Shown piece after piece: positions 1 through 64,000 of a DNA stretch of 64,000 nt. The notes under the pieces are model-generated. The model worked only from the letters and a program-made list of their open reading frames with translations. It ran no database searches and was not told where the DNA came from. A program made the position numbers and the translations under genes. Numbering within the stretch: the stretch's first letter is position 1; the number at the start of each line of letters is the position of its first letter. This stretch comes from Owenia fusiformis (taxonomy: Eukaryota > Annelida > Polychaeta > Sabellida > Oweniidae): positions 17,115,375 through 17,179,374 of the forward strand of contig CAIIXF020000005.1 in NCBI GenBank assembly GCA_903813345.2, written 5' to 3'.

Positions 1-270
1 TTTACATATGAGTTATGAATTAAGAGTAGAATTTTCTCAGGAATCCGAATCTGCAAACCAAATTTCGATCCGACTTCCGGTTCCAAAGTTATGGCGTGTC
101 CAAAAAGTAGGTCAAATTAAAAAATCAGCCAAATTTAACGTATGAGTTATGAATAAGGGGTAGAATTTTGTCAGGAATCCGAATCTTTAAATCAAATTTA
201 GATCCGACTTCCGGTTTGAAAGTTATGGCGTTTTGAAATTTCGAGAAAAATCGATCTGATGTTATCGATA
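1..270. repeat. 134-bp tandem repeat, about 1.8 copies
   Basis: The segment beginning atgagttatgaat at 8 recurs at 142 and continues in parallel through the text 'gatccgacttccggtt' and 'agttatggcg'. The copies are diverged and no coding frame is supported. The array may continue off the left edge. Positions 270-517 hold only a 24-bp direct duplication (tattctggatgactcagctt) near 360-410. Confidence 0.75.
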
Positions 271-517
271 TGATGATATCCCCATGTTAAGCCAATGGAG
301 TCGAAGATAAAAAATGGAGAGTTGTCTAAATGTCTAAATTCTAGCTGACTCGATCAGCTTATTCTGGATGACTCAGCTTACAAGTATTCTGGATGACTCA
401 GCTTAAAAAAAGAATTAAATCTGGAGTCTTAAATTGAACTTGTTCAATTTACATGTCTAGTTATAATTTCTGTAATCAAACATCTTTGCACACTCTGTTC
501 AGATGTCTGATGAGAGG

Positions 518-1257
518 TTAGGGGAGGCATCAAAAGTTCGATGTCAGATAGGAAACTAAATAAATCTAGTTAGGGGGGAGGGGGTTCAAACCCATTTCAG
601 TTTGCTATCCGACAAATTTCAACATTTCAAATTTTTGGCATTTTCGACTCTGAATGCCTTGGAATGGTTTTAAAATAAAGATTTTACCTGATGCTTTCTT
701 CATCAAGATCATTCCAATGGATTCTATTCTATCAATAGTTATTAACCCTTTCACGACGATAGGCTCCATATGGAGCCCTATTATGTAATACCTTTCAGGA
801 CGATAGGCTCCTTTTGGCACCATTATTTTTATTTATATACATCAATGAAATGACAATATCTCCAGTTCTATTCAGTATTTTTACACCAAATTTTGACAAG
901 TTGTTCTTATGTGATAATCCTTACTAAAAATTGTATATCAGTGATGAAATCCAAGGTATAGGTCCCAGGGCATAGGTATTTTACAGTTTTCCCCTAAAAA
1001 ACACTCTTACTTATCCGTCACTGGGGACAACATTTTCCTCTTATATTCACGTCGGGAAAGGGTTAAAAGCCGCAAATTATGATAGGAATTAACAAAAACT
1101 AAATCGTGTTTAGCAATAATTTTTCAAATTCTCGAACCGGAAGTCAGCGATCAACTTTCATTGTATTTAGTTTTTGGGGAGGGGGGGGGGGGTCAGAGTC
1201 AAAACTAGATTTATTTAGTTTCCGATCCGACATCGAACTTTTTATGCCACCCCTTAG
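518..1257. mobile_element. Inverted-repeat element hosting a nested MITE
   Basis: The left end (about 518-570, containing gttcgatgtcagataggaaa) is the reverse complement of the right end (about 1199-1257, containing gatccgacatcgaac), with arms of roughly 50 bp. A second element (746-1062) sits inside. No transposase frame is visible, so this is a non-autonomous or decayed DNA element of unknown family. Confidence 0.6.
746..1062. mobile_element. piggyBac-type MITE with TTAA target duplication
   Basis: A 317-bp element has terminal inverted repeats CCCTTTCACGACG and CGTCGGGAAAGGG, with TTAA on both sides (742-745 and 1063-1066). TTAA target duplication plus CCC-starting termini is the piggyBac hallmark. 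The interior has short GGCTCC/GGAGCC inverted motifs and no ORF. Confidence 0.75.
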
Positions 1258-1599
1258 TGAACAAAGATGAAACAAACATATAATACACAGTAACATTAAT
1301 AAAGATCACAATGCATAAAATAAATGCATTTTGTGATTGTACCAAATATTCTAACTTTCTAGCTTTCTTGGTTGTGTGTATTTGCTTTTTACTCTTTTTA
1401 CTCTGTAGGTATTTTTCCTGACACCCATCATCCCAGATTGATTCAAAAGGTGATTACATATTGTATAATCTGAATCAAGGAACCAATATAATATTCCTCT
1501 CTCATATCGATTCTTAGTACCTTCTATCATTTCCATCTTAAGTAACTTTGCTGTGGCTAGATTTGTGCTTCTGTACAGTATTCACCCTTGTGTACCCTT

Positions 1600-1829
1600 T
1601 GGCGATCTGGGGCATTTTGGTCAGGGTGTTCATGAAAAGGAACAAATTAACAGATCTTCATTTTTGGGTCGAGTTTTGATATTCTCGCTCTTTGTGGCAG
1701 GTAAGACCAGTATAATCTGACGAAGTTACAACACACATCCTAATTCAGAGCCAATCCCCTTGAACACCCTAAGACGGTAGAATTTGTTCCTTGAACACCC
1801 TGAACACAGTGCCTCAGATCCCCACTTGT
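1600..1829. repeat. Inverted-repeat (MITE-like) element
   Basis: The block at 1600-1650 (gatctggggcattttggtca, then ggtgttcatg and aggaacaaatta) is the imperfect reverse complement of about 1776-1829 (gaatttgttccttgaacacc ... gatcccca). There is no coding content. The rest of 1258-2126 shows no gene. Confidence 0.6.
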
Positions 1830-2126
1830 ATAGTTGTATGTATTAAGCCTTGAGAGTGTTGTGGCAGTACTGCTAGTGATTGTGCACTTAGTCTCTTACA
1901 TCTACTCTAACAGACAGTGCAGTATGTTGCTTTGGAAACAAAATATCAATTAGTACTTAATAAAAGGGACAAATTCACCCCAAAAAATCTGATTTATACA
2001 TTAACCTGAATCTCCTTTTAATTTAATTTAATTGAAAGAAAATTATTTCTTAAACTTTATTTTGAATTTTCTGAATGTTTTTGCAACTGGCAGCATGGAA
2101 AATATGTCTATATTGTTTTGTTTCAG

Positions 2127-5100
2127 GCTCTACTTATACCAGGAGTTGGAGCAGTCCTAGGTCGCCTTATGTTCTACAGAGCATTCAAGAGAAGGTACTT
2201 GGACTTTCAGAGCTAAAACTTCACCCTATTTACACATATAAATTAAATTGCAGGGTATTGAGTATAGATTAGGGGTCTGATGGTTTCAATTAACGTTTCA
2301 GTTTGGTTTTTGAATCCTTTGTTTCTGTTTTGGTTGCTTTGATCATAAGTGAATAATGTGAAACAAAATTAAACTATGAATACCATGTACTAGTATTTAA
2401 TCTCATGGTCAGGCTATGTCTTGAAATTTCACAAAATAGTACTTAACACTTTTTATTCAGTTTTATTCATTTAAAGTAATCATTTCAAAATACAAATACA
2501 GGTAGCGACTGCATTTAAACATTAGTAGCCGCATTCGATTAAAAGAAACAAGTGGGTGGTGGATAGGGGGACTAGACATTAATTTATTTCTCTAAAAACT
2601 TTAAAATACATAATAATGATAGTTGAAATTTTGTTTTGTTCCGAAGTTCATCTTTTAATTCAATAAAAGAGAGTAGAAGATAATATAAACAGTTGAATTG
2701 ATACATGTGTCAGCAGAATTTGATACTGGGAAGTTAATATTTGTCACATCCATCGGTGTTATTCTCAATGTCCGCAGCAGACATTTTTTTCTAGGGAAAA
2801 TGCGTTCACAAACTGTAATTTTCCTCTAATTAACGTTATGTTTAAAAAACTAATGGAGCGATTTTTCAGAACCGAATGAAACATCAAGGCAAATGATGGT
2901 CGGAGCAGTTTCGGTTTACCATCTGACCCCTAGTACACATGCGACTTGTTTATCGAAGTTGTTTTGTTAATATTTACTTTTGTTTACATTGAAGGGTTAT
3001 AAAAAAATTCTATTGTGTTCTTCAAACATCAGAACACTTCTATAGATGGAAAATTGGAATCTAATTTGTTTATTATATTCTTCCATCTGGCTGGGCAATA
3101 ATTCACATACCATTGGCCCAAAATAAATATGGTGGCAGTATTGAAAAATGCTTAAGCCACTTAATACAGTTTTGTTATTTAATAATTGGAGCGATTTTGT
3201 TGATATTTACCTGTAAATTAATGCGAGCATGCCACATTACCGTTTGGGAATATCTCTTGCACATTAATGTCTTAGAAACTAGTTTTTATTAACTGTTTTA
3301 TATAGTTTATATTAAATAGCACATGACCATGAATTAAACTATTGTTAAATCATTGAACCCACACATGCTCAAAAATGTACTTTTTTGTGAAACATATTCT
3401 GTACACTTTTATCCAACATGGAGTCTTTGTGGACATTTATTTTTTCAAACATGTTTGACACATACTGGACCCCAATTCAATAGTTGCACAACCTTGAAAC
3501 AAAAAAACTGCGTCCACCCCTGGACAATTGACATCGATTATTCAGACTTTTTCTTTGCTTTCAGTTTTGGTGAGGTATTAGGCAAAAATTCTCAGACAAC
3601 TGAAGAAGAATTCCAAGACTTCTGGGCTGCCATACGCTACAACAATGGAAATGCTATAAATCACAAGTTAGTTGTATGTTGTAATTTTGTTTAAAGATAT
3701 ATTTATTTCATTACAAGATATAACATTATATATCCCTTCTATCACCTGATGGCATTATAGAAGGTACAGTAAGATAAGACAAATACAATATGAATATAAA
3801 TAAGGTCAAGGGGTTAACACTGTATTTGTATACTGAGTTGTTTTATTCTTCAATAATGTGGCTCACAAGTAAGATGTTGCTACGTTCTGGAAAGTTCTCC
3901 TTTATTCAATGCGCATTACTGCCACAATTTCACTCAAGATGTCATCGCTATCCATTACTTTGGGGAACTAATTATTCCCAGTTTTAATCTATGACTTCCA
4001 GTAAGCTGAGAGTTGAATAATGTGGGTCACAAGAAAGATGTTGCCATGTTCTGGAAAAGTTCTACTTTATTCAATATGTATTTCACTGCCCCAATTTCTA
4101 TCAAGATGTCATCGCTATACATTACTTTGGGGAACTAATTATTCCCAGTTTTAAGCTATGACTTCCAGTAAGCTGAGAGTTGCATAATGTGGGTCACAAG
4201 AAAGATGTTGCCATGTTCTGGAAAAGTTCTACTTTATTCAATGCGCATCACTGCCACAATCTCACTCAGGATGTTAATGTCACAATTTTGTACAGAGACA
4301 TATTCCACTTGCAGGTTGCTACAATACATTCCAGAGAGAAGGCAAAACCGTGGTAGATGGGTTGGTGTATTGCAGACTACGTCTGTTCCAGGTAAGGATC
4401 TCTAAAGATCATGATATCACAAAATTCTTCAATAAACCTATCCCCATATAAAGGTGAACCTCCAGAGTCTTTTTTACATAGATACATGTAGGTCCTTCTA
4501 TGAATTCTGGGTAATATTCTCCTCTTGATCTCTTGTAGTTTAAATTATGTCACATCAAGTCATGTAGTATTAAAGTATGCTGTGTAAAATGAAGCCTTCT
4601 GATTGGTCAGTTCTTGTGCTGTACCAATCTGTATTGCTTCTGAGATTGTTCCCATTGATCATCTCCGTCGCAATACAGAAAATATTGGTGCGGAGCAGAC
4701 ATTCTCAGTAGCAATACAGAGGATCACACAATAAAAACATTACAGAATTTTGAAGTGCAATACAGGATATATTTTACTCTCGATATTCTGTATTGGCACT
4801 CGACTTCGTCTCGTTCTAATACGGAATTCCTCGAGCAGAATATATCCTGTATTGCACTTCAAATCATTCAATAACTTATAATGATGCATTTTCATCTTCA
4901 AAACTGAATCAATAGTTTTCAAAGTAAAATGGGCTAAGTTAGGCTATACCAGAAGTTCTTTGCCATAAAAAGTTCTTGATATGTTGTAACTCATGAAATC
5001 ATGATGTCAGAGTAAGAGAACAATCAAATAATTCATAACCTTACTAACTCTATCCAGCTAAACACATGTAACAGGGAGATTTTTAGATATGGATACATGC

Positions 5101-6027
5101 TGCCAAGAGGTACTTTGTGAGAGTTTGATTTGAATTTTCAGTTCATGTTATTTATGGTCCAGATGATCCAGTGAACCCTCAAGAATTTGTAGAATATTAC
5201 AAGTAAGTTGAACTGTAAATACTGAGATTGCATGTGCCCTCTATCCAACAGTCTGTATGTTCATCATTTTATTCCAATGAGGAATCTTGGGGATATATAG
5301 AATGCCTCTGTTTATCCATCTCTTTGGCCGATATCTACCAAAACACCATTAGTGTTTAATAAACTAAGTTTTATTGACACATTTGATAATATGTCGGATA
5401 AAGAAAAATATAACTTTTTGATGACTTCTGATGATTTTGAAATTGTTAACGAATTGATACATTTTATAAATAAACTTTTTAATCAGCGTCGGGAGCTATT
5501 TGAAAAAGGAAAGATTGTATGATGGTATTTGTGAAACAATGCATGTTGTTTTTTTTTAACTGTATAATTATATGTAAATGTCTTGTAATTGATTTTGTGA
5601 GGAAACCAAGTGTTTGGTTTGAAACACAATAAAATCTTGAATCTCTTGAATCTCTTCCATTAGCCTGATATTGTTTATTTTATATACATATGCCCAATGG
5701 GAGAACAAGTTCTGCTCAAAACCTGATGTTAAAAATATTTTGTTTGAGCACTATATAAGAAAAGAATACAATCAATTTGTGAATTATCTTTGACAAACTT
5801 AAGTCCTAATTACAGAAATAATATTCTATTGGGCCTTCCATTTAATTCAGTCTAGTGTACATTTATGTTTTCTGTTTTGGATTTTTTCCAGTGTTGCCAT
5901 TCCAAATCCCAGCATTATTATCCTTGGTGGAGGCATAGGTCACTATCCACAGACAGAAGCACCCAGGGACGTTACCTTCTTCTACTTTAACTTCATTGAT
6001 GAGCAAATACAAGTGAAGCCATCATAG
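2127..6027 (+). CDS. MEST: MEST (PEG1)-like alpha/beta hydrolase, 3' part
   Basis: This is the C-terminal 147 residues of a mesoderm-specific-transcript homologue, an ER/membrane-associated alpha/beta hydrolase whose natural substrate is uncertain. Coding exons: 2127-2194, 3565-3666, 4315-4391, 5142-5202, 5892-6027. All junctions are GT-AG and the summed frame (444 nt) stays open to the TAG. Recognisable family segments are RRWVG-like (GRWVGVLQTTSVP), the acid-residue loop IYGPDDPVNP and the terminal catalytic-His region GGIGHYPQTEAP. The nucleophile Ser region and N-terminus must lie upstream of position 1; I found no matching exon in 1-2126. The introns contain a 164-bp minisatellite, a MITE and a retrotransposon tail. 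MEST is imprinted in mammals, but nothing here bears on that. The identification rests on recalled family motifs, not a search. Confidence 0.9.
3852..4265. repeat. Minisatellite, about 164-bp unit, 2.5 copies
   Basis: Units start near 3852, 4016 and 4183 with (a)ataatgtggnTCACAAG..AAGATGTTGC. They share the segments tactttggggaactaattat and gacttccagtaagctgagag. The array lies in the MEST intron and ends about 50 bp before the exon at 4315. Long ORFs over it are accidental. Confidence 0.85.
4752..4860. mobile_element. Small palindromic MITE in MEST intron
   Basis: The terminal inverted repeat GAAGTGCAATACAGGATATA (4752-) matches the reverse complement ending at 4860 over at least 20 bp. An internal CTCGA/TCGAG pair suggests the whole 109 bp folds back. 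No coding content. Confidence 0.75.
5349..5657 (+). mobile_element. 3' end of a non-LTR retrotransposon (5'-truncated)
   Basis: An open stretch 5349-5522 encodes a 57-residue tail including FDNMSDKEKYNFLMTSDD and INKLFNQRRELFEKGKIV, then TGA. This looks like the C-terminal tail of CR1/L2-like reverse transcriptases found in many marine invertebrates. A ~115-bp 3' UTR follows, with aataaaa and a short tandem tail (TTGAATCTC repeated). Tandem short-repeat 3' ends are typical of that clade. It is 5'-truncated ('dead on arrival') and lies inside the last MEST intron. Confidence 0.7.
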
Positions 6028-6207
6028 TGTTGCTGTGTCGAAAGGATGAAAGAAATTTTTATTATTATTATTGTACATGTATTGTGCCTCTAGTTTTCAT
6101 GCAAATTCCAAGCTGCCAAGGAGAGAGGACATTATCCAAGTGATGCGCTTCTAAATGGATGACTATTTTAGTTTTAATAATGCAATGGTATATGCTTTAT
6201 TCAGAAT

Positions 6208-6213
6208 AATAAA
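6208..6213 (+). terminator. Poly(A) signal of the MEST-like gene
   Basis: AATAAA lies 180 nt after the MEST stop codon and is the first good hexamer on this strand. Confidence 0.6.
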
Positions 6214-8067
6214 AAGGACTAGTTTCATCAGGTCACTGCTACAGGAGTGATTTTTAAAAGTATTAATTAATTATTTTGATATAAAAAACTCATTTTTATC
6301 ACTTCCTTGCGTGCTTTATTGTGTTCAGGTTGCTGAGTGGAGGAGGGTGGTTATCCTTACATCTTGGTTACACTTTTTTGGCAAATCTTTTAAGAGATTG
6401 ATTTGAAAATTTTAAGGATGTTTCTTTGTATTGGCATGGCCAGAAAATATTAAATAACCAATAATAATCTGACAATTTTCATCAGTTGATTGGGTAATAA
6501 GCAAAATAGCTATGAACTATCATGATTGACTATTATTTAATATTAAGATGTGTGAATTTTGTAATGAAATTTCTTATAGTGATTGTGAGTAAAATTCCTT
6601 TTTCAATCATCATATGTACATTCAACTGGTTGACTGTGTTCACGAGTCTGTTGTCTGACTAAGTCATGTCGTTCATCTGATTTAGCTAGCTGATTTAGCA
6701 AACACAATTGTTTTCCTTGGGAACTGAAAATGTCATCATATTGTCAGACTAAAATTGATAGATGATTGATAATTAAAGGCAGAATCAGATCTATGGGGGT
6801 GACAAAATTACAAGCAACATGTACAATTGACCTACCAATTTATTCCGTACAATCTCAAATACAATATCTCTAAAGAGATCTTTGAGATATTATAAATTGG
6901 TGAAGTTATAATAGATTCAAAGTGCAAAAATGGCTGAAAAATGTTTATATTCTCTTAAATAATGTCGTTTTCCTTATAACTACATGTACATATGTATATA
7001 ATATATGCTGATTATTTTTGATTACCTTTAATAATGAAAATGTTTTAAATAAATTTAAAATATTTAAATAGACACGTGAACTAAATTTGTTGGAATGTTA
7101 CATTGTAATGTGTTATTATTTTACTTGGGTCATGCAATACACACAGTGATAAGTATTGCGCTACATAAGACACTTTCAAAGCGCTATGTTTTCATTGTCG
7201 TTTGCTGAAGGGCATGTGTGAATGGGTTGACTATGCATCTGTCTGTGTGAGCGCTACATAAGTCTCGTCTTAGCCGTTAAGCTTGAAATTTTCACAGATG
7301 GAAGTGCAGACCAGCGCCAACATCTGACCAGGATTTTGGCTTTGGGTTAAATACATGGCAGCCATCCTTGTTTGTATCTCACTCTATCGGGCATAATGTC
7401 CTTCAATTGTGATATTTATCACTGGGTGTCTTTGCTTTACAAAACATGAGGGTCATTTTTAATTTGGAGACCATTTTGGAATATCTCGATTGGCCAGAGA
7501 TTGTAATACAAACCTTACAGTTCAGTAATATAATTTTAAATAGACTCTAGTCGGTAAAGAAGCATTTAAGCTGCCATATTTCAAATGCTTTCTGAAGCAA
7601 ATAAGAAAGTCCCCAGCTCAATACAAGCTCCCAACAGCTCCCAATACAAGGCCAGTATTTGAGTTCTCATACAGACGTATGAATGATCAGGGTAGAGTAT
7701 GTTTCTACCTACCTTCATTTGATGGAATAATATAACAGCACAGTATGATATGTAGGTGTTGTTAGCAATATTCATTTATTTAAAGCTTTGTTAACATAAA
7801 CAATTTAGAATATTTAGCTACTTTGCCACAGGGTATGTACCAAATTAAGCGTATTATGGTGCAAGCGGGGTATGGTACAACACGAGGGTGATGAAATGTG
7901 AGTTTGTGGTTTTGTGGGTTCTTGGAATGTAGTATATGGTAATGCAGTATTTGTGTTATGTCGTATCTTACCAGCGCGTTATATCGTATACTACATTTGG
8001 AGTTTGCGTTGGTGTAACTATGAAATTCACTGTCTAGGTGTTGTTACACACATTCACTTATACAAAT
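6214..8067. other. Intergenic; no gene seen
   Basis: This is AT-rich sequence between MEST and the next gene. A diverged copy of a dispersed repeat lies near 7290-7430 in inverse orientation to the copies at 19.8 and 21.1 kb (shared 'gatatttatcactg' and 'ggcagccat'). Short ORFs here have no family features. Confidence 0.5.
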
Positions 8068-8713
8068 ATCTAGAAATTAGACCAGATCTTTCTGAAAAGA
8101 TGAAAGCGTCAGTTTGCTCAAATTTTCCATCACCCTAGTATTGTATCTTACCCCGCACTTTCAACTGTCACGCTTAATTTGGTACGTTCCCTGTGTAATA
8201 CTGCTCATTTGGACGGAATACATTTCATTTCATTGAGCTACAATTATCTCACACTAGACACCAATATATAATATGTTAAAAAAACAATATAACATTTGGA
8301 CGGAATTCATCATTAAGCAAATTTTACCTCTACTCATCTCATACCAAAATATGTATACCCTGTTTCATAAAAATAAGTAACCCTTTTAATGTAATACTCA
8401 AGTGTATTACTATGACTTCATATTCTGTATATAAGTACTGTAAAACATTCAAGTTCAAAGTCACTTGCATTCCACATTTTGTTCTTGAATAATTATCAAA
8501 ATTACACCAGAAAAAACTAAAGCACCATGAAGGAGACTGGTTTAGAAAACCCTGTTCCTCAGATTAACACAATCAGTTCTTAAGCAAATATTAAGAAATA
8601 ACACATGTTTTGTCTAAAATGCCTTTAATGCAATATCCAAGTTACCATGTTATCTATTTTCAAAATATCATTTTTACATACGTGTATTCAGCCTCGGAGG
8701 ATAGTCAAAAATG

Positions 8714-9099
8714 ACAAGGCATTAACATGACAAAATGTCACCACCTAGTTGCTCACAATCGTAAGTCAGATTTGAACTTGAACTTGTAGATGACTTTGAA
8801 AAAAAATTGGTCAATTTGAATCAAGATAAAAAAGACCTTTTTGACCTTGAGAAGGTCAAAATCTTTTGACCTCGAGAAAGAAAAAACTACAAAAAACTAG
8901 AAAAATTCCTTTTTGACCTTGAAATTTAAAGTCACTTTTGAACTTCTGAAAACTTGTAGATGATTTTGAAAAAATTGAAGTCCGCATTTGTTAAGTTATT
9001 AGAAGTTGTAAGAATTGTTACAGACGCCAATTGCCAACCACCAACTGCAGTCAAAAACAGATACCATAACAATATGTCACGACTTATTGGTGGTGACAT
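8714..9099 (-). repeat. GTCACCAC-family repeat, long form, copy 1
   Basis: Read on the minus strand it starts gtcaccaccaataag-like, then ATTGTTATGGTATC, a TGTAACAATTCTT block, AAGGTC-rich interior and the end GTGGTGACATTTTGTCATGTT AATGCC. Other copies lie at 9774, 10476, 13307, 19301 (-) and 36780, 38990, 43232, 61271 (+). Confidence 0.75.
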
Positions 9100-9773
9100 A
9101 ATAACCACCAAAGTATATTTTTATCTAGAAATTAGACCAGATCTTTCTGAAAAGATGAAAGCGTCAGTTTGCTCAAATTTTCCATCACCCTAGTATTGTA
9201 CCTTACCCCGCACATTCAACTGTCACGCTTAATTTGGTACGTTCCCTGTGTAATACTGCTCATTTGGACGGAATACATTTCATTTCATTGAGCTACAATT
9301 ATCTCACACTAGACACCAATATATAATATGTTAAAAAGCAATATAACATTTGGACGGAATTCATCATTAAGCAAATTTTACCTCTACTATAACCTCATAC
9401 CAAAAAATGTATACCCTGTTTCATAAAAAATAAGTAACCTTTTTAATGTAATACTCAAGTGTATTACTATGACTTCATATTCTGTATATAAGTACTGTAA
9501 AACATTCAAGTTCAAAGTCACTTGCATTCCACATTTTGTTCTTGAATAATTATCAAAATTACACCAGAAAAAAACTCTAAGCACCATGGAGGAAACTGCT
9601 TTAGAAAATCCTGTTCCTCAGATTAACACAATCAGTTCTTAAGCACATATTAAGAAATAACACTTGTTTTGTCTAAAATGCCTTTAATGCAATATCCAAG
9701 TTACCATGTTATCTATTTTCAAAATATCATTTTTACATACGTGTATTCAGCCTCGGAGGATAGTCAAAAATGA

Positions 9774-10175
9774 CAAGGCATTAACATGACAAAATGTCAC
9801 CACCTAGTTGCTCACAATGTTATGAGTTCAATCGTAAGTCAGATTTGAACTTGAACTTGGAGATGACTTTGAAAAAAAATTGGTCAATTTGAATCAAGAT
9901 GAAAAAAGACCTTTTTGACCTTGAGAAGGTCAAAAATTTTGACCTCGAGAAAGAAAAAACTACAAAAGACTAGAAAAAATTCCTTTTTGACCTTGAAATT
10001 TAGTCACATTTGAAGTTCTGCAAACTTGTAGATGATTTTGAAAAAAATTGAAGTCCGCATTTGTTAAATTATTAGAAGTTGTAAGAATTGTTACAGACGC
10101 CAATTGCCAACCACCGACTGCCGTCAAAAAAACAGATACCATAACAATATGTCACGACTTGTTGGTGGTGACATA
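9774..10175 (-). repeat. GTCACCAC-family repeat, long form, copy 2
   Basis: This is the second copy, carried along by the 1055-bp tandem duplication. It keeps the same AAGGTC-containing interior and terminal GTGGTGACATTTTGTCATG block as copy 1. Confidence 0.75.
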
Positions 10176-10900
10176 ATAACCACCAAAGTATATTTTCACA
10201 AACCGAAAAGCATTCCCTGGATTAAAATCCTTTAAAGGAAATCATAGCTATTCACAATTTATAATCATACAAATCAAAGATCTACTAAGAAAACATGTTT
10301 TACAGTACTTCTCAAAATGACATAGTGATCAAATTAAAGCTCTTGTAGAGGATTATTGTGATAATATGGGTAATTAATTGTCCTCTTTGAAAGCTTCAAT
10401 TCATCCACACAAAACTCTACAAACATCACAATACAGAGCAAGATGTCTTTATGCAAACAATATCCATTATTTATTGAAGTCCGCATTTGTTAAATTATTA
10501 GAAGTTGTAAGAATTGTTACAGACGCCAATTGCCAACCACCGACTGCCGTCAAAAAAACAGATACCATAACAATATGTCACGACTTGTTGGTGGTGACAT
10601 AATAACCACCAAAGTATATTTTCACAAACCGAAAAGCATTCCCTGGATTAAAATCCTTTAAAGGAAATCATAGCTATTCACAATTTATAATCATACAAAT
10701 CAAAGATCTACTAAGAAAACATGTTTTACAGTACGCTTTCTCAAAATGACATAGTGATCAAATTAAAGCTCTTGTAGAGGATTATTATGATAATATGGGT
10801 GATTAATTGTCCTCTTTGAGAGCCTCAATTCATCCACAGAAAACTCTACCAACAATACAATACAGAGCAAGGTGCATTTATGCATAACAATATCCATTAT
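10047..10900. repeat. 426-bp tandem duplication overlapping the previous array
   Basis: attgaagtccgcatttgtta at 10047 recurs at 10473, and the copies run in parallel to about 10900 (accgaaaagcattccctgg in both). The first copy overlaps the end of the ~1055-bp unit, so the 426-bp duplication was layered onto it. 10900-12062 has no gene; 11.98-12.02 kb is G-rich (repeated gggg runs). Confidence 0.8.
10476..10602 (-). repeat. GTCACCAC-family repeat, partial copy 3
   Basis: Only the 5' portion of the element (minus-strand sense) is present, produced by the 426-bp tandem duplication. Confidence 0.7.
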
Positions 10901-12062
10901 TTATAATTCTAATCATGGATGGAATACCGGTATAATATATCAAATATATCTACTTTCTATACCCTGAAGAAATTATTTCGATGAGTTTTCACAATATCTC
11001 AAGATTCAATACAATCTAGGCCCTTATAATTACTTAAGTGCCTATCCTGATAAATACTGGAAAGTGTTAAGAAAATCAAAAAATAAAGTTTAAGATATCT
11101 TTAACATAACAATACAAGTTGTGTATTATTCTAATGGACGGAATACAAATCTCTGAAGCAAGACACTTCTACTACATATAAATATATATATCAATATTTT
11201 AAAAAATACAGCACTGTAAATTGTTTTTAACTCTGCTCGATGAAACATCAAGATGGATCACAATCTTCCACTATTAGTTATAAAAAACATCTTAAATACA
11301 ATAATAGCAGACATCTTCAAATTGTTTATATCTTGTCCAATCAACATTCAAATCAATTCATATTTTAGAACATGTGTCCTGACTATAATAAGTTCTTTAT
11401 TTACTGCCGCTAAGGTAATTGCATTTTCTCAAGAGATCCATTGTTTGGATTTGTGTGCTTCCTTGCAATAGGAACTCCATATTGATTCAATAATTTGTCA
11501 TATTTGTTTTTATTGTTATAGCAACGAGCTCAATGTAATTTGCCACTGTTTTGTTGTTGTTACTTGTCCTGGTTATATTCAGATATTATACACTGCTTTT
11601 TGTTGTCATGGTTATTTTAGACTCTCTTTTTTCCCAACAACCTACTGAGTTCAGTCGTTTGTTATGATTATATGTTTGGTTGTTATAGCAACATCTAAGA
11701 GTCCTACACCTCAGGTAAATTTGAAGGTCTCTGGAAAGATAAAACGTATTGTATGAATGTGTATAAAAGACTTTTCTATTTATCTCAACTTATGCATACA
11801 CCCCCTCAAATTAAAAGAAATACCCTTCTGTTCAAGCCTTATTTATGTTTGGAGGTTTCAGAAATTTCTTCAACTTTGTCATAAATTTCAAAACTATTGT
11901 ATTAAAGAAACAAAATGAAGGCTCAAACATTATCAGACTTTAACAGGACATCAAATGAAGATAGACTTCCAGTTGCCAATCTAATGGAGGGGAGTGGGGA
12001 GTGGGGAGGGGAGTGTAAGCTGTATCTACACTCATGACACCACACTTTAGGGTATTTATATT

Positions 12063-12068
12063 TTTATT
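12063..12068 (-). terminator. Poly(A) signal of the MGNSCCCC coiled-coil gene
   Basis: AATAAA on the minus strand lies 31 nt past the TGA at 12102-12100. It supports ending the gene here, with a very short 3' UTR. Confidence 0.55.
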
Positions 12069-12099
12069 CTCTGGGGATTAATAAAATTATAAAAAGTTT

Positions 12100-15000
12100 T
12101 CATTCCTCAATTCTTACTTTCTTTCCTGTGTCTAGTTTGCGGCGTAATTTTTCCTCAAGTCGTTCTTTCTCTATTCTTTTATTGACTTTAAGCTGTCTCT
12201 CTGTTTCATGGTAACCCTTAACAACTTTTACAGCGTCGTTTATCTTCTGGTTTTTCAACTCAGCTTCCTACAAACAAATCACAAGTTGATTAAACATGAA
12301 CATTCAATGAACATGTTCAAGTTATCAATTTGAGATTATTTTCAACCCATGCTTGCACTGAGAGTTGTAATGGTTTAAATGGAAATTCTTTGTGGTAGAA
12401 GTATAGGCTAGTGTTGTGAAGTTAACAAATAAATAAAGTATGGAATTGAAGAAACAATGCACAGAAAGTAAAAATTAAAATGGTGAAGCAAAATTAATTT
12501 AATTTAAAGATTGACGATTTAAATCTTACATTTACATGTACATGTCGTACTCTTCACTTTAAAGAATCTTTCAAACCTGCTTAAAGCATTTCCAGAGTTC
12601 AAACTACAGATGTACAAGAAAATGCCTCCAAAAATGTAAAATTTACATATGGATTTTAGATTTGAAAACACAGATTTAAATCCTATCCAAATGATCCAAA
12701 TAATTTTACCTCAAACTTCCTTCTCTCGGCTTCCTCTTGAGCTTGCATCTCAAGTCTCTCCCTTTCTCTTTTCTTTCTCTCTTTCTCTTCATCAATTATT
12801 TTCTTCTTGTTTAATTTCTCTTGAAGTTTACGGCTCTGACGATCTTTTTCAGATTCCTGTATTTTCTCCAGTCTGGATGTTTGTTTTAAATGTTGGTCTA
12901 TGATTGCCTTTAGGTCAGCTTCTGTAAGTTGCTCCGTCTTCTGCTTCTCATGGATCTCTCTATATAACTGTTTATCCAACTCCTTGAAATAAAAATATTC
13001 CTGATATAAATACTAGAATATAATTTCCAACCCGTAAGCATGTGTGTTATGTATCCATAATAAGTGCTGTCTCTAAGCCCTTACTTGGATTTAAAGTTAC
13101 ATCTAAGTTAGTAGTAAGTGAAACTGCTTTGTACCATCTTTATTGTGGCATCATTTATTAATTTTCAAACATTGGGGCAGGGGGTTAGTGAAATATAGAT
13201 ACTCAATGTACTTATTCCTTCAACTGACAAGGTTTTATAAAGGGAACCATTTTAAATGATATAGGTTGCTAAATTCCAAAATACTACAAATGACATTAAG
13301 GCAAAACAAGGCATTAACATGCAAATTGTTACAAATCTGCCAATTGTTACAGACACCGATCACCAACGGCCACCACAAAAAAGTTGGAGACTATAACAAT
13401 ATGTCACCACTTGATGACATAACTAGGGACACTAACAACCATATAAAGCATTTGAACACCAGACAAAAATTTACAAATCACAATAAAATACTACAGAGAA
13501 TACAACCATGTGTAATTCTTGAACCAAGGTCCTATACCTAGATGATATTAACCTTTTGAATTTAGACCAAATCTGATTGATAACTGGTATGAAAGTTGTC
13601 AGCAATTGTGTATTTTCATATTTACTTACTCTCAAAAATGAGCTAATGTCAGGCATTGTCTAAGCGGTCATAACTGATAAGATTCTACTTCAGAGAGAGC
13701 AAATTACATAGTTCCCATTGTCTTGTCAATTATGAATTGATGATGATATTTATTATCTGTTGTTGGGGTCATTGCTCCTTTGTTTGCAATAAAAACAAGG
13801 CATTATCTTAGAGGTCATGCTATCCTTTTTTCTAACTTTGAAACTTCTATATTGTATAATATTGCAGTCATGACATTTTTTATTTACTTTGTAATTGATA
13901 TACAGGGTGTCTCAAAAAATGTACCCAAAAGTATATCAAGAGCACAGATAAACCGATCAATATTTTCAGACATTTTTTGCATGGTCATATAGCCAAAACA
14001 TGAAAAGTTTTCTCCCCAATACACCATTTTTATTTCAGTCTTGTCTTTTTGATGCTTTAACCCTTTACCTTTTACACCACATAATCGATCTAATCTCATA
14101 TTTCGATGACATTCTGTATCCTTACTGCTACATTGTTCATCACATTTGATAATAATTCCAGTGGAATGTTTTGGATTTCTCTTTGGATGTTGCCCTTAAG
14201 TTGTTCTAGGTCTTTTTGCTTGGAATGAGCATTAAAACACTCCTTCAAATAGCCACAGAGAAAGAGGTTTGAGGATGACGATGGCAGATCAAACACAGAT
14301 AATCAGGTCAATTATCGACAAGGAGTTACCTTACCTTACCAAGGAGTTAGTCAGGCTTGCCTGGAGACCAAATTATATCCAAATGAAAACACAGAGGTCT
14401 CAAATTGATACACACAACAAAAGCTACACTAGAATCCCAACCAATGCAGTTTCTTGAACCTCTGACCTCTCTGTATAAGGGGGCTATTTGAAGGACCATT
14501 TTTATGCTAAACCCAAACTAAGAGACCTAGAACAACTGAAGACCAGCATCCGAACAGAAATCAAAACATTCCACCAGAAATATCAAATGGTATGAACAAT
14601 GTAGTAGTAAGGATGCAGACTGTCATCGAATTATGAGGTTACATTGGATATGTGGTGTAAAAGGTAACGGGTTAAAGTATCAAAAACTGAATTAAAAACT
14701 GTGTATAGGGGAAAAAACGTTCATCTTTTATCTACAAGACCATGCAAAAAATATCTGAAAATATTGATTGGTTTGTCTATGGTGTTGATATACTTTTGGG
14801 TACATTTTTTTGAGACACCCTATATTATGAATGGTGATATCTTTATCACATTGCCACTCATATTATAAATCAAATCAAATAATAGTTCACTATGACAAGG
14901 TTATTTACGAGCATATAGCTCATTGTAATTTTATCTGAATAGAAGTAGAATGTTATTAGTGAGGAATAGAAGAAAATATAACATTCAATTACAAGTTGTT

Positions 15001-18000
15001 CTTGAAGTTGATAATTCAAAAATGTTGCTTTAAGCAGCATAATTTAAGAATGATAAAGAATAAATTGAAGCAATAATTGAACAACCTATTGTTATTTTAT
15101 TGTTGTTTTGGTGTGGCTTGTATGATGTCATCTGAAGTTTGATGTATTGCTTTTATCTTCAAATAGTGAAGAACCCATTCAATATGCTAGGTTTGAGATT
15201 CATGATATTTAAGAAAATTTGAGTGTTTTAGTTGCAAAAGATGAGTATGGTATGGCAAATAAAAAAGGTAAACGATTTGAGACAATTACATCTTTGACCA
15301 TGACCATATTTTGACCATAGATACTACATATTGATTAGTATTATATGTTTTCTTTGACATAAAGGTATCGAAAAATAAAGACATCAATCCAACTCTCAAA
15401 AAACAAATGATTTAGGGTGCCAACCTGACACTTATTTCTACATCATTTCTTTCATCATTTCTGTCAGTACATGTAACTTCTAAAATGGGAAACATCGTTG
15501 AAATATTATAAAAAGAAGAAAAAACATATCCAATGTAATTTTTCCATAGGAAAAACTACAGTATCCATTGTTTTCAGCCTTTATCTTTGTCACCAAAATT
15601 TGCTATGTTTAATGTTTGCCATAAGAGACAGCCACTGTTGCTGTTTTATTTACATTTACAAAACACCTTGTACAACCTTACATTACAAAATGGCACAAAA
15701 AGATATCCATTCATTTTAAAACCATTACATAGGATTTTTCTACAAAATATCAATACAACAGTACCTCTTTCTGTTTCTGTCTTTCCTTTAGTTTCTGCAG
15801 CACATTATCTTTATGCCTCTTCATCTCAGCTTCCTTCCTCTCTCTCATTCGTTGTTGCTCTCTGCGGTACCTCTCTAATAGTTCGTTCATTTCACTTACA
15901 TCCAGGTTGTTGTCAAGTTGTCTAAACTTCAACTCCTTGAAAAGGTCTGTTTCCATTTCTTCCAGCTCCTGAAATCCAAATACATCAACACCTAGTTATT
16001 TTATGGCTAATTTAAAGTCGCTGTACATTACACCAAATTCTAAAGTTAAATACTCCACTCCAGTGTACCAAAATAAAAAAAAGAATCCACACAGTTTGCA
16101 CAAAGTTGATGTACTAATATCCAAATGAAATGCAAGATTGATTTAATGTCTACATAAAAATACTAAATAATGACTATGAGTTGACTGTTACCTGCTTCAA
16201 CTCCTGGTTAGCAAGCTTCACATTGGGATCCTTCTCAACTTCCTCTTTAAAAACAGCATCTGAATCGACTTCATTGTCAGGTTCTGTATCATTGTTGTTG
16301 CTTGATGTACCATCCTGCAGGCATTTTCAATAAACATGTATTCTTGGTTATTCGAACATGACTGTATTCACACCTTCTATAAACTGAAAACAAACTCAAC
16401 ATTTCATCTGGGGTATATTCGCGATGAATACCCCTGGTAATACGTGTAATGTGTGACGTCATAACGGCGGGTCGTAGTAATGGTGGACCATAATGAATAT
16501 TCGAAACATTTTGGTGACTTTTCATGTTCAATCGTTATATGGACCTCAGAGCAGGGGTAATATCGTTGAATACACCCCTTAGGGCTAGGCACAAAAGCTT
16601 TCAAACCCCTCACTCCCTTCAGTCGTTCGGGATACAGAAGACATTTGTGCCTAGCCCTGCGGGGTGTATTCGACAATATTTCCCCTGCTCTTCAGTCTAT
16701 ATTTCTTAATTTAAGATTGAATATGGATTGATTTCCTAGGGATATATGTATTATTGACTGAGAATGATATTAATCATTGGTAACTCTCTATCAAATAAAA
16801 ATGTGCGTGTATGCAAAAAACAAACATATTTGCCACTGTGTACATGTTATGTGTTGTACCTTTCTATTTTTCTCCATCATCCGTTCTTTTTTTGCTTTCA
16901 ATATTTTCATCAGATTTTCCTTCTGTCTATTTCGCTCTTCTTCTTTCCTGTCACGTAATTCATCTGCTTGCTTCAGATGTCTGTTCAGGAGCTCTTTCAT
17001 AGCTTTTTCTGTTGAGTCATTATCTTCATCATCCATATTCGTCTGGACTTCCATAAGAGTTTGAACAAACTTTTCATCCATCTGTTTAACACTGGTATCA
17101 ATTTGTGTGTTTATCTCCTAAATGTAAAATCCAATCATATACAAACACATAAATAAATAGATCCTGACTTTAGGTCCCATTGAATAATTTTTGGAGGGCG
17201 TACCGAAGGATGCCATTTTACTTAGAAATAGCAATAATATAGCACAATTTATCGAGATCTACTTTGATTAAAGCACTCTCTGCAATGGCTATTTCATTCA
17301 TGAATTTTTAGGAATTCTGTTGGAACTTGGAACCCAGTTCTGATCAAATATGAAGTTATTGAAAACGGCGCAGACGGGTTTTACTCCAAAAGATGGTTTT
17401 TCTATTATAACTTTTTTTACAACATTTAAGTAAAATATTCTAAAAAATATCTGGCATAGTCTTAATACTATTAAAAATTTCTATTCATTCATGAATTTTT
17501 AGGAATTCTGTTGGAACTTGGAACCCAGTTCTGATCAAATATGAAGTTATTGAAAATGGCGCAGACGGGTTTTACTCCAAAAGATGGCATGACATGATCA
17601 GAGAAAGGGTAATAAACAGAATTGTTTGATTATGTCAAACCATACTGATGGATGTAAAGATACTGCAATACAAGGGCCGATCAAAATGTTTCTTACCGTT
17701 GGCTCTAGATTTTATAATAAGAGGAGTTGAATGCTCAAACTTTTACATACGACAGGGTAGTAAGTTTGCATGAGACTATCTGAGTTTCATGTAAATTGGT
17801 TCATTGGTAGTGACACAGAGTCAATTCGTATTTTCAATGATTGCATTAGGTGGAGTGGCGTTTTTTATTAAAAATTGTGCTAAGCCGCAGTTTTGGAAAT
17901 TTCTAGCACTAAGTAGTGTCATCTGTCAACAGACTGTAGTTTAACCATGTTTAATTAGTTTTTCTGCTAATATTCATTCTCATTTAAAATATTCATCCCC

Positions 18001-21000
18001 AGTTGCAATGCACTTCCTATATATGCCCACTCGATCCAAAAACACATGTTTAAGGCCTTCGTATGAGAGGTTTGAAACGATGTCGGTAAATTTCCAAGAC
18101 CACAACTCAGCAGATACTTTATATATAACGCTGCTCCACCTAACTTTGTCATTGAAAATACGAATTGACTCTGTGTCACTACCAATGAACCAATTTACAT
18201 GAAACTCGTACAGTTTCAAGCAAACTAACTATCCTGTCTCATATTAAAGTTTGAGCTTCCAACTCCTCTTATTATAAAATTGAGAGCCAACGGAAAGAAA
18301 CTTTTTGATCGGCCCTTGTATAAGTCAATGTATATGATGATGAATGGGATTTTTTGAATTATAGGATACTTGTTTTTAAACCAACCAGACAACAAAATCA
18401 ACATAAACTTTTTGTGTTTTAAGAAACCATTTAGTATATGCTTAGCTACAATAATAAATAAAGAAGAAATATTTACATAAACTTGCCAAAATGAAAGTCT
18501 TGAATACAATTATGATAGATTACACTTTTCACTTTTATACACTTCTAATCTCTAATCCCAATATGATGAAGTAGAATTCTGCTGATTACATTTATTGCCC
18601 GTTTTCAATAACTTCGTATTCGATCGGAAATAGATTCCAACAGAATTCCTACAAATTTATTAATGAAATAGCCATTGCATAGAGTGCTTCATTTTGTCAT
18701 AATCGAAGCAGAACTTGAGTTAAAAAATAAATTGTGCTAAATTATTGCTATTTCTTAGTAAATTGTCATCTTCCAATACATCCCCAAAATTATTCAATAG
18801 CATCCCATGTATGTCACACAACCCTACATCAACTTAAAGAATACAAAAATGAACACTGATTGCACCATTGTATTTTCACAATTATGACAAACAGGCAGTT
18901 TTAATATGTACACGATTCATTTGTACATCTTGGGCAAAATACAAGAATATTTCCTACCTCATTTAATTTATTGATTTTTTCTTGCATCTGGGTGTGGGCA
19001 TCTTTCATGAAAAGCTCAGTTTGGGAGGCTTCTGCATTGTCATGAGGTGGTCCACTCTCATCACCATTATCACCTGCATCATCGGCAGGCATCTCCTCTT
19101 TATCACCATCAAACACATTACCTTCCTGAAGAACATCCTGATGGATGAGTTAAGCAATTGGGTAGAAGGGAATACAGGAAATACTAAATAATTGGTGTGA
19201 TGCCTGAACAGAATAAATTCAGGGAAACACTAAAATTTGTGGATAAAAAGATCTGTTCCTAATTCAAATATCTTTGAATTCAGCATTTTACCATTATAAC
19301 AAGGGATTAAAATGCAAAATGTCACCACCTACCATTTGTTACAGATGCAAAAAGTCAACAGCCAAAGAGCAACCACAGAACACCATCCATAAAAAGTTGG
19401 AGACCATAACAAGATATGGTGGTCATATAAAATCATGTGGTATGTCATACCTTATCAGTAACTTCCCGTCTTCTTGCAAGTATAGCTAGCAGAGATTCAT
19501 CTGCTCTCTGTTTCTCATTGCCACGGATTCTCTTCAATTTCTCCCGTTGTCTCCTTGCGATCTGCATATAGTCCTTCATGTCCTTCTCAGTCATAGAGGA
19601 AATGTTTGTCATAATTTCACTTGTAACTGTGTTCATTAACTCAGCATTTTCTTCATTCTCACTCTCAGAGTCACTAGAACTCTGTAAATAATCAAGAGTC
19701 AAGATCATTAGCATAACATCATGTACCAACTAAGAGAACTAAATATATGTACATCACATAAAATATACATCTTGAGTTAAAATGATGAAATAACAAACAC
19801 ATCGCACAGTGATAAATATCGCACTTTTAGTATCGAAAAATTCAAAATGGCTGCCTGCATGCCCCAAACCTAATCAGATCTTTTGACACTAGTCTGCTCT
19901 TGTGTAAAAAGTTAAACAGGTTAGTGGCCTTGGTTTTCCTGGAATTTTTATGACAAGATTTTATATGGTCCCACCTGGTCACTTGCTTGCCAACCCACCC
20001 AGCAGACGACAACAATATAACGTATAAAAAGCGCAATAAACAACAACATATTAATGCATGTACAACTGCAATACTTTATCACTTCATATACTATCTGTAT
20101 ATAGACCTACCCCAGAATCTGAACTGCAAAAGCTGGTATCTGAGTAATTATCAGACTGAGAGGTGGGTTTCTTTGAGGATTTTGATTGGTTGACACAAGA
20201 GTCAGAATCGTCACTGCTTGAACTGCTGCTGCTCGATGCACTGGACATGTCACTGCTCAATTTGTTATTTTGATTCTGTCGTTGATTAAGTCTTTCTTGG
20301 AGACATCGACGTAACCGTTCACGCTCAGATTGCTGCTGAAGCTGAAGTTTTTCAACTTGCCGTCGGTGTTCATCTAACAGTTTTTTCAGATCTTTTTGGG
20401 ACATATCATCAACCCTCTTCCGGAGTTTGATTGAAAAATCTTTATTGATAGCTTGCATTTCCTGAAATAAGATAATGCAAGTTTTACTGTTTGTAATTCT
20501 AAACATGTTCCCAAAACAGGTGGTGATTAACTGTTTGTGGTAAGCCATGAATACTATATCTAGTATTAGTATATATGTTGTTCTGGTAGCAAAGAAAACA
20601 TTCTTTTGAAGCCAATATTTTGACAAGTCCAATACTGTTGGTAGGAGGCGAGAAATTTAACCATGAGCATTCTGTTCATCTGAGTATTTTGAACATCTTT
20701 TTATCTGAACATCTGAGACTTCTAAGTTTAAATGAACTTACCTTATTGTGTTTGCCCTGGAGGTCTGTCTCAGAGAGTTCTTCATCGATTTCTGTACCAA
20801 TAGATGTCCCACCGATCCCATCAGTACCTGTTGACATAGCAGTGGTTGCAGGCCGATCCATTCCAGTGCTCATGTCTGCTGAACTATCGCCTATGTGTCC
20901 TTCTGTGTTTGTTGCTATGGTAACATGTGTGGGACTATTTCCAATCTAGAGTGTATCAAAACAATCAGTGAATTTCAGAAACCTAAAGGCTATAGTAATT

Positions 21001-24000
21001 TATTAGACTTCTCATTACAAAACTGCCTACCAGTAAAACTGATAAAAATTGAAACAAGGTGATACTATAAATATCACAACTTTTTATTGAAAAATTCAAA
21101 AATAGTCACCAAGTAATACCCAACATGCCCAAAACTGTACCAGATCTTGGCATTTAGGAGTCAGCTCTTGCATCTTATATATTTCTAGTTAAAAAAAATT
21201 AGGATTTCCTTAAATGTTGATGACAATATTTACGTGGTGCCCACCTGGCCACCACTTAGCATCTGGCCACCTTCCTCATACTTCATATTTTTGAGTTTCC
21301 TTTCCATTAGAGACACCTTTTGCATTTATATGTACATCTTTTGCATTTATATGTACATCTTTAGCATTTAGATGCATCTTTTGCATTTATATGTACATCT
21401 TTAGCATTTTTATGTGCATCTTTTGCATTTATATGTACATCTTTTGCATTTATATGTACAGTACATCTGTTGCATTTATATGTACATCTTTTGCATTTAT
21501 ATGTACATCTTTTGCATTTATATGTACAGTACATAATTTGCATTTTATATGTACATCTTATGCATTCTCAGAGAAAAAATATGCAAATTTGGCATTCATC
21601 ATGCATCATTTTTCATTCATCCTTTAGTTTAATGTGTCCTTTTTCTTTTAACATACCTGAGTGTGTTTTATGACAGTGATTTCCTTCTGGATGTTAGATA
21701 AATGGCAAAGGTCACCAAAAACTGTCTCCGAGTCAAACTCATCGCCCATATTACGATCCAGAATTATCTGAGTACATAAATCTTTTTGACTTTCAACCAA
21801 TGCCTGAAAAAGAGAACATCATTATAATTATTCATTAAGCAGACTTTGACTCTCTATGGATAGCCCCCACAAAAAACAACAACATGTGCTTCTTGTGTGT
21901 TTAAAATGAAACCATTTAAACAGTTAAATCAATTTCTAAAATAAAAATATCTGGAAAAACTAAAACTATTGAGACAAAGATTGATTTGAGGCACTGCTGG
22001 TCTGAGGGATGACCATGATGGTAACTAATTTTTCCATTCTCCATATCAAGATCTGATGAAAGCATAGGATTCCTAGATTGTAATAAATGATTGTAATTAT
22101 ACACATTAAAATGGCAGCGTTTTCACTAGAATTGAAAAAGATTACTTTCAAGTTTTGGCCAGATAATTCTAAAATCAAAATTATTATCCTGAAAAAGTCG
22201 AAATAGTCAGAATTGTTGGACTTTTCATAAAATACATATGACATGCAATTATGAGAGCAAAACATATTGTAAAATTGTGACGACTTTTTTCATTGTTGAA
22301 CCTTTAATTCTTAAGTAGGCAAGTAATTGAATTTTCAAGCTATACTAAGGCAGAGTGACCCCATCCTTCAAAATGGATTTTCTACAAGTCTAAAGCTATA
22401 CTAAGGCAGAGTGACCCCATCCTTCAAAATGGATTTTCTACAAGGCTATGTTCATATAACAACAAAGTCTAGGAAGTATAGATTAATGTAGCATACAGAA
22501 ATCAATATAAAAAGCTTTCTATAAAGAGCTTTCTAGGTAAAAGCAATCATGAATAAATGTATTTTATTGGTGCCTTTTGTTCCTCCTTTATATTTCAATC
22601 CTAAATCATTAAAAAATATCAAAGTCAACAATGTTATATTCTACAATTGTTCTATAATAACTTTTTTTTTCTGGGAAATAAACTATACAATATACTACAA
22701 CTGATAATCAAAAATCCCATATCAGATCCTGTATCAGGCAAAATCCTGTATCAGATCCTGTACTAGATCACGTATCAGCCAAAATCCCATATAAGTTCCA
22801 GTATCAGAACTATTCCTGGGGATTTCTCTAGATTTTTACATTTTTCGTTTTATTTCAAATATTATAAATAAAAGTGGAAAATTTATGTGATAAATCAAAT
22901 TGTATCATTTTATTTTTATGTCACCATCATCAGGTGATGACAAATCAAACTTGACAATGAACTTGAAAAATGGAATCAATAGGTCATTGATGGTTGTGAT
23001 GGAATATGAATTTTTTTCTCGAGAAAATATGATATTAGTCTCAGAAAATATTATATTGAGACTTGGCTGTCGCTTTTGTCAATATTATATTTTCCTTGGC
23101 CAATATTATATTTTCCCTCAGAATGAAATTCATTTTACATCCCTCATTTTAAATAACCTCTCTAATATATATATTTCATTTTACTGAGGTGAATCTGTGC
23201 ATTTTTCGCAAGATGATATTCTACAAGCCTGAAGTTCTTTTTGATTACCGTCAAGCTGAACTATCCTCAATAATTATTAATTCACATGAGTAAACATTGA
23301 TGACTCTAGTACAAATACATTTAATTTACAGGTTAAAACCCCTATTTTCATTACATATTTACCTTATTAATTGAAATAACTAAAATTTATACTGAACATA
23401 TTCTACTCATTTTATTTTTACAAATTAAAAATTGAATGTTGTGATTCAGTTCAATTCTACTAAAATGGCTAAAATGACGTTGACAGACAACACAAAATAG
23501 GCACAAAGCAAAGTCACATACGACAAATGAGTTATGAAAAATATGGATCCAATCCAACTTTTACATGAAACCAACCCAACCCACTTGATCTGACCCATAT
23601 TTTCCATCCATATCAAATTTTAATTATCATTGTTTAATTATTTACACCTATGAAAAATAAAACATACCTCTTCAAGTTCTTTAATTTTCTTCCTCAGAGC
23701 TTCATTTTCTTGTATTGCCTTGTCATTAGTGATCTTGACACTGTCTTCGTTGGCCATACTCTCCCTCGGAGAAAAATGTTTTCCACTAGGGTGTTTCCCA
23801 AATTGTGGTGGACCTGCTATAAGTTGACCAGTCCCTATTGTGGCATTAGGTTGAGATGGAAAGGCATCTTGGCCATTATAAATGTCTGAAGTAGGCATGG
23901 TGGTTTCAATTGCACTTTTGGAATCTCTTGTGGCAAGTGACTTATTCGAAGGCACGTCATCATCACTTTTGTTTGATTTATTTACAGTGGGGTTGAGATT

Positions 24001-25272
24001 GTTTTTCTGAGAGCTATTCATACTCCGGTAATCCTGTTGAACATTTTGAGTTTCATTTGCAGGTCCTCCTCTACCGTCAAAGTTATAACTAAATGAGTTC
24101 TTTGCAAGATTTATTCTATTAAGGCTATCATCTGTCATATTATACCTATTAGGTGGCATATTGTTTGGCATATCTAGAATCTCTTGATCTTTTTTGATAT
24201 AACGGCCAGTGTCTGGTTTGTAATATGCTCCAGATGTTTCACTTTGGGGATTTTGAGGTGGGGGATAATGTGTTGTTCTTGAGATCCACTTATCACCGTC
24301 AAGTCTGTTACTGTCTATAGAGCTCGATTCATTTTGGCGATGTTTCTCTTGTTGTGTAATATAACGTCCAGTGTCTGATTTGTAATAATCTCCAGATGTT
24401 CCACTTTTGGGATTTTGAGGTGGGGGATAGTGTGTTGTTCTTGAGATCCATTTATCTTCATCCATTTTGTTATTGCCTGATCTATTTTCTTGTTGGTTCT
24501 CTTGGGTTATGTATCTACCAGTGTCCAGTTGGTTTAAAACAACACCATCATTTTTAGGATTTTGAGGTGCTTCATGATGAGTGATTTTTGAACTCCATTT
24601 ATCATTATCAAATGTTTGCTTATCTGTTGATGGAACACCATTGGGGATGTTAGTTCTATCTTTAAGTCCCTTGTTGTGATTAATACGAGGAGAATTATGT
24701 TGAGTGTCATTTGATAATTTGTCCTCGTGCACAATGAAGCCATTTGGGTTTCTTTTATTATTGCTTTGTGCATTTGGGTTTTCATCAATAGCGTGAACCT
24801 TATTAGTTGGTGATTTCTTGGGTTTGGGAATCTTTTTGCTGGATTTATTTTTCTTCCGTCCTCCACAGCCTGGGTCTGAATCACTGTCTGAGTAGGCAGT
24901 GTTTATCTCTCCATTGTTCATAGGACTTTTAGCACTCTGACCAGTTCTTTTTTTAGTCCTGGACTTATTTCTTCGACCTCCACAACCAGGATCCGAGTCA
25001 CTCTCAACATCATTTACAACATCAGCTCTATCATTAATTTGATTTCTCCTTCCTCGAGATGATTTTTTATTCTTTCTGCGTTTTCTTCCCCCACACCCAG
25101 GGTCATCATCGCTATCATAATCACCAAGTTCAACTTGCCGATGTTGTGTGAATCTTCCGCCACATCCTCCCCCACCACTGACAAATCCCCCACACCCACT
25201 GACATTACCACTATCAGTAATCACAAGTCGACGTTTCCACCCTGGTACACAGCAGCAACAGGAATTTCCCAT
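12100..25272 (-). CDS. Acylated MGNSCCCC protein with modular charged helices
   Basis: Eleven coding exons (transcript order): 25272-23668, 21803-21657, 20945-20742, 20461-20111, 19681-19451, 19137-18958, 17117-16860, 16314-16192, 15968-15765, 12982-12710, 12267-12100. Each is a multiple of 3 with GT-AG borders, so all introns are phase 0 and the protein is 1247 aa. The N-terminus MGNSCCCC fits N-myristoylation plus palmitoylation. DPGCGGRK/R motifs recur at about residues 57, 94 and 133 among basic stretches. A ~50-aa repeat (DKW..SRTTHYPPPQNP...DTGRYI) occurs three times at 222-360. Residues 653-1192 carry five helical modules (S/T-E-x-D-L-K-x-LL-x-x-H-x-x-Q...E-R-x-R...L-x-x-R-x-K) in exons 4, 5, 7, 9 and 10, separated by acidic Ser-rich linkers (SSASSSSSSSSDDSDS). 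An acceptor at 25289-25290 implies an upstream 5' UTR exon, plausibly ending at 27631. The last exon contains GTAAGA just before its TGA, so an extra 3' exon cannot be excluded. I recognise no family; membrane scaffold is inference. Confidence 0.85.
12268..12709 (-). other. Last intron of the coiled-coil gene
   Basis: GT-AG intron between exons 10 and 11, AT-rich, with no further coding signal on either strand. Confidence 0.6.
13307..13420 (-). repeat. GTCACCAC-family repeat, short form
   Basis: Short ~115-bp form lacking the AAGGTC-rich interior. It shares AAGTTGGAGACTATAACAA and atgtcaccac...gtgacat-type ends with the other copies. It lies in the intron between exons 9 and 10 of the coiled-coil gene. 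Confidence 0.7.
13903..14821. mobile_element. mariner-like foldback element (two 3' halves head to head)
   Basis: The termini CAGGGTGTCTCAAAAAATGT and the reverse complement ending GAGACACCCT are flanked by TA. The two arms (13903-about 14300 and about 14470-14821) are inverted copies. Each contains the same degraded IS630/Tc1-mariner transposase C-terminus: on the minus strand FLCGYLKECFNAH and DLEQLKGNIQREIQNIP, on the plus strand GYLKDHFYAK and [13 protein letters not shown]. The C-termini face outward in both arms. Stops interrupt the plus-strand copy, so the element cannot encode an active transposase. A third fragment of the same arm is at 52927-53222. Confidence 0.8.
14822..15764. other. 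Intron remainder; nothing further seen
   Basis: AT-rich intron of the coiled-coil gene between the mariner foldback and exon 9. ORFs such as 15498-15719 lack family features. Confidence 0.5.
17170..18812. mobile_element. Large inverted-repeat element filling an intron
   Basis: The left arm (about 17170-17360, containing agaaatagcaataatatagc) is the diverged reverse complement of the right arm (about 18597-18812, containing gctatttcttag). Part of the left arm (tcattcatgaatttttagga onward) is tandemly repeated at about 17305 and 17485. A mariner-type foldback (17671-18318) is nested in the middle. A related fragment lies near 38240-38390. The whole intron between exons 6 and 7 of the coiled-coil gene is essentially this nest. 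Confidence 0.65.
17671..18318. mobile_element. mariner-like foldback, TA-flanked
   Basis: The TIRs CAAGGGCCGATCAAAA (left) and TTTTTGATCGGCCCTTG (right) are bordered by TA at 17669-17670 and 18319-18320. The outer ~200 bp of both sides are inverted copies (gttcattggtagtgacacag on the left, reverse complement on the right). On the minus strand 18219-17980 is open and ends RKCIATGDEYFK, resembling the end of mariner transposases (KCI...GDYFE). No catalytic region is seen. Confidence 0.7.
19301..19440 (-). repeat. GTCACCAC-family repeat, diverged short form
   Basis: It shares atgcaaaatgtcaccaccta, ttgttacagatgc and aaaaagttggagaccataac with the other copies. It abuts exon 5 of the coiled-coil gene (donor at 19450-19449). 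Confidence 0.65.
19795..20000. repeat. Dispersed repeat B, copy 1
   Basis: Similar in order and spacing to 21050-21255 (gataaatatc; gaaaaattcaaaa; catgcccaaa; agatctt; ccacctggtcac). An inverse copy is near 7290-7430 and a possible one near 38440-38700. No coding content. Confidence 0.6.
21050..21255. repeat. Dispersed repeat B, copy 2
   Basis: Direct-orientation diverged copy of 19795-20000, located in the intron between exons 2 and 3 of the coiled-coil gene. Confidence 0.6.
21316..21560. repeat. 21-bp tandem repeat (TTTGCATTTATATGTACATC)
   Basis: About eleven imperfect units of ttttgcatttatatgtacat. The unit length is a multiple of 3, so several frames stay open on both strands; these ORFs are not genes. 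Confidence 0.85.
22337..22447. repeat. 56-bp direct duplication
   Basis: aagctatactaaggcagagt starts at 22337 and again at 22393, with near-identical continuation through ccttcaaaatggattttcta. Degenerate atcctgtatcag repeats follow at 22690-22805. The rest of the 21804-23667 intron shows no gene. Confidence 0.8.
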
Positions 25273-25758
25273 ACTGTTTCATCAAATCCTGAAAATATAT
25301 AAAAATCAATCAATAAATATTCATCAGATGATTTAAAACTGTTTTTATTTTATATATAGCAATTTTAATTGAAGCTACCTTAATAATGATTAATCTTGAT
25401 TTCAAAGAGTGCCTTTCTTTCCTACTGTACAACTTTGAATCCCTGCCCAAACAAAGTATTCAAAGTATTTTTAGATTCAATGAATTGTACCTTTTAGGCC
25501 AAAAAGTTGTCATGTTAAATTCATTGCTATGATTGTAGATGACATTCCTGTAATGCATAATGTATTGAATACAACATAATTGAACACTCCCGATTCTATT
25601 GATAAGCTCTTCATATTTATTGTTAGTTAAAAGCATTTGGATTGGTTTAAACTGTAGTATTAATAATTCATGATTTCTGAGAAGTAAAATTCTGTAAAAT
25701 GAAGTCAATTTGCTTTTGACATGAAAGTGGTAACTGCCAATATTGCAACCAACAGAGT

Positions 25759-25772
25759 GTTACCATAGCAAC
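25759..25772. promoter_or_regulatory. Candidate RFX X-box upstream of coiled-coil gene
   Basis: GTTACCATAGCAAC fits the RFX X-box consensus (RYYNYYATRRNRAC) at every position. It lies 487 bp upstream of the MGNSCCCC start codon. X-boxes mark many cilia genes. A single motif in AT-rich DNA can occur by chance, so function is inference. Confidence 0.4.
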
Positions 25773-26639
25773 AAAGAAACAGAAAAAACAGAAAAGTAAC
25801 TGACTACATTTCATTATTAGGAGACAACACAGGTTTGTAGGTTTCATGTATTCATAATATCTTTAAAAAACAAACATACAGACCAAACATTAGCATTACC
25901 ATGGATCATTATTAACTATTTAGCATTTATGAACATGACTACATGTACATTGAAAATATGAGCCTTGCCATAGGAAAACCGGTCTTATCACAAAAATTTT
26001 ATTTGTGCTACAGAGTCAAAAATATGCCCATGCAAGATTAAGAGAAATATGTGCTAAATTCAAATCCGTCTTTTTGGTCTATATCCGCAAGGAAATATTG
26101 TTAAGACACAAGCAATGACTCATTTGAAAGGTCTCTTTGTGCTTTTTAAAAAAAACAAAAAATCAAAACATTGAAAAAGACCCTTTTTTCTGTAGCCATG
26201 GCTCATATGTAATCTGAGTTCCAGGCCTGTAAATTTTGAGGTCATGCTTCATACTTAATAAAGCATAATAGGGCCCATGATACAATGAATATCAGAGGGC
26301 CATTATCTCAATCCACGACCGTCATTTAAAAATTAATTGAAACTAGAAATCGGCAACTCCGCGGAGTAGCAAATCCGAATGAACACTATAAATCATGAAT
26401 CTGTACAGTTACAATGTAATATTTAACATCTATTCTTCCCTTCAATAAATACTTGGGATCATTGTAATATCATGTAACAATACTTAAAAGTAATGGTGAA
26501 TTGTGGACAGCTGGGGGGAATCACAATCTGTGCGCAAAATTATTTAGTGTTTACATCAATATTTCTTTATAAATAATATAAACAAGGCTCACCATGCAGC
26601 ACAATCTGATGAATTGTATATTGTATATACAATATTATT

Positions 26640-27320
26640 GTACATACCGTGACAATGCTATATCATATTGCAAGGCCTAGCTGTCATGGTAATGTTAAAG
26701 CCTTATATGACTGTGACAATGTTCACGGTCTTGAATGAGATTAGAATTATAGAATTATAGTAGAAGTAGTCGAGATTAACAATACCACGGTCATGACAGG
26801 CCTTGCAACCACTGTCACTGTCATATTAGGCTTGAACATAAGAAAGGTCATGACAGGCCTTGCAACCCTTGTCACGGTCATATCAGTCTTTAACATTATC
26901 ACTAATCAGGCTTTAACATAACCCCGGTCATGACAGGCCTTGCAACCATTGTCACGGTCATATCAGGCTTTGACATTAGGCTTTAACATTATCAGACTTT
27001 TACAATTACCAAGTTCATGACAGCCCTTGCAACGCCTGTCACGGTCATATCAGGCTTTAACATAACCACGATTATGACAGGCTTGCAACCATTGTCACAG
27101 TCATGCCAGGCTTTAACATTACCACGGTCATGACAGGCCTTGCAATATAGAATAGCATTGTCACGGATCAGGCTTTAACATTACCACAGTCATGACAGGT
27201 ATTGCAATGTAATATAGCATTGTAACGGTTATACCAGGTTTTCACAATAACACTACCACAGGATCCTTGCGCAACTTAAAATCACTTAAATATCATTGTG
27301 ACGGTTATGCCAGGCATAAG
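26640..27320. repeat. Minisatellite, about 57-80-bp unit
   Basis: Ten or so imperfect units contain tcatgacaggccttgcaacc and tgtcacggtcatatcaggct, followed by tttaacat. Unit spacing varies (57 and 80 bp between adjacent ccttgcaac marks). It lies upstream of the coiled-coil gene's start, probably in its first intron. Confidence 0.85.
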
Positions 27321-27390
27321 TCTTAATGCAACAGATAGGGTCACACCTTAGAGCGAACCACGAAAGGGAAAATTGCCATCGTCGAACTAA

Positions 27391-27557
27391 CATGGGCGTA
27401 GCGCCCGGTACGCTGGGTACGCACAGGCGTACCAGATGGTTCCAAATTCGCCTGGGGGAGAACCCCGAAACCCCCCTGAATGCTCGCTTTTTGATTCACT
27501 CAACTCTTGTTCCCATGGTGGTGGCGTACTTCTTAGAAAAATAGCGCTACGCCCATG
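27391..27557. mobile_element. MITE with 5-bp target duplication
   Basis: TIRs CATGGGCGTAGCGC / GCGCTACGCCCATG are flanked on both sides by ACTAA. It shares the GGCGTAGC-type core and 5-bp duplication length with elements at 30100 and 52470. No transposase. Confidence 0.7.
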
Positions 27558-27624
27558 ACTAAGTTCCACTATATGTAACTGGCTTTGAACCCAGGCAAAA
27601 TGAATAATGTAAAAGAAAGAAACT

Positions 27625-27970
27625 ACTCACCCCACCTTACACGCTGAAATTATAATCACATCATGGTTGGATCTTTTTGACATTTGAATTTGATTGATTT
27701 GTTGTTTGTTTGCTGTTGACTTTTAATTTTAGTTTTCCTTCATTTCCTTCGTCTTCCTGGTTCAAATCGTCAAAAGAGACAGGATTTTGCTTTTCATTGG
27801 CCTATCGAATATGTTTGAATCTATATGATTAATACATTAACCCATTGTCTGTGCAACAATCTAATCCAATGTTTTCAAATGAGATCAAATTTTGAAATAG
27901 TTGCCACAGAATTTTGCGCATGCGCGAAGTATACCACTTCCGGTTTAAATATTTCTGATTACAGGTGAGT
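27625..27970. promoter_or_regulatory. Probable bidirectional promoter
   Basis: GCGCATGCGC (27916-27925, NRF1 palindrome) and CACTTCCGG (27935-27943, ETS type) lie just before a perfect plus-strand splice donor CAG|GTGAGT (exon end 27964). That donor could join the kinesin acceptor at 30428 (coding exon begins 30429). On the minus strand a good donor GGG|GTGAGT ends a possible exon at 27631, and a CCAAT box lies near 27797-27801. This fits a TATA-less divergent promoter for the kinesin (+) and the coiled-coil gene (-). Start sites are inferred, not shown. Confidence 0.5.
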
Positions 27971-28167
27971 TTTGTTTTCATTTGTAAAATGCAAAGTGGA
28001 AATGAAATATTTTGAGTGCTAGTCTCGACGGTCTTTGACACATTTTGTGACAAAATTGTTTTAACCACAGATCTTGACCAGATCGTTTTGTAGTAGGATC
28101 TCATAGGCTCAAAGAATAATTTAGAAAATTTATTCAACGTTCAAAATTTTGAGCTGACTTCAAAACC

Positions 28168-28243
28168 ATAGGCTAAGGGTTAAGTAATAGTAAGCTGTAT
28201 ACAGAAGAGTATACAGCTTACTATTACTTAACCCTTAGCCTAT
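28168..28243. repeat. Perfect 35-bp inverted repeat, 6-nt loop
   Basis: Arm 28168-28202 (ataggctaagggttaagtaa ...) and arm 28209-28243 are exact reverse complements around agaaga. It lies just downstream of the inferred promoter, within the kinesin 5' intron. It may be a tiny hairpin MITE; no U-tract terminator logic applies to Pol II. Confidence 0.85.
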
Positions 28244-28985
28244 GTTCAAAACAGTGCATGGATTTTCTAAATAGGACAAAACTCTATTAATCTGCTCCGA
28301 TGCCTGTGGACTAGGACTTATTTTCATTAGGTAGAACACCAATGCAACAGAATCATGGGAAGTAAGTCACCCCAGGTCCTCTGTTACCTCAGTAACATAT
28401 AAGCATGGGCTTTCTCTTGAAAGAGGGGGGAGGTATTAGTTATCGTTAAACTCAATATCGACTTTCTTTACTATTAGGAATTTTCTTGGCCGTTAGGCAG
28501 GGCCATAAGACATCTCAGATAAATGAGGCCCAGGCTAGGTCTATAATGTTGTTGGACTAGAGAGGTATAAGAGTGGGGGGGGGTGTCCGGTGTTGACTTA
28601 CATTCGACCAGATATAATCTTGATTTACGTCGTTAGATTACGGACGACCAGAGTGTTCTGGCGAAAGAAGTCAGAAGTATCCAAATTTTGTGATATGCTG
28701 AGACCTATCTAGTTTCGAAGAAGCTACTTGACATCTGTGATTAGATATTTAAAATTCGATCAAAATGATGTCATATTTGAAATCTATATGTAAAAGTACA
28801 TCTAGAAATATCGTTTCGAAAATTGATCAACTTTGAAAGTTTAATTTTTGAAAATGTGACTTATAGTTTGGGTAACTTTCTACTCTTCCCGCCATGCTAT
28901 CTGACCCAAATGAGCCACCTGGTGGTAAAACTGGTAACTACTTTCTCGCATCTGATCTATATTCCTTGAAGGGTTTGCGTTAGAT

Positions 28986-29491
28986 CTTAAAGATGCATTA
29001 TGCCATAGGTTTCTCCCCAAAACAATCAATGATGTCCTATTGTTATTGCTCATATAATATCTCACATACCATGGATATATCTTGAGAATAACTTTTGGGT
29101 ATATTATTGCCGAAATATCGGAAATAATCAACAGAACAACCAAACTCCAGAATTAACACAATCGATTCCTCGGCTATCGAGGGGAATCCCCATTGAGTCA
29201 CACAAGCGCACAACGCCTTGAACCAGGGAGCCAATCAGGTTTATGATAAACAAATTAAGCAACCAATCAGATAACAGGAAGACTTTCCCGGAATATTCAA
29301 ATTTCAGATTGAATTAATTTCTTCGAAAATAATTAGATCGGCCAGCACAATCGCAAAATTAACACCGAAAGAGGGGGGTTTGGGCCTTCTTCTTTGGTAA
29401 GTAGATGGGAATATATGTGGTGAAACTCAATATGCAAAAAAGTCCAAAGGTGTCTTGATTGTGCTATCCTATGGCATAGTGCCTCTTTAAG
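28986..29491. mobile_element. TIR element (MITE), about 505 bp
   Basis: The left end cttaaagatgcattatgcca and the right end (29468-29491, reverse complement with few mismatches) form ~24-bp TIRs. Homology continues inward (gat-gtcc / gattgtgct). No transposase frame. The remaining 5' intron sequence (27965-30428) has no gene. Confidence 0.65.
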
Positions 29492-30099
29492 ACATCTTTG
29501 GATGCAGTCCAAAAATCATTACCCTTTTCTTTTCAGGAAATATCTTGTCTTACAACAAAACTACATAATAAAGTTACATACAGACTATTGACAATTTAAA
29601 AAAAACTTTAAAAATGACTGAGATCACACTTACTAGTTTATGTACCATTATCCTCTTTGAAGTGGAAACAACAGTGCATGTAACCTCTTGTATACTAGCC
29701 TCTAAAAAGGGTTTGAAACCTAGCATTTTTCATTTTTGGCCAGTTTTTGGATATTTACATCTACAAACACTATATTTGTAGTTCAATTTCATAAGAATAG
29801 TAAACATGGACCCATTACATACATTTTAAAACATAATTTGTGAAGATTGGATAACACATGCCGAAGTTAGAGCAGTTTTAGTGAAAAATTCTGTCACTCT
29901 GGGTTCCAAATGGATTTTATTTGCGACAGATATATCCGTCATTCTGGGTATTCAAGAGGTTAATGATCGGGCAATATGGGCTTTCAAGAATTAAGTCTTT
30001 TGAAAGCCCAGGGGCTAACTTTACCTTCTTCCAAGGCTTTTTCTATATTCCGGACTCAGAGATTTATACATGTAGCCACTAATGTATTCATTAGTTCTC

Positions 30100-30308
30100 C
30101 AGGCCCGTAGCCAGGATTTGCTAAGGGGGGGTTCATTTTTCAAAAATTTCCAGGGGGGGTTCACATTTGACAATTTTGGCCCAAATATGGCTAAAATCAC
30201 TTGAGAAGTGCTCAAAATGGTGAAAAACTGCATGATTTTGAAAGAATTTTTGGCCAGGGGGGGGGGGGTTCGCCCGAACCCTGCGAACCCCCCCTGGCTA
30301 CGGGCCTG
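30100..30308. mobile_element. CAGGCCCGTAGCC-family MITE, copy 1
   Basis: TIRs CAGGCCCGTAGCCAGG / CCTGGCTACGGGCCTG are flanked by TTCTC on both sides (5-bp target duplication). The interior holds poly-G tracts and a subterminal ggggggttc theme. A second copy is at 52470-52623. Confidence 0.8.
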
Positions 30309-30520
30309 TTCTCATTTGTGCTTTTGGTTGCTTACTACTGTATTTATCAAACAAATTGAATGTACAGGTACCTTTGTGTAACCCTTTCTAGAAATGTAAC
30401 AATGATTTTTTTATATTTTATTTTTCAGATGTTCATTTTGAGGTGGTTCCATGGTGTCAATGAATCCCTTGAACTTCTGAACAAGTTACACATTAGCTGC
30501 ATCTGAGCACTGAAGTAGAG

Positions 30521-33500
30521 ATGGCGAATAATGTTTTAGTAGCTGTAAGGGTCCGCCCTTTCATATCCTTTTTTGATTAAAAAATCAAGAGTCACGGTTT
30601 ACTATTTATAGGCCATATTTCTGGTGTAAAATTAACTTCTTTTACTTTAATAATATGCTTAGTAACATTAAGATATTTTTCCCTTTTGTTTTTCATCACA
30701 TAATCAATTTCATAAAATATAATTTACAACTGTTCTATCTGCGAAGAAGTCAGTATCTTCTGCAGATCCTCATATGGTAACAACACAAATTTCTGATTAT
30801 TATACAGATGATTTTACACAGTTGTGATGTCCATTTTGATCTTAATGACCTCATATGCATGTCCCTTGTCATTTGAATGTGAAGAGAATATTGTTGCTTG
30901 ATAAGATGTAGCCCTGCAAGGACTTGAAGTTTTAAGACTGCAACATTTATACATAAACCAATGGTAGAGGTGTGAAGAACAACCAACTTGAGAAAATTGG
31001 TGAACTGCCACCTATATAAGTCACGTCTCCCATTGATCAGTGATTTTTGTTATGATCTTTAACTGTTGTGTACAGTAAACGTGAAATAGACAAACGTGCC
31101 CAGCTAATAATCAACATGCAAGGAAAGATGACGCTTCTTTTCAACCCCAAAGATCCAAAAGCAGACCCAAGGAAATTTACGTTTGATCATTCCTATTGGT
31201 CACATGATGAATACAAAGAGACATCTAGTGGGTACCTCGAGCCTACTGGCTCTAAATATACTGACCAGGTATGAATGTCACATTTCAAGAAAATGACTTG
31301 TTTTACTTTTTATTGTTCATATGAACTCCAAATGGAGCTCTAACGAATATATCAAGGGCTAGAAGTAATTCACCTTTGTAAGTACATTTATATAATGTAT
31401 AAGAAAAAGACAAAATTATACAATAAATTTATGATATACAGTTGTATGTTTTTTTCGTATAGTAATCATCCCTCAGTCACTAGTCTCTCAGTAGTATACA
31501 GGTGTCTTCCCACATCTCGTACATACTGCATTTTTTTATATAATAATATCACCTATCTATATTATAGTTGAAACTTTACAAAGACCTAGGACAGGGGATG
31601 CTAACCAATGCATGGGAAGGCTATAACTGTTCAATATTTGCATATGGCCAGACTGGAAGTGGAAAGTCCTATTCTATTATGGGTTATGGAGCTAATAAAG
31701 GTACGCAGGAAGCTTGAAAGGAAGTTTGACTCGCTTAAAATACTTGAGCATTCTGTTTTCTAGAGAATAATTTTGATTTCATTTGCATTGATTAATCAAT
31801 TGAATTAACCGCAGGGACATTTTAAGTTGCCTGTCTGGTTTTGAATAGTACTCTATCACATAGTTTTTCTTATCAAAATGGATTAATTCAACTTTAAAAA
31901 GCGCATATTTTATGAATCTGAATGCATTACATAACATTAAGAATAAGAACCCAGCCCATGTGTAAGCCGGGTGTGTATGCTGCCATTAACACAGGCAATC
32001 AATGTGTTCTAGGTTTTTGAGATTTTTGTTTTATTTTTTTTACCGCAGGTTTAGTGCCTCAAGTTGGAGAAAACCTCTTTAAGGAAATTTCTGCTAAACA
32101 GAATAAAGATATTGAATATCAGGTAAGAATATTTAAAGGGACTGCGTCAAATTGTATGTGACTTTTTCATTTGAAATATTTTTTGTTTTAGTGGAAGGGT
32201 AAACTGCTTTTTACATTAAGATAAAAATATTTGAATAAAGTACATGTAGCAATTTTATCTACTCAACAAAGAGTGGTAAAGAATCAATTTACTTTGTAAT
32301 TTACTTACACAAAGAGCAACATTTTCACCTGTTCTTCTTTCTTACTTTTATATGCTTTTAAGAGATTTTCTTCTTGTTATATTTTATTATAAAATAATTT
32401 TGATTCCCCTCTTTAATATACTGTTTTTCTTGTTTTTGTTTATTTATTTATTTCAAAAAAATAATAATAATAAAAAATAATTAATATACTGTTCATGTGA
32501 ATTATCACTGGTTATAAAGACTTATTGTTTATGGTTGCTGCTTATGGTTTCCCATCAGGACAATAATTATATGTCTATTAATGTTGTCATGGGCATAGTT
32601 AGCTCATGAGGCAGCCAGCCAAAATGTACAGACAAATACCATGTCCCTTGGAATCATAAGATCATATTTTGCTTAAATTTTGCCTCGGTTATTTTTGGTT
32701 CCTGAATATGCACCCAATTGTAACATTACATTGAGTGGATGTCCCATAACTTTATTATTAGGTGACCTTCAGTATGCTGGAGATTTACAATGAAAAGGTG
32801 AAGGATTTGTTAAGCAAGAAGAAAGCCCCATCTACTGGCTTACAAATAAGGCAGTCACCACAGAAAGGATTCTATGGTAACATAATATTTGGCAATTATT
32901 TAGAAGTAAATCACTAGAAAATGGCAACAGATTATCTCATGTTCAAAGAGTGTACACTGTACATTGTATATGAAGCTCTCTTTTAAGAAGCGAAATCAAG
33001 ATTTTAAAAAAGTAATTTCCCCAAGGCTGGAGATTTTCATTAGATAAAAACATATCTTTGGAAGTCTTACAACAAATGAGTGCATTTATTGAGTAATCTT
33101 TAAAAATGTGCAAAACCTTGTGAAAATGTTTATTGTCTAGCTAGACAGGCTGTGGGTGTATGGTATATTAAATATTATATGTTTTAAGTGAACATAAAGA
33201 TGGCAGTCAAATGCTTTGTCCATTTCAAGAGCTGTAAAAGTCAAATAATTTGCCTAAATGTGAGAATATATCTGATAAAATCCACGTGTTTTCCAGTTGT
33301 TGATTTGAGCGAAGTACCTGTAGGAAGTTTCGAGGATGTGAAGGCACGCATGGGTGAGGGAAACAGAAATCGAACAATTGGTCAGACCAAAATGAATGAA
33401 ACTAGCAGGTATTGTATTTAATGAAAATGTGCATCGGACAATTATTCTAACTTTCAAGAAAATATAAAGTAATTGTCATGTACTTGCTTGAAAAACGAAC

Positions 33501-36500
33501 TTTCATTTTCATACTTTAGCCTATTTATCATTCCATTTACTTTTGTACTCTGATTCAAACATTAAGACCTTATGTTGAGGAAAATCCTCAGATACTTTTA
33601 TAACAGGCAATGCTTTGATGATTTTTGGTGGTCAAAACTACTAATCACCCATCACCAAAGAAAATTCTAAACAAATTATATGCTGGAGGGGCTCCATGTT
33701 GTGCATACTGTGTCTAAACAAAGTGAAATTAGACTCTATAGAAAATACAAATTTGACATCCTCTCAGCAATCAATTCATTGTTAACATTTTTGAAAATTC
33801 AGTTTATTATTTGTTTCCAGTTTTCGTACATATTATATGAATGTTAAAAGAGATGTAAAAAAATCTAATGGAATTAATTTGAAATTAAAGCGAAAAGAGT
33901 GGTCAATTAATAAAATATAATATTTATATAAAACCAAAAAGTTTACTTTGATATATGGCTAATAACGCACACAAAGTACTGCACAGTTGTATTGTATTTT
34001 CAGTCGAGCCCATACTATAGTGTGTTTAAACTTCAAACAAAACAGAATTAGAGAAAAGGTGACAAAATTTTGTTCAATAAATCTAGTAGATTTAGCTGGG
34101 AGTGAAAATCAACGTCAGACGCAAGCTGAGGGTCAACGATTTACAGAAGCAAAATATATCAACCTGTCGCTCTCAACGCTTGGTAGAGTCATTGAAGATT
34201 TGGTGAAGAAAAAGAAATACATTCCATTCAGTGATTCTGTATTGACGAGGCTACTGAAAAATGCTCTCGGGGGAAACAGCAAAACTACTATGATTGCCGC
34301 CATAAGTCCTGATGCAGAGAACTATGACCAGACATTGTCCACCTTACGATATGGTATGTTAACACACAATTTCTTTATTAATATATAACTCCTAGCACAA
34401 TACCTCTTCAGGAGCTGTTAGTTTTTGATAGATTTTCAAAAATAAATTTCTGATTATAACATGTTGGGAAATGGGGTTGTTTTGGGTTAGAGTTGTGTTG
34501 GGTATGAGTTGTGTTGGGTAAGAGTTGTGTTGGGTATGAGTTGTGTTGGGTAAGAATTGTGTTTGGTATGAGTTGTGTTGGGTAAGAGTTGTGTTTGGTA
34601 TGAGTTGTGTCGGGTACGAGTTTTGTTGGGTATGAGTTGTGTTGGGTATGAGTTGTGTTGGGTAAGAATTGTGTTGGGTATGAGTTGTGTTGGGTAAGAG
34701 TTGTGTTGGGTATGAGTTGTGTTGGGTAAGAGTTTTGTTGGGTATGAGTTGTGTTTGGTAAGAGTTGTGTTGTGTAAGAGTTTTGTTTGGTATGAGTTGT
34801 GTTGGGTAAGAGTTGTGTTTGGTATGAGTTGTGTTGGGTAAGAATTGTGTTTGGTATGAGTTGTGTTGGGTAAGAGTTGTGTTTGGTATGAGTTGTGTTG
34901 GGTAAGAGTTGTGTTTGATACGAGTTGTGTTGGGTAAGAGTTGTGTTGGGTAAGAGTTGTGTTTGGTATGAGTTGTGTTGGGTACGTGTTATATTGGGTA
35001 TGAGTTGTGTTGGGTATGAGTTGTGTTGGGTACAAGTTGTGTTGGGTACAAGTTGTGTTGGGTATGAGTTGTGTTGCATATGAGTTGTGTTGGGTACAAG
35101 TTGTGTTGGGTATGAGTTGTGTTTTTGGTACAAGTTCTCTTGGGTATGAGTTGTGTTGGGTACAAGTTGTGTTAGGTACAAGTTGTGTTGGGTCTGAGTT
35201 GTGTTGGGTCTGAGATGTCCTGGGCATTGTTTATTATGATATTCCTTCAGTTTCAATCCTCCATTATTCAAACTAAAATACCCTGGATTAGGATAGTAAA
35301 AACATATTACTATTTACCATTTTTCTACTGAATATATGACAGGTCTCACTCTCCATTATTGCTGTATTTGCTTGAAATGTATCTCTTGTTTTGTGTAGCT
35401 GATAGGGCAAAATCCATAAAGACATCAGCTAAAGTGAATGAGTCTGAGACGAGCAAACTGATACAGGAGTTGATACATGAGAAGGAGCGGCTCCTTAAGG
35501 AACTGAGCATGATGAAGTCAGGAAATAAGGAGAGTGGTGGATACACAGAGGAAGGTTAGTGGGAAGTTCATTGAATATACAGGGTGTCCATAAAGTCTGT
35601 TTATAATTAAAAATACAAAGTCTGTGTAAAGTGTAAAAAGACTTTTATGTACCCTGTATTTTGAGCAAACTTTTGTCGCTAACTTATGTTTTAAATATGA
35701 GTATTTTACATGTGGCATTTTACTTTTTTCTTTTGTAAATTATTTTTTATTTGGAAACTACACTTTTACAACAGTGGATTTGCCACACACTGAAATTTTC
35801 ATTGCCTAGTTAATTGTCTTGTTATATGGCTGTAGATATTCAAAAGATCAAACAGGAGAAGGAGGAAGAACTCAAGACATATAAATCAGATTTGGAAAAG
35901 TCATGGGCGGAGAAGTTGGAACAAGCAAGAAAAGATATGGAGGTACAGTATAAAACTATATGCATGGCATGTCAGAGATCTGCTCAGAATTATTCTCAGC
36001 TGAGGGCATCTTATATTTTATTCTAAATCGTGTGTTGTGATTTGAATAGGTAACCATCTATTAATTGTTGCCTTGTTTTACCAAATGGAATCAATTGTGT
36101 GCAATAGACATCTTGATTTTTCAAAGTTTGTATACACATTGATACAATTGGCTAGTTCTCTTGTCAATTGTGCTAATCAATTTTTACAGTTTTCTCTGAA
36201 ATTTTATCTCAATACGATATACTTATCACTTTAGGTTGTCTGATGTGGAAATCTGTGATGGATCTTTTTTTGAAGAGAGAGGCCGTGGGCAAATCTTTAT
36301 TGAATCAATGGAATGTTGATTCATTAAACTGGAAACTCCAAAATGTATTTTACATTTGAGGTTCAAATATCTTGTAATGTTACATTAATGTTTGAATATT
36401 TTCATATTCTATTACTCTTCAGCTTTAAATATTTTCTTATTTTTTCAGGTGCAAATTAAAGAACAGAAGAAAGAAGAAGAAGATGTAAAGAAATATCCAC

Positions 36501-39500
36501 ATTTCTGGAACTTGAATGAGGACCCAGCTCTCTGTGGCAAAATCATCCACTTTACAAAGTCAAGTATGTGTCTCATGTAATATTTAAGGAATAAAGACCA
36601 AGATTCTATGATTTATGGTGCAATATATGACTGAAAATCTTATTCGGTCCGTCGTCAATTAATATTACCCTTGACCTATAGACGTCAGGCATATATTCAA
36701 TGATAGGGACATAATGGATAATAGCTATCATATCAGGGTAGAAATGGTCTGGCCAGGAGTGCCCTTTTAATCTATTTTTATGTCACCGCAAGCAGTGACA
36801 TATTGTTGTGGTCTTCAACTCTTTTGTGGATGGTGTTCGGCGGTTGTTGTCTGGCATTCTGTTTCTGTAACAAATGGCAGGTGGTGACATTTTGCTTGTT
36901 ATATGCCTTGTTAATATTTTTGTAGAGAAAGAGACTGTTGGCAATGGCAAAGGTGGCTCAAACCCAACTATTTGTCTGAATGGCCCAAGGTAAGAATTCT
37001 GTGAAGAACAAAGTCATGTTTGACAACAAATTATATTATTCAATAACATTTAAACTTAACAGGGTTATTCAAATATTTGAAGGGGTTATTTTAATATTTG
37101 ATAGGGTTATTCTATCCTGGCAGATTTATTCCACACTTTATCAGGAAATTAATAAAAAAAACTAATAATACCAATAACTTGACATTTTTAATATGTTAAA
37201 ACATATTATGCCACCTGTGCCTGTGTTAATTAACAAGTGATAGTGGCAATAGAATAAATGCTAACTACATAGAAGCTAAACCTTTACAATTGATAATAAT
37301 AGCATCTTCTAAGAGGATTAGCTCAGATCAAATTAGAAATAGAGTCTGGTCATGTTGTTTGAGTGAATCCATTAACTAGAATTGGAAATTACAGATTGCC
37401 ATATGAGGCTCTTGTTTTGTAAGAAAGAGTTTCCTGCTTGAGACTTTGTAGAGTAATGGATATATCTTGGATTTCACATTATGAAATACATACTAGTTCA
37501 TAATATAAATATACTCTTATACAATACTTCTTACTACAACTTTTCAAGGCCCCGAGTTTGAAAATATGTTTTTCTCATTCATCTACTATTTTGCATGATT
37601 TAAAAGCTATTTCAGAGATTTTTGAAAAATAATTTTTGTGCTTCTTATATGTTTTACCAAACTAAAAAATTGCTTCCTGAATGACATCGTCAAGATGTCA
37701 CTTAGAGTGCAAGAAATTTTTCCATGTCAATCTTTTCTTGATAAGTGAAACTTTTAAAATAAACCAATGTTGATTGACTAACAAGGTTGAAAAGAAAAAT
37801 ACACCATAATACATTATTACAGTAAATGTTACTGTATCATTGCTTACTTTGAGAACTAAAATTTAAAATGCATTTTCTCTGAACCACTTTCATGCATGGA
37901 TGAGTTTCTTTCTTGCTTATCTATGAACCAATTTCATCTTTCTTTCTGCAAAAAACACGTGCGGTTGAATGCTGTGCTTTGCTGTGAATTATCGCTATAA
38001 AAAGATATGTGTGAGCTTCCAAAAGTTAAAAAATTCATTTCTTTTTCATAAATCATACGGAAGATTTTAAGTTAGCACAAAGAAATAAGAGAAGGAATGT
38101 TTGAAGGAACTCGGAGCATATGTCTTTTTACTAAAAAATAACAAAAATTTTGCACAATTCATTTTTTTAAATTTAAAAGTCCCTTAATATTACACCACCA
38201 CATGCAGTGGCCCAATCAGCCATTCTTCTACAGGAATGTTGTTCTAATTCAAAACGAAGTTATTGAAAATGGCACAGATGTTCTACACTTAAGAAAAATT
38301 GTTTTTCCATTATGACTTTTTTACTACACCTACATGTAGGCTTCTAGAAATAGTCTTCATTATGATGAAAACATTTCTTTTTCAAATCTATGTTTCTCCA
38401 TTTTGTTTTGATTTAAAAAATAGTAGAAAGGCTAATTGTTTCACGGGTCAATTTCAAATTTTTAGAGATGATTCTTAATATGAGATTGTGGAACTGATTA
38501 GGTTTTGGGCATTCTGGGTAAATGTTAAGGTGGCCATTTTGGATTTTCTGTCCTAAAATCTGTAGTCTTGTCAACGCATTTCCAGGCCAACTGTTTGGCG
38601 GATCGATTTCAAATTTTCAGGAATGATTCTATCTATGATAATCTCTGACTGCCTTTTGGGATTTTTAGTCAAGAGTAAGGCGTCAATTTTGACGCAGAAA
38701 ATCTGCAAGAAATCTTATATCTCATTCAATGTTCACTAGAGACAGGATAATTCAACTGATTTTGCCAAGATTTAGTGTTCACTGTTCACAGTAGGTAGGT
38801 GTTCACTCTAGGATTGTACTTTAACATGGTAAAAAATGTTCACTGTTGATAGGTGTTCACTTGAGTGATGTGTTCACTGACTCAGGTTTTACTGTATATT
38901 AAAAGAATCCCACTAAAAACATAATGATTTGTCGTGGCCTAAACTATATTACTGTATTTATCTTTGTTATTATTATTATAATTATCTTTGCTATGGTCTC
39001 CGTTTTTTTGCGACGGCGGTTGGTGGTTGGCGTCCGGCGTCCGGCGGTTGGCGTCCGGCGTCTGTAACAATTTCTTACAACTTCCTATAACTTAACAAAT
39101 ACTGTTTAGACTGACTTCAATTTTTTTCTAAATCATCTACATGTTCTCAGAAGTTCAAATCTGACTTTAGATTTGACATTTGACCTTCAATGACCTTCTC
39201 AAAGTCAAAAAGGTCTTTTTTCAACTTGCTTCACATTGACTAAATTTTTTTTCAAAATCATCTACATGTTCTCAGAAATTCAAATCTGACTTTAGATTTG
39301 ACATTTGACCTTCAAATCTGACTTTAGATTTGACATTTGACCTTCAATGACCTTCTCAAGGTCAAAAAAGGTCAAAAAGGTCTGTTTTCAACTTGCTTCA
39401 AATTGACTAAATTTTTTTTTCAAAATCATCTACGTGTTCTCAGAAATTCAAATCTGACTTAAGATTTGACTTAAGATTTGACATTTGACCTTCAATGACC

Positions 39501-42500
39501 TTCTCAAGGTCGAAAAAGGTCAAAAAGGTCTGTTTTCAACTTGCTTCAAATTGACTAAAAAAAATTTCAAAATCATCTATGTGTTCTCAGAAATTCAAAT
39601 CTGACTTTAGATTTGACATTTGACCTTCAATGACCTTCTCAAAGTCAAAAAAGGTCAAAAAGGTCTTTTTTCAACTTGCTTCAAATTGACTAAATTTTTT
39701 TTTCAAAATCATCTACATGTTCTCAGAAATTCAAATCTGACTTTAGATTTGACATTTGACCTTTAATGACCTTCTCAAGGTCAAAAAAGGTCAAAAAGGT
39801 CTGTTTTCAACTTGCTTCAAATTGACTAAAAAAATTTTTCAAAATCATCTACGTGTTCTCAGAAATTCAAATCTGACTTTAGATTTGACTTAAGATTTGA
39901 CATTTGACCTTCAATGACCTTCTCAAAGTCAAAAAGGTCAAAAAGGTCTTTTTTCAACTTGCTTCAAATTGACAAAAATTTTTTTTCAAAATCATCTACA
40001 TGTTCTCAGAAATTCAAATCTGACTTTAGATTTGACATTTGACCTTCAATGACCTTCTCAATGTCAAAAAAGGTCAAAAAGGTATTTTTTCATCTTGCTT
40101 CAAATTGACTAAATTTTTTTTCAAAATCATCTACATGTTCTCAGAAATTCAAATCTGACTTAAGATTTGACTTTAGATTTGACATTTGACCTTCAATGAC
40201 CTTCTCAAGGTCAAAAAAGGTCAAAAAGGTCTTTTTTCAACTTGCTTCAAATTGACTAATTTTTTTTTCAAAATCATCTACATCTTTTCAGAAGTTCAAA
40301 TTTGACTTTACAAGTTCTCAGAAATTCAAATCTGACTTAAGTTTGAACTCATAATATTGTGAGCAACTAGGTGGTGACATTTTGTCATGTTAATGCCTTG
40401 TTAAATTTGTTCTATAATTTATCTGTCGAGTTTACAATTTTTCTTTAAAATTGGAGATATGGGAGAGTCTAACCTCGCATCTTTGTCTACCTAAGATCCA
40501 GTGCTTGCAGTTTCTTGAACTGGAATAAGAAGATGTTGTAAAAACAAACAGATATTAACATATGATAGTTTTATAATCATATTCCATGTGCATTATCTAG
40601 ATGTAATGTTAAACCAGATGTCTTGTCATGTGCATGCTCAATAATATTTTTCTCATTATCATTCCCACATATGTCTTTTTATTATTATTTATTTGATAAA
40701 ATGTGTATAATATGACATTTAAGAGATGATAAAGAAGTGACTAGACTTGTGGATGGTTCAGGTTTTATTACCAATAGAACATTTAGAAGGGCTTTTATAG
40801 CTGATGAATGTAATACCTAGCCTTTAATATCATATTGTAATTGGGCCCCTCCAAATTAAATATTCTTTTTGTGTCAGTTATATTTTTCCAAAGTTTTTTT
40901 TTCTTTTCAGGAGTTTTCCCTTTTCTTTCATTTTGATGCACAGTTTGTCAATTAAAGAGTATAAAAGAATAAAATAAACTTGGTTACTTTTCATATTTTT
41001 AAAAATGTATCCTATTAAACTGATAATTAACTTTTTGTGGCCTTATGTGCTATAGGACACTGTGTGGAGGCAGTTATTATTTGTTAAAGACACTGGAAAG
41101 ACAGAACAGCTAATCACATGTAATAAATTAAGTTAACGTCGCATGAATTGAGGCTACATTTAGTATAAATCTGAAAAGTTTATTTCCTTTTTTTGCATCA
41201 ACAATTTGAAAGCATATTGGAATCTATGAAAGACATGCAAAGAAAAGAACACTTCCGAATACTGACTTTATGGAAAAGAATTAAATAAGCATCGAACGAG
41301 CAGGAAGTTGAGTACTGCAGGGTCTTTCAATATACATTTTAAACCAGGATTTATAAATAAAATCTGATGGAGATATATTTTATGAGTTAAGAATGGAAAA
41401 TGTAACCTTCAATGCAACTTTCCACATTACACAACTTGAGGACTTTTTGCGATATCGTATAGCGATGAAGCTGTGGCTGGTGTCAATGCCGATATTCATG
41501 ATCATAGGCTTCTTGACCAATAGCTTGAACATCCTCATCCTAAGACGGAGATGCTTCTTCGGGAATTCAACGAGCTCAATCTTGGTGATGTTAAGCATGT
41601 CAGATATCGTCAATCTCATGATTGGTCCATTAAGGTTCATCATATTGTTGACATCAGGAAAGGACTTAACCGAAATTTCAAACGCTTACTGCAAGGTTTA
41701 TCGATTTTTTAACTACTTTTTCACTGATTTCTCAGTATGGTTAGTTATTATCTTGGCTTTGGAGAGAGCATTTGCAGTTGGGATACCTCACAAAGTGCGT
41801 GTCTATTTCTCTGTCAGAAATGTGTATATATTGGCGTCTGCGATTGCACTTTTCTTGGCTTCAATAAACATTCACTTTTTCATCACTTATGAAGTAACGA
41901 GTGGATCCAACAGCACCAGTTTGTTGTCCTGTACAGTCGGCAACCCAGCATACTACAAATTTGCTCTTATCATATTTCCGTGGATCGATTTTTGTGTTTT
42001 TTCCCTCGTACCGATTGGGATGGTAACCGGATGTAACTTATTCATCGTTGTGAAGCTACTGATGTCCCGTTACAAGCAGAATATATTGACCCAGAATGGA
42101 AGTGCAGTCACTCAAAATCAACCCAAGTTAAAATCCATGACAATAATCATGTTTATGATAAGTGGGTTCCTTGTCATTGCTGTAGTACCAACTGCCATTC
42201 ATGCTTTTGTTTATCCTGAGTGGATTCGTAAACAGAAGGAGGGTGACATTGAGGCAGAGGTGGATTTGGTAGTATTTGCTGTATATATTGTTATTGGAAT
42301 ATATGCGAATTGTTGTATCAACTTTTTTCTATATTCTGCCTCTAACAAAAGATTCAGGAATGAATTGGTAAGGATAATTAAGCGACAGAATCAGGTTGGT
42401 CCCGCATCATCTAACACATAGATTCACTCTGACACAAAGATTATTTATAATTAGTGTTTCTAAAATAAGGTCCCACATGGAGGGTGAAAATTCCGATCAA

Positions 42501-45500
42501 ACATTTGATTTTGCTAATAATATTATATTTATCTAACAAGTAGATAAAGAAATATTTTTTCGCATGAAAATTAATGCATTTTGATTAAAATTAATATATA
42601 TTCACTAACAGTTTGATACTTTCTGATAATGAATATATACATATATTTTTTTTAAATCAGTCATATATAAGACTGAAAAAGCATTAATTTTGACCCTCTA
42701 TTCCTATTGGTGTACTTTAACTGCCTTTGATCAGTGTGTAAAAATATGAAAAAAATTTGCAGTTGCGGGAACAATTCAGACAACATTTGTAAACTAACAT
42801 GATTGATCATTGATGAGTAAAATGCAATTTATCTGCAAAGACTATACTTATAGAATCTTAATTTGAGACTTGAAGTTGTATATGTACATGTACATAGTAT
42901 GTGTTATATGTTATATATTGGGTGTTCCCAAAAAATGAAGTGTTTTCTCAGCAATTGATCACACAAATTCATTGAAAAGTTCTATAGAGTAGCCTTAGGG
43001 TATCATTAATAGGTTCTACAAATATGAAAGAGATCAGTTACATATTATGTGAGAGTTAACAAATTCAAAAGTGCATGTCAAAAAAGCCAAAAGAATTCAA
43101 AAGTTCATGTCAAAAAATCTGTATTCTATGTTTAGTGTAACATCGTTGAATATTGGTTAAATAAAGTATGTTTAAAATTGAATTGATGTCTATATAAAGC
43201 ATGCTCAGTCAACAAAGGAATTTCTATTTTGATGTCACCAACAGTGACATATTGTTATAGTCTCCAACCTTTTTTTGCTGGTGGTTGGTGTCTGAAACAG
43301 TGTTTGGTGTTCAGCATCAGTAACAAATGGCAGGTGGTAATATTTTGCATGTTTATGCCTTGTTGAGTATTTGTGTCCTCTTAAGTGATAACTTCTTGTA
43401 CATGTATATTTGTTTGTTTATTTCATATCCATGTAAATATAGGCACATACATTTAATTTTCATATTTTTAGTGGTTAACAGACTCGTGAATAATATTATA
43501 TCTCAGACATTAGTGGCATCCTATCAAAATTTGGTGACAATTTAGAGATCTAAGATAGGTAATTAGAAATACATAGTAATAGTACAATTCTAAGTACAGC
43601 GGAAATTTGAAAAAAAATGAAATAATGTTTAGATATATTACTTATATTAATTTTTTTTACTAGGAATTGACATTTGGACATGCAAAACTTAGATCGATAT
43701 ATAGATCCCATGGACATGTACATTGTATATCACATTCTAATGAGAAATACTCATAATTGGTCATCATCCCGTCATTTGTGATGATGGGAGTCTCTGCGAA
43801 GCTGGAGAAGTGTTTTAGACTGTTCTCCTTTCCTCAAGTTTTGCCTCCAGATTTTCCTTGATTAAGTGGCCTCAATTATGGCTAATGTCAAAGCATGGGA
43901 GGTCTGCTTCAGAAATCTATAATAACTATAATTAGAAAAATAAGAACTAGTTATCCAAGGGACAAAATTATCTGAAAATCACTGTCTTCCTGGATGTATC
44001 ATTATAAAATGGTCTTTGCGCGGAAATGCTCTCACAAATATGCAATGACATTTTATGTTTTGCATGAAATGTAAAGATATGATAAAAAACAACAGGTAGG
44101 AATTAATGGGATACTGTAAAGCCCAAATTTTCAAGATGCCCTGAATTTTCACTATTTACGCTGAAGTCGAGGCTTAAAGGGTGACGCATATCCTTTAGCA
44201 AATCGAACGCTCGTTTCTGGTGTTGCTCACCGTTTAGTATAAAAGGCCCAATCCCGGAATAATACTCAAGGGTTCACAGGTTCGAGGTCGTTGTGTCAAC
44301 ACCTCTAACTGTTATACTGTATAGCATAAGTATATTATAGATCGTCACACATTTATAAAAGGGTGATTTTTATTTTGACAAATCAATTCCACATTTATGG
44401 GTGAAGTTTCATGATCTTCTATTTGTGTATAATAAGGAAAAATTGTCATCTAAATTTCCCCATAACGTAATAGCACACAGCTTGGCATATGAAATATCCT
44501 ACAAATGAAACAAAGCAGCTCTAATACAAGGATTTATATTGGCTGCTGTACATGTATTCTTTGAACGCAATCACTCTTTGGATAATGTTTTCAAAATCAT
44601 TATAAACGGATTACTTTATCTCAAAGACAATTTCAATAAACTGGATTTTACAGAACTCCCCTTATTTCTTAAAAATGGACTGATCCAGTTGATTCACCTG
44701 GAGCCGCCATATTGTTTTTATATGGGATGCTAATCGGAACCCTTTAAGACCGTGAAATTAAAGGCACAGTGAAAATTTGATTTAACATTGAATTCAATTG
44801 GATATTTCTTCAAACAGTGGAATTTAATGCCCATGAAACAATTCAGATTGACAAAATGGTGCAATTTTTTTGTCAGCGAAAGTTTTGGCTATTATAGTAA
44901 TAGAACAATTAAACACACAGGCCTCCAGCCCAAGCATTAGACTACAGAGTACAGATAATGGAATGGAAGCAATGGTTTTATAATTTTCTTCTGATATCAA
45001 TATCAAATTAGTACTATGAATGTTTCTGATGACATTTATATATGGGATAAGCATAAGAAAAGTTTAAAAAGTAGGACCTAAACCCGATCTGACTCTCCAT
45101 TCATTCACTACTGTTATTGTCAACGTCTCCCCAGACCTGGGTAATCTAGGATTTATGGTCTCTGCTCTCCAAGACTGTTTATCCACTAGGAGGTTTTATT
45201 CACCCTGACACAGAGGCTTCTCTCAATATAATTTCTCCACGGTACAAAGCAGTTGTTATTGATCACTTAGAGCATCATTGGATCAAATTGTTAAACACAT
45301 TGTAGCCTTATCCCTAACAGAATTATAGCTATCTGTTTGCTTATCTTCTTTGCGATAGCAATGTATTTCACAGTATGTCGTCTTATTTTGACACTGAACA
45401 GGAAATGTGTGTGCGTTTGCTTCAAACCTTTTTATTAATATCAATTATTCTGCCGTACCTGGCCTTGATCTTCCCCCTGATAAATCTATATTTGAAAAAG

Positions 45501-48500
45501 CGTTGCAAATCTTGTGATTGTCCAATAACTACAGGATGATTTAGAGTTTATACGGATGTAGATAATTGGTCAATTCTAGAATGATTGGTTCTAAGATCTT
45601 AGCTCAAGATGGCCCTCAATATGTTTGTTATAGTTTTGAATGGACCTATTACAGTAAAGCAAAGAAGGGTGCAATGAATGAATCTATTTGCAAGCATTTG
45701 TATATACCATAAGAAAGGGGGAATCTGGGGAATAAGTTGATAACACATAATTGCACTAGTAACATTGTTAAGTATTTGTGCTTTCATGAATAGGGGCTAC
45801 TTTAAAATGTTTTTGCATCAGATTCATTCTGTATGTCTGACTTTTTTCACATCTGTCCTGTCTGACTTTCTCTGCATCTAAGCTGATAGTCCTTTTTTAT
45901 TTGCCTAACTTTCTTTGCCTCTGACTGACTCATTCTTTGCACTAAGCTTTCTGTGCATTTACACTTTCTGTTTATCTGACTTTCTGAACATTTGATTCTT
46001 TTCATACTTCTAAACATCTGGTGAGTTTATATACATTTTTCTCTTTCTTTGTGTCTTTCTTTCTGAGCATATGATACTACATGTATCTGAATTGGCATCT
46101 GTCTTTTTTTTGTGCTCTCTAACTCAATGTTCATGCATCTGACTCTTTTTATGTGTTTCACTTCCTAAGCATTAGTATCTTTCTTAATTGTCTGAGCTTC
46201 GATTTATCTGACTCTTTCTATGTCTTTGACTTTATAAGCATCTCTATTTCTGTGTGTCTCTCTGAACACCTGATTTTCTGTGATTCCTCCTAGTCATCAA
46301 ATTGTTTTTGAAAAGATTTGGTAAAACTTCCTTTTTGCAGTATTGTCAAGGACCATGCTTTGATATACAACCGTGATGGTGATGTTTTCTTGATGCCTGA
46401 TAAGGGGCAGGTGCTACGAAATGGATCTGAACTGAATACTTCAAGTGAGATCCAGCTTATCCACCAAGACAGGTATTATATTTTTGTATGTTGCATATAA
46501 AGTGCATGTATTTCACCTTCTTAATTCTGGGAATTAATGCATTAATAAAATGTCAGGTGCGGATCAGGTTTTGAGGGATAATGGTACCAGCGTTTTCACT
46601 AAATCACGTTCAATGTGACAAACTGCAAAACTTCGAAAAAGAACTGTGAATTCTATTCTGAAAATTATGTAGAAGTTTTTCATTGCTATTCCAAGAAAAC
46701 TACTCTCGAAATATTTTGGAAAGATTTTCTAATTTGAAAATAATAACTAATGTTTTGATTTCAGGATACGTTTTGGAGCCAACAATTTCTTTGTTTTCCA
46801 CTCTCCAAAGGAGGAAATTAATCTGAAGAAACAAGGCAAGGTGCTCCCTCCCATAACATTTGAGTTTGCTCAAAGTGAGATGGCACAACATTCTGGTCTA
46901 GATCTTTATGGTGGTATGTTTTTTTCTTACTCATGAATATCGATCTAACATCAGAAGGCATTGCACCCGCTTTTGTTGCATCTTTTTAAAGTGTATCTTA
47001 TTAATGAGACACGCTAATGCTAGAAAACAACAAAGCAATTCAAACTAAATGCACAACTCATTTAACTATGGAAGTTGCTATATTTACCAAACACTTTCCT
47101 TCAACAAATTAAGAACTATACAAACTATACCAGTACACCAGGTATATACCTCTTGTCACGCCTATACCTAAAAAACCTAAGATATCACAATAAAGCGAAA
47201 TGATATTAATAGTATACCTCTTCACGGGCTATACCTGTAAAGCAGATATATCAAAATAATACCTATTAAACAGGTATAATGAGGCGTATACCTGATATGA
47301 AGCGGATACCTCATATGAGGTGTATACCAATACTGTGCCTCTAAGTATACTATTAGTACAGGGTGTCAAAGTCCCTTTCCCCCTCTACAGATATATGGTA
47401 CATTACATTAGGTACCATCTATTAAGGTTTTAGCTGTAGCAGGGGATGGGGCTTATTTGACACCCTGTATAATCAGCATAATTGAAACGCGCCTGCCTAT
47501 TGGAATTTAACACAGACGAATACCAAAACTGCCTCATCAGTATACCAAAACTGCCTCATCAGTATACCAAGACTGTGCCTCTCAATAGGCTTGATCAGAA
47601 AGTATACCAGAACTGCGCCCATAAACTGTATTTTCAGATGATATCCTCATGGAAGATGTAATGTCTATCCACCATATTGTGCAAGGTGCCAATGCAATGG
47701 CACAGGACCTGGAGAGACCAGTAAAATATGAACTTGTGCTTGTATCAGGAGCTGCCAGAGGAGATGACACTCTTAGAACAGAGGTAGGGGTTTGATATAA
47801 GGCCATTCAAAATTAAATATATTTCTTTAGGTTGATGGAATTTTTTTTTTTTTTTTTAAAAGAAATAAAGTTTTAAAGTGCATAGATATTTATTTTTATT
47901 TTACTTTCAATAAATCCATATGACAATTGAAATTTAAAGAGTCATTAATGTGATATTATAATGAAAGGAGTTCCTTAAAGAAGCTACACTTCAAGTTGAG
48001 TTTATATGAACTTAAAGGGTGGTGTGAAGTTTTTATATATCGTATGAACATGTATCCCCTAAAATAGAATGGAATGTTTAATCTAGCCTATCATAAATCA
48101 TATAAAAAGGATGAAATGAAAAATATGATTTACCATTTGAAAACCATTGCACAAAAAATGTTCACCATAACTAATATAATACCCTGTTAATTCCCTGATT
48201 ACCTGCAACCTCTAATTTTTCATTTGCCATATTTTCACATATTGACATTCTATTACATTTTCAGCTATATGTCCGTGTCACAGACCTAGAGACTTCCAAT
48301 GAGTATACATGGGATCGGGCGAAGTTTCTAAATAAACAATGTGGAATGCAGGAGCTTTATGAAGAATTTGAGAATTCAGAGGACAGTTTACCACCTCCCT
48401 TTGACAAGGTTTGTGAGTTTAAGATTTTTTCGCTTACATTGTGAGCCTATAGAATCACCCATTTTCCTGTCTGTTCGTTTGTCCATCTATCCAACTGTTC

Positions 48501-51500
48501 ATCCGTTTTTCTTCCATCCATCCATTCACAAAAAGTATCATCCATCTTAAATAATCTAAATACTCATATTCTTTTTATAGGGGCCCATACTGGTATGTTG
48601 CACCATTGGCCCTAACTCCTATGTCCGTCTCATTTTGAAAAAAATCAGCTTTTTGAAAATCAGCAATTTGAGAATTTTGTAATTTTCAAAATATCATATT
48701 TTTGACAGTCTTGAAATTAGATGTTTGTGAAAGATTACCGCCGTTTTCAAAATGGTGGTCACTTTTGCATAAAATCATTAACTAATAAATATTTAATTTT
48801 TCCAGGAACAAGATTCTTTCTTTGATCCACCATCTGCAGATGTTGCTGTTGGGGTGGTCTCAGTACCTCTCAACTATTTAGCTCACATGGTTGATTTGCG
48901 AGATGACCCCTTGACCATTACAGACTATGCTGCGAGACAAATTGGGTTTTTGAAAGGTAAGAGAATCAAATAAAGAAATATATCTTTTGAATAGCACTTT
49001 TACCACAATCGTGAGAAGCACAAAATTGAATTGCTTGCAAAAATACTGGGAGTCCAGTCTATTATGTTGAAAGCAAAAATTACTGTTTAATTGTGACATT
49101 TTTTTTAACTTACTTTAAATTCATCTGTAGATTTTGTTGCCCCTTTAATCAGACTATTTGCAATACTCCTCTGAGTTAATGAACATCAGAGAAAGCATGC
49201 AACCTTTTCAAAATTACTTGGAGCTCAGTTTCAGAATCTTCAGCTCACCTATCAATCTTTGCCATGTATATTTTTAAAAGTCTCAAAGTTCAGACATTAT
49301 TTCAGGGATATAATTGTTTTGATATTGTTGAAAGATTCCTTATGTGTATGTTTTATTGGATTATATATTTTTATTTTAGTTGAGATTATACCATGTGACT
49401 CTAAAGGTCGAGAAATGACAGATCTTTCGCTCTGTGTACAAGAATCACGTGATATTGTAAGTATTTTTTCTTCAATTTTATATTAGATCTTTTATGATAG
49501 TGGCATACAATTATCTGGTGCATTAATTCAAACATTGTTACATATCTCATATGATGTACAGAGGTGTAGTCTGAGGAATAAAAAAGTGACGAGGCGAAAA
49601 ATATCCAAAATGGCGGCTGTGTAACTCAGTCAGAAATATGAGCGGTAAGGTAAGGTAAAACAACATTAAACTACAAACTTTGTTCGATGATGGCAATCAA
49701 AGAACATGATGGTTATCCTTATGTGATGAGATCATGCATAATAAAAAATAAATAAAAAAATGACTTCAGCTTGAAAAGAAATGCTAAATACAATTAATTT
49801 GCAACTTCATTGATAGAGGATCTGATGAGGCAAGCGTGTCATCTGCCTCATCAGTAATACTACATATGTAAATATAATAGAAACATGAACAGAAACTGAT
49901 GAAACTAATAATTAAAACTTGCACTAACAACATGGATTGATTCTCAAAAGAATGGGTATCGATATGGCGAACTTTTTGAACACACGTTTCTCTTAAACCA
50001 GACATCTTACAAAATCTTACAAATTGTCAATTTAATGGCCATCTTTTGAATGGTAGCAATATAATTTAAAATAGATATACATACTTTCATCTATATTGTT
50101 TTAAAAAACACATCAAACACTTTGTTCTTGGTATCATAATATTGTAATTGTACAAAATAAATTTTGGTTGATTTTAAAAAAGTATCTTTATAATGAAATA
50201 AAAGGTTTTTCTTGATTTTTATCTATTTTGGGGGGATTTTGGTTTAATATTTTGAATACTTTTTTAAAATCAACCAAAAATTCCTTTGTATAACTTTAAT
50301 AATGAGAGGTCTAAAAATATGTTGTATATGCTATTTTGTTCCAACAAGGTTCGGAAAGACATTTTATTTCATTCTCAAAAATTGGTAGAAAGGAGCAAAA
50401 ACAATATGCACTAAAAAAACAAAAAATGTTAACAAAAACAGTTCAAAATAATTTTCTCATTAAATTGTTGTCAATCAGTCAACATTACATAAAATACCAT
50501 GTTTTTTTACAGAATGTTTTCAGTGATTGGCTTAAGAGAAAAACATTGTTTAATTCAGTTCTCCATATCGATACCTATCCTTTGTCAACATACTTCCCAT
50601 TTTTAATCAACTCTAGATATTGCCATATCTCCAGATTATAAACAGTTATGTTCCTTATGCGGCACACAAAGTGGTTAAATTCTAAATTGATTTTGTCTTT
50701 TTTTACCTATATCTACCACAGCTTTTTATAATGATACCTGATAATGCAAATCGATCCTTTGTCCTGCATTTTTATGGCTTTTTATAATTTGTAAAACTAT
50801 TCCTTTTTATAACTCATTACTGGTAATTTGAAATAATAACCATCAATATTCAGTATATGTAGCCATTAGACTTGGTGATATTGTTTTTTCTCAAGGGTAT
50901 AACATTACAGTATACCTGGGTGACTTTGACATATCTTCACAGTCCAGAGGATTTTTTATGAAAATAATGTCACATTAATATTCTTATTGTAACATTGTTA
51001 ATAGAAAAAATCCAAAAATACTCAGGGTCAGTATAACATTACAGTATACCTGGGTGACTTTGACATAACTTCATAGTCCAGAGGATTTTTTATGAAAATA
51101 ATGTCACATTAATATTCTTATTGTAACATTGTTAATAGAAAAAATCCAAAAATACTCAGGGTCAGTATAACATTACAGTATACCTGGGTGACTTTGACAT
51201 AACTTCATAGTCCAGAGGATTATTTATGAAAATAATGTCACATTAATATTCTTATTGTATCATTGTTAATAGAAAAAATCTAAAAATACTCAGGGTCAGT
51301 TTTGGTAGAAAGGAGCAAAAACAATATGCACTAAAAAAACAAAAAATGTTAACAAAAACAGTTCAAAATAATTTTCTCATTAAATTGTTGTCAATCAGTC
51401 AACATTACATAAAATACCATGTTTTTTTACAGAATGTTTTCAGTGATTGGCTTAAGAGAAAAACATTGTTTAATTCAGTTCTCCATATCGATACCTATCC

Positions 51501-54500
51501 TTTGTCAACATACTTCCCATTTTTAATCAACTCTAGATATTGCCATATCTCCAGATTATAAACAGTTATGTTCCTTATGCGGCACACAAAGTGGTTAAAT
51601 TCTAAATTGATTTTGTCTTTTTTTTACCTATATCTACCACAGCTTTTTATAATGATACCTGATAATGCAAATCGATCCTTTGTCCTGCATTTTTATGGCT
51701 TTTTATAATTTGTAAAACTATTCCTTTTTATAACTCATTACTGGTAATTTGAAATAATAACCATCAATATTCAGTATATGTAGCCATTAGACTTGGTGAT
51801 ATTGTTTTTTCTCAAGGGTATAACATTACAGTATACCTGGGTGACTTTGACATATCTTCACAGTCCAGAGGATTTTTTATGAAAATAATGTCACATTAAT
51901 ATTCTTATTGTAACATTGTTAATAGAAAAAATCCAAAAATACTCAGGGTCAGTATAACATTACAGTATACCTGGGTGACTTTGACATAACTTCATAGTCC
52001 AGAGGATTTTTTATGAAAATAATGTCACATTAATATTCTTATTGTAACATTGTTAATAGAAAAAATCCAAAAATACTCAGGGTCAGTATAACATTACAGT
52101 ATACCTGGGTGACTTTGACATAACTTCATAGTCCAGAGGATTATTTATGAAAATAATGTCACATTAATATTCTTATTGTATCATTGTTAATAGAAAAAAT
52201 CTAAAAATACTCAGGGTCAGTATAACATTGTATATTACCTGGGTGACTTTGACCTAACTTTATAGTACCCAGAGGATTTTTATGAAAATAATGTCACAAA
52301 ATACTCAGGTGTCACAATTCTATTGTTTCAGATTGGACAAACAATGGCTTTCAAAATAAAGATCATACAAGGAATTAATTTGCCAAAGAACCTTGAGAGG
52401 GTAAGTCAAAATAAGAAATTGAGTTAAAAGCATCAGATTATGATTTAACAACTATTTACAGTTCCAGTGCAGGCCCGTAGCCAGGGGGGGGGTTCTTTCA
52501 AAATCATGCAGTTTTCACCATTCTGACTTTTTTTGAGTGATTTTTGGCCAAATTTGCCAAAGTGAACCCCCCGAGATTTTTGGAAAAGTGAATCCCCCTT
52601 GGAAAATTCTGGCTACGAGCCTGCAGTGTCATTATAGATTCTATGCGTTCTTGAATTTAAAGTCCTGGTGCTCCATCAGGTTATGATTTATCATTATTTA
52701 ATTGAAAATAGTTTTGAAAAAATGTTTGTATTTATAGTCTTGGTGCTGCTATAGATTCTACGATTATGCTGATATGGTGGAGACTGACCACGTTGAGGCT
52801 AGTTCTGCAACACATAAATACAACCATGAGAAACTTTATAAGCTTGGAAAAGATCAGGTTACTCACCAGGTATGTACAGAACTGGAAAATTAATTTATAG
52901 AATTATTTATTCAACACATTTTTTTTATTTTTATGCTAAACCCAAGCTAAGAGACCTAGAACAACTTAAGACCAGCATCTGAACAGAAATCAAAACATTC
53001 CACCAGAAATATCAAATGTGATGAACAATGTAGTACTAAGGATGCAGGTTATCATCGAAATATGATGTTACATTGATTATGTGGTGTAAAAGGTAAAGGG
53101 TGACAAGGGGAAAAAACTACGGTACATGTTTTGACTACAAGACCATGCAAAAAAATGTCTGAAAATAATTGGTTTGTCTATGCTGTTGAAATACTTTTGG
53201 GTACATTTTTTGAGACATCCTATTCTGTATATACATATTTACGTTTACATATAAACTATTTATTTTGATATTTACAACTATGAATTGTAGCTAGTGAAAT
53301 ATTTAGAAGAATCCACATTAACTATAGAAGTGCGAGGCATACAAAGAAGTAAACAAACATCCAAGAAGAACCCAAAGACTAGATTGTCACTTGACTCTTC
53401 CAGAGGAACATTAAATAGCAGTAACCTCAGTCTGGTATGTAACTTACACTTTGTGTGTTTCTGCTGAAGGATTTTGCCAAGGATAGTGTAACATTTAAAC
53501 CAGATACAGAGTACAGACATGATAGAGAGTGTGATAAATTCAATGCAGAACCCTAGGGTTCAAAGTCTGATTCTATCCTGAGTCAAAGGGCGTAAACACC
53601 ATGTTCGGCAGTTGATAATATCCCAGAGGTACCCTTGTGTCATTACAAGCTATCATCACATTGTTAATTCATCTCCATAAAGTTCTTAATTTACTTCATA
53701 ATAATATCTTGTTATCCAATATCTCCATCCAATTATTGAGTATGTCTTATATTTCAGGCAAGTAATGAACGAAGCGAACTCGAGTCGAAGATTGACTTCT
53801 TCAGAGAGAAAGCTGATGCTCTTGAAAGGAAATTAGTAAGTGTGATGCTTCAATATAATTCTAAGGGGTTGTCTTTTAATAAGGTGGATTATAAAAGGAC
53901 ATTTGTATGTATACAATGTACTTATAGACACATTGAAAACCATCTTGTAACTGTGGATGTGGCCAAATTTATATACATTTTCAGGCATTTATTTCAATGA
54001 AAACTGTGGAAAAACTTCAAATATAGGATATGCATCATTTAGCCTAAATTTACCTCGCCTATTAATTTTTGTCTCGCCAAATTTTGGCAAGACATAATTA
54101 TAAACGCCTCTGGCATTAAAACTTAATGTTTCCATTTGAAACTCAAATGTGTAAGTATTCTCACAATTATAAGGAAATGTTTTGTTCTTGCTGTCTGTGA
54201 TAGGGAAACAGGATCTTTTGAAAGAGTTTACTCACTTATTTAACTTTATATTTCACATGTGAAAAGCTTTAGAAAAATTTGCAATAGCAGTAGCTCACTA
54301 GCAATTTAGCAGTAAAAGGCATTGTTTTTTAACACATAAGGCAATTGGGAAACTCTTGACATTTCCTCAGTTAATTTTGTTCTTGCTGTTCTTTTTATTT
54401 CAGTTGAAAATTGAAAGAATTGTTGATGAGGCTGATCCAAGTGAAGAGGTAAGAGTTCTAAATAACCCTTTGCAAGAAATAGACTTCATCTACTCTCTAA

Positions 54501-55150
54501 ATGTTGTATTTATTTTGATTCATTCAAAGATAAGCTTCAGAATCTATTTTATCTCTCCTTGTGAATGCAAATTTCCCAAGATGTTTATTTTAAAGCTCAG
54601 CTTGTCTAGTTACTCTTATCTAACACTCACTTTCCTACATACACGTATAAGCCTGTTGAATACCCATGAATACCCATGTTGAATGCCCATGTAAACAAAA
54701 TTTCATCAATGTCAAATCATTGGGAATTCGGCGCATTTATACATGACTTCTGTGGAGTCTACAGAAAAATAATTTCATTTCATGTTGCAGGAGGGATTGT
54801 TTGATATTGTGACATGAGAACATGTGAATCATGTTTCCTTGCAATATTACTTCATATTAATAGTGACATTATGGTTCAACTAATTACATATAATGATACA
54901 TGATTATATTAGTACTATATAATATATCTATATATATACATCTCAGTCAGTTTTCTTACTGGCAGAACAAGTACAAGGCAATATTTTGACAGACTAGAAT
55001 GTCACCCTAGGTTCAGTTTGTTATTCACTGGTGAATAACTTACTAAAGCTACAAGTAAAAGCTATATTACGCCATGTTTTCTTGCAGATGATAGAAATTA
55101 GAAGAATACTCAAAGCTCCAACAGTCACTAAAGCAAAAAGAGAATCCTGA
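30521..55150 (+). CDS. KIF28: KIF28/KLP-6-type kinesin-3, complete
   Basis: Plus-end microtubule motor of the KIF28P/C. elegans KLP-6 group. Coding exons: 30521-30562, 31074-31268, 31568-31700, 32049-32122, 32762-32876, 33297-33408, 34004-34353, 35399-35554, 35836-35942, 36449-36563, 36926-36989, 46341-46472, 46765-46913, 47638-47783, 48265-48408, 48806-48956, 49380-49456, 52332-52400, 52738-52869, 53291-53434, 53758-53835, 54404-54448, 55088-55150. They sum to 2793 nt, or 930 aa, close to the 928-967 aa I recall for KLP-6 and KIF28P. Motor ~1-350: P-loop GQTGSGKS at 106-113, switch I NETSSRAH at 220-227, switch II DLAGSE at 253-258; FDHSYWSHD is typical of this subgroup. Coiled coil ~355-435, FHA ~440-560, kinesin-3 C-terminal domain with [10 protein letters not shown]-terminal helix ~870-920. 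Intron 1 is AT-AC. The human gene is annotated as a pseudogene; here all exons are intact. Known KLP-6 works in ciliated neurons and KIF28 in mitochondrial transport; the role here is inference. Confidence 0.92.
30563..31073 (+). other. U12-type (AT-AC) intron of KIF28
   Basis: The 5' splice site ATATCCTTTT matches the minor-spliceosome consensus exactly. The branch-site-like TCTTTAAC (31056-31063) sits 11 nt before the terminal TAC. Splicing AT...AC joins ..RPF to SKRE.. in frame, as in KIF28P-type motors (RPFSQRE). No GT-AG alternative keeps the frame: the nearby GTAAGG donor would create an immediate stop. Confidence 0.88.
34480..35222. repeat. 15-bp GT-rich minisatellite in KIF28 intron 7
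   Basis: About 50 units of GAGTTGTGTTGGGTA and variants (gggtaagagttgtgtttggt). The plus strand is almost free of C, so strand asymmetry is extreme. The unit is 15 bp, so long ORFs arise on the minus strand (34408-35271, TQHNSYP-type peptide repeats); they are by-products. Confidence 0.9.
35580..35656. mobile_element. 77-bp mariner-type MITE
   Basis: TIRs CAGGGTGTCCATAAAGTCT / AGACTTTTATGTACCCTG are flanked by TA (35578-35579 and 35657-35658). It lies in KIF28 intron 8, 25 bp after the exon 8 donor. Confidence 0.75.
36780..36914 (+). repeat. GTCACCAC-family repeat, short form
   Basis: atgtcaccgcaagcagtgac..attgttgtggtcttcaac...tgtaacaaatggcaggtgg...ttgttatatgccttgttaa. It ends about 10 bp before KIF28 exon 11, whose acceptor (36921-36925) directly follows. 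Confidence 0.8.
37000..38985. other. Intron 11 sequence, no gene seen
   Basis: AT-rich. 38230-38390 resembles the foldback arm at 17320-17460 (gaagttattgaaaa; cattatgacttttttac). 38440-38700 may hold a diverged inverse copy of dispersed repeat B. No ORF with family features. Confidence 0.5.
38990..40402 (+). repeat. GTCACCAC-family repeat with nine-unit internal expansion
   Basis: The ends match the family (ctatggtctccgttttttt..., then gagcaactaggtggtgacat...ttaatgccttgtt). The interior is nine tandem units of about 115-165 bp, marked by atcatctacatgttctcaga at about 39131, 39257, 39424, 39571, 39708, 39843, 39989, 40124 and 40271. Most units carry TGACCTTCTCAAGGTCA-like motifs followed by one or two further AGGTCA half-sites. 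Located in KIF28 intron 11. Confidence 0.85.
41393..42421 (+). CDS. Single-exon rhodopsin-class GPCR, nested gene
   Basis: An intact 342-aa seven-transmembrane receptor. N-glycosylation sites N3 and N7. TM1 ~28-50 with the conserved Asn (LTNSLNIL); TM2 with D71 (LSMSDIVNL); C100 and C180 can form the TM3-ECL2 disulfide; the DRY position reads ER(A) at 124-126 (LALERAFAV); TM5 Pro in SLVPIGM; TM6 VVPTA lacks the usual CW-x-P tryptophan; the TM7 NPxxY position reads NFFLY (310-314), followed by a basic helix-8 stretch NKRFRNEL. These features resemble lophotrochozoan/deuterostome orphan peptide-type receptors (FMRFamide/TRH-receptor-like expansions). The ligand is unknown. The gene is intronless and lies wholly inside KIF28 intron 11 on the same strand. 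A possible poly(A) signal is AATAAA at 43160-43165. An in-frame TAA (41387-41389) just before the ATG supports this start. Confidence 0.9.
   Translation: MENVTFNATFHITQLEDFLRYRIAMKLWLVSMPIFMIIGFLTNSLNILILRRRCFFGNSTSSILVMLSMSDIVNLMIGPLRFIILLTSGKDLTEISNAYCKVYRFFNYFFTDFSVWLVIILALERAFAVGIPHKVRVYFSVRNVYILASAIALFLASINIHFFITYEVTSGSNSTSLLSCTVGNPAYYKFALIIFPWIDFCVFSLVPIGMVTGCNLFIVVKLLMSRYKQNILTQNGSAVTQNQPKLKSMTIIMFMISGFLVIAVVPTAIHAFVYPEWIRKQKEGDIEAEVDLVVFAVYIVIGIYANCCINFFLYSASNKRFRNELVRIIKRQNQVGPASSNT
43232..43365 (+). repeat. GTCACCAC-family repeat, short form
   Basis: atgtcaccaacagtgacata, attgttatagtctccaac, gtaacaaatggcaggtggta, tgccttgtt: the same order as other copies. Intron 11 of KIF28, downstream of the GPCR. 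Confidence 0.8.
43370..45830. other. Intron 11 sequence, no gene seen
   Basis: AT-rich with short unsupported ORFs (such as 44539-44733). ggttcgaggtc at about 44279 looks like a Pol III B-box, but no matching A-box or cloverleaf was found. Confidence 0.45.
45830..46300. repeat. Degenerate TCTGACTTTCT-rich low-complexity tract
   Basis: A pyrimidine-rich strand with loosely repeated 'tctgactttct' and 'gcatctga' phrases, immediately upstream of KIF28 exon 12 (acceptor at 46340). Confidence 0.6.
47359..47467. mobile_element. 109-bp mariner-type MITE
   Basis: TIRs CAGGGTGTCAAA / TTTGACACCCTG are flanked by TA. The interior is partly self-complementary (ggtacattacattaggtacc). The surrounding intron (47100-47620) carries degenerate 'tatacc' repeats, including the duplicated tataccaaaactgcctcatc. 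Confidence 0.75.
49925..50600. repeat. Inverted-repeat pair in KIF28 intron 17
   Basis: ggtatcgatatggcgaac with tttctcttaa at about 49950-50000 is the diverged reverse complement of about 50530-50580 (cttaagagaaa; ctccatatcgatacc). Likely the arms of a decayed foldback element. ORFs on both sides reflect this. Confidence 0.5.
50382..52315. repeat. Nested tandem array: 920-bp unit x2 with 134-bp sub-units
   Basis: ttggtagaaaggagcaaaaa at 50382 recurs at 51302 (unit 920 bp), with near identity to about 52221. Each unit ends in three 134-bp sub-repeats (gtataacattacagtatacc at 50897, 51031 and 51165; and again at 51817 onward), plus one partial. The same predicted short peptide appears in both copies and is not a gene. 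Confidence 0.9.
52470..52623. mobile_element. CAGGCCCGTAGCC-family MITE, copy 2
   Basis: TIRs CAGGCCCGTAGCCAGG / ..CTGGCTACGAGCCTG are flanked by CAGTG on both sides. Same family as 30100-30308, apparently inverted in its interior (the gcatgattttgaaa / tttcaaaatcatgc block). Confidence 0.8.
52927..53222 (+). mobile_element. Solo 3' fragment of the 13.9-kb mariner family
   Basis: Homologous to the right arm of 13903-14821: tttttatgctaaacccaag, gagacctagaacaact, the gtgatgaacaatgtagta region, ending tacattttttgagacatcct. Degraded transposase C-terminus with stops. Intron 19 of KIF28. Confidence 0.75.
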
Positions 55151-55643
55151 GTACTCGAGTAATTCAACTGGGAAGCACATGTTTGAACAGCTGTATATTT
55201 CTTTGTGTATTGACTTCTAACTGAGACAATGTGAACTGGGTAATGAGAGGGTTTAAAATTCTATGAGCTTGCCATACACCAATCGGGCCCAGATTTGCCT
55301 GGTGGTCCATTTTGCCTCGTGAGTTCTGGTGCTGCCTGGTGAAGTCCATTCTGATACTCAGACCATCTCTGCTATGCACTAGAAGGAAACTGAGACAAGG
55401 CTGTGATATCTCACGATGGGTGAAGTCTGTCAGACCGTCTCTGAATGAGAGTCCAAAAACTGACAAATGTGCTGTATAGTACAAAGTAATTAAGTCAACT
55501 GACATCGTGAACTTTTATCTTAGGTACAAATATTTATTTTGCAGTTTTTTTACATAATGGTTAATGCTGATGAGCTTATTACACTAAGTTACATGTTCCA
55601 GAACTGGTCAAATATATAGTGTGCTGGATTTTCTCATTTCATA

Positions 55644-55649
55644 AATAAA
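55644..55649 (+). terminator. Poly(A) signal candidate for KIF28
   Basis: AATAAA lies 494 nt after the TGA, just before the large palindrome begins. Confidence 0.5.
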
Positions 55650-56344
55650 ATATTTTCACTTTTTAAAATCAGTGAAAGTACCAATAGTCGGGTTTGAATA
55701 GGAGATAAGTTCACAGAATATTTCAAAAATATATAGAAGCAATCTTAAGGTGGATTTCAAAACTTCATACCATCCTTTTGAGAACCTGAAGTGGCACCAA
55801 GCAATCCATTGACTTTTTCACCAAAAATCCAAGATGGCCGCCACAATGTATCGAAAAATCATAAAAATTGAATAAAGTTGTAATTTGATAAGTCAAAATA
55901 GTTGTATACTGATCAAACATGAATAATAATAGTACCTATTAGATGTTCATATGCATTTAAATTCATTGGATCATTTTTGTATGAAAACTGGAGTCCCACA
56001 AGGCTCAATTTTATGTCCGCTACTTTTTTTGTCTAATGATTTGCATTGACCATGGCATTTGCACATAGCAGTGGATACTTATCCATTTTTGTAATGTGTG
56101 CACCCAGGACCACATTTCACCTTGCACCCATACTTGACCAATGCTTGGCATGCCTTGGCTGCTTGAGGAAGGGATGTCAATAGTGGCACCAGTAGAGACA
56201 TGTCATACTTCCAGCCCCATGTTGTGAACTCCTATACCAATTTTAGATGGAGATTGTACAGTTGCCCTCAAACAATACCACCTTGGTTAGCAAGTTCTTA
56301 AGATTTTCTGAGCAAGGCCTCCTATTGTTGGTGGTATTCTACTA

Positions 56345-57398
56345 CGAGGGGTGATCAGGAATTTCTGGACCGTTGGCTCTATTTTTGTCATTTTTTATTC
56401 TTTCTTAGTGATCTTTTCACACAATATAACTCAAATATATAGGATCACACCATGAAGATTTCATTCTTCTGTGAAATCATTATCTTTTTATTCTTGTTAC
56501 CATGGTAACTGGTGAAGCGACAAGGTGGAGCTCAGAAAAATACCAAATTTGAAAAATCAACAGTAGTTTTACATGCCACTTTTTGACACTGTTTTCATTG
56601 CTGAATATGTTACAAACATACTGAAATAGGTTGTATTATATCTTTAAGTATATCCATTAATGTTCATAGTAACTGTCATTATTCTTCCATCAATTCTAAT
56701 CCTCCAAAGTAGTTACCAGCATTTTGTAAGCATTTGTTATCCCTTTTCACCCATTCCTGAAAGACGTGGTACAGACCGTCTTTGCCGACAAAATGTAATT
56801 GTTTCCATCGGTTGTGGCCGTGTACCACCACGTATTCCCCAGACTTAGCTGGTTATGATTTCTATCTTTTCCCAACAGTGAAGACCAAATTATGAGGTAT
56901 CCACTTTGAGGACAGTAATGAGATCATTCAGAAATTCACACACCAACGTACAAAGTAGGCAAAGACGGTCTGTATCTTTCAGGACTGGGTGAAAAGGCAT
57001 AACAAATGCTTACAAAGTACTGGTAACTACTTTGAATGATTAGAATTGATAGAAGAATAATGACAGTTACTAATAGACGAACATTAATGAATATACTCAA
57101 TGAAATAACACAACCTATTCAGTATGTCACATATTCAGCAATGAATACAGTGTCCAAACATCATATAAAATTACTGTTGTTTTTCATTTGGTATTTTTTC
57201 TGAGCTCCACCTTGTTGCGCCACCAGATACCATGGTAAAAAAATAACAAAAATAATAGGATAATGATGTCATAGAACAATGAAATCTTCATGATGTGATC
57301 CTATATATTTGGTTTATATTATGTGAAAAAATCAGTAAGAAAGGATAAAAAATGGTCAAAATAGTGCTAACGGTCCAGAAATTCCTGATCACCCCTCG
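56345..57398. mobile_element. mariner-like foldback inserted in palindrome left arm
   Basis: TIRs CGAGGGGTGATCAGGAATTT / AAATTCCTGATCACCCCTCG are flanked by TA. The two halves (about 500 bp each) are inverted copies. The right half on the plus strand reads SPDLAGYDFYLFPTVKTKL, then FQDWVKRHNKCLQSTGNYFE, a mariner transposase C-terminus with the SPDLxxxDxxLF motif. The left half encodes the mirror copy (FQEWVKRDNKCLQ..GNYFG). Stops are present. An RFX-like palindrome GTTACCATGGTAAC is at 56496-56509. Confidence 0.8.
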
Positions 57399-57436
57399 TA
57401 TATGGCCATCACAGAACATTCGTGCTGTATTGATAT

Positions 57437-58166
57437 CTATCTGGTTGCTGGTTCGATCATATAATAGAACACAGTAAGGTGTCCTAGGGACTGAGTGGCC
57501 TGAACTGACAAAGCAAGGTTTGTTGTAACCATTTGTACCACTTGTAAAAAAGCTGGAGTAACTTCAATGAGCACATTCCATAGCTTGAAGGCAGATTTTT
57601 TGCTATGGCCAAAGAATGGTGAAGCTAATATAATATAATTTAATACCTGTAATTTTTGAGAGGTCCGAAGGCAATCCAGATTGACACTTATTGCGCCCTT
57701 AAATGCTGCAGCCATGGCAAGAGCAACTACATCAGTATCTCAACTTCTGATTGTGAAGTCTTTTACCCTCTGAGGTCATGTTTTATATGAACAAAGAGTC
57801 TCGTGTCAGTTTCTCCATGAGTATAAGGTCCAGTCATTGCTGTATCTGGCAATTGAGGAAAGCACTGAATAGATTCTCCAATAGAAGTTATCATTTGCTT
57901 GTCATTAACATCAAACTCAGACATAGAGTTGGCCAGGAATGCAAACAGCCTAGTCTTGTTCCGTTGATTGTTAGAAAAGCTGGGCAATTCTTAGGCATCG
58001 CATTCTCTGCATAAACTATCCCTCTAGCACCAGTGCCACGATGAATCCTTGTTAGGGACTTCTCACTGTTTTGTAGGTAAACATTCCAGACAACATCTAG
58101 GAACACCTTCCATAAGCTACCTTAACTTGGGATGAAAGGACCAGTTTCTTGACATTTAAGTAAGTC
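57437..58166 (-). pseudogene. Left-arm relic of a PIN-like repeat-associated protein
   Basis: Minus-strand fragments encode NSEKSLTRIHRGTG, NKTRLFAFLANSMSEFDVND, HGETDTRLFVH and further downstream residues, in several frames. This is the same unit as 58188-58880, with a deletion around the position of the DGTLLVYVMRPG segment. Frameshifts and stops mark it as dead. The family is common in invertebrate genomes as a repetitive, transposon-like gene; a PIN-type nuclease fold is only my inference from conserved acidic positions. Confidence 0.6.
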
Positions 58167-58187
58167 TGTCGTAGGTCACAAGGCTCT

Positions 58188-58880
58188 GTGATGGGATGCC
58201 AATCAAGACACGTTGACATGTCTGAGTTTTTCAAACATGAAAAACATGAGTTCCCGCCATCCTTAGCTAAGCACGGAGCCATGAGACCTACAAAGAAGCA
58301 GACTTACTTAAATGTTGAGAAGCTAAGCCAGATGGATCTGAAGTATTGGAAAAAACCTGCAGATGCAATTTTAATAGATGGCACCCTTCTGGTCTATGTG
58401 ATGCGTCCTGGTGTGGCTACCAACTTCCAAGAATATGCTACCAATGTCTCATCCCAAGTTAAGGCAGCTTATGGAAGGTGTTTCAAGATTAGATGCTATC
58501 TGGGATGTCTACCAACAAAACAGTGAGAAGTCCCTGACAAGGATTCATCGTGGCACTGGATGGTTTATGCAGAGAATCCGATGCCCAAGAATTGGCTAGG
58601 CTTTCTAAGAAATGGCCAGAACAAGACTGAGCTGTTAGCATTCCTGGCCAACTCTATTTTTGAGGTTGATGTAAATGACAAGCAAATGATAACAACTATT
58701 GTGGAATCTGTTCAGTGCTTTCCTCACTTGCCAGATACAGCAATGATTGAACCTTGTACTCATGAAGAAGTTGACACTAGACTCTTTGTTCATGTAAAAC
58801 AGATGACCTCAGAGGGAAAAAAGACTTCATAATCAGAAGTGGAGATACTGATGTAGTTGTTCTTGCCATGGCTGCAGCAT
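58188..58880 (+). pseudogene. Right-arm relic of a PIN-like repeat-associated protein
   Basis: Conserved blocks in order: FFKHEKHEFPPSLAKHGAMR, ILIDGTLLVYVMRPG, NFQEYATNVSSQVKAAYGR, (frameshift) LDAIWDVYQQNSEKSLTRIH, MPKNWLGFLR, NKTELLAFLANSIFEVDVND, PCTHEEVDTRLFVHVK, (frameshift) GDTDVVVLAMAAAL. At least two frameshifts break the frame, and the SINE insertion at 58884 truncates it further. The pattern matches a widespread invertebrate repeat-associated protein I recall only as 'hypothetical'. Confidence 0.65.
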
Positions 58881-58883
58881 TAG

Positions 58884-59166
58884 TCCACCCGCTATGGCTC
58901 AGTGGCAGAGTCAAGGTTACCAATTTCGCTTGGCCCCGGGTTCGATTGCCGGTTCAGACAAGTTTGTTTGTGCGTCATGTAATTCTGGGTGTTTGACTGA
59001 GTGGTTCACGACTTGTATAAAAGGCTGTGGTGTGTACCTGTATGTCTGTGTACCTGTGCACACAAAAGAACACAGGGCTCCTCCAAGGAGGGGTTTCTGG
59101 CTCTGTCTTCGAGTGTAAAATATTAGTCGCCAAATATGGCGGTAACCAAGATATAATAATAATAAT
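58884..59166 (+). mobile_element. tRNA-derived SINE
   Basis: A Pol III A-box TGGCTCAGTGG (58895-58905) and B-box GGTTCGATTGC (58939-58949) sit in a tRNA-like head. A ~200-bp body follows (tgggtgtttgactgagtggt, gggctcctccaaggagggg) and a simple tail ataataataa. Comparison with the uninterrupted left arm (cttgccatggctgcagcatt, then aagggcgcaataagtg) gives the exact insertion point, with TTA-type duplication. Confidence 0.8.
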
Positions 59167-61016
59167 TAGGGCCCAATAAGTGTCAATCTGGATTGCCTTT
59201 GAACCTCTCAAAAATTACAGATATTAAATTATATTAACTGCATCATTCTTTGGCCATAGCAAAGGATCTGCCTTCAAGCTATGAAATGTGTTCAAGGAAG
59301 TTACTCCAGCTTTTCTACAAAAGAGTGGCACAAATGCTTACAACAAACCTGGTTTTGTAAATTCAGACCATTCAGTCCCTAGACTGTTTTACTATTCTAT
59401 TTTACGATCGAACCAGCAACCAGATAGATATCAATGCAGCACGAAGGCTAATGTTCTGTGACGGCCATACAGTCATTGACAGAATACCACCAACAAAAGG
59501 AAGCCTTGCTCAGAAAATCTTAAGAACTTGCTAACCAAGGTGGTATTGTTTGAGGGCAACTGTACAATCTCCATCTAAAATTGGTATAGGAGTTCACAAC
59601 ATGGGGCTGGAAGTATGACATGTCTCTACTGGTGCCACTATTGACATCCCTTCTTCAAGCAGCCAAGGCATGCCAATCATTGGTCAAGTATGGTTGCAAG
59701 GTGAAATGTTGTCCTGGGTGCTTACATTTCAAAAATGGATAAGTATCCACTGCTATGTACAAATGCCATGGTCAATGCAAGTCATTAGACAAAAAAAGTA
59801 GCGGACATAAAATTGAGCCTTGTGGGACTCCAGTTTTCATACAAAAATGATCCAGTGACTTTAACTGCATATGAACATCTAATAGGTACTAGTATTAGTC
59901 ATGTTTGATCAGTATACAACTATTTTGACTTATTAAATTACAACTTTAGTCAATTTTTATAATTTTTCGATACATCATGGCGGCCATCTTGGATTTTTGG
60001 TGAAAAAGTCAATGGATTGCTTGGTGCCACTTCAGGTTTTCAAAAGAATGGTATAAAGTTTTGAAATCCACCTTAAAATTGCTTCTATATAATTTTGAAA
60101 TATTTTCACCTAAATATTCCTGACTACAATAGATTAGTGAATTTTACAATAGATTAGTGAATTTTAAATGTTACTGATTTTCAAAACCTGAAAAATTGGG
60201 TCCAATGAAATATATGTATACCTGTAATAGTGCAATGAACTCTGCATATTTATAAGAAGTGTTAACATATTACATTAACACCAAATATTGAGGTAATTTG
60301 GTTTGTGTACAAGAAGAATGCCAGCTCTAATGTTAATCATTTACATTATATCTTATAAAAATCATGTTGTCATTTTACTGCTCTGCAACAAGCTGTTGTA
60401 ATAACAGTGTACATTGTAATATCTTATTAGTTGTTATATTCCATGGCTTTAACACCTTTGTACAAAACAAATGAGTTTCAATTTCATTTTTAATGCATCT
60501 CACATTTACTTAATTAAATGTGGTATCTGAGAATCACCTGACACCTAATTCAGTGTTCAGAATTTCTTTAACCTTTTCAGAATATAATTTTCTGATATTT
60601 CCAGGTATAAGATACTTTTTCTGTATATCAGTCTCCATATAGTCGTGTATAGTCATAACTTTATAAGCAGGTTATTTTTATTGGCTCACATGAGCCTTAA
60701 GAGTCACAAACTAAATGTCTATCCGTCCATTTGTATTCCTTCCATCAAGATTTTTAAGACATAGTTATATTCAATATCATCCTGCAAAAAATCTGTGATA
60801 TCTTCTCAAATGGTGATATCTGTGATATCTTCTCAAATGGTGATATCTGTGATAGATTTAAGATTCAGTGCAGATTAGAAAGTATTTATTACAGGGGATG
60901 ATATTTATAGAAAATGTTGATGACTGTTACTGTCTGCCTTTAATATATCAAAGTTGTATATTTAATGAATCAACATTGTATAACTAAAAGTAGTTGTTAT
61001 TATGTTAAAATAACTA

Positions 61017-61170
61017 ATTGATTTTGTTTTGCAATATTTCGATTTATTCTTCAAATCTTTTTCAAGCAACTGAAAATAGTTGCTATAATTATAGTTGTCA
61101 TATAGCAACTATTTCAGTTGCTTGAAAAAGATTTAAAGAATAAATAGAAATATTGCAAAACAAAATCAAT
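61017..61170. mobile_element. Hairpin MITE with about 69-bp arms
   Basis: Left arm 61017-61086 (attgattttgttttgcaata ... agttgctat) and right arm 61102-61170 are near-perfect reverse complements with a 15-nt loop. A/T-rich flanks; no coding content. 60200-61016 has no gene. Confidence 0.8.
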
Positions 61171-61270
61171 TTGTTATTGTATAACTAGGTAGGTGGGGAG
61201 GGTGTGATATGAGAGGTGATTTTTTACATTCCATATATTTTGGCCTTTATATTCCAAATTCCTCAATTTT

Positions 61271-61416
61271 TTGTCACAAGTGGTGGTGACATATTGTTAT
61301 AATCTCCAACTTTTTGGGGATGGTGTTTGGCGTCAGGTGTTCAGCAGGTGACATTTGGCATTCATTGGTCAGTGTCTGTAACAAATGGCAGGTGTATTTG
61401 CATGTTAATGCCTTAT
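61271..61416 (+). repeat. GTCACCAC-family repeat, short form
   Basis: ttgtcacaagtggtggtgac, attgttataatctccaact, gtctgtaacaaatggcaggt, gttaatgcctt: the best preserved palindromic 5' end (GTCACaag..GTGGTGAC). 61420-62236 has no supported gene. Confidence 0.8.
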
Positions 61417-62236
61417 TTTCTGTGGCCTTTCTATATTTTATTATTCATTATATTCCATATTTCCCTTCATATTCAATATTCCATACTTCTAGATCACACT
61501 CTCCTTTTTGTGTAACATTCCATTCTATATGTAATAATAAATGCAATGCAATGAAGTATTTGTTTTATTAATTTCCGTCCATTTTCATAAAGCTGTATTG
61601 AACCCGGTGTACATGTTTGTGAAATATTTGTGTGTATTGCATTTATGATATATTTGGGTTTATCGATCTTGGATAATTTATCACTGATTATGTAATAATC
61701 ACTGTATAAAACTTTTTGAAATATATTCATTCTATCATATAAATTTTTATGAAATTGAACTATACATTCCATTGAATGTAGTTTAAAGATATATTTTATT
61801 TTATTTCTATATGTACATGTACCACATTTATGTATGAAAATAAATAATTGTTTACGTTCCATGAATATTGTATTGGGTTGCTGTAGTTAGATTTCTTAAC
61901 TTGGGGAATAAGATTTCTCCAGAATTAATATTTATCCTAGGTGGAGTAAAAATAAGTGGTTGGAAAAATTGCTATAATGATAAAGGTTGTGCCATTCTAT
62001 TCAAAACATGGAGTGAAGTTCTAAATATTTTCAACATGATTTAATGGTATACTAGTCTATACTGTAATCAAAGCAAAGTAATACCCTTTAATTATACCCT
62101 TTTACAGCAGAGTGAATACATTTCAAGTGGATTGAATCAAAATGTGGGCCAGAATTTGAACTTTACTACAATAGCACCACCTATAACCACACTATAAAGA
62201 CACAATAACCGCTATAGCTTCATTGAGAGTCATATT

Positions 62237-62242
62237 TTTATT
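62237..62242 (-). terminator. Poly(A) signal candidate for TPRKB
   Basis: AATAAA on the minus strand, 200 nt beyond the TPRKB stop codon. Confidence 0.5.
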
Positions 62243-62441
62243 ATTTTTTACTGAATACGAATATTATAGGAAGAGGCAGATAGACTCAAATGCATGGAAA
62301 AGGAGAAGAAAATTAAAAATACTTATACAGTATGAACGCAGTATCCAGTCCCATAAATAGTCATAAATGTCTAAGTCTATGATCCGTTGAACCTGCATCA
62401 AATTACTACTTAATAGTAGTTTAATTGTGTGGAATGTGATG

Positions 62442-63642
62442 CTAGGATTTCTTATCAAATGAAATAATGTTTTTAGTTGCCATTCTTGTAAGAACAGCAT
62501 CTAGCAGTGTCCCTATATGAAGCTCTGGCTCTGTAACTTTGTATGTCTGAAAACAGAATGAAAGATTGAATGTTAAAAATGTTAGTAAATTATGAGAAGC
62601 AAGTATCCTTTGCAAAGTGATGATAAAAAGAATGAAAGAATGAAATATGTTCATAATTCACAATACCATGATAGATTCATAGAATATTGTTCATTTTATG
62701 AGAAGCAATAGTATCCTATGCAAAGAGATGATAAACAGAGGAAAATCTAGGTAAACATCTCTTGAATTTGAGGGTAACACATAAATATGTATTAACTTTG
62801 TTGTTTTTACGAGATTGAATGTGATTTTAACCCTAAAGGAATTAATAATTATGATACCTCGTCTTGAAAAGGAATATTCAATAAGCCATTCAAGGTTACC
62901 TTTTTAATTGAAGTTTCATTAGTATAATTTGATATTTCATCGATGTCTATTCTGGTGCCATCTATTGGAGCCAATATGCCATCTATATCTACATCTCTTT
63001 CATGTATCACCACAGCAACTAATTCAGAATCGTTGTCTTGAATACCAAATGTTTTGAAACTGTTAGTAATCTGAAATGGCAACATCATTGTTTCTAGTTA
63101 TCTAATATCATAGTGACTTTTTACAGAAAATGATGGAGTTCCTGCACCCCCAATCCATACCCTGAAATCATTGTGCACTTTGGTACTGTACGAGGGTTGA
63201 TCCAAAAGTTCCGAACCATATAACATGAAGCAACTGTGTACTGTAAATAAAATAGGGATATGATGTGATAAAAAGTAGTACACCTTTGGCCATTATGTTA
63301 GATTTTGAAATGAGGCAAGTTTTTGAGACACCATTCAGGGACAAATCTATGAAATTTCATGTACAAAGAGACATTAAACTGTATTATGTGCAAAAATACC
63401 GTTTAATGAACTCAACAAGATAACAGACAAAGAGCATAAATGATTCTAGGATGTGAGGACTAACATTTTTGAGGCATTGGAACTTTTTTATTGTTGAAAT
63501 TTTTGCGGCTTACAAGTACCTGTTTGGTAGGTGAAAGGCTGTACAGGACTTCAGAGTGGACATTCCTAGTGATCTTTTTATTACAAGAATGGAGATGCAC
63601 TGCTATATTGGCTGCAGATAACAGCTGAGTCTTGTCAATAAT
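62442..63642 (-). CDS. TPRKB: TPRKB/Cgi121, KEOPS complex subunit, 3' part
   Basis: PRPK-binding protein, the Cgi121 subunit of the KEOPS/EKC complex needed for tRNA t6A37 modification; it binds the kinase Bud32/PRPK. Coding exons on the minus strand: 63642-63520, 63070-62900, 62546-62442, with GT-AG introns, phase 0, 132 residues plus TAG. Family landmarks: LLSAANIAVHLHS (the human-type 'ILVAANKAVHL'), NVHSEVLYSLSPTKQ ('STEIIFNLSPNNN'), FKTFGIQDNDSELVAVVI ('LKKFGISANDTSILIVYI') and the C-terminal HIGTLLDAVLTRMATKNI ('SIGTLLDAICCRMSTKDV'). About 45-50 N-terminal residues are missing and must lie beyond 64000; I found no matching exon in 63645-64000. No internal breaks are seen. Confidence 0.9.
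63185..63230. mobile_element. Solo mariner-type terminus in TPRKB intron
   Basis: TACGAGGGTTGATCCAAAAG resembles the CGAGGGGTGATCAGGAA terminus at 56345 and other IS630/mariner ends. No matching opposite end was found nearby, so this may be a truncated insertion. Confidence 0.4.
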
Positions 63643-64000
63643 CTACAAACAAAAAATAGTTCAATTTGAGAAACTGTTCAGATATTGACATTCTGTGATC
63701 TGGCTTTTTTAAACCAAATGGATATTTGAATTACCAAATTTTAACAAAAAATGTCAGAACTATAGGATATAGTCTACAATACAGTCAGTGTTAATTCCTT
63801 TGATAATTTTGACCCTGGAAAATAAGAAATTGATATAATATTCACAACATGTCTATTTACTAGTGATGTGATTGGTCCTTTCACACCCTAGGTTGCACAG
63901 TGAAAATGTTGTTCTCAGGAAAGAAGGAAAAAAACCTTTCTTTGTCAATTTTAAGATCTTTAAATTTTAGTTTGTAGTTTTTCAACACTATTTGTTTACC

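Follow-up and report, generated by a model that had tools for sequence, protein, structure and literature searches.

Within the window, the 64,000-nucleotide stretch of the Owenia fusiformis genome that was analysed, sequence signals predict one gene of 11 exons on the minus strand (25272-12100; C5:17.13-17.14 Mb), encoding a protein of 1247 aa that reads MGNSCCCC ... KKVRIEE (Table 1). Re-deriving the model reproduced the structure described in the first-pass annotation, as all 11 exon lengths are multiples of three and all 10 introns are in phase 0 with GT-AG borders. The G+C content is 0.353-0.466 in the exons compared with 0.317 in the introns. At the 3' end, the last exon may instead splice from a donor at 12117 to 11730-11704, which would give a product of 1250 aa.

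Table 1. Features of the predicted gene and its surroundings, in positions of the window.
Feature	Position	Strand	Remark
Whole gene model	12100-25272	-	exon lengths multiples of three, GT-AG, phase 0
Exon 1, 535 aa	23668-25272	-	lipid-anchor type N-terminus and low-complexity region
Exon 2, 49 aa	21657-21803	-	
Exon 3, 68 aa	20742-20945	-	
Exon 4, 117 aa	20111-20461	-	first module and Ser-rich linker
Exon 5, 77 aa	19451-19681	-	second module
Exon 6, 60 aa	18958-19137	-	acidic linker
Exon 7, 86 aa	16860-17117	-	third module
Exon 8, 41 aa	16192-16314	-	acidic linker
Exon 9, 68 aa	15765-15968	-	fourth module
Exon 10, 91 aa	12710-12982	-	fifth module
Exon 11, 55 aa and stop	12100-12267	-	charged helix-like text
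Candidate alternative last exon, RPSNLPEV*	11704-11730	-	sequence signals only
W4 core, residues 672-713	20279-20404	-	matched by EVC2-only profile, E 0.0021
W5 core, residues 799-840	19469-19594	-	
W7 core, residues 941-982	16890-17015	-	
W9 core, residues 1055-1096	15780-15905	-	lowest leave-one-out score
W10 core, residues 1120-1161	12803-12928	-	best EVC2-profile match, E 3.6e-7
MGNSCCCC	25249-25272	-	N-myristoylation pattern (pattern test); adjacent cysteines possible palmitoylation sites
Three DPGCGGR repeats, exon 1	24856-25104 (25084-25104, 24973-24993, 24856-24876)	-	
Three DKW...DTGRYI repeats, exon 1	24196-24603 (24508-24603, 24358-24456, 24196-24294)	-	
GTTGCTATGGTAAC, RFX X-box-like word	25759-25772	-	about 490 bp upstream of ATG; weak lead

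The start codon carries A at -3 and G at +4, which is a good Kozak context. A splice-acceptor-like site is located 16 nt upstream of it, and an out-of-frame ATG lies between the two. As in N-myristoylated and palmitoylated proteins, the product opens with MG-x-x-x-[STAGCN], the PROSITE pattern PS00008, and the cysteines of MGNSCCCC follow directly, in agreement with the earlier proposal that this N-terminus suits both modifications. No transmembrane helix was found in the 1247 aa (maximum Kyte-Doolittle hydropathy of 0.72 over 19 residues), and the membrane tethering of the protein is a prediction. A genome search with exon 1 matched nothing but exon 1 itself.

The C-terminal part contains five modules, defined as ungapped 42-residue cores, with one each in exons 4, 5, 7, 9, and 10 (W4 to W10). 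When each core was held out in turn, the profile of the others scored W4, W5, W7, W9, and W10 with 23.8, 20.9, 34.5, 8.2, and 35.1 bits, respectively. For comparison, the 595-aa C-terminal part was shuffled 1000 times, and the top shuffle scored between 8.8 and 10.1 bits with the different profiles. W4, W5, W7, and W10 outscored all 1000 shuffles, while W9 is marginal, its score being equalled by one shuffle in 1000. With this qualification for W9, the five modules were recovered where they had been placed before, at about one per exon. Their helical nature, which had also been claimed, is supported by an AlphaFold2 model of exon 10, in which a helix at 2-16 is followed by a break and a second helix at 21-90 (mean pLDDT 93.9).

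A paralog was located at C1:53180677-53187741 on the plus strand. Like the window protein, it has an MG start that fits the pattern (MGSGAS), no transmembrane helix, a low-complexity middle, and C-terminal modules in the same order, but it differs in its 14 exons, its length of 1049 aa, its three modules, and an N-terminal part that is not alignable. Phase 0 was found for 10 of its 13 introns, its MG likewise opens shortly after a splice-acceptor-like site (5 nt), and EVC2_like of Pfam does not match it. In BLASTP (E 1e-19), the window modules of exons 7, 9, and 10 match the three paralog modules in the same order. For the modules in exons 9 and 10, the closest module is the positional counterpart; for the exon 7 module, judged by its core alone, it is not. 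Because the modules align in order and positional counterparts are closest, part of the module array predates the window gene. Growth by symmetric exon duplication, as suggested in the first-pass annotation, can thus be upheld only in part. The paralog also bears on the question of whether exons of more than one gene had been mis-joined, which we consider highly improbable. Such an error would be favoured by a model predicted from DNA alone, by introns as long as 2.8 kb, and by the second candidate 3' end; however, the single strand, phase 0, and GT-AG borders are kept throughout, most exons show codon-position differences in G+C, though exons 4 and 5 do so weakly, and the last three modules align in order with one paralogous gene.

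Pfam was the one family database searched, and the whole protein and eight single ORFs gave only matches below the curated cut-offs, to coiled-coil families and OCRE. PF12297 (EVC2_like, cut-off 25 bits) was not listed for the 1247-aa protein at a limit of E 10, a limit to be read with the HMMER filters dropping most matches above about 0.1. The PDB yielded no relative by sequence, either with the A2 profile (best E 0.18) or with exon 10 in phmmer (no match at E 0.1), and none by fold with Foldseek (best E 2.9). One entry, 7rdr, was matched by the window-plus-paralog profile at E 0.0013 and was set aside as an effect of composition, with no single stretch passing and 13 positions covered; charged helices are alike in composition. 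Term searches of the available literature gave no paper with the word MGNSCCCC, none joining EVC2, limbin, coiled-coil, and invertebrate, none combining terms on myristoylated coiled-coil-repeat uncharacterized proteins of lophotrochozoa, and none combining most of the terms on EVC/EVC2 paralogy. The term 'limbin-like' occurred there only in a turkey transcriptome paper.

Two consensus searches across this one animal genome gave 10 and 14 matches, all of which fall in six loci, namely the window gene, the C1 paralog, EVC2, an EVC-like gene, and two large genes on C10 and C7. Some of these matches are weak on their own (EVC2 E 0.26, C10 E 0.28). The earlier statement that no family is known for this protein is not supported, since the module matches that of the EVC2 tail and occurs in five loci of the same genome besides the window gene, EVC2 among them. 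EVC and EVC2 are cilium proteins that are mutated in Ellis-van Creveld syndrome. EVC2/limbin is encoded at about C5:3.437-3.455 Mb on the plus strand, and its hand-joined tail matches PF12297 with 83 bits (E 2.7e-23). Head-to-head with it, on the minus strand at C5:3.415-3.434 Mb, lies the gene that we call EVC-like, a name given from position and topology only; its module matches are weak. As in the layout predicted for the window protein, its module-like exons come after a membrane anchor at the N-terminus, which here is a transmembrane helix (19-residue hydropathy 2.44) and not a lipid motif. The N-terminal transmembrane helix and the EVC2-adjacent location of EVC are both absent from the window gene, which lies at 17.13-17.14 Mb of C5 as opposed to about 3.44 Mb for EVC2. 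The other two genes, both read in part, contain several modules of the same pattern; however, the C10 gene (C10:19.06-19.08 Mb) additionally carries Cys-rich Ephrin_rec_like repeats and a hydrophobic stretch seen by eye, and the C7 gene (C7:22.77-22.78 Mb) has long repeats of an unfamiliar kind.

These loci help to judge whether the window protein might be soluble and free of a lipid anchor, with MGNSCCCC and the GCGG motifs forming a Cys-rich metal-binding or cross-linked region. The further cysteines in the repeated DPGCGG motifs would fit such a protein, as would the cysteine at position 6, where the myristoylation pattern usually has Ser or Thr. On the other hand, the paralog starts with MGSGAS and has no cysteine within its first 40 residues, so that what both N-termini share is the pattern-fitting MG start. 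Moreover, EVC2, the EVC-like gene, and C10 carry a hydrophobic stretch N-terminal to their modules (by eye; scored only for the EVC-like gene). We rate the soluble alternative as unlikely and a lipid-anchored protein as the preferred reading.

The relation to EVC2 was assessed in both directions. Comparison of the window modules with the EVC2-tail cores by hhalign gave E 2.4e-8 over 42 of 42 columns without gaps, a value favoured by the alignment of the EVC2 cores by eye beforehand. Among 1551 window ORFs, an EVC2-only profile found exons 10 and 4 (E-values in Table 1) and no further ORF at E <= 1. Against 2000 shuffles, the EVC2 profile separated W4, W7, and W10, while W5 (2.0 bits, 480 shuffles as good), W9 (5.9 bits, 228 as good), and the paralog module P12 (57 as good) failed. 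In the reverse test, a window-only profile separated one of the four EVC2 cores, with 0, 7, 63, and 66 of 2000 shuffles as good for Vg, Vc, Vd, and Vi, respectively, and the window-plus-paralog profile separated three, the exception being Vd (23/2000). A blind reverse scan of the 56 kb EVC/EVC2 locus recovered a single exon (L010:870-1127, E 1.3e-4) and matched no exon of the EVC-like gene. The two proteins thus have in common the same 42-residue helical core in several gaplessly aligned copies in a cytoplasmic part, with two of the five window modules recovered blind and W7 separated from shuffles as well, W5 and W9 not. EVC2 differs in its signal-peptide-like start, ectodomain, and transmembrane helix (all seen by eye), and in its PF12297 match; the single-pass layout with an ectodomain is absent from the window protein (highest 19-residue hydropathy 0.72).

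It could be argued that this resemblance is convergence and that the window encodes a generic Glu/Lys/Arg-rich coiled coil, i.e., an unrelated trichohyalin-like structural protein. The charged low-complexity composition, the low pairwise identity of window and EVC2 modules (mean 0.23, maximum 0.36), the two modules failing the EVC2 profile, the mixed reverse tests, and the missing Pfam match all point in this direction. However, the 16 aligned cores from five loci keep a gapless 42-residue register with fixed positions (L39, [LIM]10, and a hydrophobic residue at 35 in 16/16, H/Y at 13 in 14/16), exons 10 and 4 were recovered blind, the consensus searches matched six loci only, and the EVC2-module profile found nothing better than E 0.56 among 177635 PDB sequences. 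Convergence appears improbable to us, and we prefer, with moderate confidence, to read the window protein as related to the helical tails of EVC/EVC2 but lipid-anchored, and probably as a membrane-tethered scaffold.

The X-box-like word upstream of the gene can be regarded as a weak lead to cilia. Within two mismatches, the window contains three X-box words compared with 0.14 expected, and none of 100 shuffles had as many. Across the genome, however, 4473 strand matches were counted for the word GTTGCYATGGYAAC as opposed to 5 for the reversed control. Another X-box-like copy sits inside exon 3, the EVC-like gene region has one farther along (L034:9440), and C10 has one of looser fit. A first loose scan was not significant, since 12 of 60 random sequences reached the score of the window gene, and in two other regions 55 and 34 of 60 did so. 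In the 8 kb stretch that holds the EVC and EVC2 starts and their intergenic DNA, expected to serve as a positive control, no X-box was detected with up to two mismatches, so the upstream word does not discriminate. With the word common in the genome, a copy in exon 3, and none at the EVC/EVC2 starts, the X-box counts as no more than a weak lead.

In the arrangement that we propose, a cytoplasmic protein would be held at the membrane by its N-terminal MGNSCCCC anchor via myristate and palmitate, followed by the long low-complexity region and, towards the C-terminus, by five helical modules in a row, similar in kind to those in the cytoplasmic tails of EVC2 and the EVC-like protein. In each module, a short helix would be followed, after a capped break at S/T-x-x-D/E, by a long, charged one, and the modules would most likely pair mutually, in coiled-coil assemblies, or with membrane proteins that carry modules in their tails. 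The window protein would then be a lipid-anchored scaffold working as an EVC tail without a transmembrane helix. A position at the cilium base and binding to EVC/EVC2, EFCAB7, or IQCE would mark an EvC-zone ciliary protein, and a site of the window protein at the cilium base is speculative. It is conceivable, but rather doubtful, that EVC-module proteins include a third class, lipid-anchored and encoded by the window gene and its C1 paralog, whose modules would join the tails of EVC and EVC2 at the ciliary membrane as an undescribed part of the Hedgehog-relevant EvC complex.

In PMC10413113, the stability, targeting, and function of the complex that contains EVC2 are called poorly understood. 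Our results suggest that a definable 42-residue module is repeated in a row within the cytoplasmic part of EVC2, and that in animals an N-terminal lipid motif can likewise tie such rows to membranes. This would provide a searchable motif, new proteins that may interact with EVC/EVC2, and a placement for one that is blank in Pfam.

The minus-strand splice model re-derived from the sequence comprises 11 exons and 1247 residues with a single stop; every exon length is a multiple of three, and all 10 introns are GT-AG and in phase 0, as the first-pass annotation had claimed. A phase-0 donor within the stop exon leads to a possible alternative 3' end. Exon 1 carries three DPGCGGR repeats and three DKW...DTGRYI repeats. 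The five modules proposed earlier were also borne out. They share an ungapped core of 42 residues, and some are separated by acidic or serine-rich linkers. Held out in turn and scored with a profile of the other four, W4, W5, W7, W9 and W10 (numbered by exon) reached 23.8, 20.9, 34.5, 8.2 and 35.1 bits, respectively, while shuffling the C-terminal part (595 residues) 1000 times gave a top score between 8.8 and 10.1 bits, depending on the profile; only W9 was equalled by shuffles (1/1000). The window gene is a real gene with a real repeat. For exon 10, AlphaFold2 with the five window rows as input predicted a helix at 2-16, a break ending at an S/T cap and a helix at 21-90 (mean pLDDT 93.9, pTM 0.56), and no known fold matched this model (best Foldseek E 2.9).

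The whole 1247-residue protein had no Pfam match over the cut-off, and sequence searches with the modules yielded no useful match to a solved structure; a single PDB match reached E 0.0013, no stretch of which passes alone. Searched against the genome, exon 1 (535 aa) matched only itself, and the C-terminal part (595 aa) gave nine matches, eight to its own exons and the ninth, weak at E 0.05, to contig C1. Judged by its sequence, the C1 locus is a paralog of the window gene, with 14 exons, 1049 residues, no transmembrane helix, a MGSGAS start that agrees with the myristoylation pattern, and three C-terminal modules (P11, P12 and P13). BLASTP aligned window residues 911-1190 (W7, W9 and W10) with paralog residues 796-1032 (E 1e-19). 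Because this alignment is collinear, and W9 and W10 have P12 and P13 as their nearest relatives by core, part of the array predates the divergence of the two genes. P11 is not nearest to W7 by core alone; BLASTP pairs them via the flank. Beyond the modules, only short chance-level matches were present among the BLASTP matches listed. The window profile scored P11, P12 and P13 each above 2000 of 2000 shuffles, and the paralog profile did so for W5, W7 and W10, with W4 and W9 each equalled by two.

A genome search with PF12297 (EVC2_like) returned a single exon on contig C5 at 3.4466 Mb (23.8 bits, E 0.0037, under the cut-off). Joined by hand to its neighbours, it forms the tail after a transmembrane helix and scores 83 bits against EVC2_like (E 2.7e-23). 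The EVC2 exons bear the window-type core without gaps, and four of these cores were used (Vc, Vd, Vg and Vi). Profile-profile comparison of the eight window and paralog cores with these four, which had been pre-aligned by eye, gave a probability of 95.3 and E 2.4e-8 over 42/42 columns, gapless. The fairer test is therefore a blind scan: over all 1551 window ORFs of at least 25 aa, the four-core EVC2 profile found two at E ≤1, those of exon 10 (E 3.6e-7) and exon 4 (E 0.0021). In reverse, the window-plus-paralog profile found one exon (L010:870-1127, E 1.3e-4) across the 56-kb EVC/EVC2 locus, and elsewhere two good exons on C10 and one on C7. With 2000 shuffles for each module, the EVC2 profile was equalled by none for W4, W7, W10 and P13 and nearly separated P11 (3), but failed to separate W5 (480), W9 (228) and P12 (57). 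The window-only profile separated Vg (0/2000), with Vc, Vd and Vi equalled by 7, 63 and 66 shuffles; with the paralog added, Vc, Vg and Vi were separated (0/2000) and Vd was not (23). None of 177635 PDB sequences matched the EVC2 profile better than E 0.56. These comparisons directly support kinship with EVC2 for three of the five window modules; the other two are linked to it through their resemblance to the remaining modules and to the paralog. The window protein as EVC2 proper was rejected, as it has neither a Pfam match nor a transmembrane helix.

Two consensus queries extended the search to the whole genome; matches to the loci from which each query was composed are expected, and the loci new to each search are informative. 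Since only the best candidates were scored, both counts are lower bounds. A 67-residue consensus of window and paralog modules, with matches taken at E up to 5, gave at least 10, made up of all five modules of the window gene, all three of the paralog, an EVC2 exon (E 0.26) and a C10 locus (E 0.28). A consensus of EVC2 and C10 modules gave at least 14: four each on C10, in EVC2 and in a C7 gene (the strongest C7 match at 3.9e-5), plus single matches upstream of EVC2 on the minus strand (E 0.008) and within the window gene (E 0.93). Four pieces of the C7 gene had no Pfam match over the cut-off. In 16 aligned cores from five loci, picked by profile match or eye and leaving out the EVC-like cores and two short or out-of-register C7 cores, the conserved positions were 2 (S/T, 13/16), 5 (D/E, 13/16), 9 (L/I, 15/16), 10 (L/I/M, 16/16), 13 (H or Y, 14/16), 20 (L, 12/16), 27 (E, 11/16), 28 (K/R, 13/16), 30 (R, 9/16), 35 (hydrophobic, 16/16) and 39 (L, 16/16).

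Features of the window and of related loci elsewhere in the genome (L, stretches read there)
Feature	Location	Strand	Description
Window gene	window 25272-12100	minus	11 exons
Modules W4, W5, W7, W9, W10	exons 4, 5, 7, 9, 10	minus	one apiece
Alternative 3' end, possible	window 11730-11704	minus
Kinesin motor-domain exon	window 33966-34385	plus	PF00225, E 1.6e-43
Tandem repeat	window 34476-35218		16-bp unit, ~46 copies, immediately downstream of kinesin exon
Rhodopsin-type GPCR open frame	window 41357-42418	plus	PF00001, E 3.8e-13
C10 gene, large	C10:19.060-19.080 Mb (L030, L031)		Ephrin_rec_like cysteine-rich ectodomain, hydrophobic stretch (by eye), long EVC2-type module tail
C7 gene, large	C7:22.766-22.780 Mb (L032, L033)		DPxTGxxxPI-type repeated segments, then EVC2-type modules
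EVC-like gene	C5:3.415-3.434 Mb (L034-L036)	minus	TM helix near N-terminus, module-like exons
Long minisatellite, EVC-like gene region	L034:5366-9192 (C5:3.417-3.421 Mb)	minus	repeated VDPYMHTIHIYECI frame
EVC2	from ~C5:3.4367 Mb	plus	head-to-head with EVC-like gene

According to passages of PMC10413113, the human EVC and EVC2 genes lie back-to-back, and their single-pass products heterodimerise in cilia. The EVC-like gene, here read from unjoined exons, and EVC2 share the gene arrangement and topology of this pair (PMC10413113, same passages). Excerpts of a two-annelid survey report EVC2, IQCE and EFCAB7 as found and EVC as not found (PMC9695228). At its N-terminal end the EVC-like gene encodes a short segment followed by a hydrophobic helix that scores 2.44 over 19 residues; its module-like exons follow downstream on the same strand. 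These exons score modestly, reaching 3.8e-5 at best with the EVC2 profile, and the window-plus-paralog profile matches none of them at E 1.

Approximately 490 bp upstream of the window-gene start lies an X-box-like word. Genome-wide, GTTGCYATGGYAAC has 4473 strand matches, compared with 5 for the reversed control; these copies are perhaps RFX sites, or in part a dispersed repeat. No X-box at ≤2 mismatches occurs in the 8-kb stretch with the EVC and EVC2 starts. Given this abundance in the genome and absence at the EVC/EVC2 starts, the upstream word does not settle the ciliary question.

At the level of sequence, the modules are shown to be related. EVC2, the EVC-like protein and the C10 gene have an apparent membrane-spanning stretch N-terminal to the modules. 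Neither the window protein nor its paralog has a hydrophobic helix, and both have a MG start agreeing with the myristoylation pattern, accompanied by cysteines in the window protein. We infer that in these two proteins a lipid anchor would substitute for the transmembrane helix. The modules would then most likely act as a helical scaffold, self- or cross-pairing along the membrane's inner face.
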